DNA from: Faecalibacterium sp.
GTDB taxonomy: Bacteria > Bacillota > Clostridia > Oscillospirales > Ruminococcaceae
Direction of reading: 5' to 3'
Assembly: GCA_022652735.1 (NCBI GenBank)
Contig: JALCRP010000013.1
Location: 1-57,147, forward strand
DNA: 57,147 bases
Shown: positions 1 through 57,147 of the stretch, piece after piece
How positions within the stretch are numbered: position 1 is the first letter of the stretch
How the letters are laid out: each line of letters starts with the position of its first letter
Made by a program: the position numbers and the translations under genes
Notes under the pieces: generated by a model
The model's database searches: none
What the model was told of the DNA's origin: nothing
The model's input: the letters and a program-made list of their open reading frames with translations, nothing else

Positions 1-44
1 GAAGTAAGAATCAGGCAATTTCCGAGCGGTGGTTTTTATGGCAA

Positions 45-76
45 AAACCTTGAAATGCCCTTATTTCAAGCCCTTT
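45..76 (-). terminator. Terminator downstream of the rRNA methyltransferase
   Basis: An 8-bp perfect stem (CTTGAAAT / ATTTCAAG, 49-56 and 63-70) is followed on the minus strand by G and a run of T. It lies just past the stop codon of the minus-strand methyltransferase gene. Confidence 0.65.
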
Positions 77-77
77 T

Positions 78-1247
78 TTACGGCTGATTTTCAACCCTTG
101 ACATCAATACTACCGTCTCAACGTGCGCCGTATGCGGGAACATATCTACCGGCCAAATGCGCTTTGCCTGATAGCCGAGCTTCGTCAGCACGGCCAGATC
201 GCGCGACTGTGTTTCGGGGTTGCAGCTGATATACACCACGCGCTGCGGGGCCAGCCGGGCCAGCGCGCGCAGAAATTCCGGCGTCGAGCCTTCACGCGGC
301 GGGTCGAGAAAGACGACATCTGCATGCCGGCCCTCAGCGGCCGCCTGTACAATCCAGCTTGTGGCGTCCTCGGCGTAAAAGCGCGCGTTGGCAATACGGT
401 TGTGCCGCGCGTTGGCAATGGCGTCTTTTACCGCGTCTTCGTTGATTTCCACGCCGGTTACCGCTTTAGCAAAGGGGGCCGCCGTCAGGGCGATTGTGCC
501 CGTGCCGCAGTAGGCGTCCAGCACAGTTTGTGTGCCTGTCAGTGCGGCGGCCTTTATGGCCAAGCGGTACAGTTCTTCCGTCTGCGTAGGGTTCACCTGA
601 TAAAAGCTGCGCGGCCCGATCGAAAACGTGTGCCCCGAAAGCGTATCCAAAATATACCCTTTGCCGAACAAAATGCGGTCATACGGGCCCAGCACTGCGC
701 TGGTTTTGCGGGGATTCACATTTTGTACCGCCGTCGTAACAACGGCGCCGCGGCGCACGGCTTCCTCGCGCAGGGCGCGGACAAAGTTTTTTGCGCCCGG
801 CAAAATCTCCTGTGCCGTAACCAGCACCACCATGATCTCGCCCGTGCCAAAGCCGCGCCGCACCAGCACATGCCGTATCAAGCCCGTACCGCGGTCCTCA
901 TCAAACGCCTCGTAATGGCAGCGGCGCGCGGCCTCTGCCGCCGCGGCGATCACTTGGTTGATCGTTTCGTCCTGTAAAAGGCAATCTACGGCCGGCAACA
1001 CCCGATGGGTGCCCGCCGCATAAATGCCCGCCACAAGCCTGCCGCCCGGGCCGGCGGCAAACGTGGCAATGGCTTTGTTGCGGTAATGCCACGGATCTTT
1101 CATGCCGCGCACCGGCTCTATGGGCGCATAGCATGCCAGCAGCTTTTTCACTGTCTGGCGCTTTGTTTCAAGCTGCTGCGCGTACTCCTGTGAAAGCAGA
1201 GGGCAGCCGCCGCAGTTTTTGGCCTGTAAGGGGCAATTTTTGTTCAT
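78..1247 (-). CDS. rlmD: 23S rRNA (uracil-5)-methyltransferase, RlmD/RlmCD (TrmA superfamily)
   Basis: Predicted SAM-dependent enzyme that makes 5-methyluridine in 23S rRNA. The 389-residue protein starts with a cysteine cluster (C5, C12, C15, with C89 as probable fourth ligand) that fits the [4Fe-4S] site of RlmD. The SAM-binding loop LDAYCGTGT is at 243-251, DPPR at 315-318, the catalytic cysteine in YISCNP at 342, and the base glutamate in HVET near 377. The N-terminal TRAM domain of the E. coli enzyme is absent; the chain begins at the cysteine cluster. Whether it methylates U747, U1939 or both cannot be told from sequence. The ATG follows AGAAGGAG at good spacing. It diverges from the FMN reductase gene. 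Family assignment is firm; the exact site is inference. Confidence 0.93.
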   Translation of the reverse strand: MNKNCPLQAKNCGGCPLLSQEYAQQLETKRQTVKKLLACYAPIEPVRGMKDPWHYRNKAIATFAAGPGGRLVAGIYAAGTHRVLPAVDCLLQDETINQVIAAAAEAARRCHYEAFDEDRGTGLIRHVLVRRGFGTGEIMVVLVTAQEILPGAKNFVRALREEAVRRGAVVTTAVQNVNPRKTSAVLGPYDRILFGKGYILDTLSGHTFSIGPRSFYQVNPTQTEELYRLAIKAAALTGTQTVLDAYCGTGTIALTAAPFAKAVTGVEINEDAVKDAIANARHNRIANARFYAEDATSWIVQAAAEGRHADVVFLDPPREGSTPEFLRALARLAPQRVVYISCNPETQSRDLAVLTKLGYQAKRIWPVDMFPHTAHVETVVLMSRVENQP

Positions 1248-1277
1248 TCTTTTTTCTCCTTCTGTGATCTGCCTTCT

Positions 1278-1286
1278 ATTATAGCA
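1278..1286 (-). promoter_or_regulatory. Extended -10 promoter of the rRNA methyltransferase gene
   Basis: On the minus strand this reads TGCTATAAT, a perfect -10 with the TGn extension, about 30 bases before the ATG. No convincing -35 is visible, as is usual for extended -10 promoters. Confidence 0.6.
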
Positions 1287-1367
1287 TACCTGCGGCGCGC
1301 GGATGCCGAAATCGACGATTTTGCCACCGGCTCAATGCATCTTTGCGTATCTGCCGCTGGACAGAGA

Positions 1368-1376
1368 TGCTATAAT
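1368..1376 (+). promoter_or_regulatory. Extended -10 promoter of the FMN reductase gene
   Basis: TGCTATAAT about 62 bases ahead of the ATG at 1439; same form as the divergent promoter at 1278-1286. No clear -35. Confidence 0.6.
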
Positions 1377-1438
1377 AAAAGAAAAAGGCCGCGGAAATGT
1401 TTTCCCGGCCACATCCGAAAAAGATAAGGGGCGTTTTT

Positions 1439-2059
1439 ATGAAAGTTCTGCTCATCAACGGCAGCCCGCACGAAAAAGGCTGCACCTACACCGCGCTTTC
1501 TCTCGTGGCCGAGCCTCTGCGGGAAAACGGCGTGGAAACCGAAATTTTCTGGCTCGGCAATCAGCCCATCGGCGGCTGCATCGGCTGCGGCGCCTGCGCC
1601 AAAACCGGGCGCTGTGCGTTCGGCGGGCCTGTCAACGAGGCGATCGAAAAAGCACAGGCGGCCGATGGCTTTGTGTTTGGCAGCCCGGTACATTATGCCG
1701 CCGCTTCCGGCAACATGACCTCATTTATGGCGCGCCTTGCGTATGCGGGCGGGCGCACCCTTTGCTACAAGCCGGCCGCCGTCGTCGCCAGCGCGCGCCG
1801 TGCCGGCACCACCTCTACGCTCGATCAACTTGCCAAATATCCCGAGTTCTTCCACATGCCGCTTGTTTCGGGCAGCTATTGGCCAATGCTGCACGGCAAT
1901 ACGCCCGCCGAGGCCCTGCGCGACGAAGAGGGCTGCGCCGTGATGCGGGAGCTTGGCCGCAACATGGCGTGGCTTTTGCGCTGCATCGAGGCGGGCAAGG
2001 CCGCCGGCATTGCGCACCCCGAAAACCCGCCCCGCCCGAAAACAAACTTTATCCGCTGA
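1439..2059 (+). CDS. Flavodoxin-fold NAD(P)H-dependent FMN reductase
   Basis: A 206-residue flavodoxin-like protein. The N-terminal strand and phosphate loop MKVLLINGSPHEKG is typical of the NADPH-dependent FMN reductase/WrbA group. A cysteine-rich stretch around residues 41-55 (GGCIGCGAC, then a further Cys) is typical of the anaerobe members annotated as flavodoxin family proteins, followed by the FMN-contact segment FGSPVHYAAASG. It probably passes electrons from NAD(P)H through FMN to an unidentified acceptor. I chose the ATG at 1439, preceded by AAGGGG, over an upstream in-frame ATG at 1397 that would add 14 non-conserved residues. A strong hairpin follows, so it seems monocistronic. The substrate is unknown. 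Confidence 0.85.
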   Translation: MKVLLINGSPHEKGCTYTALSLVAEPLRENGVETEIFWLGNQPIGGCIGCGACAKTGRCAFGGPVNEAIEKAQAADGFVFGSPVHYAAASGNMTSFMARLAYAGGRTLCYKPAAVVASARRAGTTSTLDQLAKYPEFFHMPLVSGSYWPMLHGNTPAEALRDEEGCAVMRELGRNMAWLLRCIEAGKAAGIAHPENPPRPKTNFIR

Positions 2060-2091
2060 TACCGGCGCGGCCGAAAAAAATATCTGCATGG

Positions 2092-2122
2092 GCCGCCGCG
2101 CAAAAAGCGCGGCGGCTTTTTT
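2092..2122 (+). terminator. Rho-independent terminator after the FMN reductase gene
   Basis: GC-rich 10-bp stem GCCGCCGCGC / GCGCGGCGGC with an AAAAA loop followed by TTTTTT. Confidence 0.9.
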
Positions 2123-2271
2123 GTCCAAGCCGTTTTTTTGCTTTTCCGCGGCCTTTTCCGGCTTCTTTCAAAAAGCGCGGCGGTGCGCCGCGCGCAACAA
2201 AGCTCCTTTCCTCGCATAAGCTGTGATAGGCCATCGCAGGCCAAAATTCGCAGTAAGGAGAGGAGCTTATC

Positions 2272-2811
2272 ATGTCATTCAAAGACAGCCAGACGTATAA
2301 AAATCTCCAAACGGCTTTGGCCGGGGAGGAAAAGGCCGGCGGCAAATATCGTGTTTACGCCGAGATCGCGCGCAACGACGGCTACGAGCAGATCGCCAAC
2401 ATTTTCGAGGAAACCGCCGGCAACGAGCGCGAGCACGCCGAGATCTGGATCAAACAGCTGCACTGCGGCGATACCACCTCCACGCTGGACAATCTCCGCG
2501 ATGCCGCCGCCGGCGAACAGTACGAGTGGACTACGATGTATAAGGATTTTGCCGATACCGCCAAGGCCGAGGGCTATGGTGAGATCGCGCGCCTGTTCAC
2601 CGAAGTGGGCGAGATCGAATCTCAGCACGAAGAGCGGTATACCAAGCTTGCCGACAACATCGAAAACGGCGAAGTATTCTGCAAGCCGGGCGCGCAGGTA
2701 TGGATCTGCATGGTATGCGGCCATGTCACCTACGGTGACTGTGCGCCGGATATTTGCCCCGTCTGCGGCAACACGAAAGCGTTTGCCGAGCTGAAAGCCG
2801 AAAACTACTAA
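2272..2811 (+). CDS. rbr: Rubrerythrin
   Basis: Non-haem di-iron peroxidase that reduces H2O2 in anaerobes. The 179-residue protein has the classic order: a four-helix ferritin-like domain with E20, the E52-x-x-H55 motif, E82/E85 and a second E116-x-x-H119, then a C-terminal rubredoxin-like domain with C146-x-x-C149 and C162-x-x-C165 for the Fe(Cys)4 centre. All expected ligands are present. The start follows AAGGAGAGGAG. It is flanked by terminators and appears to be its own transcription unit. Known family role is oxidative-stress defence with electrons from NADH via rubredoxin-type partners; the neighbouring FMN reductase could be a donor, but that is only a guess. Confidence 0.97.
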   Translation: MSFKDSQTYKNLQTALAGEEKAGGKYRVYAEIARNDGYEQIANIFEETAGNEREHAEIWIKQLHCGDTTSTLDNLRDAAAGEQYEWTTMYKDFADTAKAEGYGEIARLFTEVGEIESQHEERYTKLADNIENGEVFCKPGAQVWICMVCGHVTYGDCAPDICPVCGNTKAFAELKAENY

Positions 2812-2831
2812 TCTCCCCGTTTTCCGCCCCT

Positions 2832-2880
2832 GCGCATTCGGTACTTTTTGCACAAAAAAAGGCGCCGAATGCGCTTTTTA
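2832..2880 (+). terminator. Terminator after rubrerythrin
   Basis: Stem GCGCATTCGG / CCGAATGCGC (10 bp) around a 23-base A/T-rich loop, followed by TTTTTA. Confidence 0.8.
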
Positions 2881-2935
2881 TTTTGCCTTGGATATGCTAA
2901 ACTTGCCTTAAAAGAAAGCATTGCGGAGGTTTAGT

Positions 2936-5338
2936 ATGGAAACTTTCCCGTGGAACGAAGGCTGGCGCTTTACGCCCGCTTTTTCCGACGCTCTGGCCCA
3001 GAATGCCCCGTACCCCGGCGCGCTGGAGGCGGTGCGCATTCCGCATACCGTTAAGCAGCTGCCCTATAACTATGCCAATGAAAAAGAGTATCAGATGGTT
3101 TCCGGCTATCGGCGCGAATTTGATGTGCCGGAAAACTGGCGCGGCAAGCGGGTTTTGCTGCGCTTCGGGGCCGTGGCGCACGAGGCTGTTATTTTTTGCA
3201 ACGGCAAAGAGGTTGCGCGCCATGCCTGCGGCTATACCGCGTTTACGGCCGATTTGTCGGCGGCGCTTTTGTATGGCGGGCACAATGTCGTCGCTGTGCG
3301 GTGCGACAGCCGCGAAAGCTTGGATGTGCCGCCCTTTGGCCTTGTGATCGACTATATGACCTACGGCGGCATCTACCGCGGCGTTACGCTTACCGTAAAG
3401 GATTCCGTCGGTTTGGACGATGTTTTCATCACGGCGGGCGCCGACGGCGGCTTCCATATTTACCCCACGGTTTCGGGCGAAGCCGTCGGCTGTGCGCTGC
3501 GCGCCGATGTCACCGGCCCTGACGGCCGCGCGGCAGGCCACTTTTCCGGCACGGCCACCTCTCCGCTTTCCGGCGCGGTGCCGGGCGCGGCGGTATGGTC
3601 GCCCGAGCAACCCATGCTGTATACGTTCACGCTTTCGCTGGTGCGCCTGGGCGAGGGCGGCCTGCCGGACCGTGTGCTGGAAGAAAAGCGCCTGCGCGTC
3701 GGCTTCCGCACGATTGATTTTCGTGCCGACGGGCTGTATCTCAACGGCCGCCGCATTGTGCTGCGCGGGCTGGACCGCCATCAAAGTTGGCCCTATCAGG
3801 GCTATGCCATGCCCGACAGCCTTCAGCGGCTGGATGCCGAACTGCTGAAAAACACGCTTGGCTGCAACGCCGTGCGCACCAGCCATTACCCCCAAAGCCA
3901 TGCCTTTTTGGATGCCTGCGACGAGCTGGGCCTTTTGGTATTTACGGAAATGCCGGGCTGGCAGCATATCGGCGGCGACGCTTGGAAACAGCAGGCGATC
4001 GCCAACTGCCGCGAGATGATCCTCGAATACCGCAACCATCCCAGCATCTTTTTGTGGGGTGTGCGCATCAACGAAAGCGCCGATGATGATGCCTTCTATC
4101 AGGCCACAAACGAGCTGGCCCATCGCCTTGACCCCACCCGCCCCACGGGCGGGGTGCGCTGCATCAAACACAGCCATTGCTTTGAGGATGTGTACACCTA
4201 CAACGATTTTGTGCACACCGGCAAAAACCCCGGCTGCGAGCCGAAACGTGCCGTCACAAGCGATCTGCGCAAAGGCTATCTCATCAGCGAGCACAATGGC
4301 CACATGTACCCCACTAAGGCGTTCGACTGGGAAGAGAAGCGTCTGGAACATGCGCTGCGCCACGCCCGCGTGTTAAACGATTCTCTGCTGCAAAAAGACA
4401 TTGCCGGCAGTTTCGGCTGGTGCATGTTCGACTATAATACCCATAAGGATTTTGGCAGCGGCGACCGTATCTGCTATCACGGCGTTATGGATATGTTCCG
4501 CAACCCGAAGCTGGCCGCCGCCGTTTACGCCAGCCAAAAGCCCGTACAATCCGACGCCGACTGTGTGCTCGCGCTTTCGAGCACGATGGACATCGGCGAA
4601 CATCCGGGCGGCGCGCTGGGCGATGTCTGGGCCTTTACCAACGCCGACTGTGTAAACCTTTATAAAAACGATGAATTTGTGGCGGCTTTTTTGCCCGACC
4701 GCAAGGGCCGCTTTTCCGCGCTGGCGCATCCGCCCATCGCCATCGACGATGTGGTGGGCTGCCTTTTGGAAAAGCACGAGGGCTTTTCCCATGCGGAATC
4801 CGAAACGGCGAAGGAATGCCTGCGCGCCGTGGCAAAGTACGGCCAAAATGCGCTGCCGCCCCAATATTTGGCGAAGCTCGGCGCGCTGATGATAAAAAAG
4901 CATCTTACGATGGCCGACGCCACGCGCCTGTATGGCACGTATGTGGCTAACTGGGGCGGCAAAGCCATCCAATACCGCTTTGATGCTGTTGTGGACGGCC
5001 GCGTCGTAAAATCCGTTGTCAAGGAGCCTGTAGCGGATGTTTTCCTCGAGGCAAAAGCGCTGAACCCGCATCTTTGCGATGGCCCGACGTGGGATTGTGC
5101 CGCCATTTCGCTGCGCGCCGTCGATCAAAACGGCAACACGCTGCCCTACTGCGGCGAGGCCGTCACCGTCACGGCCGAAGGGCCTTTGCAGGTGCTGGGG
5201 CCTTGCATTATTCCGCTGCGCGGCGGGATGGCCGGGGCATACCTCGCCACACAAGGCGCGGCGGGCACTGCCCTTATAACCTGCACGATGCCGGGCGCGG
5301 CGCCTGTACGCCTTACGCTGGAAATCGCCAAGGGCTAA
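2936..5338 (+). CDS. Glycoside hydrolase family 2, probable beta-galactosidase
   Basis: An 800-residue GH2 enzyme. It has an N-terminal jelly-roll sugar-binding domain (about 1-165), an immunoglobulin-like domain (about 165-265), and a TIM barrel with the GH2 signature RTSHYPQS, the acid/base glutamate in RINES (E380) and the probable nucleophile in ISEHNG (E452). C-terminal beta domains follow. No signal peptide is seen, so it should act in the cytoplasm. Start at 2936 is set by GGAGG seven bases upstream; a TTG five codons earlier overlaps that site and is unlikely. It is 48 bases upstream of a GH36 alpha-galactosidase, so the pair probably cleaves beta- and alpha-linked galactose of plant or raffinose-type oligosaccharides. 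No transporter or regulator is adjacent. Beta-galactosidase is the likeliest activity, but GH2 also includes glucuronidases and mannosidases. Confidence 0.9.
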   Translation: METFPWNEGWRFTPAFSDALAQNAPYPGALEAVRIPHTVKQLPYNYANEKEYQMVSGYRREFDVPENWRGKRVLLRFGAVAHEAVIFCNGKEVARHACGYTAFTADLSAALLYGGHNVVAVRCDSRESLDVPPFGLVIDYMTYGGIYRGVTLTVKDSVGLDDVFITAGADGGFHIYPTVSGEAVGCALRADVTGPDGRAAGHFSGTATSPLSGAVPGAAVWSPEQPMLYTFTLSLVRLGEGGLPDRVLEEKRLRVGFRTIDFRADGLYLNGRRIVLRGLDRHQSWPYQGYAMPDSLQRLDAELLKNTLGCNAVRTSHYPQSHAFLDACDELGLLVFTEMPGWQHIGGDAWKQQAIANCREMILEYRNHPSIFLWGVRINESADDDAFYQATNELAHRLDPTRPTGGVRCIKHSHCFEDVYTYNDFVHTGKNPGCEPKRAVTSDLRKGYLISEHNGHMYPTKAFDWEEKRLEHALRHARVLNDSLLQKDIAGSFGWCMFDYNTHKDFGSGDRICYHGVMDMFRNPKLAAAVYASQKPVQSDADCVLALSSTMDIGEHPGGALGDVWAFTNADCVNLYKNDEFVAAFLPDRKGRFSALAHPPIAIDDVVGCLLEKHEGFSHAESETAKECLRAVAKYGQNALPPQYLAKLGALMIKKHLTMADATRLYGTYVANWGGKAIQYRFDAVVDGRVVKSVVKEPVADVFLEAKALNPHLCDGPTWDCAAISLRAVDQNGNTLPYCGEAVTVTAEGPLQVLGPCIIPLRGGMAGAYLATQGAAGTALITCTMPGAAPVRLTLEIAKG

Positions 5339-5386
5339 GCTTTTGCCCTGCCGAAACGTGCGCTAAAACGCCAAAGGAGAAACGCT

Positions 5387-7819
5387 ATGTCGGAAAGAAT
5401 CGAAACCCTCGGAAGCCTTTATGCGCTGCATACCGCGCACACGAGCTATCTGTTTCGCATCGCGGAAAGCGGCCATGTGCAGCATTTGTACTATGGCCCG
5501 CGCCTGCCCGTTACGGCGGGCCTTGCCGATGCCATCACGCCGAAAACGCCGTGCATCCCGGGCTGCGCCGTCAGCTACTCGGAAAAGTTTCCTGCTTTAT
5601 GCATGGATCGTTTTTGCGGCGAAGTTTCCTCCGAGGGCAAGGGCGATTTTGGCGCGCCGTTTGTTTCGCTTGTGCGCGCAAACGGTGTACGCACTTGTGA
5701 TTTCGTGTTCGACCACGCCGAAACGCCCGCCGAAACGCCTGTGCTTGCCGGCCTGCCCGGCGCGTATGACGCCGATGCCGTGCTTGTGCTGGCGCTGCAC
5801 GACGCCGACGAGCCTGCCCTGATGCTGGAACTCACGTATGCGGTTTTTGCCGATACGGATGTTATCACGCGCGCGGCGCGGCTGATAAACGGCACCGAAG
5901 CCACCCTTACGCTGACGAAGCTTTCAAGCGCGCAGCTCGATTTTGCTGACAGCGATTTTGTGTTTACCGATTTTACCGGCGCATGGGCCGACGAGATGCA
6001 CCGCTGCGATACCGTGCTAAGCGGAAATTCGGCCGTATGCGAAAGCCGTACGGGCGCCTCGTCAAACCGCGCAAACCCGTTTACGATGCTGGCGCGCCCG
6101 GGCGCAACCGAAACGGCCGGCGAAGTGTACGGCATGAACCTTTTATACTCCGGCAGCCACCGCACAGTGGCGCAAAGCGGCCCTTACGGCCGCCTGCGCT
6201 GGCAGGCAGGAATTCAGCCGGACGGTTTTTCGTGGGCCGTGCCCGCAGGCGAAGCGTTTGCCGCGCCCGAGGCTGTTTTGTGCTATTCTCAGGCGGGTTA
6301 CGGCACGCTTTCGCGCCAAATGCAGGCTTTTGTGCGCCGCCATATCGTGCGCGGCGTTTGGCGCGACAAGCCGCGCCCTGTGCTGCTCAACAGCTGGGAG
6401 GCCTGCTATTTCAAGTTTGACGAAGCCAAGCTGCTGCGCCTCGCGAAAGCCGGGGCCGAATGCGGCATCGAGCTGTTTGTGCTGGACGACGGCTGGTTTG
6501 GCCACCGCGACGACGACCATACTTCCCTCGGCGATTGGGATGTGAACATCAAAAAGCTGCCGCACGGCCTAACGGGCCTTGCGGATAAGGTTGAGGCGAT
6601 GGGGATGCGCTTCGGGCTATGGGTCGAGCCGGAGATGATTAGCGTGGAAAGCGCGCTGTACAAAGCCCATCCCGATTGGGCGATGGCCGCGCCGGGCCGT
6701 GCCCACAGCGAGGGCCGCAATCAGCGTATCCTTGATTTGTGCAACCCCGCCGTGCGCAATTTCCTGAAGGAAAAGCTTGAGGAGGTATTTTCCTCGGCCA
6801 AAATCTCCTATGTTAAGTGGGATATGAACCGCTGCTTTTCGGATGTATACAGCCCATATCTCGGCGCCGCGCGGCAGGGCGAAACGGCCCACCGCTATAT
6901 CCTCGGGCTGTATGAAGTTATTTCTTACCTGACCGAAAAGTTCCCGGATATTTTATTTGAAAGCTGCGCTTCGGGCGGCAACCGCGGCGATTTGGGCCTG
7001 CTTTGCTATATGCCGCAGTTTTGGGCCAGCGATAATACCGACGCTGTGTGCCGTGCTTCCACCCAGATGGGCTACAGCTACGGCTATCCGCTCTCGGCGC
7101 TGGGGTGCCATGTTTCCGCCTGCCCGAACCATCAAACCCTGCGCGTCACCTCGCTGGATACACGCTTTGCCGTGGCGGTGTGCGGCGCGCTTGGGTATGA
7201 GATGGACTTTACCGAGCTTTCGGCCGAGGAAAAGAAAGAGATCTCAGCCCAAATTGCCCTGTATAAGCAGCTGCGCCCGTGGCTGCAATATGCGGCCTAC
7301 TACCGCGTGGAGGGCGGCCTAAACGCCCCGCTTACGGCGGGCGGTGCCCTTTCGGCGGCAGGTGGGGTTCTGCCGCGCATCCGCTTTTGTGCCGTCTCGT
7401 CCGATCAGGAGCATGCGCTTGCTGTCGATTTGCAGCTGCTGCAAAACGTCAGCGGCCGGGCCGAGCGCTACTGTGTGCCCGGCCTTGTGCCCGAGCGTTT
7501 GTACCGTTTCCATAAGGAGGCCGCGCCCGTCGATATTCGCCCGTTCGGCAGCCTTGTCAACGCGATCAGCCCCGTGCACGTCAAGCCGGGCGGCATGCTG
7601 CACAAGGTTGCGGCACAGTTTTGGCATCTTCCCGGCGACAGCGAAGATGCCGTGCTTTCGGGCGCGGCGCTGGCCTCGGCCGGGGCGGCGCTTTGCCCCG
7701 CCTATACGGGCACGGGCTATGCCGAGGGCATTAAGTACCTGCCCGATTTTGGCAGCCGGCTGTATTTTATTGACCGCGCGCCCGAGGCCTTGCCCGAAAG
7801 CACCGCCTCGGCGGAATAA
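5387..7819 (+). CDS. Alpha-galactosidase, glycoside hydrolase family 36
   Basis: Hydrolyses terminal alpha-1,6-galactose (raffinose, melibiose, stachyose). The 810-residue length fits bacterial GH36. It has an N-terminal beta-supersandwich (about 1-320), then a TIM barrel with the family signatures LLNSWEA, FVLDDGWFG and GLWVEPEM. The nucleophile is the Asp of VKWDMNR (D479), the acid/base is the Asp of FWASDNTD (D549), and ESCASGG lies between them. A small C-terminal beta domain ends the chain. No secretion signal is seen, so uptake of oligosaccharides is implied. The ATG follows AAAGGAG. It is co-transcribed with the GH2 gene and ends before a two-way terminator. All catalytic residues are intact. 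Confidence 0.96.
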   Translation: MSERIETLGSLYALHTAHTSYLFRIAESGHVQHLYYGPRLPVTAGLADAITPKTPCIPGCAVSYSEKFPALCMDRFCGEVSSEGKGDFGAPFVSLVRANGVRTCDFVFDHAETPAETPVLAGLPGAYDADAVLVLALHDADEPALMLELTYAVFADTDVITRAARLINGTEATLTLTKLSSAQLDFADSDFVFTDFTGAWADEMHRCDTVLSGNSAVCESRTGASSNRANPFTMLARPGATETAGEVYGMNLLYSGSHRTVAQSGPYGRLRWQAGIQPDGFSWAVPAGEAFAAPEAVLCYSQAGYGTLSRQMQAFVRRHIVRGVWRDKPRPVLLNSWEACYFKFDEAKLLRLAKAGAECGIELFVLDDGWFGHRDDDHTSLGDWDVNIKKLPHGLTGLADKVEAMGMRFGLWVEPEMISVESALYKAHPDWAMAAPGRAHSEGRNQRILDLCNPAVRNFLKEKLEEVFSSAKISYVKWDMNRCFSDVYSPYLGAARQGETAHRYILGLYEVISYLTEKFPDILFESCASGGNRGDLGLLCYMPQFWASDNTDAVCRASTQMGYSYGYPLSALGCHVSACPNHQTLRVTSLDTRFAVAVCGALGYEMDFTELSAEEKKEISAQIALYKQLRPWLQYAAYYRVEGGLNAPLTAGGALSAAGGVLPRIRFCAVSSDQEHALAVDLQLLQNVSGRAERYCVPGLVPERLYRFHKEAAPVDIRPFGSLVNAISPVHVKPGGMLHKVAAQFWHLPGDSEDAVLSGAALASAGAALCPAYTGTGYAEGIKYLPDFGSRLYFIDRAPEALPESTASAE

Positions 7820-7887
7820 GCGGCTGTGCGGCAAGTTTTGCCGCGAAAGCCGCCCTGCGCTTTTCCGTGCAACTATGATTTATGAAA

Positions 7888-7930
7888 AAATCCCCCGTGC
7901 AAAACAGCACAGGGGATTTCTTTTATCTTT
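7888..7930. terminator. Two-way terminator between GH36 and the TVP38-like gene
   Basis: AAATCCCC-C-GTGC (7888-7900) pairs with GCAC-A-GGGGATTT (7907-7919). T-rich sequence follows on the plus strand and an A-run precedes it, so it can stop both convergent genes. Confidence 0.85.
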
Positions 7931-7968
7931 TGAGGGCCGCCGCACGGGCCGTTTTATCCCGTCCGCGT

Positions 7969-8568
7969 TTACAGGCCGTTTTTCTTGCGTACCTTGACAG
8001 AGACGGCATACAGCGCCAAGATCAGCGCAACCGCCAGCACAATAAACAGCGGGTTATCCAGCGCCTCGACGCAGGATTTCCCAAATAAAGCCAGCAGAGA
8101 GATCATAATCAGCTTTGCGCCGTACATGGTGAGCAGATATTTTTTAGGGGCAAAATCTGAAATGCCGAACGCGAAATTGACAAAAGACGACGGCGTAAAC
8201 GGCAAAATGGCGATCAAAAACAGCGCCGCCGGGTTAAATCCGTTCACCCAGTCACGCGCCTTTTTCACTTTTTCGCTGCGCTCGGCCCAGCGCACAAATG
8301 CTTTTTTGAATACGAGCCGGAAAAATAGAAATACGATCGTGCACCCAACACAGGTGCCTACCCAGCTGTATAAAAGCCCCCACAGCGCGCCGTGGCCGGC
8401 CACATTCAAGGTTACGATCGCCACCAGTGGAAGCGCCGGGATCAGCGATTCCAGCGCCGCCAGCGCGATGGGGACGAGTGGCCCGAGATTTTGAAAGGCA
8501 TCCAATATGCCTTCCCAGAAGGCCAGCGATGTGAACAGTGCATACCATTCAGCCAGTTGGGCGCTCAT
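7969..8568 (-). CDS. TVP38/TMEM64 (VTT/DedA-like) membrane protein
   Basis: A 199-residue polytopic membrane protein with about five hydrophobic segments. The central region, with a G-rich re-entrant part and the conserved ILPFTPSSFVNFAFG-type loop (residues 131-145), matches the VTT/SNARE-associated domain of TVP38/TMEM64 and DedA proteins. Family members are linked to lipid flipping or membrane homeostasis; the cargo here is unknown. The C-terminus is basic (KVRKKNG), consistent with a cytoplasmic end. It ends at the hairpin shared with the GH36 gene. The two genes upstream on the same strand (exonuclease, HAD phosphatase) are 100 bases apart and not obviously related in function. Confidence 0.8.
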   Translation of the reverse strand: MSAQLAEWYALFTSLAFWEGILDAFQNLGPLVPIALAALESLIPALPLVAIVTLNVAGHGALWGLLYSWVGTCVGCTIVFLFFRLVFKKAFVRWAERSEKVKKARDWVNGFNPAALFLIAILPFTPSSFVNFAFGISDFAPKKYLLTMYGAKLIMISLLALFGKSCVEALDNPLFIVLAVALILALYAVSVKVRKKNGL

Positions 8569-8674
8569 ACATTTGCCTCGAATTTCCTTGTGTGAATGTT
8601 CTTCTCCCTATAATACGATAAAAAGCCTGTGATATTATCATATTACCCGCATTCTTTTTCCCTATTATGAAAAT

Positions 8675-9748
8675 TCAAGGGTTTCTTTGTAAATCTTTTT
8701 TCGCCGGCACGTCATCTTCCTTTTGTGCGGCGGGCGCGGGCGTTTGCCCGGCGGCCTTTTCGGCGGCCTGCTGCTCGGCATGGTGCTGCATCCGGGCGAT
8801 GGTTTGCGCGCGGCGTTTTTCCCACGCGGCGCGCTGCTCTTCGCCAGGCAGCTCGGTGCAACGCGCAAAAGCCCAATGCAGCCCATCCCGGCGCGAAAGC
8901 TTAAACCGCTGAAACACGCCTTTGCCCGCCGGGTTTGCCTTACCGCGGCAGCTTGGGCATTGGCAAAGCGTATAATACGCGTTCGAGCCTTTTTTCAGCC
9001 AGATCTCGTCGGGCTGAAGCACAGCCCCGCATACCGGGCATGCCGCATCCCGCACTTCGGGCACGGTTTTCAGCGCATCTTTTTCCACATAGCCGTGGAA
9101 AACGGTGAAATCCCGATAATCGCCCGGCGCCGGGCAAAGCGATTCCTGCAGAAGCGTATCCTCCGCCGGATACTCCGCCAGCCCTTTTTCCAGATCAATG
9201 GCGCGGCACACATCCGCCGTGTACAGCGTATCGGCAAGCGCATCGTGGAAAGGCCGATCCATCGGCAGGCCCAGCCGCGTCACAACGCTTTCCAGCGTCA
9301 TGCCTTCGCCCTCCTGCCGTGGGTGCTGGCCCAAAAATACGCGCTGCAAATCATACCACACGGCAGGGTAGCGCTCATCGAGGTTTGCCAGAAAGAGATT
9401 TTGCTTCAGCACAGGCACATCATCAAGGCCCCACTCCGCAAATTCCGCATCCGGCCCACACCACGCCAGAAACTTTTTCAATCCCTGTACAATCGGCTCG
9501 CCGCCGTCAAGCGCGGCCTGTGTCAGGCCCGTCACCTTGGCGATGTGGTGCTGCAGCTTACGGAAAATGCGCGGCCGCAGATGGATGGAAAACGTATCCA
9601 GCACATTAGCCCTGCGATCGGTTTTGACGGCGCCGATCTCGATGATCTCGCCGCGCAGCGTCTGCTCCGTGCCGTGATAGTTGAAAGTATAGGGCTGATA
9701 GCCGATGTTCCATTCCAAATCAAAAATAATCAGCGTCTTTTCTGCCAT
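8675..9748 (-). CDS. DEDDh-type 3'-5' exonuclease with C-terminal zinc-binding domain
   Basis: A 357-residue protein whose first 180 residues form a DnaQ-like exonuclease domain. Exo I is FDLEWN with the metal-binding D10 and E12; GEIIEIGAV follows; the HDALADTLY segment carries the His and Asp of the DEDDh set. This resembles the KapD/ERI-1 group more than polymerase proofreading subunits. After about residue 220 come paired cysteines (CPVCG and a later CxC/CPSC), suggesting a zinc ribbon, then an Ala/Lys/Gln-rich charged tail. I use the ATG at 9748, preceded by AAGGA, because an ORF opening 27 codons earlier lacks both site and homology. Substrate (RNA, ssDNA or nanoRNA) cannot be told. The tail is low complexity. 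Confidence 0.82.
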   Translation of the reverse strand: MAEKTLIIFDLEWNIGYQPYTFNYHGTEQTLRGEIIEIGAVKTDRRANVLDTFSIHLRPRIFRKLQHHIAKVTGLTQAALDGGEPIVQGLKKFLAWCGPDAEFAEWGLDDVPVLKQNLFLANLDERYPAVWYDLQRVFLGQHPRQEGEGMTLESVVTRLGLPMDRPFHDALADTLYTADVCRAIDLEKGLAEYPAEDTLLQESLCPAPGDYRDFTVFHGYVEKDALKTVPEVRDAACPVCGAVLQPDEIWLKKGSNAYYTLCQCPSCRGKANPAGKGVFQRFKLSRRDGLHWAFARCTELPGEEQRAAWEKRRAQTIARMQHHAEQQAAEKAAGQTPAPAAQKEDDVPAKKDLQRNP

Positions 9749-9838
9749 GTGCGTCCTTTCTGTTTTATGCGTCAGGTTTGCTTTGCGCCACCCTTGCCCA
9801 TCCATTTTCCAATATTTTCCGGCCGCCAAAAATTCTCG

Positions 9839-10654
9839 TCAGCCTAAAATAAACCGCTCGATCGCTTCGGCCACGCCGTCGTGGTCGTTATCGCCTTTTG
9901 TTACATAATCGGCCAGCTTTTTCACTTCGGGGTCGCCGTTTTGCATGCAGACGCCCACGCCCGCCCAGCGAATCATCGAGGCATCGTTCATGGCATCGCC
10001 GCAGGCCATTACTTCGCTTTGCGCGATGCCCTCGCGCGCGGCCAGCGCCGCCAACCCCGCATCCTTTCCGACGCCTTTAGGCAGGCACTCTAAAAAGAAA
10101 TCGCAGCTGCGCACGGTATCGATGCTGCCCGCAAACCGGCTGTGTGCGTCGGCTTCCAGCGCGGGCATTTTTGCCGGGTCAAGCGTAAGCAACAGCTTGC
10201 AGATCGGATATGTGAGATACTCGGGCAGGCTTTTTACCGGATGAATGGGAATTTTGTTGATCTCGGCCTCGCGCTTTACCCAAGGGTCATCCGGGTGCTC
10301 CGTCACAACGCCGCCGTCATCATAGCTCAGCACCCCTACCGCATGCGCGGCGGCCATCGCACATACGGGTGCGATCATTTCGGGCGGAAAGCGCTTTTGA
10401 TACAGCGTTTCGCCCGTGCGACAATCCACGATCTGCCCGCCGTTATAGGCAAGGATGCAGCCGCCGTGCTGCGCCAGCGCCAGCTCGTCGGCCAGCGATG
10501 CAATACCCACGGGCGGCCGGCCAGAGGCCAGCACAATTTGTACGCCCTGCGCCATTGCGGCCTTTAGCGCAGCGCGTGTGCCCGGCGTTACCTGCTTTTG
10601 GCTGTTGGTCAGCGTCCCGTCCAAATCGAGCGCCAGCATTTTAATGTTGTTCAT
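9839..10654 (-). CDS. Cof-type HAD-superfamily phosphatase
   Basis: A 271-residue haloacid-dehalogenase hydrolase of the Cof/YidA subgroup (IIB cap). Motif I is DLDGTLT (nucleophile D10, acid D12), motif II is the Ser of LASGRP, a Lys lies before motif IV, and motif IV is CGDAMNDASM with the metal-binding aspartates. The alpha/beta cap domain lies between motifs II and III. Such enzymes dephosphorylate sugar phosphates, flavin precursors or PLP, and sequence alone does not choose among them. The ATG has AAGGAG nine bases upstream. It lies 90 bases before the exonuclease gene on the same strand. Confidence 0.92.
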   Translation of the reverse strand: MNNIKMLALDLDGTLTNSQKQVTPGTRAALKAAMAQGVQIVLASGRPPVGIASLADELALAQHGGCILAYNGGQIVDCRTGETLYQKRFPPEMIAPVCAMAAAHAVGVLSYDDGGVVTEHPDDPWVKREAEINKIPIHPVKSLPEYLTYPICKLLLTLDPAKMPALEADAHSRFAGSIDTVRSCDFFLECLPKGVGKDAGLAALAAREGIAQSEVMACGDAMNDASMIRWAGVGVCMQNGDPEVKKLADYVTKGDNDHDGVAEAIERFILG

Positions 10655-10757
10655 CGCTTTCTCCTTGCCATTTTGATTTTAGCCTTATCCGGCCGGCTTT
10701 GCCGCGGGCATACTCGCCAAGCGGCGGCCTGCGCCGGTTTCTCTGCGATATTTTGTG

Positions 10758-12212
10758 TCAGCCGGTATACGAAGCGTAACCCTGCCCGGCCAAAAACGCG
10801 ATGGATTGTATGCGTTCGCCCGTCGTGCGATCAAACACCACAACGTTAATGCCCGCCTGATCGCGGCAGATGTTCTCGCCGTTTTGCGTTACCGCGGCAG
10901 CCTCCGGCGTACAGGCGGCCGTAAACGCCAGCGCCCCCTCCTGATACTGCCGGCTGCCCGCGCCGGTGTCGTCTGCGTACACTTTTTCGCCGCCTACAAA
11001 CACATACAGCGCCGCGGCGTTTGTCTCACTGAAAAGCTCCGGCGACATTTGGTGGGCCTTCATCGTATCGGTTACCGTGTATGGCGCCGTGCCGGCCAAA
11101 TTGCCCCGCACGGCCACAACCGTCACATAGTTATCCGCGAAGGCCGCGTCCAGTAGGCCGCCCAACTCGGCCTGCAATTTCAGCTCCATGTTCTGCGCAT
11201 CGCGCTGCTGGGCGGCAAGGTCGCTATCCCACTGCGCATACGCGGCATCGCCGCGGTGGTCGGGCAGGGCAAAGTTTGCGGCGAGATAACTGCCTACGTC
11301 CGCCGTGATCTTGGCCGCGCCGCGCCAGTTGACATGGCCGTGGTCGCCAAGGTCGGCGCCGTAATCAAAGCCAATGCGCTCGGCGGGCGCATCCTCGAGG
11401 TAATTGAGATAGGCAACGTTGTTTTGTTCGCACCAGCTGCCCACTTGGCGGTAAAGATCATATTCGGCATCCGAAGCCACGATATAGGGCGCCACCGTAA
11501 GCACAAGAGATGCGCCGTTTTGATCGCACAGCGCCTTGATCTTATTCAGATACTCCATGCAGGGCGGATAGATCGTGGCCGCGGCAGGCTCGGCCACGGC
11601 ATATTGCGGGGCATGGCTTTCCGTCGTGTAGATCGGCCCATAGCCCTTGCCCGCGGCATGCGCCTTGGCAAACGGCCAAAGCCAATCCTGCGCGGTAAGC
11701 GTTTTCCAGCGGTTATGATAGTTGATATAGGAAAGATAGCGCGTTACCGATTTGTGCTCGGCCTGCGCCGCGCTCATCGCAAAAGCCAGCTTGGCGCGCG
11801 TGAAGCTCGGGCGGATCAAAAGCGAAAAATCGTCGCTTGTTGCATCAGTGTCATTTGTAGAAATATAGGTATTGCCGTATGCCATCCCGAACGCATCCAG
11901 CACAACCACTTTCGGCGCTTGGGTTTTCAGCGCTTCCTCGAGATAATAGTAGCTTGTCCACATCGGCTGCGCCCAGCTGTACATCACATAGCCGGTATAG
12001 CCGTAATCGTGATAAAGCGTCATCGGATCGAACGCAGCGTTGGCGTGGCTTCCGCCGAGATATACCACATCGACAGAGTTTTTGGCCTCATCGTAAAAGC
12101 CGGCCACTGTGCTGCCTTTGCTTTCGAGCATGCCCGTTACGTATACCAGCAGCACCGCGAACAGCACCAGAAATGCGAGCAGCCGGCAAAGCAGCGTTTT
12201 TGTTTTTTTCAT
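10758..12212 (-). CDS. SGNH-type acyltransferase/esterase partner of MBOAT (AlgJ/AlgX/DHHW-like)
   Basis: A 484-residue protein with one N-terminal membrane anchor (residues 9-27) and an extracytoplasmic SGNH-hydrolase-like domain. The serine is in YLGGSHANAAF (about residue 55) and the Asp-His pair in GDHGHVNWRG. This DxxHxN end motif and the WAQPMW stretch are typical of AlgJ/AlgX/DHHW proteins, which move acetyl groups to exported polysaccharide. It starts 17 bases after the stop codon of the MBOAT gene, so the pair forms one operon. MBOAT loads the acyl group across the membrane and this protein transfers it. The last 120 residues, after the Asp-His motif, look like an added beta-rich domain of unknown role. 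The polymer acceptor is not identified here. Confidence 0.82.
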   Translation of the reverse strand: MKKTKTLLCRLLAFLVLFAVLLVYVTGMLESKGSTVAGFYDEAKNSVDVVYLGGSHANAAFDPMTLYHDYGYTGYVMYSWAQPMWTSYYYLEEALKTQAPKVVVLDAFGMAYGNTYISTNDTDATSDDFSLLIRPSFTRAKLAFAMSAAQAEHKSVTRYLSYINYHNRWKTLTAQDWLWPFAKAHAAGKGYGPIYTTESHAPQYAVAEPAAATIYPPCMEYLNKIKALCDQNGASLVLTVAPYIVASDAEYDLYRQVGSWCEQNNVAYLNYLEDAPAERIGFDYGADLGDHGHVNWRGAAKITADVGSYLAANFALPDHRGDAAYAQWDSDLAAQQRDAQNMELKLQAELGGLLDAAFADNYVTVVAVRGNLAGTAPYTVTDTMKAHQMSPELFSETNAAALYVFVGGEKVYADDTGAGSRQYQEGALAFTAACTPEAAAVTQNGENICRDQAGINVVVFDRTTGERIQSIAFLAGQGYASYTG

Positions 12213-12228
12213 GGGTTGCCGCCTTTCG

Positions 12229-13680
12229 TCAAAACTGGAAGTAAATAAACGGCTTTTCGGCCACGCCTACGCCGTAAATGCCAAAAATGTAGATGGCAAA
12301 GAACAGTGCCAGATACACGGCCCACCGCACCCCCAGCGCCGCATGCTCCACGCGGGCCGCAATGCTTTGCCGCCGGCCCAGTACATCCACGGCCGCCAAT
12401 ACCGCGACAGCCACGGCCGCCGCCAGCATATCCGGCCCGTCCATCCCAAAGCAAAGCAGGCTTCCATCCCAAAGCTGCGCGGCCGAAAAGCCCGTGGCCG
12501 CGTGGGCAAATACCTGCCCCGCCTGCGCCAGATTGTCGGCGCGAAATACCACAAATGCGCAGCTGATAAAGAGAAACGTGCCCAACCAGCACAAAAACTT
12601 TTTGGCCTTGCCTGCCTGCGGCGCCGAGGCAGGCACCCCGCCGCGGATTTTGTGCCATACGGTTTGTGCCGCCTGCGCCGCGCCGTGCAGCGCGCCCCAT
12701 AAAACAAACGTCCATGCCGCGCCGTGCCACAGGCCGCTGACCAAAAATGTGAGCATCAGGTTTACGCATTTGCGCGCTGTGCCCTTGCGGTTGCCGCCCA
12801 GCGGGATATACACATAATCGCGCAGCCAAGTGGAAAGCGTGATGTGCCACCGCCGCCAGAAATCGCCGACAGAGCTTGCCAGAAGCGGCGCATCAAAGTT
12901 TTTCGACAGCCGGAAGCCCAGCACCTGCGCCGCGCCGATGGCAATGTTGGAATACGAAGAGAAATCGCAGTAGATTTGCAGCGTAAACATCGGGATCACG
13001 AGCAGCACGGCGAAGCCCCACGCATTGTCCAGCCCGGCATATACGCCGTCCACATACATCGCCAGCCGGTCGGCGATCACCATCTTGACAAAAAAGCCCC
13101 AGCCCATGCGCAAAAGCCCGGCGCGCACATTTTCATAATCAAAGGTGTGCCGCTCGTAAAACTGCGGCAAAAGGTTGCCCGCGCGCTCGATCGGGCCGGC
13201 CACCAGCTGCGGAAAAAACAGGATAAATGTCGCATAGCGCAGCAGGTTTTTCTCGGCCGGGATGTCGCCGCGGAAGACATCGATGGCGTAGCCCAGCGCC
13301 TGAAACGTGTAAAAGCTGATGCCGATGGGCAGCAGCACATCCAGCGCAGGCAGGCGCCCGCCCAGCGCATTGACGCTGCCGGCGACAAAATTATAATATT
13401 TGAAGAAGAACAGAATCGCCAAATTGACGCCCAAGCACCCGCCCAGCGCCCAGCGGCGCGCCGCGCGCTTTTCGTGTGGGATGCTTTCTAAGATGCGCCC
13501 CGCCAGATATGTGGCCAAAATCGAGATGCCAATCAAAATCAGATAGCGCGGGCTCCAGCAAAGATAGAAAAAGGTGCTGACGGCCAGCAGCCACAGAAAA
13601 TTGTACTTTTTGGGCGTAAGATAATAGCCCACTGTCGCCAGCGGGAAAAACAGCATAAATTTGAAAGAATTGAACAGCAT
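12229..13680 (-). CDS. MBOAT-family O-acyltransferase (AlgI/DltB-like)
   Basis: A 483-residue integral membrane protein with about ten helices. The MBOAT core has the catalytic histidine in VSGLWHGAAW and the preceding conserved region with DYVYIPLGGNRKG, diagnostic of the AlgI/PatA/DltB branch. It acylates envelope polymers, taking acyl groups from a cytoplasmic donor. I start it at ATG 13680 (MLFNSFKFMLFFP, the usual family N-terminus); the open frame extends 106 codons upstream over promoter-like DNA but that extension is low complexity. The SGNH partner follows directly. No D-alanine ligase or carrier (dltA/dltC) is adjacent, so teichoic-acid D-alanylation is less likely than O-acetylation. 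Confidence 0.93.
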   Translation of the reverse strand: MLFNSFKFMLFFPLATVGYYLTPKKYNFLWLLAVSTFFYLCWSPRYLILIGISILATYLAGRILESIPHEKRAARRWALGGCLGVNLAILFFFKYYNFVAGSVNALGGRLPALDVLLPIGISFYTFQALGYAIDVFRGDIPAEKNLLRYATFILFFPQLVAGPIERAGNLLPQFYERHTFDYENVRAGLLRMGWGFFVKMVIADRLAMYVDGVYAGLDNAWGFAVLLVIPMFTLQIYCDFSSYSNIAIGAAQVLGFRLSKNFDAPLLASSVGDFWRRWHITLSTWLRDYVYIPLGGNRKGTARKCVNLMLTFLVSGLWHGAAWTFVLWGALHGAAQAAQTVWHKIRGGVPASAPQAGKAKKFLCWLGTFLFISCAFVVFRADNLAQAGQVFAHAATGFSAAQLWDGSLLCFGMDGPDMLAAAVAVAVLAAVDVLGRRQSIAARVEHAALGVRWAVYLALFFAIYIFGIYGVGVAEKPFIYFQF

Positions 13681-13784
13681 TTGGCTTAACCTTTCCGTAT
13701 GCGCAGCAAAATGCAAAAAAGGCAAGGCCACCGCCATGCGCCCCTTTTGGGCGGCCGGCCGTGCAGGCCCCGCCATGCAAAAAT

Positions 13785-13813
13785 ATTTTACTCCAAAACC
13801 CGGCATAGTGCAA
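13785..13813 (-). promoter_or_regulatory. Promoter of the MBOAT-SGNH operon
   Basis: On the minus strand TTGCAC, 17 bases, then TAAAAT; about 105 bases before the MBOAT start. Confidence 0.6.
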
Positions 13814-13917
13814 TCCGGGCCAAGGCACGGCACGTTTTCGCGCGCGGGCGGCAAGGCCGGCGGGCCGCCCGTAACAGCAGCGGCGCGTTCTCGCGCGCGG
13901 GCGGCGGGTTTGGCGCG

Positions 13918-13946
13918 TTGCGTTTCGGCGCATTTTTTACTATACT
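13918..13946 (+). promoter_or_regulatory. Promoter of the GT-C-like gene
   Basis: TTGCGT, 17 bases, TATACT; 72 bases before ATG 14019. The 338-base gap between MBOAT and this gene holds these two divergent promoters and otherwise GC-rich sequence without a recognisable gene. Confidence 0.7.
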
Positions 13947-14018
13947 GGGTATATTGCGGGCTTAAGGCACATCGCCTTTGCCGCCCCGCGTTTTTCATTT
14001 TACGTTTCGGAGGCGTTT

Positions 14019-15800
14019 ATGGCCGTTGGTTCCGTATGGATGGCAGCTTTGCTGCTGATTTCTCTGTTGGGCTGGTTTTCTTTTTGGAGGCGCGCCAGCG
14101 GCCTACACTGGGCGTTTGCGCCGGTGCTGGCCGTCTCGTGCATCGCGCTGGCTGTGTTCGGCGCCGGGCTGCTGAACATCCTTGTGCCGGTGGTATGGGC
14201 AGTTTTCCTCGCCGGGCTTTTCTTTGCGCTGCGCGAGGGCGTATGCCTTGCCAAAGCGCCCAAGGCTTGGTGGGCCGCCTACCCGAAGGCGTGGCTTGTG
14301 CTGGCGGGGCTGTGGGGATACTTTTATGCCTTTTTTGCGGGGCAGCAGCTGGTTGGCTCCGACAACTTTTCCCACTGGGGATTGGTTGTCAAAACCATGC
14401 TGCGGTATGATCGCTTCCCGAACTTTTCCAACGCGGGCTATCTTGATTTCCAAAGCTACCCGCTGGGCAGCTCGTCGTTTTTATATTATGTGTGTCGGCT
14501 TATATCGGGCGGCGAGGGCTGCATGATCTTTGCGCAAAGCATCCTGACGCTGGCGGCGCTGTTTACGCTGTGCGCGTTTGTGCAAAAGCGCCGGGCGCTG
14601 CAATACGGCGTGGTAGCCTTTGCGGCGCTTTGCATCTGGACAAGCAGCGTCACATACTATTCGGGCGTAAGCGATCTTTTGGTGGATACGCTGCTGGCCG
14701 TATACGCGATTGCGCTGCTCGCGTTCTTTTTCTGCTACCGCGATGCGCTGGCCGGCAAAATTTTGTGGCTCGCGCCGCTTTCGTGCATGATTACTATCAT
14801 CAAAAACAGCGGCGGGCTTTTCCCGGTTTTTGTCTGCCTCGGCATGCTGCTTACGCTGCGGCGGCAGCATGCGCTGAAAACCTGCTGGAAGCCTTGGCTT
14901 ATCACTACGCTTGCGCCGTTTGCGCTTTTGTATCTGTGGGAGCGGCACGTCGCCTTTTCGTTTGCGCAGGGCGCCGCGACAGAGCACAGCCTTTCGCTCT
15001 CGCGCTTTGAAGCCGTTTTTGGCGAAAAAACCGCCGCGGACATTGCCGCGATCTCCTCGGCCTTTTTCAAAAATGTGCTCAATCTCTATAACCCCGCGTT
15101 CGAGGCGCTGGCCGTGCTGCTTGCCCTATGGGTGGCTTCGCTTTTTATCAAAGGCCTGCCCGATAAAGGGTTTTACGCCTGCGCCGCGGCAATGGGCACG
15201 GTGCTTTGGGCCGTGTATACGCTGGGGCTTTTAGGGATGTACTGGTTCTCGATGCCGCTTGAAGATGCGCTGCCGCTGGCCTCGTTTGCGCGGTATGATC
15301 TCACGCTGGCCGAGGCGCTTTTGGGCCTTTGCGTAATCGCAGCGCTGCGCATGGCAGATACGCTGCTGGAAACACGGTTCACGCGCGGATGGTGGCTTGG
15401 CGCGGCAGCGGCCGCCTTGGTTGTTTTCTGCTGTGCCTATTCGTTTAAGCCCACGCCCGCAAAGCTGGTTGTGCCCCGCGCCGTCGACAGCACGGAATCG
15501 GGCGCGCAGCGCGTCTATCTGGAGGCTTTGCTTGCCAAAACGCCTTTGCCGGACGGTGCGAAGTGCATCGTCTACCGGCCTGATACGCTAAACAACCGCT
15601 ATGCCTATTATCTTGTGCGCTACACGCTGCTTTCCGGCGACATCAAGGTTGTCGGCGCGGGCGATTTGGATACGCTTTCGCTTGCCGGATACGATTATTT
15701 TCTCTGCACGGCCTCGGACGACACCATCGAGGCCTACTACACGGCGCACTTTGGCACAAGCGATACTTCGCGCGCCGTCACGCTCGCCAAAGTATCGTAG
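14019..15800 (+). CDS. Polytopic membrane protein, probable GT-C-type glycosyltransferase
   Basis: A 593-residue protein with about twelve hydrophobic helices over residues 1-480 and a soluble C-terminal extracytoplasmic domain of about 110 residues. The first large loop carries an acidic site in VGSDNFSHWG (about 112-121), in the position where GT-C transferases keep the catalytic Asp. A long conserved-looking stretch follows (YLDFQSYPLGSSSF). I do not recognise the exact family; the layout is that of lipid-linked-sugar glycosyltransferases of the ArnT/PMT/O-antigen type. It diverges from the MBOAT-SGNH operon, so it may act on the same surface polymer. Start: ATG 14019 after GGAGG. A strong terminator follows. 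Role is inferred from topology only. Confidence 0.6.
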   Translation: MAVGSVWMAALLLISLLGWFSFWRRASGLHWAFAPVLAVSCIALAVFGAGLLNILVPVVWAVFLAGLFFALREGVCLAKAPKAWWAAYPKAWLVLAGLWGYFYAFFAGQQLVGSDNFSHWGLVVKTMLRYDRFPNFSNAGYLDFQSYPLGSSSFLYYVCRLISGGEGCMIFAQSILTLAALFTLCAFVQKRRALQYGVVAFAALCIWTSSVTYYSGVSDLLVDTLLAVYAIALLAFFFCYRDALAGKILWLAPLSCMITIIKNSGGLFPVFVCLGMLLTLRRQHALKTCWKPWLITTLAPFALLYLWERHVAFSFAQGAATEHSLSLSRFEAVFGEKTAADIAAISSAFFKNVLNLYNPAFEALAVLLALWVASLFIKGLPDKGFYACAAAMGTVLWAVYTLGLLGMYWFSMPLEDALPLASFARYDLTLAEALLGLCVIAALRMADTLLETRFTRGWWLGAAAAALVVFCCAYSFKPTPAKLVVPRAVDSTESGAQRVYLEALLAKTPLPDGAKCIVYRPDTLNNRYAYYLVRYTLLSGDIKVVGAGDLDTLSLAGYDYFLCTASDDTIEAYYTAHFGTSDTSRAVTLAKVS

Positions 15801-15817
15801 GCGCCGCGGCACACGAC

Positions 15818-15857
15818 AAAAAAGCACACCGCTTTTCGGGGCGGTGTGCTTTTTTTC
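15818..15857. terminator. Two-way terminator
   Basis: Perfect 10-bp stem AGCACACCGC / GCGGTGTGCT (15823-15832, 15841-15850), with A-run before and T-run after. It sits between the convergent GT-C-like gene and the decarboxylase gamma-like gene. Confidence 0.92.
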
Positions 15858-15978
15858 TGTGCAAGGCTACAGGTAGCCCATGTTCCGCCGGGCGCCTTTT
15901 TCGGGCGGCTCAGCCAAACGGGTTCGTACAGCATGTGCTTTCCAAGGCACATCTTTGCCCGTGCGAAATCCGGCCGGC

Positions 15979-16116
15979 TTAGCGCGGCTTTTTCCTGCCC
16001 GTCAGATAGTTTAGCAGATAGACGGCGAGCACCAGCGCGCCGATCACCAAAAAAATGCCGAGCATGCCGACGGCCATCACGGGCAGCGTCGTCGCCCAAG
16101 AGTTTAGATGCAGCAT
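15979..16116 (-). CDS. Small single-helix protein, decarboxylase gamma-subunit-like (OadG-type)
   Basis: A 45-codon gene found by reading the minus strand just after the OadB gene. AGGAGG lies seven bases before its ATG at 16116, 13 bases after the OadB stop. The peptide has one hydrophobic helix (VMAVGMLGIFLVIGALVLAVYLL) written here only in part: it starts with VMAVGMLGIF and ends with VLAVYLLNYL, then a basic RKKPR end. The GM-x-I-F-L-V pattern with a trailing LLNYL is that of OadG/gamma subunits of Na+-pumping decarboxylases, which link alpha to beta. It lacks the zinc-binding, proline-rich C-terminus of full-length OadG. It is clearly translated by its spacing and signal; the functional call rests on position and pattern. 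Confidence 0.72.
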   Translation of the reverse strand: MLHLNSWATTLPVMAVGMLGIFLVIGALVLAVYLLNYLTGRKKPR

Positions 16117-16129
16117 CAAAAGCCCTCCT

Positions 16130-17263
16130 TTATCGGCCCATCAGCGTCAAAATCAGGCCGCCCGCAATCACCGAGGCGATCTGGCCCGAGACGTTTACGC
16201 TGATGGAATACATGAGCAAAAAGTTCTGGCTGTCTTCTTTCAGGCCCATCTGATTTACGACGCGGCCGCTCATCGGGAAAGCGGAAATGCCCGCCGCGCC
16301 GATCATGGGGTTGATCTTTTTGCCTTCCGGCAAGAAAAGGTTGATGAACTTTGCAAACAATACGCCGCCGACAGTATCAAAAACGAACGCGATCAGCCCC
16401 AGCCCCAAAATCAGCAGCGTATCCGGCCGCACAAACTGTTCGGCCGTCATCTGGCCGGCAACGGTTAGACCAAGCACGATCGTGATGAGGTTGGCAAGGA
16501 TATGCTGTGCCGTATCGGAAAGGCTGTTCAGTACGCCGCACTCCCGCAGAAGGTTGCCGAACATCAAAAAGCCGACAAGCGCCACGCTGGCGGGCGAAAT
16601 CATCCCGGCCACGACCGTCACAACGATGGGAAACAAAATGCGCGTTGCACGGGTAACTTTGCCCTCATGATAAGGCATTTTGATAAGGCGCTCGCGCTTG
16701 GTGGTGACAAGGCGAATTACCGGCGGCTGCACCAGCGGCACCAGCGCCATATAGCTGTACGCCGCCACCATGATCGCCCCGAGATACTGCGAATGCAGCA
16801 CGTTGGCCACGAAAATCGCCGTCGGGCCGTCGGCCGCGCCGATCACGGCGATCGAGGCCGCATCGTTTGGCGCAAAAACAAAGCCGCCCAAGAAAAGCGT
16901 GAAAAAGATACCGAACTGTGCCGCCGCGCCAAACAGCATCAGCCACGGCTTTTCAAGCAGCGGGCCGAAATCGATCATCGCGCCGATGCCGATAAACAGC
17001 AAAAGCGGAAACAGCTCGTTGGCCATGCCGGCGTCAAACAGCGCCGTGATCGGGCCGATTACATCCCCCTGCGTCACCGCGCCGGAAAGCGGCAGGTTTA
17101 CCAAAATTGCGCCGAAGCCCATCGGCAAAAGCAGGCTCGGCTCCATCTTTTTGCGGATCGCAAGGTAAATCAGCAGCGCGCCGATCGCCCACATGACGAC
17201 CATTTGCCATGTCAGGTTGCCAAAATTGGAAAACAGCCCGGCAAAAGCCTCCCAGTATTCCAT
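16130..17263 (-). CDS. Na+-translocating decarboxylase beta subunit (OadB/GcdB/MmdB)
   Basis: A 377-residue integral membrane protein, the usual length of OadB. It carries the family signatures GIGAMIDFGPLLEKP, the GAADGPTAIFVAN segment that holds the essential Asp of the ion path, and GNLLRECGVL. The known role is to decarboxylate carboxybiotin while moving Na+ outward. The ATG at 17263 is chosen because GGAGG is six bases before it; another ATG two codons earlier abuts the site. The gamma-like peptide follows. No alpha (carboxyltransferase) or biotin carrier gene is in this window, so the complex must use parts encoded elsewhere. The upstream 2-hydroxyacyl-CoA genes hint at glutaconyl-CoA as substrate, but oxaloacetate or methylmalonyl-CoA are equally possible. 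Confidence 0.93.
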   Translation of the reverse strand: MEYWEAFAGLFSNFGNLTWQMVVMWAIGALLIYLAIRKKMEPSLLLPMGFGAILVNLPLSGAVTQGDVIGPITALFDAGMANELFPLLLFIGIGAMIDFGPLLEKPWLMLFGAAAQFGIFFTLFLGGFVFAPNDAASIAVIGAADGPTAIFVANVLHSQYLGAIMVAAYSYMALVPLVQPPVIRLVTTKRERLIKMPYHEGKVTRATRILFPIVVTVVAGMISPASVALVGFLMFGNLLRECGVLNSLSDTAQHILANLITIVLGLTVAGQMTAEQFVRPDTLLILGLGLIAFVFDTVGGVLFAKFINLFLPEGKKINPMIGAAGISAFPMSGRVVNQMGLKEDSQNFLLMYSISVNVSGQIASVIAGGLILTLMGR

Positions 17264-17451
17264 CTTCATCCTCCTACAAATTTGTGTTAGGCAAAGTGTT
17301 TCGCGGCAATAAAAAAAGGCTTCTACCGCCGCCAAAAAAGCAGCGATAAAAGTCTCAGCGATTACGCATGGCCCCGGGCCCGAAGGCCGTGATGACGAAA
17401 CCATACAGCGCGGCCGGGCCGCGCCCCTTACTCTCTTTTATCCTTAGGCTC

Positions 17452-17480
17452 AGTATATACTTTGTGGCCGCCGGCCGCAA
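17452..17480 (-). promoter_or_regulatory. Promoter of the decarboxylase beta/gamma operon
   Basis: On the minus strand TTGCGG, 17 bases, TATACT. The start codon is about 190 bases further, leaving a long, GC-rich untranslated leader (17270-17450) with hairpin potential (GGCCCGGGGCC region near 17371) but no riboswitch class I recognise. Confidence 0.65.
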
Positions 17481-17566
17481 GCGTTTTTTGCCGAAACCGG
17501 CAAAAATTTCCTTGCGCCGTTTTGCGTGGCCGGATACGGCATTTTTCGCCGCTTTGGCCCGGCCTC

Positions 17567-18895
17567 TTACACGGTAGCCGGCGTTTTGCCCGCTTCGGGC
17601 GCGCCGCCCGCCAGCTGTTCGGCGGTAACGGGGGCCGCCTCGGGTGCGCCGCCGGAAAGGCGTTCTTTCGCCACGGCCAGCATCAGCTTAATGCGGTTTT
17701 CCTGATTGACGCGCGTGGCGCTCGGGTCGTAATCAATCGGGGTAATGTTGGCGGCCGGGTAAAGCGCCCGGATGCGGTTAATCACGCCCTTGCCCACGAT
17801 ATGGTTCGGCAGGCAGCCAAACGGCTGTGCGCACACGATGTTGCAGTAGCCGCCCTGAACCAGCTCCACCATCTCGGCCGGCAAAAGCCAGCCCTCGCCC
17901 ATTTTTGCGCCCATCGAAATCACGCCCGCGGGTTTTTCGGTCAGCTCGGTAAAAGGGCCGGGCGCATAAAATCCGGCGTTTTTCTGTGCTTTCAGCATTG
18001 CGCGCTCTACGCCGTCGAGGTAGCGCAAAAACAAATCGGTGCCCATCTTGATGCCGCCGGCCCCGCCGTACAGCACATGGTCTTCGCCCATATTGTAGAT
18101 GCAGTACTGTACAAAGCCCATCAGCCCCGGAAAGTTCACTTCGCAGCCCTGCTGCTCCAAAAACTTTTGCAGCTCGTTATTGCCCAGCGGGCTGTACTTC
18201 ACGTAAATCTCGCCGACGACGCCCACTTTTACTTTTGGGCTGCGCGTGACGCCGATGCCCGCAAAATCTTTGGCAATGGCCGGGAAAGTGCGCTTCATTT
18301 CGTGCGCGGTATAGCCTTTGCCCGCAAGCAGCGTCTGCCCCAGCCGCGCTACCCATTGCTCCACCATTGCCTCGGCCGCGCCCGGCTCGTTTTCGTAGGG
18401 CTTTACCTGATTGCGCAGCGAGCACAGCAGATCACCGTAAAACACGCATGCCAGCGCGCGCCGCGCCAGCGGAATCGTCATGGAAAAGCCGCTGTCTTTT
18501 TCGAGGCCCGAAAAGTTCAGCGAGGCTACCGGGATATAGCCGTAGCCGGCCTTTTCCAGCGCTTTGCGCAGCAGATGAATGTAATTGGAGGCGCGGCAGC
18601 CGCCGCCCGTCTGCGTAATCAAAAGCGCAGTATGCTGCAAATCGTATTTCCCGCTGTTCAAAGCGTCCAGAAACTGCCCGATCACCAGCAGCGCCGGATA
18701 GCAGGTATCGTTATGGACGTATTTCAGCCCCAGCTGCGCCACTTCGCTGCCGCAGTTGCCCAAGATCTCGCATTTGTAGCCGTCATACGTCAGCGCATAC
18801 CGCAGCAGGCGAAACTGTGTGATCGCCATGTTCGGGATCAGGATGGTATGCGTCCGTTTCATTTCCGGCGTAAATTTTGGATATTTGTATTCCAT
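17567..18895 (-). CDS. 2-hydroxyacyl-CoA dehydratase-like protein, partner of the activase
   Basis: A 442-residue cytoplasmic protein. It resembles the C-terminal part of the large 'acyl-CoA dehydratase activase-related' proteins and the HgdB/FldC dehydratase fold: an N-terminal segment HTILIPNMAITQF, cysteine in HNDTCYPALLVIGQF (about 62-76), a glycine-rich QTGGGCRASNY, and CAQPFGCLPNH near 340. These cysteines could bind a [4Fe-4S] cluster. ATG 18895 has GGAGG seven bases upstream and lies 13 bases after the activase stop, so the two are co-translated. The tail after about 405 is Ala/Gly/Glu-rich and poorly conserved. Substrate is unknown; by family it may be part of a radical dehydratase or of an uncharacterised ATP-driven reductase system. 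Confidence 0.72.
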   Translation of the reverse strand: MEYKYPKFTPEMKRTHTILIPNMAITQFRLLRYALTYDGYKCEILGNCGSEVAQLGLKYVHNDTCYPALLVIGQFLDALNSGKYDLQHTALLITQTGGGCRASNYIHLLRKALEKAGYGYIPVASLNFSGLEKDSGFSMTIPLARRALACVFYGDLLCSLRNQVKPYENEPGAAEAMVEQWVARLGQTLLAGKGYTAHEMKRTFPAIAKDFAGIGVTRSPKVKVGVVGEIYVKYSPLGNNELQKFLEQQGCEVNFPGLMGFVQYCIYNMGEDHVLYGGAGGIKMGTDLFLRYLDGVERAMLKAQKNAGFYAPGPFTELTEKPAGVISMGAKMGEGWLLPAEMVELVQGGYCNIVCAQPFGCLPNHIVGKGVINRIRALYPAANITPIDYDPSATRVNQENRIKLMLAVAKERLSGGAPEAAPVTAEQLAGGAPEAGKTPATV

Positions 18896-18908
18896 GCTCT
18901 TCCCTCCG

Positions 18909-21839
18909 TCAGCGCTTTGCCGCCTGCGCCTTTTCTTCCAGCGCCGCAAACAGGCTGCGCAGGCGAATATTCACCGCGCCAAGGTTTGTGATCTCGTCGA
19001 TTTTCAGCTGGGTATACAGCTTGCCGCCGGCCTGCAAAATTTCGCGCGTCTCGTCGGTGGTAATGGCGTCGACGCCGCACCCAAAGCTTACCAGCTGCAC
19101 AAGGTCCATATCCGGCTGTGTCGTGCAGTATTTAGCCGCCGCGTACAGGCGGCTGTGATAGGTCCACTGGTTCAAGACGCTTGTATGTACCAGCGGCGCA
19201 AGCGCGCTGATGCTATCCTCTGTAATTACGGCCGCGCCGTGGCGGGTAATCAGGCGGTCGATGCCGTGGTTCACCTCGGGGTCGACATGGTACGGGCGGC
19301 CCGCCAGCACGATGATGCGCCTGCCCTGTTTGCGGGCCTCAGCGATGATGTCCGCGCCTTTTTGGCGGATAGCCGCCATGTGCTTTTCGTATTCGGCATA
19401 GGCCGCGTCGGCCGCCGCCTGTACTTCGGCTTTCGAGATGCCCGAGAAGTATTTTGGCAGGACGTTTTTTGCCATCTTCTCCACAAAATCCTTCGGGCGG
19501 TGGATGCCGACATAATCATAGATGAATTTCTGCCGGGCAAGCTCCGGGCAGTTGCCCGCCAAAACCTCCGGGTAATATGCTACAACGGGGCAGTTATAGT
19601 GGTTTGCGCCCAGATGCTCGTCGATGTTATACGTCAGGCACGGGAAAAAGATCGCGTCCAGCCCCATTTCAGCCAACGCCCAGATATGCCCGTGCGAAAG
19701 CTTTGCGGGGAAGCAGGCTGTATCGCTCGGGATCGTGGCCTGCCCCTCGAGGTACATCGCGCGCGTGGAAACCGGGCTTGTGTGCACCGAAAAGCCGAGC
19801 TTTGTCCAGAATGCATACCAGAAGGGCAGCAGCTCATACATGCCAAGGCACAGCGGGATGCCGACCGTGCCGCGCGGGCCGGGGCCGGGCCGGTAGCCGG
19901 CCAGCAGCTTCTGCTTATAGGCGTACAGATTCAGCGTATCGTCCTCGGCCTTGCCCGTAACGGGTTTATCGCACCGGTTGCCCGAGATAAACTTGCGCCC
20001 GTCGGCAAACGTATTCACAGTCAGCTGGCAGTGGTTGCCGCAGCCGCCGCATTTTACGTTCACAACCTTTTGCGCGAAGGTTTCGAGGTCTTTTTCCGTC
20101 ATCAGCTCCGAGCGCGAACGTTTTTCCTCGGCGGCGCGCTTTTGGCCGTACAGCGCGGCGCCATAGGCCCCCATCAGGCCCGCAATGTCCGGCCGGATAA
20201 CCTCGACGCCCATTTCCTTTTCAAACGCGCGCAGCACGGCCTCATTATAAAAAGTGCCGCCCTGCACAACGATCTTGCGGCCCAGCTCGTCGGGGCTGGA
20301 GGCGCGGATTACTTTATACAGCGCGTTTTTCACGACGCTAATCGAAAGCCCCGCCGAGATGTTCTCGATCGAGGCGCCATCCTTTTGCGCCTGTTTGACG
20401 GAGGAATTCATGAACACGGTGCAGCGGCTGCCCAAATCGACGGGCCGATCGGCAAACAGGCCCAGCGCCGCAAACTCCTTTACATCGTAGCCCAGCGCCT
20501 TCGCAAATGTCTGCAAAAAGCTGCCGCAGCCCGAAGAGCAGGCCTCGTTCAAAAAGATATTGCTGATCGCGCCATCCTCAATCTTGAAGCACTTCATATC
20601 CTGCCCGCCGATGTCGATGATGAAATCGACATTAGGCATAAAATGCTTGGCCGCGGTAAAGTGGGCCACCGTCTCCACAAGGCCGTAATCGCAGCGGAAG
20701 GCGTTTCTCGCCAGCTCCTCGCCATAGCCCGTCGTGGTTACGCTGACGATAACCAGCCCGGGATGGCGGGCATACAGCTGCATCAGCTGCGCGCGGATCA
20801 GCGGCACAGGGTTGCCGAGGTTTGATTGATAGTTGGTATATAAGATGTTGCCCTGCTCGTTGATAACCACAAGCTTCACCGTCGTGCTGCCCACGTCGAT
20901 GCCGATATGTACCGGCCCGCTTTGCGCGCCGAACGGTACGCACGGGACGCTGGCGGCCATGTGCCGGCGGTGGAAGGCCTCGTATTCTTCTTGGTTGGCA
21001 AAAAGCGGCGGCAAGCTGTTGTAAGTCGCCGTCTTAGCGTACTGTGCAAGGTTTTCGGCCACTTCGCCGAGGTCGAATTCCGTATCGGAATACAGCGCCG
21101 CGCCCATCGCTACATATAAAAGGCTGTTTTCCGGGCAAAGACCTTCGGCATGCAGCGCTTCGTCGAAGCTTTTACGCAGCACGCTGCAAAACGTCAGTGG
21201 GCCGCCCAAATACAAAATGTGCCCGCGGATGGGCCGCCCCTGCGCCAGCCCCGCGATCGTCTGGCTGACGACGGCCTGATAGATGCTGGCCGCGATGTCG
21301 CCCGCCTGCGCGCCCTGATTAATCAGCGGCTGCACATCACTTTTGGCAAACACGCCGCAGCGGCTGGCGATGGTATACGTTTTTTCCGCCTTTTCGGCGG
21401 CGGCGTTCATTTCGCCCGCGTCCATCTTCAAAAGGGTCGCCATCTGGTCGATGAAAGCGCCTGTGCCGCCCGCACAGCTGCCGTTCATACGCACTTCTGT
21501 GCCGTTTGTCAAAAACAGGATCTTGGCATCTTCGCCGCCCAGCTCAATCACGCAGTCGGTTTCAGGATGCAGCTTTTTCACGGCCACGCGCGTGGCAAAC
21601 ACTTCCTGCACAAAAGGCACTTTGCAGCTGTCGGCCAAGCCCATGCCGGCCGAGCCGGAAATGCTCAATACGGCCTTTTCGCCGTGCAGCGTATCTTTGT
21701 CCACGCGGCGCAAAAGCTCCTGCGCCTTTTCCAGAATGTGGCTGTAATGGCGCTCGTAAGTAGAATAAACAATATGATCCGAAGCATCCAGCACGACGCA
21801 TTTGATCGTGGTGCTTCCAATGTCAAGGCCGACTCTCAA
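18909..21839 (-). CDS. Acyl-CoA dehydratase activase, two ASKHA ATPase domains in one chain (BcrA/BadF/HgdC family)
   Basis: A 976-residue protein. Two ATPase domains are repeated: GLDIGSTTIK at residue 4 and GIDVGSTTVK near 313, each with a GGED/GGQD phosphate motif. Each domain keeps a cysteine pair 39 residues apart (C122/C161 and C434/C473) in the CAGGTG...SRCGVF and CSSGCG...SRCTVF contexts, the [4Fe-4S] ligands of HgdC. A cysteine-rich region (C597, C600, C604, C623) and a DUF2229-type domain follow. HgdC uses a dimer to hold one cluster; here one chain could do so. The start is TTG at 21839 with AGGAGG upstream; the open frame continues 61 codons further, across the promoter, so those are not coding. 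It drives ATP-dependent low-potential electron transfer, probably to the next gene's product. Confidence 0.85.
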   Translation of the reverse strand: MRVGLDIGSTTIKCVVLDASDHIVYSTYERHYSHILEKAQELLRRVDKDTLHGEKAVLSISGSAGMGLADSCKVPFVQEVFATRVAVKKLHPETDCVIELGGEDAKILFLTNGTEVRMNGSCAGGTGAFIDQMATLLKMDAGEMNAAAEKAEKTYTIASRCGVFAKSDVQPLINQGAQAGDIAASIYQAVVSQTIAGLAQGRPIRGHILYLGGPLTFCSVLRKSFDEALHAEGLCPENSLLYVAMGAALYSDTEFDLGEVAENLAQYAKTATYNSLPPLFANQEEYEAFHRRHMAASVPCVPFGAQSGPVHIGIDVGSTTVKLVVINEQGNILYTNYQSNLGNPVPLIRAQLMQLYARHPGLVIVSVTTTGYGEELARNAFRCDYGLVETVAHFTAAKHFMPNVDFIIDIGGQDMKCFKIEDGAISNIFLNEACSSGCGSFLQTFAKALGYDVKEFAALGLFADRPVDLGSRCTVFMNSSVKQAQKDGASIENISAGLSISVVKNALYKVIRASSPDELGRKIVVQGGTFYNEAVLRAFEKEMGVEVIRPDIAGLMGAYGAALYGQKRAAEEKRSRSELMTEKDLETFAQKVVNVKCGGCGNHCQLTVNTFADGRKFISGNRCDKPVTGKAEDDTLNLYAYKQKLLAGYRPGPGPRGTVGIPLCLGMYELLPFWYAFWTKLGFSVHTSPVSTRAMYLEGQATIPSDTACFPAKLSHGHIWALAEMGLDAIFFPCLTYNIDEHLGANHYNCPVVAYYPEVLAGNCPELARQKFIYDYVGIHRPKDFVEKMAKNVLPKYFSGISKAEVQAAADAAYAEYEKHMAAIRQKGADIIAEARKQGRRIIVLAGRPYHVDPEVNHGIDRLITRHGAAVITEDSISALAPLVHTSVLNQWTYHSRLYAAAKYCTTQPDMDLVQLVSFGCGVDAITTDETREILQAGGKLYTQLKIDEITNLGAVNIRLRSLFAALEEKAQAAKR

Positions 21840-21906
21840 AGTGGATTCCCTCCTTGCGATAAACGGGCCGCGCCATGCGGCCTTAAAAACAATCGCATTC
21901 GGATGT

Positions 21907-21935
21907 ATTATACGGGATTTTAGCGTTTGTTGCAA
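21907..21935 (-). promoter_or_regulatory. Promoter of the activase operon
   Basis: Near-consensus on the minus strand: TTGCAA, 17 bases, TATAAT, about 70 bases before the TTG start. The rest of the 374-base gap up to the radical SAM gene holds no gene I can support; its plus-strand promoter is not clear. Confidence 0.85.
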
Positions 21936-22213
21936 CGCACGAATCCATATTTTTGTGCGGAAGCAAACAAATATTTTGATTGTTCCGCCGGCAGGGGGCC
22001 GCGCCGCGGAAAGCGGCCGCAAAAACAGGCACGTGCCTTCCTATATTCAACGATTATCCGCGCTTTTACACGACAAAATAAATGGTACAACGCGGTCGTT
22101 TTGCCCAAAAATCGAACAAAGGCCGGGCTTTGTGTATAGCTTCCGGCAAGGCTGCGGCGTTCAATAAAATGGTAACCGTGATACATTCTGCAAGAGAGAA
22201 GGAGCGTTTCGTT

Positions 22214-23647
22214 ATGAATCCTGTTACTCATGCCGCAGGCCGCGCCGCATTCAGCGCTGCCATCGACTATGCGATCAATACAGTCCGGAAAGACGGCCCG
22301 GAAAAAATGAGCGAGAATGCCGTCAAGCTGGTAGAGCTGGCCCGGCCTTTTTTGAATAAGGGCCGCTATACCGACGAGCAGATTGACAAAGCTGTAGAAT
22401 TCGTCCGCCATGCCGACGGCAAATGGATGCAGTATGCATACCGCACCATCACCGAGCTGGACCCGCACGTGCTGAAAATGAACGCGCTGAACCTCGTATA
22501 CGAGGGCATGTTCTACGGCTACAACTACGTTTGTGAGCTGCGCGAAAAATACGACTGCAATATGCCGTGGATTTTGCTGTTTGACCCAACTTCTGCCTGC
22601 AACCTGCACTGCAAGGGCTGCTGGGCTGCCGAATACGGCAACCGCCTGAACCTTACTTACGCCGAGATTGACAAGCTTGTTACCGAGGCCGAGGCGCTGG
22701 GCATCCACTGGTTTATGTGCACCGGCGGCGAGCCAATGTGCCGCAAGGATGATATGCTCAAGATCGCCGCAAAGCATCAGGAATCCGTGTTCCATCTGTT
22801 TACCAACGGCACCCTGATCGACGAGGCTTTCTGCAAGGAAGTCAAGAAGGTCGGCAACATGGCGTTCTTCCTTTCGATCGAGGGCAGCGAGGAATCTAAC
22901 GACGGCCGCCGCGGCGAGGGCGTCTACCAGAAGGTTTTGCATGCGATGGACCTTATGAAGCAGGAAGGCCTGCTGTTCGGTACCTCCATCTGCTACACCA
23001 AGGCCAACTACAAGGCTGTTACGAGCGACGAGTTCATGGATATGCTCATCAGCCACGGCGTACGTTTCAACTGGTACTTCCATTACATGCCGATCGGCGA
23101 CGGCGCCAATGTCGATTTGATGCTGAACCCCGAGGAGCGCGAATATATGGTTAAGCGCGTGCGCGAAATCCGCGGCTACACGGGCGGCAAGCAGATTTTC
23201 TGCATCGACTTCCAGAACGACGGCGAGTACATCGACGGCTGCATTGCCGGCGGCCGCCAGTATGCGCATATCAACCCGAACGGCGATGTCGAGCCGTGCG
23301 TGTTCATCCACTATTCCAACGCGAATATCCGCGACAAGAGCTTGCTGGAATGTCTGCAGCAGCCTTTGTTTAAGGAATATCACAAGGGCCAGCCGTTTAA
23401 CGGCAACCACCTGCGCCCGTGCCCCATGCTCGAAAACCCGGAGCTTCTGGGCGAGATGGTGAAGCGCAGCGGCGCCCACTCTACCGATTTGCAGGTGCCG
23501 GAGACGCCGGCGGATGTATTCAACCGCTGCCGCCCGTATGCCGCGGCATGGCAGCCGATGGCCGAAAAGATTTGGGCCGAAGAGCATCCCGGCTGTACGC
23601 CGGAAGCCTGCGCCCAGTGCCACGCCTGCGCCGGCGCCGACAAATAA
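22214..23647 (+). CDS. Radical SAM protein with SPASM-like C-terminal domain
   Basis: A 477-residue enzyme. The radical SAM cluster motif is CNLHCKGC (CxxxCxxC, about residues 130-137) within FDPTSACNLHCKGCW, followed by the SAM-binding CTGGEP. The C-terminal part has NPNGDVEPCVF and later RPCPMLENPE plus a Cys-rich end (CTPEACAQCHAC), fitting a SPASM/Twitch domain with auxiliary [4Fe-4S] clusters. An N-terminal helical region of about 110 residues precedes the core. Such proteins mature peptides or modify cofactors, but no precursor peptide gene is visible nearby, so the substrate is open. Start ATG 22214 follows AGAAGGAG. It diverges from the activase and ends at a hairpin. Confidence 0.85.
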   Translation: MNPVTHAAGRAAFSAAIDYAINTVRKDGPEKMSENAVKLVELARPFLNKGRYTDEQIDKAVEFVRHADGKWMQYAYRTITELDPHVLKMNALNLVYEGMFYGYNYVCELREKYDCNMPWILLFDPTSACNLHCKGCWAAEYGNRLNLTYAEIDKLVTEAEALGIHWFMCTGGEPMCRKDDMLKIAAKHQESVFHLFTNGTLIDEAFCKEVKKVGNMAFFLSIEGSEESNDGRRGEGVYQKVLHAMDLMKQEGLLFGTSICYTKANYKAVTSDEFMDMLISHGVRFNWYFHYMPIGDGANVDLMLNPEEREYMVKRVREIRGYTGGKQIFCIDFQNDGEYIDGCIAGGRQYAHINPNGDVEPCVFIHYSNANIRDKSLLECLQQPLFKEYHKGQPFNGNHLRPCPMLENPELLGEMVKRSGAHSTDLQVPETPADVFNRCRPYAAAWQPMAEKIWAEEHPGCTPEACAQCHACAGADK

Positions 23648-23664
23648 TCCCGGATAAAACAGCA

Positions 23665-23694
23665 AGAGCCGCCTCGTTTGAGGCGGCTCTTTTT
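23665..23694 (+). terminator. Terminator after the radical SAM gene
   Basis: Perfect 11-bp stem AGAGCCGCCTC / GAGGCGGCTCT with a GTTT loop, then TTTT. Confidence 0.93.
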
Positions 23695-23734
23695 GTATGC
23701 TTTTTGTTTTTGGCGGTTCTGCGCGGCCGCAGCT

Positions 23735-24613
23735 TCAAACCGAGCGGAAGCCTTTGCCGATGATCTCGCTTGAGTTGACGATCGTAATAAAAGCTTTCGG
23801 ATCGTTTTCGCGCAAAAAGTTGCGCAGCTGCGCGGCCTGATGGCGCGTCAGCACCGTAACAAGCACCTGCTCTGCCCGGCGGGTATAGGCGCCGCGCGCA
23901 TCCTCTATGGTGGCCGAGCGGTGGAGCGTGTTCAGGATAAATTCCTGTACCTTTTCCGGCTCGCACGTAACCACGGTACATACTTTATGCAGGTTCATGC
24001 TCTCGATCACGTTATCGACAACGGTAGCTTTTGCCACAAGGCCCAGCACACAGTAAAGCCCCGTGGCCGGCCCGTACAGATAGGCGGCCACCGCCACGAT
24101 GGCCGCGTCGCTCACCATCAGCGCCTTGCCAATTTCCAGGCTGGTATGTTTTGCCAAAATCATGGCGACAATATCAGTGCCGCCTGTCGAGGCGCCGACA
24201 TCAAACACCATCGCGCTGCCCACGGCCGGCAGCAGCACCGCAAAGCACATTTCCAAAAACGTATCGTTCGTCAGCGGCCGCACCATCGGGAAAAGGGCCT
24301 GACAAAGGCTAACGTAAAACGACAGCGCAAACGAGGAATACACCGTCCAGCCCATCGCCTTTGGGCCAAGGCCCACAAAACCGATCGCCACCAAAGCCGC
24401 GTTGACGATCCACATAAACATGCCTACGTTAAAACGCGGAAACAGCGTCGACAAAATGATCGAAAGGCCCGATGTGCCGCCAAACGCAAAATGGTTTGGC
24501 GTTTTGAACACTGCGATGCCCACCGCCGAAAGCAAAAGCCCCGCGTTGAGCATCCCAAAAAAATAAGCTTTTTTCGCCCACGCGGGCGCAGCTTGGCTGT
24601 GCAGTATATCCAT
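23735..24613 (-). CDS. YitT family membrane protein (DUF161/DUF2179)
   Basis: A 292-residue protein with five to six helices in residues 15-200 and a soluble C-terminal DUF2179 domain (about 215-292). The TPNHFAFGGTSGLSIIL and GASTGGTDIVAMIL segments are the two G-rich signatures of YitT proteins. The C-terminal domain resembles ACT-like folds and may bind a ligand. Substrate is not known for the family. The ATG at 24613 has GAGGAG upstream. It converges on the radical SAM gene and diverges from glnS. Confidence 0.92.
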   Translation of the reverse strand: MDILHSQAAPAWAKKAYFFGMLNAGLLLSAVGIAVFKTPNHFAFGGTSGLSIILSTLFPRFNVGMFMWIVNAALVAIGFVGLGPKAMGWTVYSSFALSFYVSLCQALFPMVRPLTNDTFLEMCFAVLLPAVGSAMVFDVGASTGGTDIVAMILAKHTSLEIGKALMVSDAAIVAVAAYLYGPATGLYCVLGLVAKATVVDNVIESMNLHKVCTVVTCEPEKVQEFILNTLHRSATIEDARGAYTRRAEQVLVTVLTRHQAAQLRNFLRENDPKAFITIVNSSEIIGKGFRSV

Positions 24614-24742
24614 GCGTTCTCCTCAGGCGGCTTTTTGCGGGCGGCCGCGAAAAGCGCGGCGGCCGCCCTGCCACGCCCCACAGCATAACGCCGCAAAGGC
24701 CCTGTGTCAAGCCATTTTTCGTCATTTTCCGGGCCGTTTGTC

Positions 24743-24771
24743 TTGCGGAGAAAGACGAAATGGTGTATGAT
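24743..24771 (+). promoter_or_regulatory. Promoter of glnS
   Basis: TTGCGG, 17 bases, TATGAT; 50 bases before the glnS ATG. No T-box leader is visible in the short leader. Confidence 0.65.
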
Positions 24772-24820
24772 GTTTTGGTATAGGTAATATGGGGCAGTAG
24801 CCCGTCAGGGGAGAGCATCT

Positions 24821-26485
24821 ATGGCAGACAAAAACTTTTTGACAGAGATCATCGACGAAGATCTGGCCAGCGGCAAAGTGAAAGAGATTCACACCCGCTT
24901 CCCGCCGGAGCCAAACGGCTATCTGCATATCGGCAGCGCCAAGGCGATCTACATCAACTGGTCGATCGCAAATCAGTACGGCGGCAAGTTCAATCTTCGT
25001 TTTGACGATACCAACCCCAGCCGCGAAGGCGAGGAATATGTCGAGAGCATCCGCAAGGATCTGGAATGGCTTGGCGCCGTGCCGAACGGCGGCATCTTTT
25101 TCGGCAGCGACTATTTTGAAAAGTGCTACGCGTACGCGGAAAAGCTGATCGAAGCAGGCAAAGCCTACGTTGACGACCTTTCGCATGATGAAATGCGTGA
25201 ATATCGCGGCGCGGACGCGGGCAAGCCGTCGAAACCTTCGCCCTATCGGGATCGCACACCGGAAGAAAACCTTGCGCTCTTCCGCCGCATGCGCGCCGGC
25301 GAGTTTGCCGACGGCGAAAAGACGCTGCGCGCCAAAATCGACCTCGCCAGCCCGAATATGAACCTGCGTGATCCGGCCATTTACCGCATCCGCCACGTTA
25401 CGCATCATCGGCAGGGCGACAAATGGTGCATCTACCCTATGTATGATTTTGCCCATCCTTTGCAGGATGCCATTGAGGGCGTCACGCACAGTATGTGCAG
25501 TTTGGAATTTGAAAATCATCGCCCGCTGTACGAGTGGGTGATTGCGAATACCGTCGGCGGCGAATTTCCCAAGCAGCGCGAGTTTGCGCGCCTGAACGTA
25601 ACCAATACTGTGATGAGCAAGCGCTATCTGCGCGAGCTTGTCGAGCAGGGCATTGTTGACGGCTGGGATGATCCCCGTATGCCTACGCTGTGCGGCCTGC
25701 GCCGCCGCGGCTATACGCCCACCAGCATCTTTACCTTTGTGCGTGAGGCCGGCATCTCGAAATCCGATAACCTAATCGACATGCGCCAGCTGGAAGCCTG
25801 CCTGCGCGCCGAGCTGGATCTTTCGGCACAGCGCCGCATCGCTGTGCTCGATCCCGTCAAGCTTGTGATCGACAACTATCCCGCCGGCAAAACCGAAACG
25901 TTTGACATCGCCAATAACCCGAACCGTGAGGCGAACGACGCTACAGCGCGCCCGGTTGCCTTTGGCAAAGAGCTTTGGATTGACCGCGACGATTTCGCCG
26001 AGGTGCCGCCCCCGAAGTTTAAGCGCCTGACGGTGGGCAGCGAAGTGCGCTTGATGGGCGCCTACCTCGTTACCTGCACAAGCATCGAAAAGGCCGCCGA
26101 CGGCACGGTGTCCGTCATCCACGCCACGGCCGACCTCGAAACCGCCAACGGCAACCCTGCCGATGGCCGCAAGGTGCGCGGCACGATCCACTGGGTTAGC
26201 TGTGCAAACTGCATCGACGCCGAGGTGCGCCTGTACGAGAACCTCTTTACCGAGGCCAACATGAACGCCATCCCCGAGGGGAGCGATTATAAAGATTACC
26301 TCAACCCCGAAAGCGTAAAGCCCCTGAAGGGCTGCAAGCTGGAAGCGAGCCTTGCCGACGCAAAGCCGGGCGAGAAATTCCAGTTCGTGCGCACCGGCTT
26401 CTTCACGCCGGATTCCAAAAATCCGGGCGTGTATAATCGTATCGTCACCTTGCGCGACAGCTTTAAGCCGGCCGTGCAAGGGTAA
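24821..26485 (+). CDS. glnS: Glutaminyl-tRNA synthetase
   Basis: Class I synthetase that charges tRNA-Gln. The 554-residue protein has the GlnRS signatures: PEPNGYLHIG with the HIGH-type motif HIGS near residue 37, the FDDTNPS acidic motif, and the KMSKS-type loop VMSKR near 268. The C-terminal anticodon-binding beta-barrels follow from about 340. Its eukaryote/proteobacterial-type GlnRS is found in some Clostridia alongside or instead of the GatCAB route. Start ATG 24821 follows GGGGAGAG. The next gene is 38 bases downstream on the same strand but unrelated. Confidence 0.97.
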   Translation: MADKNFLTEIIDEDLASGKVKEIHTRFPPEPNGYLHIGSAKAIYINWSIANQYGGKFNLRFDDTNPSREGEEYVESIRKDLEWLGAVPNGGIFFGSDYFEKCYAYAEKLIEAGKAYVDDLSHDEMREYRGADAGKPSKPSPYRDRTPEENLALFRRMRAGEFADGEKTLRAKIDLASPNMNLRDPAIYRIRHVTHHRQGDKWCIYPMYDFAHPLQDAIEGVTHSMCSLEFENHRPLYEWVIANTVGGEFPKQREFARLNVTNTVMSKRYLRELVEQGIVDGWDDPRMPTLCGLRRRGYTPTSIFTFVREAGISKSDNLIDMRQLEACLRAELDLSAQRRIAVLDPVKLVIDNYPAGKTETFDIANNPNREANDATARPVAFGKELWIDRDDFAEVPPPKFKRLTVGSEVRLMGAYLVTCTSIEKAADGTVSVIHATADLETANGNPADGRKVRGTIHWVSCANCIDAEVRLYENLFTEANMNAIPEGSDYKDYLNPESVKPLKGCKLEASLADAKPGEKFQFVRTGFFTPDSKNPGVYNRIVTLRDSFKPAVQG

Positions 26486-26523
26486 GATTCATCCCGACAA
26501 AAAGGAGAGAGAAAAGAAACACC

Positions 26524-26994
26524 ATGAAGCATACCATGATTCGCAATTCCATTTTGATGGCGCTTGCCATCGTCGTGATGGGCATCATTTTGGGCCTGTA
26601 CATCCAAGGCACCGGCCCGATGCCGCGCGTCACAGCAACCACGTATACCTCTACCCAGCGGGGCGTCGCCAGTGAAATTCTTGTTACCGTCACCGTAAAA
26701 GACGGCAAGATCACGGGCGTTACCGCCGATGTTTCGGGCGAGACGAAGGGCTATGGCCAAGAGGCCGGGCCTGTTGTATGCCAGAATGTGCTCGATGCCG
26801 GCACCTGTGTCGGCGTGGATGGCGTTTCCGGCGCAACCGGCACAAGCAAAGCTGTCCTCGCCGGCGTACAAGATTGCATGGTGCAGGCCGGCATTTGGGA
26901 TTCTTCCAACGCCGCAAGCGCCGCACAAAGCGCCGCAGCCTCGGCTTCTTCCGTAGCAAGCAGCGCTGCCGAAAGCGAAAGCGCCGCACAGTAA
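26524..26994 (+). CDS. Membrane-anchored FMN-binding domain protein
   Basis: A 156-residue protein with an N-terminal membrane anchor (residues 8-27) and an extracytoplasmic FMN-binding domain as in RnfG/NqrC. D99-G-V-S102-G-A-T105 matches the Dxx(S/T)GAT site at which ApbE attaches FMN to the final Thr. The C-terminus (about 128-156) is a low-complexity Ala/Ser/Glu tail. Stand-alone proteins of this kind serve as flavinylated electron carriers outside the cell in anaerobic Firmicutes. No ApbE or partner is in the window. The AAGGAGAG site is farther from the ATG (about 15 bases) than usual. Function as an electron carrier is inferred. Confidence 0.82.
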   Translation: MKHTMIRNSILMALAIVVMGIILGLYIQGTGPMPRVTATTYTSTQRGVASEILVTVTVKDGKITGVTADVSGETKGYGQEAGPVVCQNVLDAGTCVGVDGVSGATGTSKAVLAGVQDCMVQAGIWDSSNAASAAQSAAASASSVASSAAESESAAQ

Positions 26995-27042
26995 GCGATT
27001 TTGAAAAAGCGCCGTCTTCGCCTTGCGCGGCGGCGCCCCTCC

Positions 27043-27086
27043 AACGCCTTGAAGCGGCTGGCGACAGCTTTTTCAGGGCGTTTTTT
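27043..27086 (+). terminator. Terminator after the FMN-binding gene
   Basis: AACGCCTTGAA (27043-27053) pairs with TTCAGGGCGTT (27072-27082, one G-U pair), followed by T residues. It lies just before the Shine-Dalgarno of the next gene. Confidence 0.65.
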
Positions 27087-27109
27087 CGTCTGCGAAAGGA
27101 GCCTGCTGT

Positions 27110-28144
27110 ATGCCTGCCGATTTCGTTACGCCCGGCCTGACGCTGGAATATATCCCCTGCGCAGGCGGCGCGCGCCTTGTGCGCGTATACGGCGATACGC
27201 CGTGCCCGGTTTTGCCCGCGCAGATCGCGGGGCTGCCGCTTACGGAGCTTGGCCCTTACTGCTTTGCCGAAACCCAACGGGAAAGCGAGCTGCCGCCCGC
27301 CTCTGCGCTGCGGCGGGCTATCACAGACAAAGCCGGTACGGCTGTGGCGGGCGCAGCTTTGCCCGCTGCCGAGGTCTCCTTGCATCGCATCGGCGGCAGC
27401 TTTCTCGAAAGCGTCACTTTGCCCAAGGGCCTGCATACCATCGGCAGCTGTGCCTTTTATAACTGCCGCAGGCTGCAAAGCCTATCGGTGGCGGGCGGCA
27501 TCGAAACCTATGGCAGCGATGTTTTTTTGAACACCTTTTTGCTGCACACGCTGGTTTTGCGCGCCGCGCCGGATGCCGCGAGCAGCCTGTTCCGCCTTGT
27601 CAACAACCTGACAGGGGATGTGGAAGTGCGTTTTATGTTCGGCGAAACTGTGCAGGCCGCCGCCTTTTATCCCGAATACTGGGAGGACATCGAGGAGACG
27701 CCCGCCCACATTTTGCTGCACAACTATTCCGGCCAAGGGTATCATTACCGCCAGTGCTTTCTCGAGGGTGTGCCGCGCTGGGCCGAATACGATGCCGTTT
27801 TCCCGATGGCGCGCGCCGAAGACCCACCCGCCGCGATGGCGCTGCTGGCCTTTGGGCGGCTGCGCTGGCCGTGGGCGCTCGAGGCGCCGGCTGCCGCGCA
27901 GTACCGTGCCTTTTTGGCCGCGCACGGCGGCGAAGCTGTGGCTGTGCTGCAAAAGCGTGAGGATACCGAGGCGCTTGCCGCGCTGTTGGCGCTGCACGTG
28001 CTGGATGCGCCCGCCTTACAGCGCTGCGCCGTGGCCGCGGCCGATGCCGGAAGCGCTGCGTTTGCCGCCCTGCTGACGGATGCGCTGCACACCGGGCAGG
28101 CCGACGCCATGCCAAAAGCCGCCCGCTACGATTTTGCTTTTTAA
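27110..28144 (+). CDS. BspA-type leucine-rich-repeat protein
   Basis: A 344-residue protein with no signal peptide, so probably cytoplasmic. Residues about 85-160 contain LRR_5-type units (LPKGLHTIGSCAFYNC, then LQSLSVAGGIETYGSDVF), the BspA-like repeat. The N-terminal 50 residues and the Ala-rich C-terminal half (about 220-344) show no family I know. It begins the LRR/VWA/MoxR gene group: the VWA gene starts 87 bases after it on the same strand. In such groups an LRR protein could bind partners of the AAA machine. Start ATG follows AAAGGAG. Confidence 0.72.
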   Translation: MPADFVTPGLTLEYIPCAGGARLVRVYGDTPCPVLPAQIAGLPLTELGPYCFAETQRESELPPASALRRAITDKAGTAVAGAALPAAEVSLHRIGGSFLESVTLPKGLHTIGSCAFYNCRRLQSLSVAGGIETYGSDVFLNTFLLHTLVLRAAPDAASSLFRLVNNLTGDVEVRFMFGETVQAAAFYPEYWEDIEETPAHILLHNYSGQGYHYRQCFLEGVPRWAEYDAVFPMARAEDPPAAMALLAFGRLRWPWALEAPAAAQYRAFLAAHGGEAVAVLQKREDTEALAALLALHVLDAPALQRCAVAAADAGSAAFAALLTDALHTGQADAMPKAARYDFAF

Positions 28145-28230
28145 GCCGCCTGCACCAAAGCGGATTTTTCTTGTGCCGGCGCAAAGCCGGGTGTATCTTT
28201 GATAAAAACGCCGGAAAGGGGGTTTGTCAC

Positions 28231-29634
28231 ATGCCGGAGATGGGTTTTACTTCTCACCGCGCCGAAACGCAGGAGCAATGGCAGCTGCGCATGGCCGCCG
28301 AGACGCTTGCCGTGACGCGCAGCGAGCTGTATTTAGATTTTCGCTATTTTGATCTGGCGCTTTCTGCCCTTGCCCCTGCGGCAGACCCCGCCGCGCGCCG
28401 CCTTGCTACCGACGGCGTAAACCTTTATTTTGAGCCGGCCGCGCTGCTGCGCCTTTACCGTGAAAACCCAAAGTATCTGTGCCGCCTTTTGCTGCATACC
28501 GTGCTGCACTGCGTATTTCGCCATTTGTGGCTTTGCGCCGGGCGCGAGCCGGAGCTTTGGGGCCTCGCATGCGACATTGCCGTAGAAAACGCGATCGACG
28601 GCCTGCACAAGAAAAGCGTCGAGCGCCCGCTTGGCTATGTACGCATCCACGCTTACGAGGCCATCCGCGCCGAGGAAGGCACACTGGCCGCGGCGCCGGC
28701 CTACCGCTGGCTTGCCCGGCAAGGCCCGGGCGTACAGGCCCAGCTTTACCGCGAGTTTCATACCGACGACCATCGCCTTTGGCCTAAAGAGAGCGACCCG
28801 CCCACCTCGGCCGCCGTGCAAGCCGAAAGCACATGGCAAAAGCTCGGCCGCCAAACGCAAAGCGAAATGGAACGCCAGCACGATAAGGCCGCCGGAAATG
28901 AGCCAGGCAGCGCCGAAGAACAAGTGCGCGCCGCCGCGCGCAGCCGCCGCAGCTACCGCGATTTTTTGCGCAAATTCTGCATCTTGCGGGAGGAGCCTCA
29001 CCTTGACCTTGACAATTTCGATGTCAACTTTTACACCTATGGCCTTTCCGTGTACGGCAACGTGCCGCTGATCGAGCCGCAGGAGACGCGCGAAGCTTAC
29101 AAGGTGGAGGAGATCGCGCTTGTAGTGGATACCAGCTATTCGACAAGCGGCGCGCTGGTGCGGCATTTTCTCGAGGAGACGTATGCCCTGCTGAAGCAGC
29201 GTGAAAACTTTTTTCTGCGCATGAACCTGCGCCTGATTCAGGCGGACAATGTTGTACAGAAAGATGAAAAGATCACCTGTGAGGCCGAGCTGCGCGATGC
29301 AATGGCACATTTTTCCCTCAAGGGCGGCGGCGGCACCGATTTTCGCCCTGCCTTTACCTATGTAAATCATCTTTGCGCCGAAAAGCAGTTTCAAAACTTA
29401 AAAGGCCTTTTGTATTTCACCGATGGCCTCGGCATTTTCCCCGAAAAGCGCCCCGCCTACGATACGGCGTTTTTGTTTCTCGGCGAAAAGTACGATGACG
29501 CCGCCGTGCCGCCTTGGGCGATGAAGCTCATCCTTGACCCAGACGAGTTCGCCCCGCCCGAAGCCGCCGCGCCGTTTGTGCCGCCCGAGCCGGACGACGA
29601 TTTTGACGCCTACCACGAGCTGAACAATACCTAA
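28231..29634 (+). CDS. VWA-like domain protein with degenerate metallopeptidase fold (DUF2201-type)
   Basis: A 467-residue protein. The N-terminal half resembles the DUF2201 predicted metallopeptidase, but the zinc motif reads H89-T-V-L-H93, with Thr where catalytic Glu belongs, plus H98; catalysis is doubtful. The C-terminal half is a von Willebrand A domain with a MIDAS: DTSYS (about 310-314) and GGGTDF with the distal Thr and Asp. A charged, Gln/Glu-rich linker joins them. Start ATG 28231 follows AAAGGGGG; an upstream in-frame TTG/ATG-like start is less good. It is followed by a MoxR ATPase gene, the typical partner of VWA proteins, so the pair probably remodels or inserts metal in a client protein. 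Confidence 0.82.
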   Translation: MPEMGFTSHRAETQEQWQLRMAAETLAVTRSELYLDFRYFDLALSALAPAADPAARRLATDGVNLYFEPAALLRLYRENPKYLCRLLLHTVLHCVFRHLWLCAGREPELWGLACDIAVENAIDGLHKKSVERPLGYVRIHAYEAIRAEEGTLAAAPAYRWLARQGPGVQAQLYREFHTDDHRLWPKESDPPTSAAVQAESTWQKLGRQTQSEMERQHDKAAGNEPGSAEEQVRAAARSRRSYRDFLRKFCILREEPHLDLDNFDVNFYTYGLSVYGNVPLIEPQETREAYKVEEIALVVDTSYSTSGALVRHFLEETYALLKQRENFFLRMNLRLIQADNVVQKDEKITCEAELRDAMAHFSLKGGGGTDFRPAFTYVNHLCAEKQFQNLKGLLYFTDGLGIFPEKRPAYDTAFLFLGEKYDDAAVPPWAMKLILDPDEFAPPEAAAPFVPPEPDDDFDAYHELNNT

Positions 29635-29697
29635 GCGCAAGGCGCTTTCCCGCGGGCTTTTATCTCGCTTTCGTTTTTGCAGAAAAAGAGGTTTTCT

Positions 29698-31302
29698 ATG
29701 AATATCCAGCGCGCCAAACAGGAGATTGTCCATACCGTAAAAGCCTATCTCGCCAAGGATGCCCTTGGCGAATATGCCATCCCCGCGATTCGCCAGCGGC
29801 CTATTTTGCTGATGGGCCCGCCGGGCATCGGCAAAACGCAGATTCTCGCGCAGGCTGCGCGGGAATGCGGCGTGGCGCTTGTCGCCTATACCATCACGCA
29901 CCACACGCGCCAAAGCGCCGTGGGCCTGCCCTTTATCCGCCAGCGGGAGTATCAGGGCAAAACTGTCTCTGTCACCGAGTATACAATGAGCGAGATCATC
30001 GCCAGCGTATACGAAAAGATGCAGGCGACGGGCCTTTCCGAAGGAATTCTGTTTATCGACGAGATCAACTGCGTATCCGAGACGCTGGCCCCGACGATGC
30101 TGCAATTTTTACAGTGCAAAACCTTTGGCAATCAGGCAATCCCGCAAGGCTGGGTGATCGTCGCGGCCGGCAACCCGCCCGAATACAATAAATCCGTGCG
30201 CGATTTCGATCTCGTCACGCTCGACCGCGTGAAGCGCATGGACATCGAGCCGGATTATGCGGCTTTCAAGGCGTATGCGCATACCGTGCGCATTCACCCG
30301 GCCATCCTCGCCTATCTTGAGCTTCACCCTGACCACTTCTACCAGATTCAGGCCGACGTCGACGGCACACAGTTTGTTACAGCGCGCGGCTGGGAGGATT
30401 TGTCGAACCTGCTCGATACCTACGATACGCTGGGCCTTTCTGCCGATGAAGAGGTGATCCACGAGTATCTTCAGCATAAGGAGATTGCCGAAGATTTTTC
30501 CGCATATCTTGATTTGTACCAAAAATACCGCGACGATTACGGCGTCGAGGCCATTCTTGCGGGGCCGGCTTCGCCCAAGGTATTTCAGCGTGTGCTGCGC
30601 GCCGCTTTTGATGAGCGGCTGGCGCTGGTCAGCCTGCTTTTGGCTGCGCTTGAAAACCGTTTTGCGGCCGTGGATGCCGCCGCGGCGCTGGCCGACGGCG
30701 CGTATACGCTGCTGAAAAACTATCACGCGGCGCTGGCCGCGCCCGGCGCAAAGGCGCCCGCAGAAGCGTTCGCCGCCCTTTGTGAAGCAGACAAAGCCGC
30801 CCTTGCGCAGGCGCAGGCGGCCGGGCTTTTGGCGCGCGATGCGCAGCGCGCCCGCCGTGCGCTGCTGGATACCGAGGCCGTATGGCTGCGCCTTTTGCAA
30901 GCTTCGGCCGCCGAAGCGCCTGCTGCACACCTATCCAATACCACACCCGAAAAGGCATCTGTCCCCGCCGAGGAAATCGGCGCGCAGGCCGCCTCTGCCG
31001 AAGCTGCGCTTACTTTGCTGAAAGGTGCCTTTGCGCCGCTGGCCGCCGCGCGCGCCGAGGCCGAAGCCGCCGCCTCTGCGGCGCTGGAGCATGCCTTTGA
31101 TTTTATGGAGCAGGCGTTTGCTTCCGGGCAGGAGATGGTGGTGTTTGTGACGGAGCTGACGCTTTCGCCGGCCGCGCAGCGGTTTTTGGTGGCCAACGGC
31201 TGCCCGCGCTATTTCACCTACAACAAATCGCTTTTGCTGGATAGCCGCAAGGCCGCTTTGCAGCGTGAGCTTGCGAAAGAGGCCGAGACGCACGGCGCTT
31301 AA
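29698..31302 (+). CDS. MoxR-type AAA+ ATPase with long C-terminal extension
   Basis: A 534-residue ATPase. Walker A is GPPGIGKT (residues 40-47), Walker B is LFIDEIN (about 120-126), followed by sensor 1 VAAGNPPE. The core, about 300 residues, is the usual MoxR length. An Ala/Glu-rich helical extension of about 230 residues follows and is not found in typical MoxR; it ends with a conserved-looking segment (VVFVTELTLSPAAQRF). ATG 29698 was chosen by position relative to the family start. It is 63 bases after the VWA gene. MoxR-VWA pairs act as chaperone-like remodellers; the client is unknown. Confidence 0.86.
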   Translation: MNIQRAKQEIVHTVKAYLAKDALGEYAIPAIRQRPILLMGPPGIGKTQILAQAARECGVALVAYTITHHTRQSAVGLPFIRQREYQGKTVSVTEYTMSEIIASVYEKMQATGLSEGILFIDEINCVSETLAPTMLQFLQCKTFGNQAIPQGWVIVAAGNPPEYNKSVRDFDLVTLDRVKRMDIEPDYAAFKAYAHTVRIHPAILAYLELHPDHFYQIQADVDGTQFVTARGWEDLSNLLDTYDTLGLSADEEVIHEYLQHKEIAEDFSAYLDLYQKYRDDYGVEAILAGPASPKVFQRVLRAAFDERLALVSLLLAALENRFAAVDAAAALADGAYTLLKNYHAALAAPGAKAPAEAFAALCEADKAALAQAQAAGLLARDAQRARRALLDTEAVWLRLLQASAAEAPAAHLSNTTPEKASVPAEEIGAQAASAEAALTLLKGAFAPLAAARAEAEAAASAALEHAFDFMEQAFASGQEMVVFVTELTLSPAAQRFLVANGCPRYFTYNKSLLLDSRKAALQRELAKEAETHGA

Positions 31303-31387
31303 CGCGGCGGCCTGACGTCTGCGGCAAAGCTGCCGTGCCGCGTTTGCGGCGGCCGACGCTTTTGCTTTGAAAATTGTGAGGAAGTTT

Positions 31388-32347
31388 ATGCTCGATCATC
31401 TGCTTTTCAGCCTGAACAGTACGGTGCCTTTATTCGCCATCATGGTATTGGGGTATCTGCTGCGCCAAAAGGGCTTTCTCAGCGAAGGCTTTATCGCCGA
31501 CGCCAATAAGTTTGTGTTTCATATTTCGCTGCCGGCGCTGCTGTTTATTGATATGGCATCCACCGATGTGCGCACCGTGTTCGATGGGCCGTTCGTGCTG
31601 TTTTGCCTGTTTGCCACAGCTTCCAGTATCCTTGTGATCTGGGCGCTGGCCAAGCTTTTCATCCGGGATAAATCCGTGGTGGGCGAGTTCGTGCAGGCCT
31701 CCTACCGCTCCTCGGCGGCGATCCTCGGCTCGGCGCTGACGGCGATGCTGTACGGCACTTCTGGCTTTTCCGGGCTGATGATTTTGGGCAGTGTGCCGCT
31801 GTACAATATTTTTGCCGTGCTGATTCTCGTGCTGGAAAGCCCGGACGCAGCCATTTCTGCGGGCAATCTGCGCGCCCGCCTTGGCGGCAGCCTGAAGCGC
31901 ATCGCCACAAATCCGATCTTGCTGGGCATTCTGGCGGGCTTTGTGTTTGGCTTTCTGCGCATTCCGCTGCCCACAATGGTATCAAATACGTTTTCCACCA
32001 TCAGCAAAATGACGACGCCGCTGGCCCTTATCGCCATTGGCGCCGGGTTCCAAGGCAAGGCGGCGCTTGGCCGGCTAAAGCTTACCGGCATTGCCACGGC
32101 GCTTAAGCTTATGGTGCTGCCTGCCGTCTTTTTGCCGCTTGCGGTGCATTTTGGCTTTACGGGCGAAAAGTTTGCGGTGCTGCTTGTGATGCTCGGCAGC
32201 ATCACCACGCCGGCCTCCTACGTGATGGCAAAGCAGATGGGCCACGAGGGCACCCTGACGGCGAGCGTCTGCGTCGCCACCACAGCGCTGGGCGCATTAA
32301 GCCTGACATTCTGGCTGTTTTTGGCGGGCTGCCTCGGCTGGATCTAA
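31388..32347 (+). CDS. AEC (auxin efflux carrier) family transporter
   Basis: A 319-residue membrane protein with about ten helices. The N-terminal LNSTVPLFAIMVLGYLLRQKG and the C-terminal GSITTPASYVMAKQMG are typical of the AEC/MleP/YwkB group, which exports or takes up malate, malonate and other organic acids. Start ATG 31388 follows GAGGAAG. It could move a fermentation acid but nothing adjacent identifies the substrate. It ends at the terminator it shares with the ATP synthase operon. Confidence 0.9.
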   Translation: MLDHLLFSLNSTVPLFAIMVLGYLLRQKGFLSEGFIADANKFVFHISLPALLFIDMASTDVRTVFDGPFVLFCLFATASSILVIWALAKLFIRDKSVVGEFVQASYRSSAAILGSALTAMLYGTSGFSGLMILGSVPLYNIFAVLILVLESPDAAISAGNLRARLGGSLKRIATNPILLGILAGFVFGFLRIPLPTMVSNTFSTISKMTTPLALIAIGAGFQGKAALGRLKLTGIATALKLMVLPAVFLPLAVHFGFTGEKFAVLLVMLGSITTPASYVMAKQMGHEGTLTASVCVATTALGALSLTFWLFLAGCLGWI

Positions 32348-32374
32348 GCGCGGCATCTGGCACAATTTGGGCAT

Positions 32375-32415
32375 AAAAAAGCTCCCGTACAGCGAAATGC
32401 TGCCGGGAGTTTTTA
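32375..32415. terminator. Two-way terminator between the AEC gene and atpC
   Basis: CTCCCG-TA-CAGC / GCTG-C-CGGGAG stem with A-run before and TTTTT after; it stops the AEC gene and the ATP synthase operon. Confidence 0.92.
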
Positions 32416-32481
32416 TTTGCGAGTTGTCGGCGCACGAAATGCTTTTCTGCCAAGCCCTTCGCCGCGCCGCCTTTTGGCGCC

Positions 32482-32880
32482 TTATTTTGCCACGGATTCG
32501 CGCACCAGCGCGCGCTTCAGGCGGGCTTCGGCCATCTCCATCTCGCGCTTATCGAGGTTTTCCTGATGCAAAGCCTCTTCGGCGCGGGCCTTGGAGGCTT
32601 CGGCACGCTCCTTGTCGATGTCCTCGGCCCATTCCCATGTCGTCGCCAATAAGCGCGCTTTGCCGCCCATCACGCTCAGCATGCCGCCCATGCAGGCCGC
32701 ATAGCGCGTTTTGCCATCCACCAGCACATGCGCCTCGCCCATGCCGACGGCCGAGCAGTAATCACAGTGGCGCGCCAGAATGCACAGATCGCCCTCGATC
32801 GTGCGGCAAAACAGCTTTTCGGCCTCGCCGTCAAAGGCGCAGCCGTCCGGCGTCAGGATCTGCAAAGGGAAGGTATTCAT
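32482..32880 (-). CDS. atpC: F1 ATP synthase epsilon subunit
   Basis: A 132-residue central-stalk subunit: N-terminal beta sandwich with FPLQILTPDGCAFDG and the GDLCILARHCD segment, and C-terminal two-helix domain rich in Lys/Glu/Ala. It regulates ATPase activity. It starts three bases after the atpD stop and is the last gene of the operon. Confidence 0.93.
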   Translation of the reverse strand: MNTFPLQILTPDGCAFDGEAEKLFCRTIEGDLCILARHCDYCSAVGMGEAHVLVDGKTRYAACMGGMLSVMGGKARLLATTWEWAEDIDKERAEASKARAEEALHQENLDKREMEMAEARLKRALVRESVAK

Positions 32881-32883
32881 GGC

Positions 32884-34287
<1,404 letters not shown>

Positions 34288-34382
34288 CTACACTCCTTTG
34301 TTAAAAGTTTCGGTTCAAAGGCGCATCCGCGCCATTTTTACGGCTGCGGCGGCTTACACTTTTTGCGGCCGCCGGGCCGATG

Positions 34383-35243
34383 TCACTGCTCTGCGCCGGC
34401 AACGATCTCGGTAATCTCCTGTGTGATCGCAGCCTGGCGGGCACGGTTATAGTAGAGGTTCAGATTTTGGATCATGTCGCTTGCATTATTTGTGGCGGCG
34501 TCCATCGCGGTGCGCCGTGCGCCCAGCTCGCTGGCGACAGATTCACACATCGCGCCGTACACGATCCCCGCGATATACTCCGGCACGATCGCGTCAAACA
34601 CGGTTTCGCTATCCGGCTCGTAGAGGATCATATCCCGCGCGCCCTTTTGCTCGCCCGCGGCCTTTTCCTGCGGCGGGCAGCTAAACGGCAATACGCGGAT
34701 CGTGGCGGGCGTCTGGCTCAGCATCGAGACAAAGTTTGTGTACCCGACATAAATTTCGTCAAACTCGCCGGCCAGATACTTCTGCGATACGATGCGCGAA
34801 AGCTCGAAGCAATCGCTTACCGAGACATCGGCCGCGAGGCTGAACGCCTCGGTAACAAGCTCGATGCCGGCATGCTTATAATACTCCACTGCCTTTTTGC
34901 CGATGGGCAGCACACAGTAGTTTTTGCCCGCGGCGTCGGCCGTGATCTGCTTAAAGATGTTCGTGTTATAGCCGCCGGCAAGGCCGCGGTCGCCCGCGAT
35001 CACGATAAAGCAGCTGCGTTTCACTTCGCGCTTTTTGACATACGCGCTCAAAAATTCGGTGTTGGAGCCTGCAATGTCCAAAAGCGTCTGGTGCAGCTCG
35101 GTAAAATAGGGGCGGCTGGCTTCGACGCGGAGCTTCGCGCGGCGCAGCTTGGAGGATGCCACCAGCTCCATCGCTTTGGTGATCTGCATGGTACTCTCTA
35201 CGCTTTTGATGCGCAGCTTGATGTCCTTCATGGAACCTGCCAT
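34383..35243 (-). CDS. atpG: F1 ATP synthase gamma subunit
   Basis: A 286-residue rotor shaft subunit. N-terminal KLRIKSVESTMQITKAMELVAS begins with a conserved helix, and the C-terminal helix ends with NLYYNRARQAAITQEITEI, the signature that inserts into the hexamer. Start ATG follows GGAGG; gap to atpA is 13 bases. Confidence 0.98.
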   Translation of the reverse strand: MAGSMKDIKLRIKSVESTMQITKAMELVASSKLRRAKLRVEASRPYFTELHQTLLDIAGSNTEFLSAYVKKREVKRSCFIVIAGDRGLAGGYNTNIFKQITADAAGKNYCVLPIGKKAVEYYKHAGIELVTEAFSLAADVSVSDCFELSRIVSQKYLAGEFDEIYVGYTNFVSMLSQTPATIRVLPFSCPPQEKAAGEQKGARDMILYEPDSETVFDAIVPEYIAGIVYGAMCESVASELGARRTAMDAATNNASDMIQNLNLYYNRARQAAITQEITEIVAGAEQ

Positions 35244-35256
35244 GCTGTTCGCCTCC

Positions 35257-36822
<1,566 letters not shown>

Positions 36823-37362
36823 TTACAATACGGTGCCGGCGATGTCGCGGCGCAGCGCGTCCAAGCGCGCCTGTACCGTGCCGTCGAGGCGTTCGCCTGC
36901 CAGATCAAGGCGGATACCGCCCAAAACAGCCGGGTCAACGCGGTTTGCGACATGCACGGCCTTGCCGGTCATCTCCGAAAGTTTTTGCTCCAGCTTTGCC
37001 CGTGCGGTATCGTGCAGGGGCACCGCGCTTACGGCGGTGGCTTCCACGATGCCGTGGGCCTCGTTATAGCAGGCCCGGTACTCCCGCGCGCAGCCTTTCA
37101 GCTCCCGCAGGGTACCGTTTTCGCACAGAATCTTCAAAAAGTTCACGACGTACAGATGCATTTTCCCGCCAAATGCTTCGTCGATCAGGCCGCAGCGTTC
37201 CTTTTTAGGGAGGTTCGGCAGGCTAAGCAAATGCAGATAATCGGGGTTTTCCGCCAGCATCTTTGCCGCGGTTTCGATCTGCGGCAGCAGCTCGCTTTCA
37301 AGCCCTTCTTCGGCGGCCAGCCCATACAGGCTTCCGCCGTACATTTTGGCCGTTTCGGTCAT
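36823..37362 (-). CDS. atpH: F1 ATP synthase delta subunit
   Basis: A 179-residue peripheral-stalk subunit (OSCP-like). The N-terminal helical domain and the C-terminal VDPAVLGGIRLDLAGERLDGTV segment match the family. ATG overlaps the atpF stop by four bases (ATGA), so translation is coupled. Confidence 0.95.
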   Translation of the reverse strand: MTETAKMYGGSLYGLAAEEGLESELLPQIETAAKMLAENPDYLHLLSLPNLPKKERCGLIDEAFGGKMHLYVVNFLKILCENGTLRELKGCAREYRACYNEAHGIVEATAVSAVPLHDTARAKLEQKLSEMTGKAVHVANRVDPAVLGGIRLDLAGERLDGTVQARLDALRRDIAGTVL

Positions 37363-37868
37363 GATGCTTCACCCACGTTCTTGATGAACTCGTCGATAAG
37401 CTGCTGGTGATCTTTCTGGTCAATTTCGCGCTCGACGACCTTCGAGGCGATTTCCATCGCCATGCCGCCGATCTCGTCCTTGGCCTCATTTACGGCCTTC
37501 TTGCGCTCAAGGGCAATGTCTTCTTCGGCCTTTTGCTTAATTTGCGCGGCCGAGGCGCGTGCCTCGCCTACGATGGCTTCGCTGCGGGCCGTCGCCGTCT
37601 TTTGTGCGTCGGTAAGGATGCTGTTAGCCGTCGCCTTGGCATCCGCCATGTTCTGCTCGTATTCGGCTTTCATGGCTTCGGCTTCGGCGCGTACTTTTTC
37701 AGCTTCCGCAATCTGTGCGTCCGCCTTTTCCTTGCGCTCGGCCAAAATCTTTTTTACCGGCCCCAGCAAAAACTTTTTCAGAACTGCCAGCGTGATGAAC
37801 AGGTTGCAGATCTGAATCACAAAAGTCCACGGGTCAATCGTAATCAGCGCCTGATATAATGCGCTCAT
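37359..37868 (-). CDS. atpF: F0 ATP synthase b subunit
   Basis: A 169-residue stalk protein: one N-terminal membrane helix (about 15-37), then a long charged helix rich in Ala/Glu/Lys (about 45-150). Begins with the family pattern around DPWTFVIQICNLFITL. It dimerises and links the membrane part to F1 via delta. Confidence 0.96.
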   Translation of the reverse strand: MSALYQALITIDPWTFVIQICNLFITLAVLKKFLLGPVKKILAERKEKADAQIAEAEKVRAEAEAMKAEYEQNMADAKATANSILTDAQKTATARSEAIVGEARASAAQIKQKAEEDIALERKKAVNEAKDEIGGMAMEIASKVVEREIDQKDHQQLIDEFIKNVGEAS

Positions 37869-37910
37869 TGTTTCTCCTCCTGTCTTTTCAATTTTGGATG
37901 CAGGAGATGC

Positions 37911-39174
<1,264 letters not shown>

Positions 39175-39176
39175 GC

Positions 39177-39683
39177 TTATTTGTCACCCCCTTTTTCACA
39201 GGGCGGCACATTTGCCTGCACATTTTCCGCAGGGCGGGCAGGCTCATCCTCTTCTACAGAGACTTCCTCGCCTTTTGGTTTTGCAGGCTGATAGCGCCCG
39301 GTTATTTGCAGATAGTAAATCGTCATGCGCGGGAACGCCAGCGGGAGAATGCCCGCCACAAACTGAAAACACGGCGCTGCGATAGCCACCACGACCCACG
39401 CCGCCTGTAACAGCAAACGGATATTATACGAAAGCTGAATCATCGCCTTGCGATGCTTTTCGTCCGGCTCCTCGATGGCCTTTTGCACCATGAGGCACAG
39501 CCCCGCAAAATTGCCGATGGCGATTACGGCGCCTACCACGCCGCCCAGCACCACCTTGTAATCAAACGGCGCCCACCCGACAAGGTGCAGCGCAGCAAAA
39601 AGCACAAACATCACAACGGTTAAAAGGGTAGTGCCGCAGGCGATGTGGATCAATTCTTTTTTGGAATCCGCTTGCAATTTCAT
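39177..39683 (-). CDS. atpI: ATP synthase subunit I (AtpI-like)
   Basis: A 168-residue membrane protein with four helices in residues 10-130. AtpI helps assemble the c ring. The tail (about 135-168) is hydrophilic and rich in Glu, Pro and Ala. Placed as expected ahead of atpB in the operon. Called by place and topology, as the family is poorly conserved. Confidence 0.8.
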   Translation of the reverse strand: MKLQADSKKELIHIACGTTLLTVVMFVLFAALHLVGWAPFDYKVVLGGVVGAVIAIGNFAGLCLMVQKAIEEPDEKHRKAMIQLSYNIRLLLQAAWVVVAIAAPCFQFVAGILPLAFPRMTIYYLQITGRYQPAKPKGEEVSVEEDEPARPAENVQANVPPCEKGGDK

Positions 39684-39705
39684 GCCATACGCTCCTTCTC
39701 GGCTT

Positions 39706-39966
39706 TCAGCTATGCCGGTTAAATCGGGCAGTTGGCCCGTTTTGCTTTTCCGCTTTTTTCATCATCATCTTGGCGAACTTCCAAAAGTTCTGCGCGCCGG
39801 CGCCAAGCCCCAAAACCAGCGCCGGAACATACAGCCACGCCGGCGCGCCGCGGCTGTTAACAAGCCACGCGCAGCCCCACAGGCAAATGACGGGCGGCAG
39901 CAAAATCGAAAGCCCCAGCTGTGTCAGCCAGACGATATTTCCCAGCGCCTTCATCCAGCTGTCCAT
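39706..39966 (-). CDS. AtpZ/AtpI-type small membrane protein
   Basis: An 86-residue protein with two hydrophobic helices and a basic C-terminus. It starts the ATP synthase operon, the position of AtpZ (putative Mg2+/Ca2+ channel-like partner of AtpI). ATG 39966 has AAAGGAAG upstream; an ORF opening 23 codons earlier runs over the promoter and is not used. Low conservation, so the exact family is inference. Confidence 0.72.
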   Translation of the reverse strand: MDSWMKALGNIVWLTQLGLSILLPPVICLWGCAWLVNSRGAPAWLYVPALVLGLGAGAQNFWKFAKMMMKKAEKQNGPTARFNRHS

Positions 39967-40006
39967 AGCTCTTCCTTTCATACTTTGGAAAATGAGGATT
40001 ACATCC

Positions 40007-40035
40007 AGTATAAACAATCCCTTTGCGCAAAACAA
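40007..40035 (-). promoter_or_regulatory. Promoter of the ATP synthase operon
   Basis: On the minus strand TTGTTT, 17 bases, TATACT; about 40 bases before the first ATG. The rest of the 338-base gap up to 40305 shows no gene; a plus-strand promoter is not obvious. Confidence 0.65.
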
Positions 40036-40304
40036 GCGAACTTTGTTCTTAAAATATCAAATATATTTTGTGCAAAACATCGGTTTGCTGCCGCCGCGGC
40101 GGGTTGCGGGATAGCGTATCAAAAAATTGGCGCATCGGCAACCCCTTCTGGGGCGAAAAGCAAAAAGTGTATCGTGAAATTTGCAAATTCATAATAGGTT
40201 TTGGGTTTGTTCAAAAAATCACCACAGTTTCCTGCAATACTGGTTACAGCTATAAGCAGCGGCAACTTTGCCGTATTACCGCAAGGGATAAGAGGGAAAC
40301 TGCC

Positions 40305-40700
40305 ATGAAAGAGAAAATTCGGCGTTTTATGGCCGGGCGCTATGGAAACGATGCGCTGAACCAGTTTTTAAGCGTAGGCAGCATTGCATGCTTTTTTATT
40401 GCGCTGCTGTCGCGGCTGGGGCTGTTTTACTGGCTGGGGCTTGCGATCTTGCTTTATATGTATTTCCGCATGCTGAGCCGGAATATCCCCGCCCGCACTG
40501 CGGAAAACTATAAGTTCTATACGATGAAGGGCAACGTCGCCTCGTGGTGGCACGGCAAACGCGCCCAGTGGGACAGCCGCAAGGTCTACCGCTATTTCAC
40601 CTGCCCGAAATGTCACCAGAAAATGCGTGTGCCGCGCGGCCGTGGCCGTATCCAAATTTCCTGCCCGCGCTGCGGCACCCAGTTCATCAAAAAAAGCTGA
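40305..40700 (+). CDS. Membrane-anchored zinc-ribbon protein
   Basis: A 131-residue protein of unknown function. It has two membrane helices (about 22-55), then a basic stretch and a C-terminal zinc ribbon: CPKCHQK and CPRCGTQ (about 103-106 and 121-124). It heads a three-gene group with the DUF5685 and J-domain genes. ATG 40305 follows GAGGG. The ribbon faces the cytoplasm if the two helices form a hairpin. I do not know its role. Confidence 0.78.
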   Translation: MKEKIRRFMAGRYGNDALNQFLSVGSIACFFIALLSRLGLFYWLGLAILLYMYFRMLSRNIPARTAENYKFYTMKGNVASWWHGKRAQWDSRKVYRYFTCPKCHQKMRVPRGRGRIQISCPRCGTQFIKKS

Positions 40701-40740
40701 TGCCTTTTTGGGCATCAAGCGGGAAGGGCGGGGAACCCAC

Positions 40741-41604
40741 ATGTTCGGCTATGTCCTGACAAACCCAAAGGCGCTTTCGCCCGAGGCCGCCGAGCGCTAC
40801 CGCGCCAGCTACTGCGGGCTGTGCCGCCGGCTCGGCGCGCGGTACGGCCTTTTGGGCCGCCTGACGCTCAGCTATGATTTAACCTTTCTCGATCTGCTGC
40901 TTTCGAGCCTTTACGAGGAGCCTTCGGCCGGATGCACAGGCTGCCGGCGCTGCCCGGCCCACCCGCTTAAAGCGCAAGGCTACCGCTACTGCGCCGGCCC
41001 GGCCGATTACTGTGCCGATCTCTCGATCGCGCTGCATTATTACAGCGCCGAGGATAAGTGGCATGACGACCGCAGCCTGCCCGCCCGGCTTTTGATGGCG
41101 CTGCTCAAAAAGCGCCTGCCCGGCATCGAGCAGCGCTGGTCGCGGCCGTGCCGCGCCATACAGGCCGAATTGGCCGAGCTGCGCCGCCTTGAGGCCGAAA
41201 ATTGTCAAGACCCGGACGTAACGGCCGCCTGCTTTGGGCGGCTGATGGCCGCGCTGTTTGATTGGAAGCAGGATCGCTGGGCGCCCGAGCTGCGCGCGAT
41301 GGGCATGGCGCTGGGCGAATACATTTATCTGCTGGATGCCGCGGACGATCTGGAAAAGGATCGCAAGCGCGGGGCCTATAACCCCCTGTACCGCTTTAGC
41401 GAAGCCAAAGGCTGGCAAACAACGCTGCGCCAAGGGCTGGAAAGTATCCTTGCGCGGTGCACGGCCGCCTTTCATATTTTGCCCTGCGTCGAGGATGTGG
41501 ACATTCTGCAAAACATTCTGCTTTCCGGGCTGTGGGCGCGCTGGCCTTTCCCTGAGGAGGGCGAAAACCCCGAGAAAGAGGAAAAAAAGCCCGCGCAAGA
41601 TTGA
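40741..41604 (+). CDS. DUF5685 family protein
   Basis: A 287-residue cytoplasmic protein. The N-terminus MFGYVLTNPKALSPE and YCGLCRRLG match what I recall of DUF5685, with more paired cysteines (CTGCRRC, about 65-70) that may hold a metal cluster. An Asp-rich motif LLDAADDLEKDRKRGAYNPL near residue 200 looks like the DDxxD region of isoprenoid-synthase-fold proteins and could bind Mg2+. It follows the zinc-ribbon gene by 40 bases and precedes a J-domain gene by 80. No function is known. The catalytic idea is inference. Confidence 0.78.
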   Translation: MFGYVLTNPKALSPEAAERYRASYCGLCRRLGARYGLLGRLTLSYDLTFLDLLLSSLYEEPSAGCTGCRRCPAHPLKAQGYRYCAGPADYCADLSIALHYYSAEDKWHDDRSLPARLLMALLKKRLPGIEQRWSRPCRAIQAELAELRRLEAENCQDPDVTAACFGRLMAALFDWKQDRWAPELRAMGMALGEYIYLLDAADDLEKDRKRGAYNPLYRFSEAKGWQTTLRQGLESILARCTAAFHILPCVEDVDILQNILLSGLWARWPFPEEGENPEKEEKKPAQD

Positions 41605-41684
41605 TTTTGGCGGCTTTTTTCCGTACAATAGTGGTATCTGTTCAGCCGGGGCGCGCGATCCCGGATCAGTAAGGAAGGAATCGC

Positions 41685-42458
41685 ATGAGAGATCCCTATC
41701 AGGTGCTTGGCATCCAGCGCGGTGCCACAGAAGATGAAATCAAAAAAGCATACCGTGCCCAGTGCAAACGCTGGCACCCCGACCTAAACCCGAACGACCC
41801 TACCGCCGAGGAGCATTTCAAAGAGGTGCAGGAGGCATACGACGCCATCGTCAAGGGCGATACGCAGGCCTCGGCCTACGGCAACCCCTATGCCCAGCGG
41901 CAGGCTAGCCAGCAGGCGCCCTACGGCCAAAACGCCGGCTGGGCCGACGAGGACGACCCGTTTGGCTTCGGCGATCTGTTCGGCAGCGCGTTCGGCGGAT
42001 ACAGCCAGCAGAGCTATGGCAGCAACCCCTATACCGGCCGCCAAACCACGTATACCACCTACCCCGAATCCGATTCGGCTGAGTTGCAGGCCGCACGCAA
42101 CTTTATCGCTTCGCGCCATTATACCGAGGCGCGGCGTGTGCTCGACGGCATCGCACAGCGCGGCGCACGGTGGTATTATTTATCTGCGCTGGCAAGCCAG
42201 GGCCTCGGCCGCGCCATTGACGCGCTGGCCGATGCGCGCCGTGCCTATGAGCTGGAGCCGAACAATATGGAATACCGCAGCCTGTACAGCCAGCTGCAAA
42301 ATCCCTCCGGCGCCTACCGCCAGCAAAGCCGCGGCTACGCCGCGCCGTTCAGCTTTGGGCGGTGGTGTTTCTCGCTGATTTTGCTCAATCTGTTCTGCCA
42401 GTGCTTTTCGGGCGGATGCTGCCGCGGCACTTATTTTGGGCCGGGTTATTATATGTAA
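41685..42458 (+). CDS. J-domain (DnaJ-like) co-chaperone with C-terminal membrane and Cys-rich tail
   Basis: A 257-residue protein. The N-terminal J domain has the HPD motif at residues 31-33. A Gly/Tyr/Gln-rich linker (about 70-125) follows, then a TPR-like region (about 130-200), and a final hydrophobic segment with a Cys-rich end ([11 protein letters not shown]). It lacks the zinc-finger of DnaJ proper, so it is a specialised co-chaperone that presents a client to DnaK, possibly at the membrane. Last gene of the zinc-ribbon group; ATG follows AAGGAAGG. Confidence 0.86.
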
Positions 42459-42461
42459 TAC

Positions 42462-42499
42462 AAAAAGCTCCTGCCGGTTTTTTCCGCAGGAGCTTTTTT
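42462..42499. terminator. Two-way terminator
   Basis: Perfect 13-bp stem AAAAAGCTCCTGC / GCAGGAGCTTTTT, T-run on both strands, between the J-domain gene and the minus-strand Nudix gene. Confidence 0.93.
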
Positions 42500-42560
42500 G
42501 CCGGGTTTTGCGCTTTCGGCCGCGGTTTGTGTGCAGATACCGCGCCGGGCAGGCCCGCTT

Positions 42561-43058
42561 TTATAGGTTTTCGTCCGGCAGCGGCAAGGGTCGGCCGTCT
42601 TGCGCGGCATACACCAGCCGATCGCCGTCGTAAACAAACTTCAGCGAGAAAAACGGCGCATCCTGCGCCAGCAGCGCAAGAAAAATGCGGTCGCCCGGCC
42701 AGATGGGCAGCTGTGTTACCTTCTCCTTTGCCACCCAAGCGAGAACCCCCTCCCGGCAGGCATCCGCGTCCAGCAATGTGCCGCGCCAGCCGGTGGCCGT
42801 ATACAAATAAATATACTCCGTCTCCCACGGGGCAGCCACAAAGGTAAGGACGCCGCGGCAGCGGTAATCTGTCAGGGTGACGCCCGTTTCCTCTTGCACC
42901 TCGCGCAGGATGCATTCGTCAGGGCTTTCGTCTTGCTCAAATTTTCCGCCCACGCCGATCCATTTTTCGTGGTTGACGTCCTGCTGCTTTTTTATGCGGT
43001 GCAGCATCAGATACTTTCCATCCTGCTCCAAATAGCAAAGTGTCGTATTCAGGCTCAT
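42561..43058 (-). CDS. Nudix hydrolase, 8-oxo-dGTP diphosphatase-like
   Basis: A 165-residue MutT-like enzyme. The Nudix box is complete: G-x5-E-x7-RE-V-x-EE-x-G from GGKFEQDE through LREVQEETG (residues about 36-58). It hydrolyses nucleoside diphosphates linked to other groups. A C-terminal FFSLKFVYDGDRL segment is like that in MutT/NUDIX proteins of Firmicutes. Start ATG 43058 follows AAAGGGG; an open frame extends 289 codons further but covers the promoter of the divergent gene. Substrate unknown. Confidence 0.9.
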   Translation of the reverse strand: MSLNTTLCYLEQDGKYLMLHRIKKQQDVNHEKWIGVGGKFEQDESPDECILREVQEETGVTLTDYRCRGVLTFVAAPWETEYIYLYTATGWRGTLLDADACREGVLAWVAKEKVTQLPIWPGDRIFLALLAQDAPFFSLKFVYDGDRLVYAAQDGRPLPLPDENL

Positions 43059-43130
43059 GGCGGCAGCCCCTTTCTCTCGGTTTACATGTTTTCTTTTTAT
43101 TTTACACGCCGCCGCACCCGGCCGCAAGGC

Positions 43131-43159
43131 TTGCATTGCACATCCGAATTCACTATACT
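43131..43159 (+). promoter_or_regulatory. Promoter of the plus-strand Nudix gene
   Basis: TTGCAT, 17 bases, TATACT; 40 bases before ATG 43200. Confidence 0.8.
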
Positions 43160-43199
43160 GAAAACAGAAATCTATTTTGAAAACAAAGAAGGTAGTATT

Positions 43200-43697
43200 A
43201 TGGCTGAAATGATAGACCTCTATAATCGCCAGCGCCACCCGCTGAACCAGACGGCCGAGCGCGGTGCGCCGCTTTCCGCTGGATGCTATCGCGTCGTCGT
43301 CACCGGCTGGATCGAGAGCGCAAAAGGCGCCTTTTTGATGGTGCGCCGTAAGGCCGGCCCCGCGGCCAACGATGGCCTGTGGGAAGCGCCGGGCGGCGGC
43401 GTACAGGCCGGCGAAACAAGCCTTGCCGCCGTGCTGCGCGAAGTAAAAGAGGAGCTTGGCATTGAGCCGGACATCAAAACGGTCAAGCTTTTCAGCAGCG
43501 AGCGGCAGGATTCTGCACATGCCTTTTATGATGTGTTTTTGCTGCGCGCCGATACCAAGCTCGACGAATTGACCGTGAACGCGGACGAGCTGGCCGAGGC
43601 CCGCTGGATGATGCCGGCCGACATCGACGAGCTTTCGCGCGCCGGCCTGCTTAGCCCTTATATGCGCTATTATGAGGACGTTGTGTATCCCAACTGA
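43200..43697 (+). CDS. Nudix hydrolase
   Basis: A 165-residue Nudix protein, in divergent arrangement with the gene above and the same length, though the sequences differ. The box is GGGVQAGETSLAAVLREV, then KEELG. An N-terminal segment (about 1-25) precedes the fold. ATG 43200 follows GAAGG. Target nucleotide cannot be told from sequence. Confidence 0.88.
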   Translation: MAEMIDLYNRQRHPLNQTAERGAPLSAGCYRVVVTGWIESAKGAFLMVRRKAGPAANDGLWEAPGGGVQAGETSLAAVLREVKEELGIEPDIKTVKLFSSERQDSAHAFYDVFLLRADTKLDELTVNADELAEARWMMPADIDELSRAGLLSPYMRYYEDVVYPN

Positions 43698-43742
43698 CCG
43701 AAAAAGGCTGCCGCAAAACGGTGTGCCCGGAAAAACAGATCT

Positions 43743-43790
43743 AAAAACCGCCCCGAACCTGCGTTTTGCGCCGATTCGGGACGGTTTTTT
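43743..43790. terminator. Two-way terminator
   Basis: AAAAACCG-C-CCCGAA (43743-43757) pairs with TTCGGG-A-CGGTTTTTT (43775-43790). It lies between the Nudix gene and the CPBP gene. Confidence 0.85.
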
Positions 43791-43884
43791 GTATATTATG
43801 AATTTTGGGGTAGGGCAACCGCCCGCGCGGCGGCTTCCCGCCGGGCGGATGGCAAACCTACAGGCCCCTGCCGCCCACGGCCGT

Positions 43885-44883
43885 TTACGCGATCGCCGCG
43901 GCCAGCACCGCCGCCGCCAGCACAAGAACCACCGCCGCCACGCAGAACACGGTATACAGGATCATGCCGGGGTTCGCCATCGCGGTACAAAAGCCGTGCT
44001 CAAGCTGCTTTTCCGGCGCAAAGGTAATCTGGCCGCGCTTTGTTTTGACGATCAGCACCACGACGCCGCATATCACAAGCGCCAGCAGCGCCACAACATA
44101 AATCCCGAGCGCCACGCCGCCTGCGGCCGCCGCGTTCACGGCAATCACGCTGCCGCACAAGTTGATTATCATGTGCAGCCCAATGGTATACACCACTTTG
44201 CCCGTGCGCAGGTATACATACGCCAGCACTGCGCCGATGGCAAACGCATAAAAGAACTGATACAGGTTCATATGGAACATGCCGAAGCACAGCCCGCTCA
44301 TCAAAACCGCCAGCGCGCCGCCAAAGCGGGCGATACGGTCTATCAAAAGCTTACGGAAAATCGTTTCTTCCACGATCGGCGCAAGAATGACCATGACCAA
44401 AACCGAAAAGATGCTCGTCTGCGAAGTATAAGCGCCCAGCGGGTTTTGCGCCTGCCCGCCGCTTAAAAGCATCGAAAGCCCCGTGCCGATCAGGTTGCCG
44501 GCCCACATGGCCGCCATGCACACGCTAAATGCGCCCGCAAGACCCGCAAAGCCAAACGTATGCTGTGCCGGTGCCTGCGCCGGCATTTTCCGCAGAATCA
44601 GCACCGTGATTGGGAAAGCGACGAGATAGATCGGCGCAAAGGTCATCACCCACAAATACCAGCTTGTTTGCTGCAAAGCGGGCACTACCATCATCACAGC
44701 CCCCAAGAGAATCTGAATTATCGTCGTGACGCCGGCAAGCGCCAGCAGCGCGAACCCAATGCGGGAATATGCCTTTTTTGCCTGTGCTTTCTGCTCCGCC
44801 GGGGTTTGCCCGGTAAGGCTGCCGCCGTTTTGCTGCGCTTGTGCCGCAGGGGCAGCCGCCTGAATCCCTGTTATTTCTTCCAT
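43885..44883 (-). CDS. CPBP family intramembrane metalloprotease
   Basis: A 332-residue CAAX-protease/bacteriocin-processing-type protein with about eight membrane helices. Motif 1 is EETIFR (E172, E173, R177), motif 2 is FGMFH (H204), and a later asparagine-bearing helix completes the active site. An N-terminal Gln/Ala-rich hydrophilic segment (1-35) precedes the first helix. Upstream is a GC-rich hairpin in its own leader (44916-44942). Role unknown; family members process peptides or act in stress. ATG follows AAGGAG. Confidence 0.9.
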   Translation of the reverse strand: MEEITGIQAAAPAAQAQQNGGSLTGQTPAEQKAQAKKAYSRIGFALLALAGVTTIIQILLGAVMMVVPALQQTSWYLWVMTFAPIYLVAFPITVLILRKMPAQAPAQHTFGFAGLAGAFSVCMAAMWAGNLIGTGLSMLLSGGQAQNPLGAYTSQTSIFSVLVMVILAPIVEETIFRKLLIDRIARFGGALAVLMSGLCFGMFHMNLYQFFYAFAIGAVLAYVYLRTGKVVYTIGLHMIINLCGSVIAVNAAAAGGVALGIYVVALLALVICGVVVLIVKTKRGQITFAPEKQLEHGFCTAMANPGMILYTVFCVAAVVLVLAAAVLAAAIA

Positions 44884-45067
44884 GATACGCTCCTTTTCCT
44901 CTTAGGCCGCCGCGCACAGGCACCGTTCTGCCGGTGCCCTGTAAAAAGCGGCATTGCTTTCGCCAAATGTTCTTCTTATGCCATCCTATGCCAAAAATAC
45001 GATTTTATCTGCGGTTTTGTTTCATTTGTGGGCCGCGCCCGAAAGTTTCGCCGCTGCTTTTCGGCGT

Positions 45068-45757
45068 TTATTCGCCGATTGGCACCCGCCACAGCATCAC
45101 CGTGCCCGCCACGGTACAGGCTACCGCGCCCACCGGCAGCATCGTCGGCAGTACCGCCAGCAGCTGCGTAAGCGAAGGCTCCATTGCCTCCGTGTTCAAA
45201 AACTGCGGCCCAAAGCAGAACAGCATAAAGCAGCCGTATAATACCCAAAAACCGATGCGCCCAAAGCGCAGCAGTATGCCGCCCGCCAGTATCCCCATCG
45301 CCACCGGCACATAAATGGCCGCGGCCCAGCCCCACAGCGGAAACGCCGCAAGGATGTTTTCCGCGCCCGGCGCCCCGAACAGCGCCGTCCAAAGCGCCTG
45401 CAGGCCCGCCGCCAGCAAAACCATCTCCACCGCGTTTGCGAAAGAGAGTACCACGCCCGAAAGCATCATCTGCCGCCGCGTCGCGCTCATGTGCAGCCCC
45501 ATACGGAACTCGTTGGAAAAGCGGCCCGCCGCCTGCAAAAGGTTCATCAGCGCGGCGCAGGCAAGCGCAAAAAGGGTGGGCAGCCCTAAGCCAAGCACCG
45601 TTTCTTCGTGTGAAAACGCATAGATCACCAGCATGATAACCTGCATGACCGCGTAAACCGCGAGCACGATGGCCGGCCCCTGCCAAAAATCCTGCCGCTG
45701 CAAAGCAAAGCTGCCTTGCAAAAAGCCGGGCAGGCCTGTTCTTTTTGTCTGGTTCAC
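45068..45757 (-). CDS. Membrane protein, probable ABC permease subunit
   Basis: A 229-residue protein with about six helices and no recognised family. It is last in a GntR-ATPase-permease-permease operon. The start is a GTG overlapping the stop of the preceding gene by four bases (GTGA), so translation is coupled. A hydrophilic loop with FSNEFRMGLHMSATRRQMM near residue 85 resembles the coupling-helix loop of ABC-2-type permeases that bind the ATPase. Confidence 0.72.
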   Translation of the reverse strand: MNQTKRTGLPGFLQGSFALQRQDFWQGPAIVLAVYAVMQVIMLVIYAFSHEETVLGLGLPTLFALACAALMNLLQAAGRFSNEFRMGLHMSATRRQMMLSGVVLSFANAVEMVLLAAGLQALWTALFGAPGAENILAAFPLWGWAAAIYVPVAMGILAGGILLRFGRIGFWVLYGCFMLFCFGPQFLNTEAMEPSLTQLLAVLPTMLPVGAVACTVAGTVMLWRVPIGE

Positions 45758-46404
45758 AGGCAATACACCGCCTTTCGATACTGCCGGCTTACAAAGTAGG
45801 CCAGCACCGCGCCCAGCAAAAGCAGCGCGGCCACAATCCAAATATAGAGCGGCTGTGCCAAGTTCAGCACAAAGCTCGTGCCGTTATCGTCGGCCATCAG
45901 CGCAAAGCACAGGCCGAACGCGCCGCCCATAACGGCGATCAACAGCATTATCATCCAAAACGAGCGCTTTTTGCTGTCCATGATATTGCCCAGCAAAAAG
46001 CCAAGCTGCACGATGGCAAACCCGCCCGCCAGCAGCAAAAGCGCCGTGCCCGGCCCGATGGCCGCCGTGGACAGTTCCGGCACACCCGCCGCGCCAAGCT
46101 CGACGAGCTTCGCCAGCAGGATCATCCCCGCCAAAAGGGCGGTATAGCTGATTTCCGCCGCGCCAAAACAGGCCATGCGCTTTGCCCCGAACCCGATCGC
46201 CAAATTGAGAAAACTGCGTGCCGTAATGCCAAAGCAGAACGGAAACAGCATTACGAACAAAGGGTACATGCTGACATACGTGCCAAATAGGTTGCTGCCG
46301 CTGTTTGTCAGCCGCAGCCCCACGATCAGCACCAGCGTCGCCGCCACGCTTACGCCCAGATACTCCAAAAGATAGCGGCTGTAAAACCGAAGCTCTTTTT
46401 TCAT
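45754..46404 (-). CDS. Membrane protein, probable ABC permease subunit
   Basis: A 216-residue protein with about six helices, similar in size and topology to the next gene; both are probably the two permease halves of the exporter. ATG 46404 is just after the ATPase stop (46409). The start is set by GGAGG and TAAGG upstream. A longer open frame adding 16 residues overlaps the ATPase gene and is not used. Confidence 0.72.
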   Translation of the reverse strand: MKKELRFYSRYLLEYLGVSVAATLVLIVGLRLTNSGSNLFGTYVSMYPLFVMLFPFCFGITARSFLNLAIGFGAKRMACFGAAEISYTALLAGMILLAKLVELGAAGVPELSTAAIGPGTALLLLAGGFAIVQLGFLLGNIMDSKKRSFWMIMLLIAVMGGAFGLCFALMADDNGTSFVLNLAQPLYIWIVAALLLLGAVLAYFVSRQYRKAVYCL

Positions 46405-46408
46405 GGCC

Positions 46409-47329
46409 TTACGCCTCCGCGTCGCCGTGGCCGCACAGCGCCACAAATACATTTTGCAGGTTCATCGGCTCGACGGAAAGTGTCGCATCCGCCGCCAGCG
46501 CAGCAAAGGTATCGGCGCTGCCGCGCACGGCCACCATCTTGTGCCGCCCCAGCATCTGCGTTTCCAGTGCTTCGCCGCCCGCGGCGCGGATGGCTTCGTC
46601 CAGCGCGTCGTCCGGGCCGGAGACATAGCGAAATTCATCCACAAGCTCCTCGGTGGGGCGGTCGGCGATGATGTGCCCTTCATCGAGCACGATGACGCGC
46701 TCGAACACTTTGGCGGCCTCCTCGATGATGTGGGTAGAAAGCACAAAAGTGCGATTTGTGCGGGCGTAATCGTCGAGCAGCAGGCGATAGAACTGCTCGC
46801 GTGCAACCACATCCAGCCCAGCCACCGGCTCATCCAAAATCGTGATAGGCGCACAGCTTGCCAGCGCGATCACGATCGTCACCATGCTCATCTGCCCTTT
46901 CGACAACTTAAAAATCGCCTTTTTCTGCATATCCTTCATGCCGAACTTTTCGATCAGGCGCGCCGCATACGCGGCATCCCATGCAGGATAAAACACCTTG
47001 GCGGCCTCGAGATAGTTTTTCACTTTCAGGCTGTTTTGGCCGCGGACGGGGCTTGCGCCCGAAAGCTCGCGCGAAAAGCAGATGCAATCCAGCGCAGCAC
47101 GGTTTTCCCACACGGGGCTGCCGCCGTATGTCACTTCGCCGCCGTCCTTCGTGTTTTGGCCCGTCAGGATGCCCAGCAGCGTAGTTTTGCCCGCGCCGTT
47201 GCGTCCGATCAGGCCATAAATACAGCCCGGTTCGATCGTTAGGTTCAAATTATCCAGCACTTTCTGGGTGCCGTAACGTTTCGATACGTTTTTCGCGCAA
47301 AGCTGCGCGTTTTGTTTTATTTCGCTCAT
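46409..47329 (-). CDS. ABC transporter ATP-binding protein
   Basis: A 306-residue ATPase. Walker A is GRNGAGKTT (residues 42-50), the signature is LSKGQMS, Walker B is ITILDEPVAGLD, and a His follows. It is close to the YtrB/CcmA group. ATG overlaps the GntR gene stop by four bases (ATGA). The C-terminal 90 residues are beyond the core and may bind regulators. It powers the two membrane proteins downstream; the cargo is not known. Confidence 0.93.
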   Translation of the reverse strand: MSEIKQNAQLCAKNVSKRYGTQKVLDNLNLTIEPGCIYGLIGRNGAGKTTLLGILTGQNTKDGGEVTYGGSPVWENRAALDCICFSRELSGASPVRGQNSLKVKNYLEAAKVFYPAWDAAYAARLIEKFGMKDMQKKAIFKLSKGQMSMVTIVIALASCAPITILDEPVAGLDVVAREQFYRLLLDDYARTNRTFVLSTHIIEEAAKVFERVIVLDEGHIIADRPTEELVDEFRYVSGPDDALDEAIRAAGGEALETQMLGRHKMVAVRGSADTFAALAADATLSVEPMNLQNVFVALCGHGDAEA

Positions 47330-47706
47330 TGTAAGCCCTCCTCATCCGCTTTCTGCGCCAGCAGCGCCAGCAGCTGTGCTTTCGTCAGCCCAAGGCGTTT
47401 TGCCTCGCGCAATACCGTTTGCATTGCCTGTGTCACAAATTCCTCCCGCCGTTTTTGGCGCAGGGCCTCGGTGGCGCCGGGCGCCACAAACATGCCGATG
47501 CCGCGCTTTTTATAAAGCAGGCCGTCCTCCGCAAGGCGGTTCACACCTTTGCCCGCCGTAGCGGGGTTGATGCCAAATACATGCGCCAACTCGTTGGTGC
47601 TGGGGATTTGGTCGTCCTCGTGATACTCGCCGTTCAGGATGCCGTCCTCGATCAACTGCATGATCTGTTTATAGATCATGCTTTGGTCGTTCAGTGTCCC
47701 ATTCAA
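47326..47706 (-). CDS. GntR family transcriptional regulator (YtrA-type)
   Basis: A 126-residue protein with an N-terminal winged helix (QIPSTNELAHVFGINPATAGKG region) and a short C-terminal helical part without the large effector domain, which is the YtrA form. The start is TTG at 47706 with AAAGGAG six bases before it; a 50-codon upstream frame crosses the promoter. It leads the operon and most likely represses it, as YtrA does for ytrABCDEF. Confidence 0.88.
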   Translation of the reverse strand: MNGTLNDQSMIYKQIMQLIEDGILNGEYHEDDQIPSTNELAHVFGINPATAGKGVNRLAEDGLLYKKRGIGMFVAPGATEALRQKRREEFVTQAMQTVLREAKRLGLTKAQLLALLAQKADEEGLQ

Positions 47707-47815
47707 GTGCTGCTCCTTTCCGCAAGGCTGCCAGGTTTTGGTTTTTTTGTGCCGCATGCATCGCAGTTCTTTCCGCCCGGTTCGTTGCCTCACTGGTTCA
47801 TTACTTGTGTGACTA

Positions 47816-47843
47816 ACTATAGCACTGCTTTGGCATCTGTCAA
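47816..47843 (-). promoter_or_regulatory. Promoter of the GntR-ABC operon
   Basis: On the minus strand TTGACA, 16 bases, TATAGT. The downstream region (47770-47815) is A/T-rich with GTTAGTCAC-type repeats and probably includes the GntR operator, but I cannot define it. Confidence 0.8.
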
Positions 47844-47886
47844 GAGATTTCAGCAAACTTTTTCCTTTTCTTGCGTTTGCCGGATG

Positions 47887-47895
47887 TGCTATACT
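47887..47895 (+). promoter_or_regulatory. Extended -10 promoter of the leader/pentapeptide operon
   Basis: TGCTATACT (TGn + TATACT) 49 bases before the leader ATG. The -35 (TTTCTT) is weak. Confidence 0.6.
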
Positions 47896-47943
47896 GATTA
47901 TAAAATTTGTTTTTCCGCATACTTGAGAAAGGATGATTCCGAT

Positions 47944-48006
47944 ATGACAACCGCCACTCTCAAAGCTTTAACGCCGCGCAAGGCCAATTCTATCGTCCGC
48001 GTATGA
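47944..48006 (+). CDS. 20-codon leader peptide overlapping the next gene
   Basis: ATG, with AAAGGATG upstream, opens a 20-residue frame ending in TGA that overlaps the ATG of the next gene (ATGA at 48003-48006). The peptide is basic and hydrophilic (three Lys/Arg in its C-terminal half, KANSIVRV end). No run of one amino acid suggests attenuation. It fits a coupled leader, but a chance ORF cannot be excluded. Confidence 0.55.
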   Translation: MTTATLKALTPRKANSIVRV

Positions 48007-48671
48007 GCACAACGCAAAAACCCACGCCGCCGCTGCTGCCCGAAGCGCCGGAGCTTTTGGAGGGCGCCGAAGCGGGCCAGCGGTTGTATGCGCTGGCTTC
48101 GCAGGGCGAAACCGCGGCACAAATGCATCTGAAAGGCGCCGATCTTTCTGCCGAGCAGCTGCCGGAAATATCATTTTCGCATTGCATTTTGGAAGGCTGC
48201 CGCTTTGCCGGCACAAGCCTGCAAAAGGCGTCTTTTACCGATTGTGCGCTGCGCAGCTGCGATTTTTCCGGGGCCGATGTAACGGATGCCTATTTTTCGC
48301 GGTGTACCGTTTCGGGCTGCAAGCTGCTGGGCGCAAACTTAAACGGCGCTATGCTACACAGCGCCGTTTTTACCGACAGCAACCTGCGCCTGACGTGTTT
48401 TGAGGGCGCCGGGCTGGAGCGCGTACATTTTGTGCGCTGTACGATGGCCGGCGTCCTGCTTTCGGGCATGAAGCTGAAAGCCCCCGCCTTTGTGGAATGT
48501 GATCTTTCCGGGGCGTGTTTTACGGGCACCCTGCTGCGCGGGGTCGATCTGCGCGGCTGTACGCTGACGGAGGCTTCCGCCGGGGAGCAGCTGCGGGAGT
48601 TTCGCGGCGCAATCGTAGATGTAGAGGGTGCCGTTGCGCTGGCAAAGCTGCTTGGCGTCGAGATCCGCTGA
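48003..48671 (+). CDS. Pentapeptide-repeat protein
   Basis: A 222-residue protein with repeats of the A(D/N)LxG form (such as ADLSAEQ, GANLNGAM, CDFSGADV) over residues 35-190, forming a right-handed quadrilateral beta-helix. It has no signal. Its ATG overlaps the leader peptide stop. Some pentapeptide proteins protect gyrase from quinolones (Qnr/MfpA); without the family-specific loops I cannot call that here. Function unknown. Confidence 0.88.
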   Translation: MSTTQKPTPPLLPEAPELLEGAEAGQRLYALASQGETAAQMHLKGADLSAEQLPEISFSHCILEGCRFAGTSLQKASFTDCALRSCDFSGADVTDAYFSRCTVSGCKLLGANLNGAMLHSAVFTDSNLRLTCFEGAGLERVHFVRCTMAGVLLSGMKLKAPAFVECDLSGACFTGTLLRGVDLRGCTLTEASAGEQLREFRGAIVDVEGAVALAKLLGVEIR

Positions 48672-48717
48672 CTGCACCGCCGAAGTGTACTTTTGCCCCG
48701 CAAGAAAGGATTGTTGT

Positions 48718-49212
48718 ATGAAACCTGAATATAAGCTGGTCGCCAAGGCGAAATATGTCCAGATCGTGGCCACGCTGGCGGACGAGATCTGGCGCGAATG
48801 CTATGCCCGCCGCCTGACGAAAAAGCAACTGGATGCCGCGCTGGAAGCGCAGCAAAGCGTCGAGGCCATCTCGGACGAACTGGACGAGGATTATAATTAT
48901 TTTCTCGTGATGCTGGCGGGCAAGCCCGTTGGCTATTATGCGTGGCAGATGCAGGGCGGCATCTTGTTTTTGCAGCATTTATACCTGAAGCCCGAAGCAC
49001 GCGGCCGCGGTATCGGCCGCGATATTCTGCAAAGCTGCGAGCGCTTGGCCCGTGCCGACGGCAAAACCGCCGTGGCCCTCATCGCCCACCAAAGAAACCT
49101 CGAAACGCTCGGCTTTTTCAAGGGCGGCGGCTATCGCCCGCTTCGCCCCGTGCAGCAAAACCTTGCCGCGGGCGTCGTGTGGGATGCGTTTTGGATGGAA
49201 AAGCGCCTGTAA
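48718..49212 (+). CDS. GNAT family N-acetyltransferase
   Basis: A 164-residue protein. The acetyl-CoA pyrophosphate loop is RGRGIGRDIL (about residue 100) after LYLKPEA, the GNAT motif A. The C-terminal part has HQRNLETLGFFKGGGY, motif B. Start ATG 48718 follows AAAGGA. It acetylates an unknown amine. It lies 47 bases after the pentapeptide gene and could share its transcript. Confidence 0.9.
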   Translation: MKPEYKLVAKAKYVQIVATLADEIWRECYARRLTKKQLDAALEAQQSVEAISDELDEDYNYFLVMLAGKPVGYYAWQMQGGILFLQHLYLKPEARGRGIGRDILQSCERLARADGKTAVALIAHQRNLETLGFFKGGGYRPLRPVQQNLAAGVVWDAFWMEKRL

Positions 49213-49242
49213 AAGCCCGCCCTGCCTTTGCTGCGGGAACGG

Positions 49243-49271
49243 TTGCGTTTTCGGCGGCAAAGAGATATAGT
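49243..49271 (+). promoter_or_regulatory. Promoter of the YerC-like gene
   Basis: TTGCGT, 17 bases, TATAGT; 61 bases before ATG 49333. The 120-base gap after the GNAT gene holds this promoter and the palindrome at 49288. Confidence 0.7.
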
Positions 49272-49287
49272 TATGTAGAGTGGTAAA

Positions 49288-49306
49288 GCATGCGCGCTGC
49301 GCATGC
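49288..49306. promoter_or_regulatory. Palindrome, possible YerC operator
   Basis: GCATGCGC-GCT-GCGCATGC, an 8-bp inverted repeat between the -10 and the Shine-Dalgarno, where a TrpR-like protein could bind. Role is inferred from place. Confidence 0.5.
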
Positions 49307-49332
49307 CAACAAAAACAGGGAGGCACAACTTC

Positions 49333-49620
49333 ATGACGAAGGATCATCCCACCGGAGATTCCGGCTTGTATACAGCACTTCTGGCCTTAAAAACGCCGGA
49401 TGAATGCTATCGCTTTCTGCAGGATGTATGCAGCTATTCCGAGCTAAGCGCGATGGAACAGCGCTATGATATTGCCGAAATGCTGAACGAGAAGCACATC
49501 TATACGGACATCATGGACAAGACCGGCGCTTCCAGCGCGATCATCAGCCGCGTCAACCGTGTGCTCGCTGCCGACGGCAGCGTACTGAAGCGCGTTCTCG
49601 ACGCAAAGGCCGGCGATTGA
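49333..49620 (+). CDS. YerC/YecD family TrpR-like regulator
   Basis: A 95-residue helical protein like TrpR in fold: CYRFLQDVCSYSELSAMEQRYDIA and the HTH region with GASSAIISRVNRVL. YerC/YecD proteins are TrpR-related and widely kept in Firmicutes. ATG 49333 follows GGGAGG, and a palindrome lies in the leader. The regulated genes and ligand are unknown. A hairpin ends it. Confidence 0.86.
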   Translation: MTKDHPTGDSGLYTALLALKTPDECYRFLQDVCSYSELSAMEQRYDIAEMLNEKHIYTDIMDKTGASSAIISRVNRVLAADGSVLKRVLDAKAGD

Positions 49621-49641
49621 TTTTTGGTATCTGCACAAAAG

Positions 49642-49673
49642 AAAGGCAGCCGTATGGTACGGCTGCCTTTTTT
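49642..49673. terminator. Two-way terminator
   Basis: Perfect 13-bp stem AAAGGCAGCCGTA / TACGGCTGCCTTT with TGG loop, T-run after, A-run before; between yerC and the next minus-strand gene. Confidence 0.95.
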
Positions 49674-49681
49674 GTTTTTCG

Positions 49682-50104
49682 TTATCCCTGCGGCGGCGTC
49701 GGCGTTTTTTGCTCTGCCGGCGCATCTTTTTTGGCGTATTTGCCGATGCGCTGCAGCAGCATGGCCTTTTCCAGCGCGCCCAGAATCAGCCCGGCGCCCA
49801 AACCCAGCAGCATCCCAAGCACAATGCCGGTATAGATGCCCGACATCACCGTGCCGCCCAAAAGGAACTTGGAGATCAGCGCGCCGAGGATCATGCCCCA
49901 GATGCAGCCGATTACAAGAAGCTTCCCGATCATTTCCTGCTGGGTGGTTTTCAGGGTTGTGCGCTCTTGGTCGGTCAGGCCGTCTTCGGCCGTTTGCATC
50001 TCCTGTCGCAGCGTAGGCGCCGCCGGCGTTTGCAGCGTTTCGGGCTGCGGCGCGGCTTCGGGCATCTGCATGGTGGGCACCGTATGGTTTTCCTGCTCTC
50101 CCAT
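49682..50104 (-). CDS. Small membrane protein of unknown function
   Basis: A 140-residue protein with a Gln/Thr/Pro-rich hydrophilic N-terminus (about 1-55), then two Gly-rich hydrophobic helices (about 58-110), and a charged tail. The Gly-zipper pattern (GMILGALISKFLLGG) suggests close helix packing. I recognise no family. ATG 50104 follows AAAGGAAA; an in-frame ATG 20 codons earlier covers the promoter. Neighbours give no clue. Confidence 0.68.
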   Translation of the reverse strand: MGEQENHTVPTMQMPEAAPQPETLQTPAAPTLRQEMQTAEDGLTDQERTTLKTTQQEMIGKLLVIGCIWGMILGALISKFLLGGTVMSGIYTGIVLGMLLGLGAGLILGALEKAMLLQRIGKYAKKDAPAEQKTPTPPQG

Positions 50105-50135
50105 TTTCCTTTCCTCGCTCTCAAAATTTTCTGTC

Positions 50136-50144
50136 AGTATAGCA
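50136..50144 (-). promoter_or_regulatory. Extended -10 promoter of the small membrane protein gene
   Basis: On the minus strand TGCTATACT, 30 bases before the ATG at 50104. Confidence 0.55.
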
Positions 50145-50170
50145 TAGGCCCCTAAAAAAAGCAAAAAACA

Positions 50171-50179
50171 TGTTATACT
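50171..50179 (+). promoter_or_regulatory. Extended -10 promoter of the DJ-1 gene
   Basis: TGTTATACT, 48 bases before ATG 50227; no -35. Confidence 0.55.
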
Positions 50180-50226
50180 ATTATAAAATCCAAATTACTT
50201 TTTTTGCTTGATAAAGGAGTTTCAAA

Positions 50227-50781
50227 ATGAGCAAAGCTGTTGTATTTTTTGCCAACGGTACCGAGGAGTGCGAGGCGCTTCTCGTTGTCGATCTTCTGCG
50301 GCGCGCCGGCGTCGGCGTAACTGTCGCCTCTGCCTCGGGCACAAAGCAGATCGTCTCCAGCCATAAAGTGCATCTGGAAACGGACGCCTTAGCCGAAGAG
50401 GTGGATTATACCGATGTCGATCTGGTGGTTTTGCCGGGCGGCATCCCGGGCACACCGAATCTTGCGGCAAACGAAACGGTTTGCCGTGTGGCGAAGCAGT
50501 TTATGGCCGATGAAACCAAAAAGGTCGCCGCCATCTGCGCCGCGCCGAGCATCCTCGGGCATCTCGGCCTTTTGGCGGGCAAAAAGGCGACAAGCCACGC
50601 CAAATTCCGCGATCAGCTCACCGGCGCCGTGGTGCTTGATACCGAAGTTGTCGTGGACGGCAACCTGATTACGAGCTTTGGCCTCGGCGGGGCGATTCCG
50701 TTTGCGCTTGAGCTGGTAAAGCAGCTGGCCGGCGAAAGCGAAGCCGAGCGCATCCGCGGCGCAATCGAATATCTGCACTGA
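50227..50781 (+). CDS. DJ-1/PfpI family protein
   Basis: A 184-residue protein with the DJ-1 fold. The nucleophile cysteine is C104 in AAICAAPS with E16 in EECEAL close by, as in DJ-1/ThiJ/YajL. This group has glyoxalase III-like and deglycase-type roles, debated, and protects from methylglyoxal or oxidative damage. ATG follows AAAGGAG. A 275-base gap follows it with the Tat promoter near its end and no other gene. Confidence 0.92.
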   Translation: MSKAVVFFANGTEECEALLVVDLLRRAGVGVTVASASGTKQIVSSHKVHLETDALAEEVDYTDVDLVVLPGGIPGTPNLAANETVCRVAKQFMADETKKVAAICAAPSILGHLGLLAGKKATSHAKFRDQLTGAVVLDTEVVVDGNLITSFGLGGAIPFALELVKQLAGESEAERIRGAIEYLH

Positions 50782-50966
50782 CGCTTCGGAAATCATCCGC
50801 CTTTTTTTGCCTTTTAGCGTGTTTTCACAGATTGTTCACAGCTTGTCTATCACTTCTTGGCCCAGATTTGATATTTATATTGTAGCCTTTTTGTAAGAAT
50901 TAGGTCGAGCGCTGATCTCCCGCTATTTTCACAAAAGACATGCGCCGCTTTCAGTGAAAAAGCATC

Positions 50967-50995
50967 TGGTCAAACGTAGGGGATTATGCTATAAT
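50967..50995 (+). promoter_or_regulatory. Promoter of the Tat operon
   Basis: TGGTCA, 17 bases, TATAAT with TGC extension, 62 bases before the TatB-like ATG. The consensus -10 suggests strong expression. Confidence 0.8.
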
Positions 50996-51056
50996 GTCGC
51001 TAAATGGCCGTTTTCTCGCCCCAGCGGGCGGCCGACCAGAAAGGAAACAGACAACT

Positions 51057-51686
51057 ATGAAAATCGGATTTTCCGAAATCATCGTAATCATCATTGTGGC
51101 AATGGTCGTCATCGGGCCGGACAAGATGCCGGAATACGCGCGCAAGTTTGGCAAGTTGCTGACAAAGCTGCGGGATTATACGGGCGCGGCCACCAAAGAA
51201 ATGCAGGAGCCTCTGCAGCAGATTCAGAAGCCCTTGCAGGAGATCACCCAGCCGCTGAACGACATTCAAAGCACTTTGAACGGCAGCGTGGCCGACATGA
51301 CAAAGTCGATCGCCAATATCGGCGTCAAGCAGCCTTCTAAGGCAGAGAAAGCCAAGAAGGAAGCGGAAGCCGAGGAGATCGTCGAGCTGGAAGAGCTGCC
51401 CACCGCAAAGCCGGCCGAAGCCAGCGCCGCGCCGGAGGCCGTAAAACCGGCTGAAGCCCCGGCCGCACCGGAAGAGAAAAAGCCGGCCGAAGCTAAATCG
51501 AAAAAAGCCGCAGCGCCCGCCAAGGCAAAGGCTGCCGCAAAACCCACAGCCAAAAAGCCCGCCGCAAAGGCAGCGGCCAAGAAGCCTGCGGCAAAAGCCG
51601 CAAAGCCCGCCACCAAAAAGCCTGCGGCAAAAGCAAAATCCGCGGCAAAAGCCAAAGAAAAGCCTGCGGAGCCTGTACATTCTTAA
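51057..51686 (+). CDS. TatA/TatB-like Sec-independent translocase subunit with histone-H1-like tail
   Basis: A 209-residue protein. The N-terminus MKIGFSEIIV with the G20-P21 hinge, then an amphipathic helix (PDKMPEYARKFGKLL) is that of TatB, whose E. coli form also reads IGFSE. A Gln/Pro region (60-85) and an acidic part (about 95-120) follow, then about 80 residues made of Ala, Lys and Pro with AAKKPAAK-type repeats, as in histone H1. TatB tails are usually short and not like this. ATG 51057 follows AAAGGAAA. First gene of the Tat operon (TatB-like, TatA, TatC), which exports folded proteins by the twin-arginine signal. Confidence 0.86.
   Translation: MKIGFSEIIVIIIVAMVVIGPDKMPEYARKFGKLLTKLRDYTGAATKEMQEPLQQIQKPLQEITQPLNDIQSTLNGSVADMTKSIANIGVKQPSKAEKAKKEAEAEEIVELEELPTAKPAEASAAPEAVKPAEAPAAPEEKKPAEAKSKKAAAPAKAKAAAKPTAKKPAAKAAAKKPAAKAAKPATKKPAAKAKSAAKAKEKPAEPVHS
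51582..51634 (+). repeat. Short direct repeats inside the TatB-like tail
   Basis: AAGCCTGCGGCAAAAGC occurs exactly at 51582-51598 and 51618-51634, with imperfect copies around. They encode the KPAAKA units and may change length by slippage. Confidence 0.75.
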
Positions 51687-51774
51687 CCGTGAAGCAACGC
51701 CTGCAAAGGCGATGCCTATAAAGAAATTATAATGGAGCCGCGGCCGGAAAGGCTGCGCAAAAGGAGAGACTGTT

Positions 51775-52002
51775 ATGAGAGCTGGTACAATGGAGCTTCT
51801 GGTTGTCCTGATTGTTGTTTTGGTTATTTTTGGACCCAAGCAGCTGCCGAAGCTGGCAAAGATGTTTGGCAAAACGACCAAAGCCTTCAAGGATGGCATG
51901 GATAACGAAGATGAGGACGCCTCTTCCGACAAGAACGAAGCTAAGGCTGCTCCTGTTGAGGAGAAGGCCGAAGAGAAGAAAACTGAGGATAAAGCAGAAT
52001 AA
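51775..52002 (+). CDS. tatA: TatA, Sec-independent translocase pore subunit
   Basis: A 75-residue TatA: membrane helix, F-G-P hinge at FGPKQLPKLAKMFGK, amphipathic helix, and an acidic tail (EDEDASSDKNE). ATG follows AAAGGAG. The stop TAA overlaps the tatC ATG (TAATG). It forms the protein-conducting oligomer. Confidence 0.94.
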   Translation: MRAGTMELLVVLIVVLVIFGPKQLPKLAKMFGKTTKAFKDGMDNEDEDASSDKNEAKAAPVEEKAEEKKTEDKAE

Positions 52003-52823
52003 TGGCAACAACAGTCAAAAAGAATCCCGTTGCGGCCGATGGAAACGGCGGCAATATGACTCTGACCGGACATCTGAAAGAGCTCCGCAACCGGCTTTTT
52101 GTCGTAGTTGGTGTCTTTGTCGTCGTCGTGACGATCGCCTTGGCCAATGCGGAAAAAGGGGTAAATCTTCTGCTGGATATGTCGACGCAAACCACTACGC
52201 CGTATACCTTTGTCACGATTTCCCCTTCGGAAATGCTGCTGCAGTATTTTCGTATTTCTCTGATCGCCGGCGCAATCGTCGCGATCCCGTTGGCGCTGTT
52301 TGAGATCTGGGCTTTTTCCAACCCCGGTCTGAAGCGCTCGGAAAGCCTTTTCTTTGGCATGGCGCTGCTGTTTGGGCTGGCGCTGTTCGTCATCGGCGTA
52401 TTGTTCGCCTATGAGATCACGCTTCCCTTTATGCTGAACTTCCTGATTACCGTAGGTGTCGGGCAGGTAAGCTACACCCCCACCATCAGTGTGGCCGAAT
52501 ACATAAACTTCGTTATGACGATATTTATAATATTCGGCTGTGTGTTTGAAATGCCGCTTCTGTCCATCATTTTGGCGAAGCTCGGCATCGCAAGCCCGGA
52601 ACTGATGAAAAAGGGCCGCGGCGTAGCCATTGTATTGTGCTTCTTGGTTGCCGCCATCATTACTCCGCCTGATATTTTCTCGCAGATTATGGTTGCGATC
52701 CCGATGGTCTTGCTGTATCAGGTTTCCATCTGGCTTGCCGGCATCTTCTATAAGCCCAAAGCGAAAGATGACGACGAAGACGATGAGGACGACGATACCG
52801 ACGAAGACGACGCAAAAGAGTAA
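52002..52823 (+). CDS. tatC: TatC, twin-arginine signal receptor
   Basis: A 273-residue protein with six membrane helices, the first loop HLKELRNRL and the later F-E-M-P (VFEMPLL) signatures of TatC, and a strongly acidic C-terminal tail (DDDEDDEDDDTDEDD, about 255-269). It binds the twin-arginine signal peptide with TatB. The acid tail is unusual. It overlaps tatA by one base. Confidence 0.96.
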   Translation: MATTVKKNPVAADGNGGNMTLTGHLKELRNRLFVVVGVFVVVVTIALANAEKGVNLLLDMSTQTTTPYTFVTISPSEMLLQYFRISLIAGAIVAIPLALFEIWAFSNPGLKRSESLFFGMALLFGLALFVIGVLFAYEITLPFMLNFLITVGVGQVSYTPTISVAEYINFVMTIFIIFGCVFEMPLLSIILAKLGIASPELMKKGRGVAIVLCFLVAAIITPPDIFSQIMVAIPMVLLYQVSIWLAGIFYKPKAKDDDEDDEDDDTDEDDAKE

Positions 52824-52839
52824 AATATTGCCCTGCTGC

Positions 52840-52878
52840 AAAGGCGGCCCGCTTTTTAGAAAGTGGGCTGCCTTTTTT
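52840..52878 (+). terminator. Terminator of the Tat operon
   Basis: AAAGGC-G-GCCC-G-CTTT pairs with AAAG-T-GGGC-T-GCCTTT, followed by TTTT. Two mismatches. Confidence 0.75.
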
Positions 52879-52912
52879 GTGAAAGAATATTTCTATAAAC
52901 GCCTTTGCCGTC

Positions 52913-52942
52913 TTGCAAAAGCGCCTGCGCTTCGCTTATAAT
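52913..52942 (+). promoter_or_regulatory. Promoter of the glucokinase gene
   Basis: TTGCAA, 18 bases, TATAAT; 57 bases before ATG 52999. Confidence 0.78.
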
Positions 52943-52998
52943 AGCTTTGTTACGGAAAAGACAAAGCGCCGCTGCCGGCGCGCAAGGAGAACAAAACA

Positions 52999-53940
52999 AT
53001 GAAAGAATATGCTTTTGGAATCGACCTCGGCGGCACCACGGCGAAGGTGGGCCTTTTTACAACCTCCGGCGCACTGCTTGAAAAATGGGAAGTTGCAACC
53101 GATACCAGCAATCGTGGCGAAAACATTCTGCGCAATCTGGCAAAAAGCGTCGAAGAAAAGATGACTGAAAAGGATTTGCGCCCCGAGGATGTGGCCGGCG
53201 TAGGCATCGGCGTCCCCGGCCCTGTGATGGAAGATCGCTATGTGCCCGTGTGCGCCAACCTCGGCGGCTGGGGCGATTTGGATATTTCTGCCAACCTTTC
53301 GGCGCTGCTGGACGGGATGGTCGTCAAAACCGGCAATGACGCAAATGTGGCGGCGCTTGGCGAGATCTGGATGGGCACCGCCAAAGGCTGCCGTAATATG
53401 GTTCTTCTCACCTTGGGCACAGGCGTCGGCGGCGGCGTAATCGTCGACGGCAAGGTGATTTGCGGCATGCACGGCGCAGGCGGCGAAGTCGGCCACATCA
53501 CGGTCAACCGCCACGAAGAGGCCACCTGCGGCTGCGGCAAGCACGGCTGCCTCGAGCAGTATTCCAGCGCGACGGGCATCGTCCGCTGCATGAAAAAGCG
53601 GCTGGCCGCCAGCAAGGCCGCCAGCCTTTTGCGCGGCAAAGAGTTCACAGCCAAGGATGTGTTCGATGCGGCGCGCGCCGGCGATGCGCTGGCTAAGGCA
53701 CAGGTTGAGGAATCCGCCGATATGCTGGGCTTTGCGATGGCTTCCATCGCCGCGACGGTTGATCCCGAGATGTTTTTGCTGGGCGGCGGCGTCAGCCGCG
53801 CCGGCGACATTTTGACGGACGCGGTTGCTGCCGCCTACAAAAAGTATGCGTTCCACGCCTGCCTCGAAACGCCGATCCGCGTAGCAAGCCTCGGCAACGA
53901 CGCCGGCATCTACGGCGCTGTCCGCCTTGTAAAAGGTTAA
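52999..53940 (+). CDS. glcK: ROK family glucokinase
   Basis: A 313-residue sugar kinase. The phosphate motif DLGGTTAK is at residues 9-16, the catalytic base D114 is in GNDAN, and the ROK zinc site has H166 and C177, C179, C184 in CGCGKHGCLEQ. It phosphorylates glucose to glucose 6-phosphate and would feed sugars from glycosidases such as the GH2/GH36 pair. ATG follows AAGGAG. No DNA-binding domain, so it is an enzyme, not a repressor. Confidence 0.94.
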   Translation: MKEYAFGIDLGGTTAKVGLFTTSGALLEKWEVATDTSNRGENILRNLAKSVEEKMTEKDLRPEDVAGVGIGVPGPVMEDRYVPVCANLGGWGDLDISANLSALLDGMVVKTGNDANVAALGEIWMGTAKGCRNMVLLTLGTGVGGGVIVDGKVICGMHGAGGEVGHITVNRHEEATCGCGKHGCLEQYSSATGIVRCMKKRLAASKAASLLRGKEFTAKDVFDAARAGDALAKAQVEESADMLGFAMASIAATVDPEMFLLGGGVSRAGDILTDAVAAAYKKYAFHACLETPIRVASLGNDAGIYGAVRLVKG

Positions 53941-53969
53941 ACGCCTTTTCCCCCCTGAAATAAGATAAC

Positions 53970-54019
53970 AAAACGGCACATCCTTCGCCTCGTTTTGGGG
54001 CTGTGATGTGCCGTTTTTC
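53970..54019. terminator. Two-way terminator
   Basis: 13-bp stem AAAACGGCACATC / GATGTGCCGTTTT with a 22-base loop, T-run after, A-run before; between glcK and the YggS gene. Confidence 0.88.
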
Positions 54020-54043
54020 TTTCTTTTGTCGGGCTGTTTTGGC

Positions 54044-54769
54044 TTACTGCGCGGCCGTGCCGTAATCCCGCGCGCCATAAATGGCCGTGCCAATGCGCAC
54101 GATCGTGGCGCCCTCGCGCACGGCGTTTTCGTAATCGCCGCTCATGCCCATCGAAAGCACATCCATTGCGGTATGCTCGTAGCGGCGGGCTGCCGCTTGG
54201 GCGGCAAGCTCCCGCACTGCGGCAAAAAAGGCGCGGTTGGCGGCCTCGTCGGTGCCGGCAGGGGGGATCGCCATCAGCCCGTGCACCATGATGTGCTGTG
54301 CCGCGGCGGCCGCCTCCAACAGAGGCCACAGCGCCTCAGGCGAAGCGCCGGTTTTGCTTTCCTCTTCGCCGATGTTGATTTCCAGCAGAATGCCCTGCAC
54401 AAGGCCGCGCTTTTCGGCCTCTTTGTCGATGGCCTGTAAAACGTGTACGCTGTCGACGCTTTCGATCAGCGCCGCACGGCCCAATACCTTTTTGATTTTG
54501 TTCGTCTGCAGATGGCCGATCAGGTGCGCCGGCTTGCCTAAGTAGGCCCCGGCATCAAAGTTGCGCGCCAGCTCCTGCACATGGTTTTCGCCAAACAAGT
54601 CGATCGGCAGGGCGGCGCTTGCCCGCACGGTTTGTGCCGTGCGCGTTTTGCAGGCGGCGCACAGGCGGATTTCTTCCGGACGGCGGCCGGCCTGCCGGGC
54701 CGCCGCTGCGATATGCTCCCGAATTTCGGCTACCGCCGCGGTCATGGCCTGCATTTCCGGTGTTTCCAT
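54044..54769 (-). CDS. YggS/PROSC family PLP-homeostasis protein
   Basis: A 241-residue pyridoxal-phosphate-binding protein with a TIM barrel like alanine racemase. The PLP lysine is K41 in CAACKTR; GENHVQEL, LIGHLQTNK and SMGMSGDYENAV follow, all typical. It keeps PLP levels in balance and has no known enzyme activity. ATG 54769 is four bases after the UPF0340 stop, so the two are one operon. A longer open frame at its start overlaps that gene and is not used. Confidence 0.94.
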   Translation of the reverse strand: METPEMQAMTAAVAEIREHIAAAARQAGRRPEEIRLCAACKTRTAQTVRASAALPIDLFGENHVQELARNFDAGAYLGKPAHLIGHLQTNKIKKVLGRAALIESVDSVHVLQAIDKEAEKRGLVQGILLEINIGEEESKTGASPEALWPLLEAAAAAQHIMVHGLMAIPPAGTDEAANRAFFAAVRELAAQAAARRYEHTAMDVLSMGMSGDYENAVREGATIVRIGTAIYGARDYGTAAQ

Positions 54770-54773
54770 CGCT

Positions 54774-55328
54774 TCAGGCCTCCTCGGTATATTGGGCGCG
54801 CTCGCCACCAACATATTTCGGGCGTGTGCGGGCGCAAAGCAAAATTGCCTGCCCAATGTGGTCGAGGCTGAGCCGCACCGGCACCGCCACATGTTTTAGG
54901 TGCATGCCGATCAAGGTGCCGCCAATGTCCATACCGGCCGCCGCGCGAATTTCCTCCACGGCCACAGGATGCGCAAAAGCTTTCCAGCAGGTGGTAGCCC
55001 AGCTGCCGCCCGCATGGGGCCGCGGCACCACGCATACCGGCTCATAGCCGTACTGCTCGGCAGCCGCCTGTTCCAAGATGATCGCACGGTTCAAATGCTC
55101 GCAGCACTGGGCCGCCAGATAGATGCCCTTTTGCCGTAAAACAGGGTATATGCCCGCCAGCACAGCCTCTGCGGCCTCCAAGCTCGAATCTTTGCCGATA
55201 TGCCCGCCGACAATTTCGCTCGACGAGCAGCCCACGACAAAAAGATCGCCCGCTTTCAAGTTTGCCTGCGCCAGCAGTTCCTCTGCGGCGCGGCGCGCCT
55301 GCGCGGTAATTTCTTGTGTATCCAACAT
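54774..55328 (-). CDS. UPF0340 family protein (YwlG, DUF436)
   Basis: A 184-residue protein of the UPF0340 family; the VVGCSSSEIVGGHIGK stretch and the GMDIGGTLIGMHLKHVAVPVR segment are typical. It is widely kept in Firmicutes but its role is unknown. ATG 55328 follows AAGGAG. It is upstream of YggS in the same operon. Confidence 0.92.
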   Translation of the reverse strand: MLDTQEITAQARRAAEELLAQANLKAGDLFVVGCSSSEIVGGHIGKDSSLEAAEAVLAGIYPVLRQKGIYLAAQCCEHLNRAIILEQAAAEQYGYEPVCVVPRPHAGGSWATTCWKAFAHPVAVEEIRAAAGMDIGGTLIGMHLKHVAVPVRLSLDHIGQAILLCARTRPKYVGGERAQYTEEA

Positions 55329-55462
55329 GAAACTCGCACTCCTTTTTCCTGTAAAGCGCCCCCGAAAAAGGGGCAAAAGGCGCTCACTTTTCCACTATTT
55401 ATGGCGCCGCCGTGGAAAACTCTGCGGCGGTAAACGCCAGCCCGCCGCGGTTACGCGGATAT

Positions 55463-56767
55463 TCAGGCGGTAAAATACAGGCTGCTGCCGTCGGCGTTGG
55501 CCAGCCACCAGCCGTCCTCTGTCGGGCACACGCCGGTAATGCGGCCGCGGCATCCCTCGCCTTTATAGATGGCGGTTTGCGCAATGTTGCCGTCGGCCGA
55601 AAACGCATACGCGCGCCCCAGCTGGTTTTCCGGCCGCAGCAGCCAGCCCTGCGTCATACGCGGCAGATGCATCACAATGCGGCGCAGCAGCGTGTTTTGG
55701 GCGGCGCCATCCACCCAGCTTTTTCGGCTGCCGCACACCGAAACCCATATCTCGCCGCCCTCGCCGCGGGCCAGCCCCGCAGGATACCCCGGCAGGCCGT
55801 CCAGCATCAACTTTGCCTCGCCGGCGGCCACATCCGCGCCGCGCGCCGAAGCGGCAACGCTCCATACACGATAGTTTTCGGTTTCGGAAAAATAAAGTGT
55901 CTCGCCGCTTTCGTCCAGCGCCAGCCCGCCCGCGCCCGCAATATTTTGGGCCACACAAACCGCCTTTTGGGCCGTAGGGTCATACGCATAAATCGTACCC
56001 GTGGCAGTATGGGCCAAAAGCTCCGTATCAAAAGCGTTTTCCAGCCCGTGCGCCGATGCGGGCACCGCCGAAAAATCGGCAAAGTAAACCGTGCCGTCCG
56101 GCCCGATCGTCAGCGCCGAGGGGCAGGCAAGCCGCCGCCCGTCGATTGTTGTGACAACAGGCTCTACGCTGACGGCCCAGCCATCGAACGAGGCTTTCAG
56201 CAGCGCGCCGCCGCCTGCCAGCGTACCCGAGGCGGCCGCATCCGTGAGATAAAGGGTACCGTCGGGCGCAAAGCCCAGCCCTGTGACAGCGCCGCCCGTA
56301 GAAAGCACTTCGTCCAAGCCCGTGCCGTCGGGCCGGATACGGATCACCTTGCCGCCATCCACGGCGGCGTACAAAAAGCCATCCTGCTGTACCACACAGA
56401 TGGGGTTTTGATAGGGGCTGATGTCCAGCGCCTGCGATGTGCCGGTGCTGTCGGCCGAATACTGCATGCTGTAAGCATTGGCCTCATAGCGCTGCGGCGC
56501 AAAGGCGCACGGCGCAAACAAAAGGTAGCCCGCCCAAATCACCGCCGCGCCCACCAAAACGATGCCGGCCGCCACGGAGAACCGCGTCAAAAGTGCATCC
56601 CGCGCCGCGCATGCCTGTGCATGCATTTGTGCGCGCCGACGCTCGGCGCGCTGCTGGCGCGCGCCTGTGCGGCGATACCACCGCTGGACGCGCGGAATCA
56701 CCGTCGGCCCAAAAACGATCAGCAAAATGAGCAGGATCAATAACAGCTCGGAAAAGCCCAGTTTCAT
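55463..56767 (-). CDS. TatA/B-like N-terminus joined to a strictosidine-synthase-like beta-propeller
   Basis: A 434-residue protein. Residues 1-34 (KLGFSELLLILLILLIVFGP, then IPRVQRWYRR) follow the TatA/TatB pattern: GFSE, one membrane helix, F-G-P hinge at 19-21, then a basic amphipathic helix (22-50). A second membrane helix is at about 63-84. From about 95 come YWTD/NHL-like blades of a six-bladed propeller: GLGFAPDGTLYLTDA, LTIGPDGTVYFADF, SETENYRVWSV and GYPAGLARGEGGEIWVSV, the last two typical of strictosidine-synthase-like or SMP-30 proteins. The propeller should lie outside the cell. ATG 56767 follows AAAGGGAAC. The frame runs unbroken, with no frameshift between parts. Possible lactonase, sensor or Tat-linked scaffold; I know of no described protein with this order. 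Confidence 0.7.
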   Translation of the reverse strand: MKLGFSELLLILLILLIVFGPTVIPRVQRWYRRTGARQQRAERRRAQMHAQACAARDALLTRFSVAAGIVLVGAAVIWAGYLLFAPCAFAPQRYEANAYSMQYSADSTGTSQALDISPYQNPICVVQQDGFLYAAVDGGKVIRIRPDGTGLDEVLSTGGAVTGLGFAPDGTLYLTDAAASGTLAGGGALLKASFDGWAVSVEPVVTTIDGRRLACPSALTIGPDGTVYFADFSAVPASAHGLENAFDTELLAHTATGTIYAYDPTAQKAVCVAQNIAGAGGLALDESGETLYFSETENYRVWSVAASARGADVAAGEAKLMLDGLPGYPAGLARGEGGEIWVSVCGSRKSWVDGAAQNTLLRRIVMHLPRMTQGWLLRPENQLGRAYAFSADGNIAQTAIYKGEGCRGRITGVCPTEDGWWLANADGSSLYFTA

Positions 56768-56922
56768 AAGTGTTCCCTTTCGGACAGTTCAGCCCTATGT
56801 CAGCCGGATCGCCGCGGCGGCCACGCCGGCACACAGGCCCGACAAATGGTTTGGACGCAGCAGCGGCGCCCCATCCGGGGCGAGCCGGAATCCCGCAAAA
56901 ACGAGATCCTTTCTGTGCGTTT

Positions 56923-56928
56923 ATTATA
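56923..56928 (-). promoter_or_regulatory. Possible -10 of the propeller gene
   Basis: On the minus strand TATAAT, about 155 bases before the ATG; no good -35, so tentative. The 380 bases after 56767 to the window end hold only this and the hairpin at 57103; no gene is supported. Confidence 0.35.
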
Positions 56929-57102
56929 GCGCAAAAGTGTGAACAAAGCGAGATTCCCCGCGGGCAGCAGATTTTTCCTGCTACAAATCGCTTTGTGCTG
57001 CACTTGCCAGCGCACAAAATCCGTAAAAGTCAACAGCTAAAGCACCGATTCGGCAAAATGAACAAAAGAAACATATATTTTTGATGCAAAGACGAAAGAA
57101 AC

Positions 57103-57147
57103 GCTCTGATTTTTCGGCATTGTTGCACAACGCCAAAAAATCAGAGC
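57103..57147. other. Long near-perfect hairpin at the window end
   Basis: GCTCTGATTTTT-C-GGC-A-TTGT-TGC-ACAA-C-GCC-A-AAAAATCAGAGC: two arms of about 20 bases form a stem with two mismatches. On the minus strand a T-run lies inside the stem. It could be a terminator for a gene past the window or an end of a repeat. Confidence 0.6.

Follow-up and report, generated by a model that had tools for sequence, protein, structure and literature searches.

A TatA/TatB-type helix joined to a strictosidine-synthase-like propeller in a predicted membrane protein of Faecalibacterium

The propeller gene and its surroundings

The stretch of DNA analysed here, which we call the window, comprises 57,147 nucleotides of a Faecalibacterium sp. 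contig (JALCRP010000013.1) and carries on its minus strand, at 55463..56767, a gene with an ATG start whose product of 434 amino acids joins a TatA/B-type helix, a second membrane helix and a propeller. A Shine-Dalgarno-like AAAGGGA, read by eye, lies 5' of the ATG at 56774..56780 (minus strand), and a similar purine stretch is seen by eye upstream of the ATG in most or all of 30 homologues. The fusion gene lies outside the tat operon of the same window, which holds on the plus strand an ordinary tatB (51057..51686, by profile matches), an ordinary tatA (51775..52002, coordinates derived from the frame of 75 amino acids ending at 52002) and tatC (52002..52823), the last identified by profiles and alignment and retaining the Thr/Gln pair on which TatB/TatA dock in E. 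coli. With tatC ending at 52823, the separation of 2.6 kb given for this operon in a preliminary description of the DNA is correct. Next downstream of the fusion gene, in the same direction, are a DUF436/TIGR01440 gene (54774..55376, minus strand; its start may be 55328) and then a yggS-like gene (54044..54769, minus strand), neighbours that were called by codon usage and whose families were named on the homologous locus L061 alone. We also note, elsewhere in the same genome and beyond the window, a second ordinary TatA gene (G000:C1:125166-125309, locus L060; 54.6 bits, 81 amino acids), apart from the tatB-tatA-tatC of the window at 51057-52823.

The first membrane helix, TM1, occupies residues 2-21 (56705..56764, minus strand, as for all features of the gene); its profile matches assign it to the TatA/TatB type and it is predicted to be N-out. 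By alignment it holds an invariant G4-x-x-E7 (56747..56758) and an invariant G20-P21 where the Tat hinge sits (56705..56710), E7 being the counterpart of the TatB Glu8 that passages of PMC5201420 describe as binding TatC in E. coli. A short, probably amphipathic basic stretch follows at residues 22-35 (56663..56704), in which the window protein keeps a Tat-like I24-P25, and then a conserved basic helix at residues 42-62 (56582..56644) that the structure model and the charge count would place in the cytoplasm. The same two sources predict TM2, residues 63-84 (56516..56581), as a poorly conserved helix running in-to-out, beyond which lies the propeller, residues 109-434 (55466..56443), which is strictosidine-synthase-like by profiles and structure model, six-bladed by its matches and predicted to be outside. 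Much of this had been proposed in the preliminary description: its reading frame, with a TatB-type helix at residues 2-21, is exact, its second membrane helix at about 63-84 is predicted at just those residues, and its strictosidine-synthase/SMP-30-like propeller is borne out by matches to SGL (52.8 bits) and Str_synth (36.8 bits), each above its cut-off.

In the predicted structure of the whole protein, helices span residues 5-33 and 42-84, and strands run from about residue 111 onward. Confidence for the first 50 residues is low in the structure models; the N-terminus modelled alone gave a poor model (pLDDT 67.8, pTM 0.38) with no helix break at the hinge, and the Foldseek matches of the model were taken up by the propeller. 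Across the homologues the loop at residues 22-62 carries a mean of 11.1 Lys/Arg, never fewer than 9, and a mean of 4.1 Asp/Glu, and the means for residues 1-4 and 85-110 are 1.0 and 2.2 Lys/Arg, respectively. Under the established positive-inside rule, this distribution of charge predicts an outside N-terminus, a loop 22-62 kept inside and an outside propeller. We infer this topology from charge and helix rules; it agrees with the Tat orientation, and it is the same two-helix layout with an outside propeller that had been put forward for the protein beforehand.

The best family match of the propeller is strictosidine-synthase-like, and over the aligned part it shares 15-21% identity with strictosidine synthases and TGW6. 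The protein might be a membrane-tethered extracellular enzyme of the strictosidine-synthase/SMP-30 kind, a lactonase or esterase, with its first helix incidental. In SGL enzymes an Asn and an Asp in two blades bind metal; in 30 of 30 homologues, compared by eye with an ordinary SGL protein (L133), the Asn position holds Gly, Ser, Ala, Thr or Pro and the Asp of the next blade is absent. The missing metal-ligand residues make a binding or scaffold role of the propeller more likely than SMP-30-type catalysis, and a tethered enzyme, which would also leave TM1 unexplained, seems to us improbable. A search of 119 family genomes (E <= 1e-4) for the propeller without the Tat helix returned, outside the genus, only G488 and a weak G449; G488 (L133) proved to be an ordinary SGL protein.

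Tat likeness of the first helix

The Tat reading of the preliminary description was staked on a TatA/B profile match at the N-terminus, and residues 1-50 do score 24.6 bits against PF02416, above the cut-off of 21; the whole protein scores 19.8 bits, just under it. TIGR01410 (tatB) gives 33.6 bits at best, with residues 1-50, and its whole-protein cut-off of 56.5 is not reached. Across the family the first 50 residues match TIGR01410 in 26 of 30 members and PF02416 in only 12 of 30 (E <= 0.1 for both), and a whole-genome PF02416 scan of the genus recovered only seven fusions at E <= 0.01, two of them over the cut-off. Passages of PMC2912341 report that PF02416 yields false matches through its helix, and in a part of PMC3217874 that helix is given a very low complexity z-score, -20.07. 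TM1 might on these grounds be an unrelated N-out helix that resembles TatA/B by chance, a reading for which the full-length score under the Pfam cut-off and the small share of members with a Pfam match also speak. Since the false-match warning makes a Pfam match alone insufficient, controls with shuffled sequences and with neighbouring proteins were added.

For the shuffles, residues 2-21 of 30 sequences were each randomised 300 times at the same composition and scored with TatA and TatB profiles of the genus, each made from 27 sequences; these came from a motif-pattern collection in which 55 were found and one was dropped by eye as non-Tat, so that both profiles are biased toward the motif. 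With either profile, none of the 300 shuffles of any sequence matched that sequence's own score. The 30 fusions score 12.2-32.6 bits with the TatA profile and 9.2-26.9 bits with the TatB profile, and the best of the pooled 9000 shuffles, at 12.3 and 11.6 bits, lie slightly above the weakest fusions. The neighbouring proteins were 436 predicted proteins around the gene, including six true TatA/TatB proteins and 22 fusions. The best of them that is neither Tat nor fusion reached 7.1 bits (TatA profile) and 5.9 bits (TatB profile); the L077 fusion, which has a wrong predicted start in this set, scored 8.3 and 5.0. That no shuffle reaches the score of its own sequence, and that neighbouring N-termini do not score as fusions do, argues against chance resemblance.

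The 30 full-length homologues align over residues 1-90 without a gap, and within residues 1-30 M1, G4, E7, L10, I14, G20 and P21 are invariant in every one of them, with codons for G4, E7, L10, I14, G20 and P21 that vary synonymously. Across the family the signature reads G-x-x-E-(x12)-G-P; of the conserved GFSE...FGP that had been suggested from the window alone, the G..E and the GP stand (30/30) and F5, S6 and F19, which vary, do not. A polar residue in the helix and a Gly-Pro hinge are thus held at fixed spacing (E7, G20 and P21 in 30/30), and the exact G4/E7/G20/P21 spacing is not what an unrelated helix would be expected to keep. Mean identity is 0.59 in TM1 as compared to 0.39 in TM2 and 0.48 in the propeller.

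A profile of the 30 N-termini, run against 177,635 PDB sequences, placed TatB (9e-5, 4e-4) and TatAd (0.005) at the top, entries that we take to be from E. coli and B. subtilis, and these best matches likewise count against convergence. Five of the eight matches with E no higher than 10 belong to Tat proteins; the others, two chemokine 19 entries (0.46, 0.49) and P9 (1.9), aligned through the basic stretch and were rejected. When the window protein, G027 and G018 were left out as the members keeping Ile/Leu-Pro after the hinge, all five PDB matches listed were Tat proteins (best 0.0045). In 119 whole family genomes a profile of the first 90 residues found two fusions and eight other places, six of which are TatA/TatB; the matches in G487 and G484 are not Tat, and aligned outside the first helix or over part of it.

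Residues 22-35 have a mean hydrophobic moment of 0.64, as compared to 0.63 in the TatA/TatB of the genus (median shuffle p 0.056). In most members Phe19 is lost, as is the Leu-Pro that Tat proteins have in their amphipathic helix, and the Pro25 of that pattern is present in four of 30 (the window protein, G027, G018 and G010). Where a TatB has a single span and a cytoplasmic tail, the window protein has a second predicted membrane helix and a propeller, and for this reason we speak of a Tat-derived helix and not of a TatB. The comparisons of profiles and alignments given here make the descent of TM1 from a TatA/TatB helix well supported, and we consider a chance resemblance quite unlikely.

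Distribution in Faecalibacterium and distance from tatC

The preliminary description had proposed to look for the same fusion in related genomes, and of 31 Faecalibacterium genomes 30 carry it at full length. At E <= 1e-10 it is matched in five of 394 sampled genomes of the order, all five Faecalibacterium, and in none of the other 389; the named loci from the GTDB collection are Faecalibacterium in 21 of 22 cases, the remaining one being an ordinary tatB. In the genus genome without the fusion, G017, the neighbouring DUF436 gene was likewise not found, and the assembly is 89% complete in 330 contigs, so the absence is probably an assembly gap, and true gene loss was set aside. Of the same 31 genomes, 30 have a TatC; in G024 (87% complete) the fusion is present and no Tat was found, probably through a gap of the same kind. 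The co-occurrence of fusion and Tat fits a functional link and does not prove one, since it goes back to a single evolutionary origin in one genus; it is therefore non-independent support. Tat cargo is to be expected in the genus, as a part of a 2026 study (PMC13328260) deals with a class of tungsten oxidoreductases that has a Tat signal and/or membrane spans as its defining features, and names Faecalibacterium as one of its hosts.

PF02416 exceeds its cut-off in three of 119 sampled family genomes, two of which are Faecalibacterium. The near-absence of TatA/B in the sampled family outside the genus suggests either a gain of Tat in Faecalibacterium or its loss elsewhere. Other TatA fusions were sought among the strongest matches listed from a PF02416 search of 249 phylum genomes. 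The one long frame inspected there, in G577 (361 amino acids, L135), proved to be an ordinary TatA beside TatC with an extra open frame upstream, and L082 (Lachnospiraceae) proved to be an ordinary tatB-tatA-tatC. A pattern scan near the propeller gene also turned up twin-arginine signal-like N-termini, which may belong to Tat substrates, at L065:4338-5225, L073:17209-18492, L074:16827-18110 and L081:14561-15247.

Fusion and tatC occur together in 29 genomes, on one contig in 14 and on different contigs, which give no distance, in 15. The distance from the fusion to the TatC match in the 14 same-contig genomes is 2.8-9.7 kb in eight, 71-136 kb in three and about 600-670 kb in three, so that the closeness on which the preliminary description laid weight holds within 10 kb for eight and is lost, at 71 kb or more, in six. 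A quick TatC tree, rooted with a Lachnospiraceae sequence and with its root fork open, separates the window genome, G027 and the pair formed by G018 and G017, all on long branches that fork off deep, from the remaining 26. In the deep-branching window genome, G027 and G018 the fusion lies near tatC, and Pro25 is kept by no other members than these three and G010, which the tree does not place firmly. Both this distribution of Pro25 and the nearness to the tat operon in eight of 14 genomes speak against convergence. The 5' part of a tat gene may have been captured by a neighbouring gene, with the outer signature drifting afterwards, a history that the observations fit and do not prove.

With regard to the other neighbours, all 22 loci have the DUF436/TIGR01440-yggS pair directly downstream of the propeller gene. 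All 21 named loci, but not the window, continue with an MsbA-like ABC exporter. Immediately divergent from the gene, in 17 of the 21 named loci, is a PhoB/OmpR-type response regulator, with about 200-320 bp between, and a histidine kinase family is present in 20 of 21; these families, too, were named on L061. In L061 this two-component pair, response regulator and histidine kinase, is at 7526-9760; the window ends before the position of the divergent response regulator.

A possible place beside TatC

In E. coli, polar residue 8 of TatB/TatA packs on TatC TM5/TM6 against T208 and Q215, co-precipitation with TatC is lost in TatB E8A, and positions 5, 8, 12, 15 and 16 of the membrane helix, among others, co-evolve with TatC (all in passages of PMC5201420). 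We picked five contact positions from Table 1 of the same source, which in the numbering used here, one lower, are 4, 7, 11, 14 and 15, and three of the five are invariant across the 30 homologues (G4, E7 and I14). Each of the 30 Faecalibacterium TatCs has Thr and Gln as the equivalents of T208 and Q215, and Ala at the Met205 position. When TM1 was examined for an interface conserved on one face, the conservation moment was not significant (p 0.26-0.36). The invariance of G4, E7 and I14, the Thr and Gln of TatC and the better conservation of TM1 than of TM2 or the propeller together point to docking on TatC as the reading that needs the fewest assumptions.

We propose that the fusion protein arose at the base of Faecalibacterium, where the N-terminal helix of a TatA/TatB paralogue and a strictosidine-synthase-like propeller would have come together in one chain, connected by a basic hairpin in the cytoplasm and by TM2. 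TM1 would insert N-out as TatA/TatB do, loop 22-62 would stay cytoplasmic and TM2 would return the chain to the outside, so that the propeller would be displayed on the outer face. Packing on a partner helix, for which the TatB/TatA site of TatC TM5/TM6 is the likeliest candidate, may be why TM1 keeps its buried E7, G4, I14 and GP hinge. This would keep the propeller next to where substrates leave the Tat translocase, and there it might serve as an accessory receptor, or bind or otherwise handle folded proteins after export. We put the chance that the TatA/B-derived TM1 docks on TatC and that the propeller has an exit-side role at about 0.47, a little under even. That the protein is a further TatA-family subunit, whose exit-side domain at the TatC docking site would receive, check or hold folded proteins on leaving, is offered more tentatively.

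Alternatively, a TatA/B helix might have been captured as a ready-made N-out anchor that makes no contact with TatC, leaving a two-pass protein that displays its propeller and perhaps cooperates, as a binding protein, with the two-component system encoded divergently. The position of the gene outside the tat operon, beside DUF436, yggS and the ABC exporter and mostly with a divergent response regulator, is in keeping with such an anchor, and so are the distance from tatC in six of the 14 same-contig genomes and the Tat amphipathic-helix residues missing in most members; these points, the loss of Phe19 and of the Leu-Pro pattern among them, count equally against docking, as does the Ala at the Met205 position of TatC. 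However, a plain anchor would have no need of an invariant buried Glu together with G4, I14 and GP in 30/30, nor of a TM1 conserved better than TM2, the helix adjacent to the propeller. We regard such an anchor as the main rival to docking on TatC and as somewhat less likely. If docking is true, Tat would have a trans-side partner in Faecalibacterium, and the fusion may be an unrecognised part of the Tat export machine. A conserved TatA-family helix with a predicted outside domain, in nearly all genomes of a gut genus whose relatives are mostly without TatA/B, allows the question of exit-side partners of Tat to be put directly, and gives a nearly universal Faecalibacterium protein a testable function.

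Among the matches listed from the open-licence literature there was no paper on a fusion of a Tat helix with a propeller, and comparison with known systems is by parts. TatB and TatA (PF02416, TIGR01410) resemble the fusion in having an N-out helix, G-x-x-E and Gly-Pro at the same spacing, and then a basic stretch that is probably amphipathic; unlike them, most fusions are without the further Tat amphipathic-helix motif, and the fusion carries TM2 and a predicted outside propeller of about 325 amino acids and stays below the TIGR01410 cut-off. Strictosidine synthase, TGW6 and the SMP-30 (SGL) enzymes share the propeller fold, but they are soluble enzymes, and the fusion lacks, by eye, the two SGL metal-ligand positions. 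Parts of PMC5777986 describe TatA-type proteins as single-spanning, and report that E. coli TatE, a further member of the TatA family, associates with the TatBC receptor at TatC TM5; the fusion would likewise be an additional TatA-family protein, one that may dock on TatC. Unlike TatE, it has a second membrane helix and a predicted outside propeller. To our knowledge, TatA-type proteins such as TatE have no outside domain. APMAP, in the account given in a part of PMC3217874, is a membrane-anchored six-bladed strictosidine-synthase-like propeller outside the cell, and differs from the fusion in having one type II anchor, no Tat helix and no hairpin.
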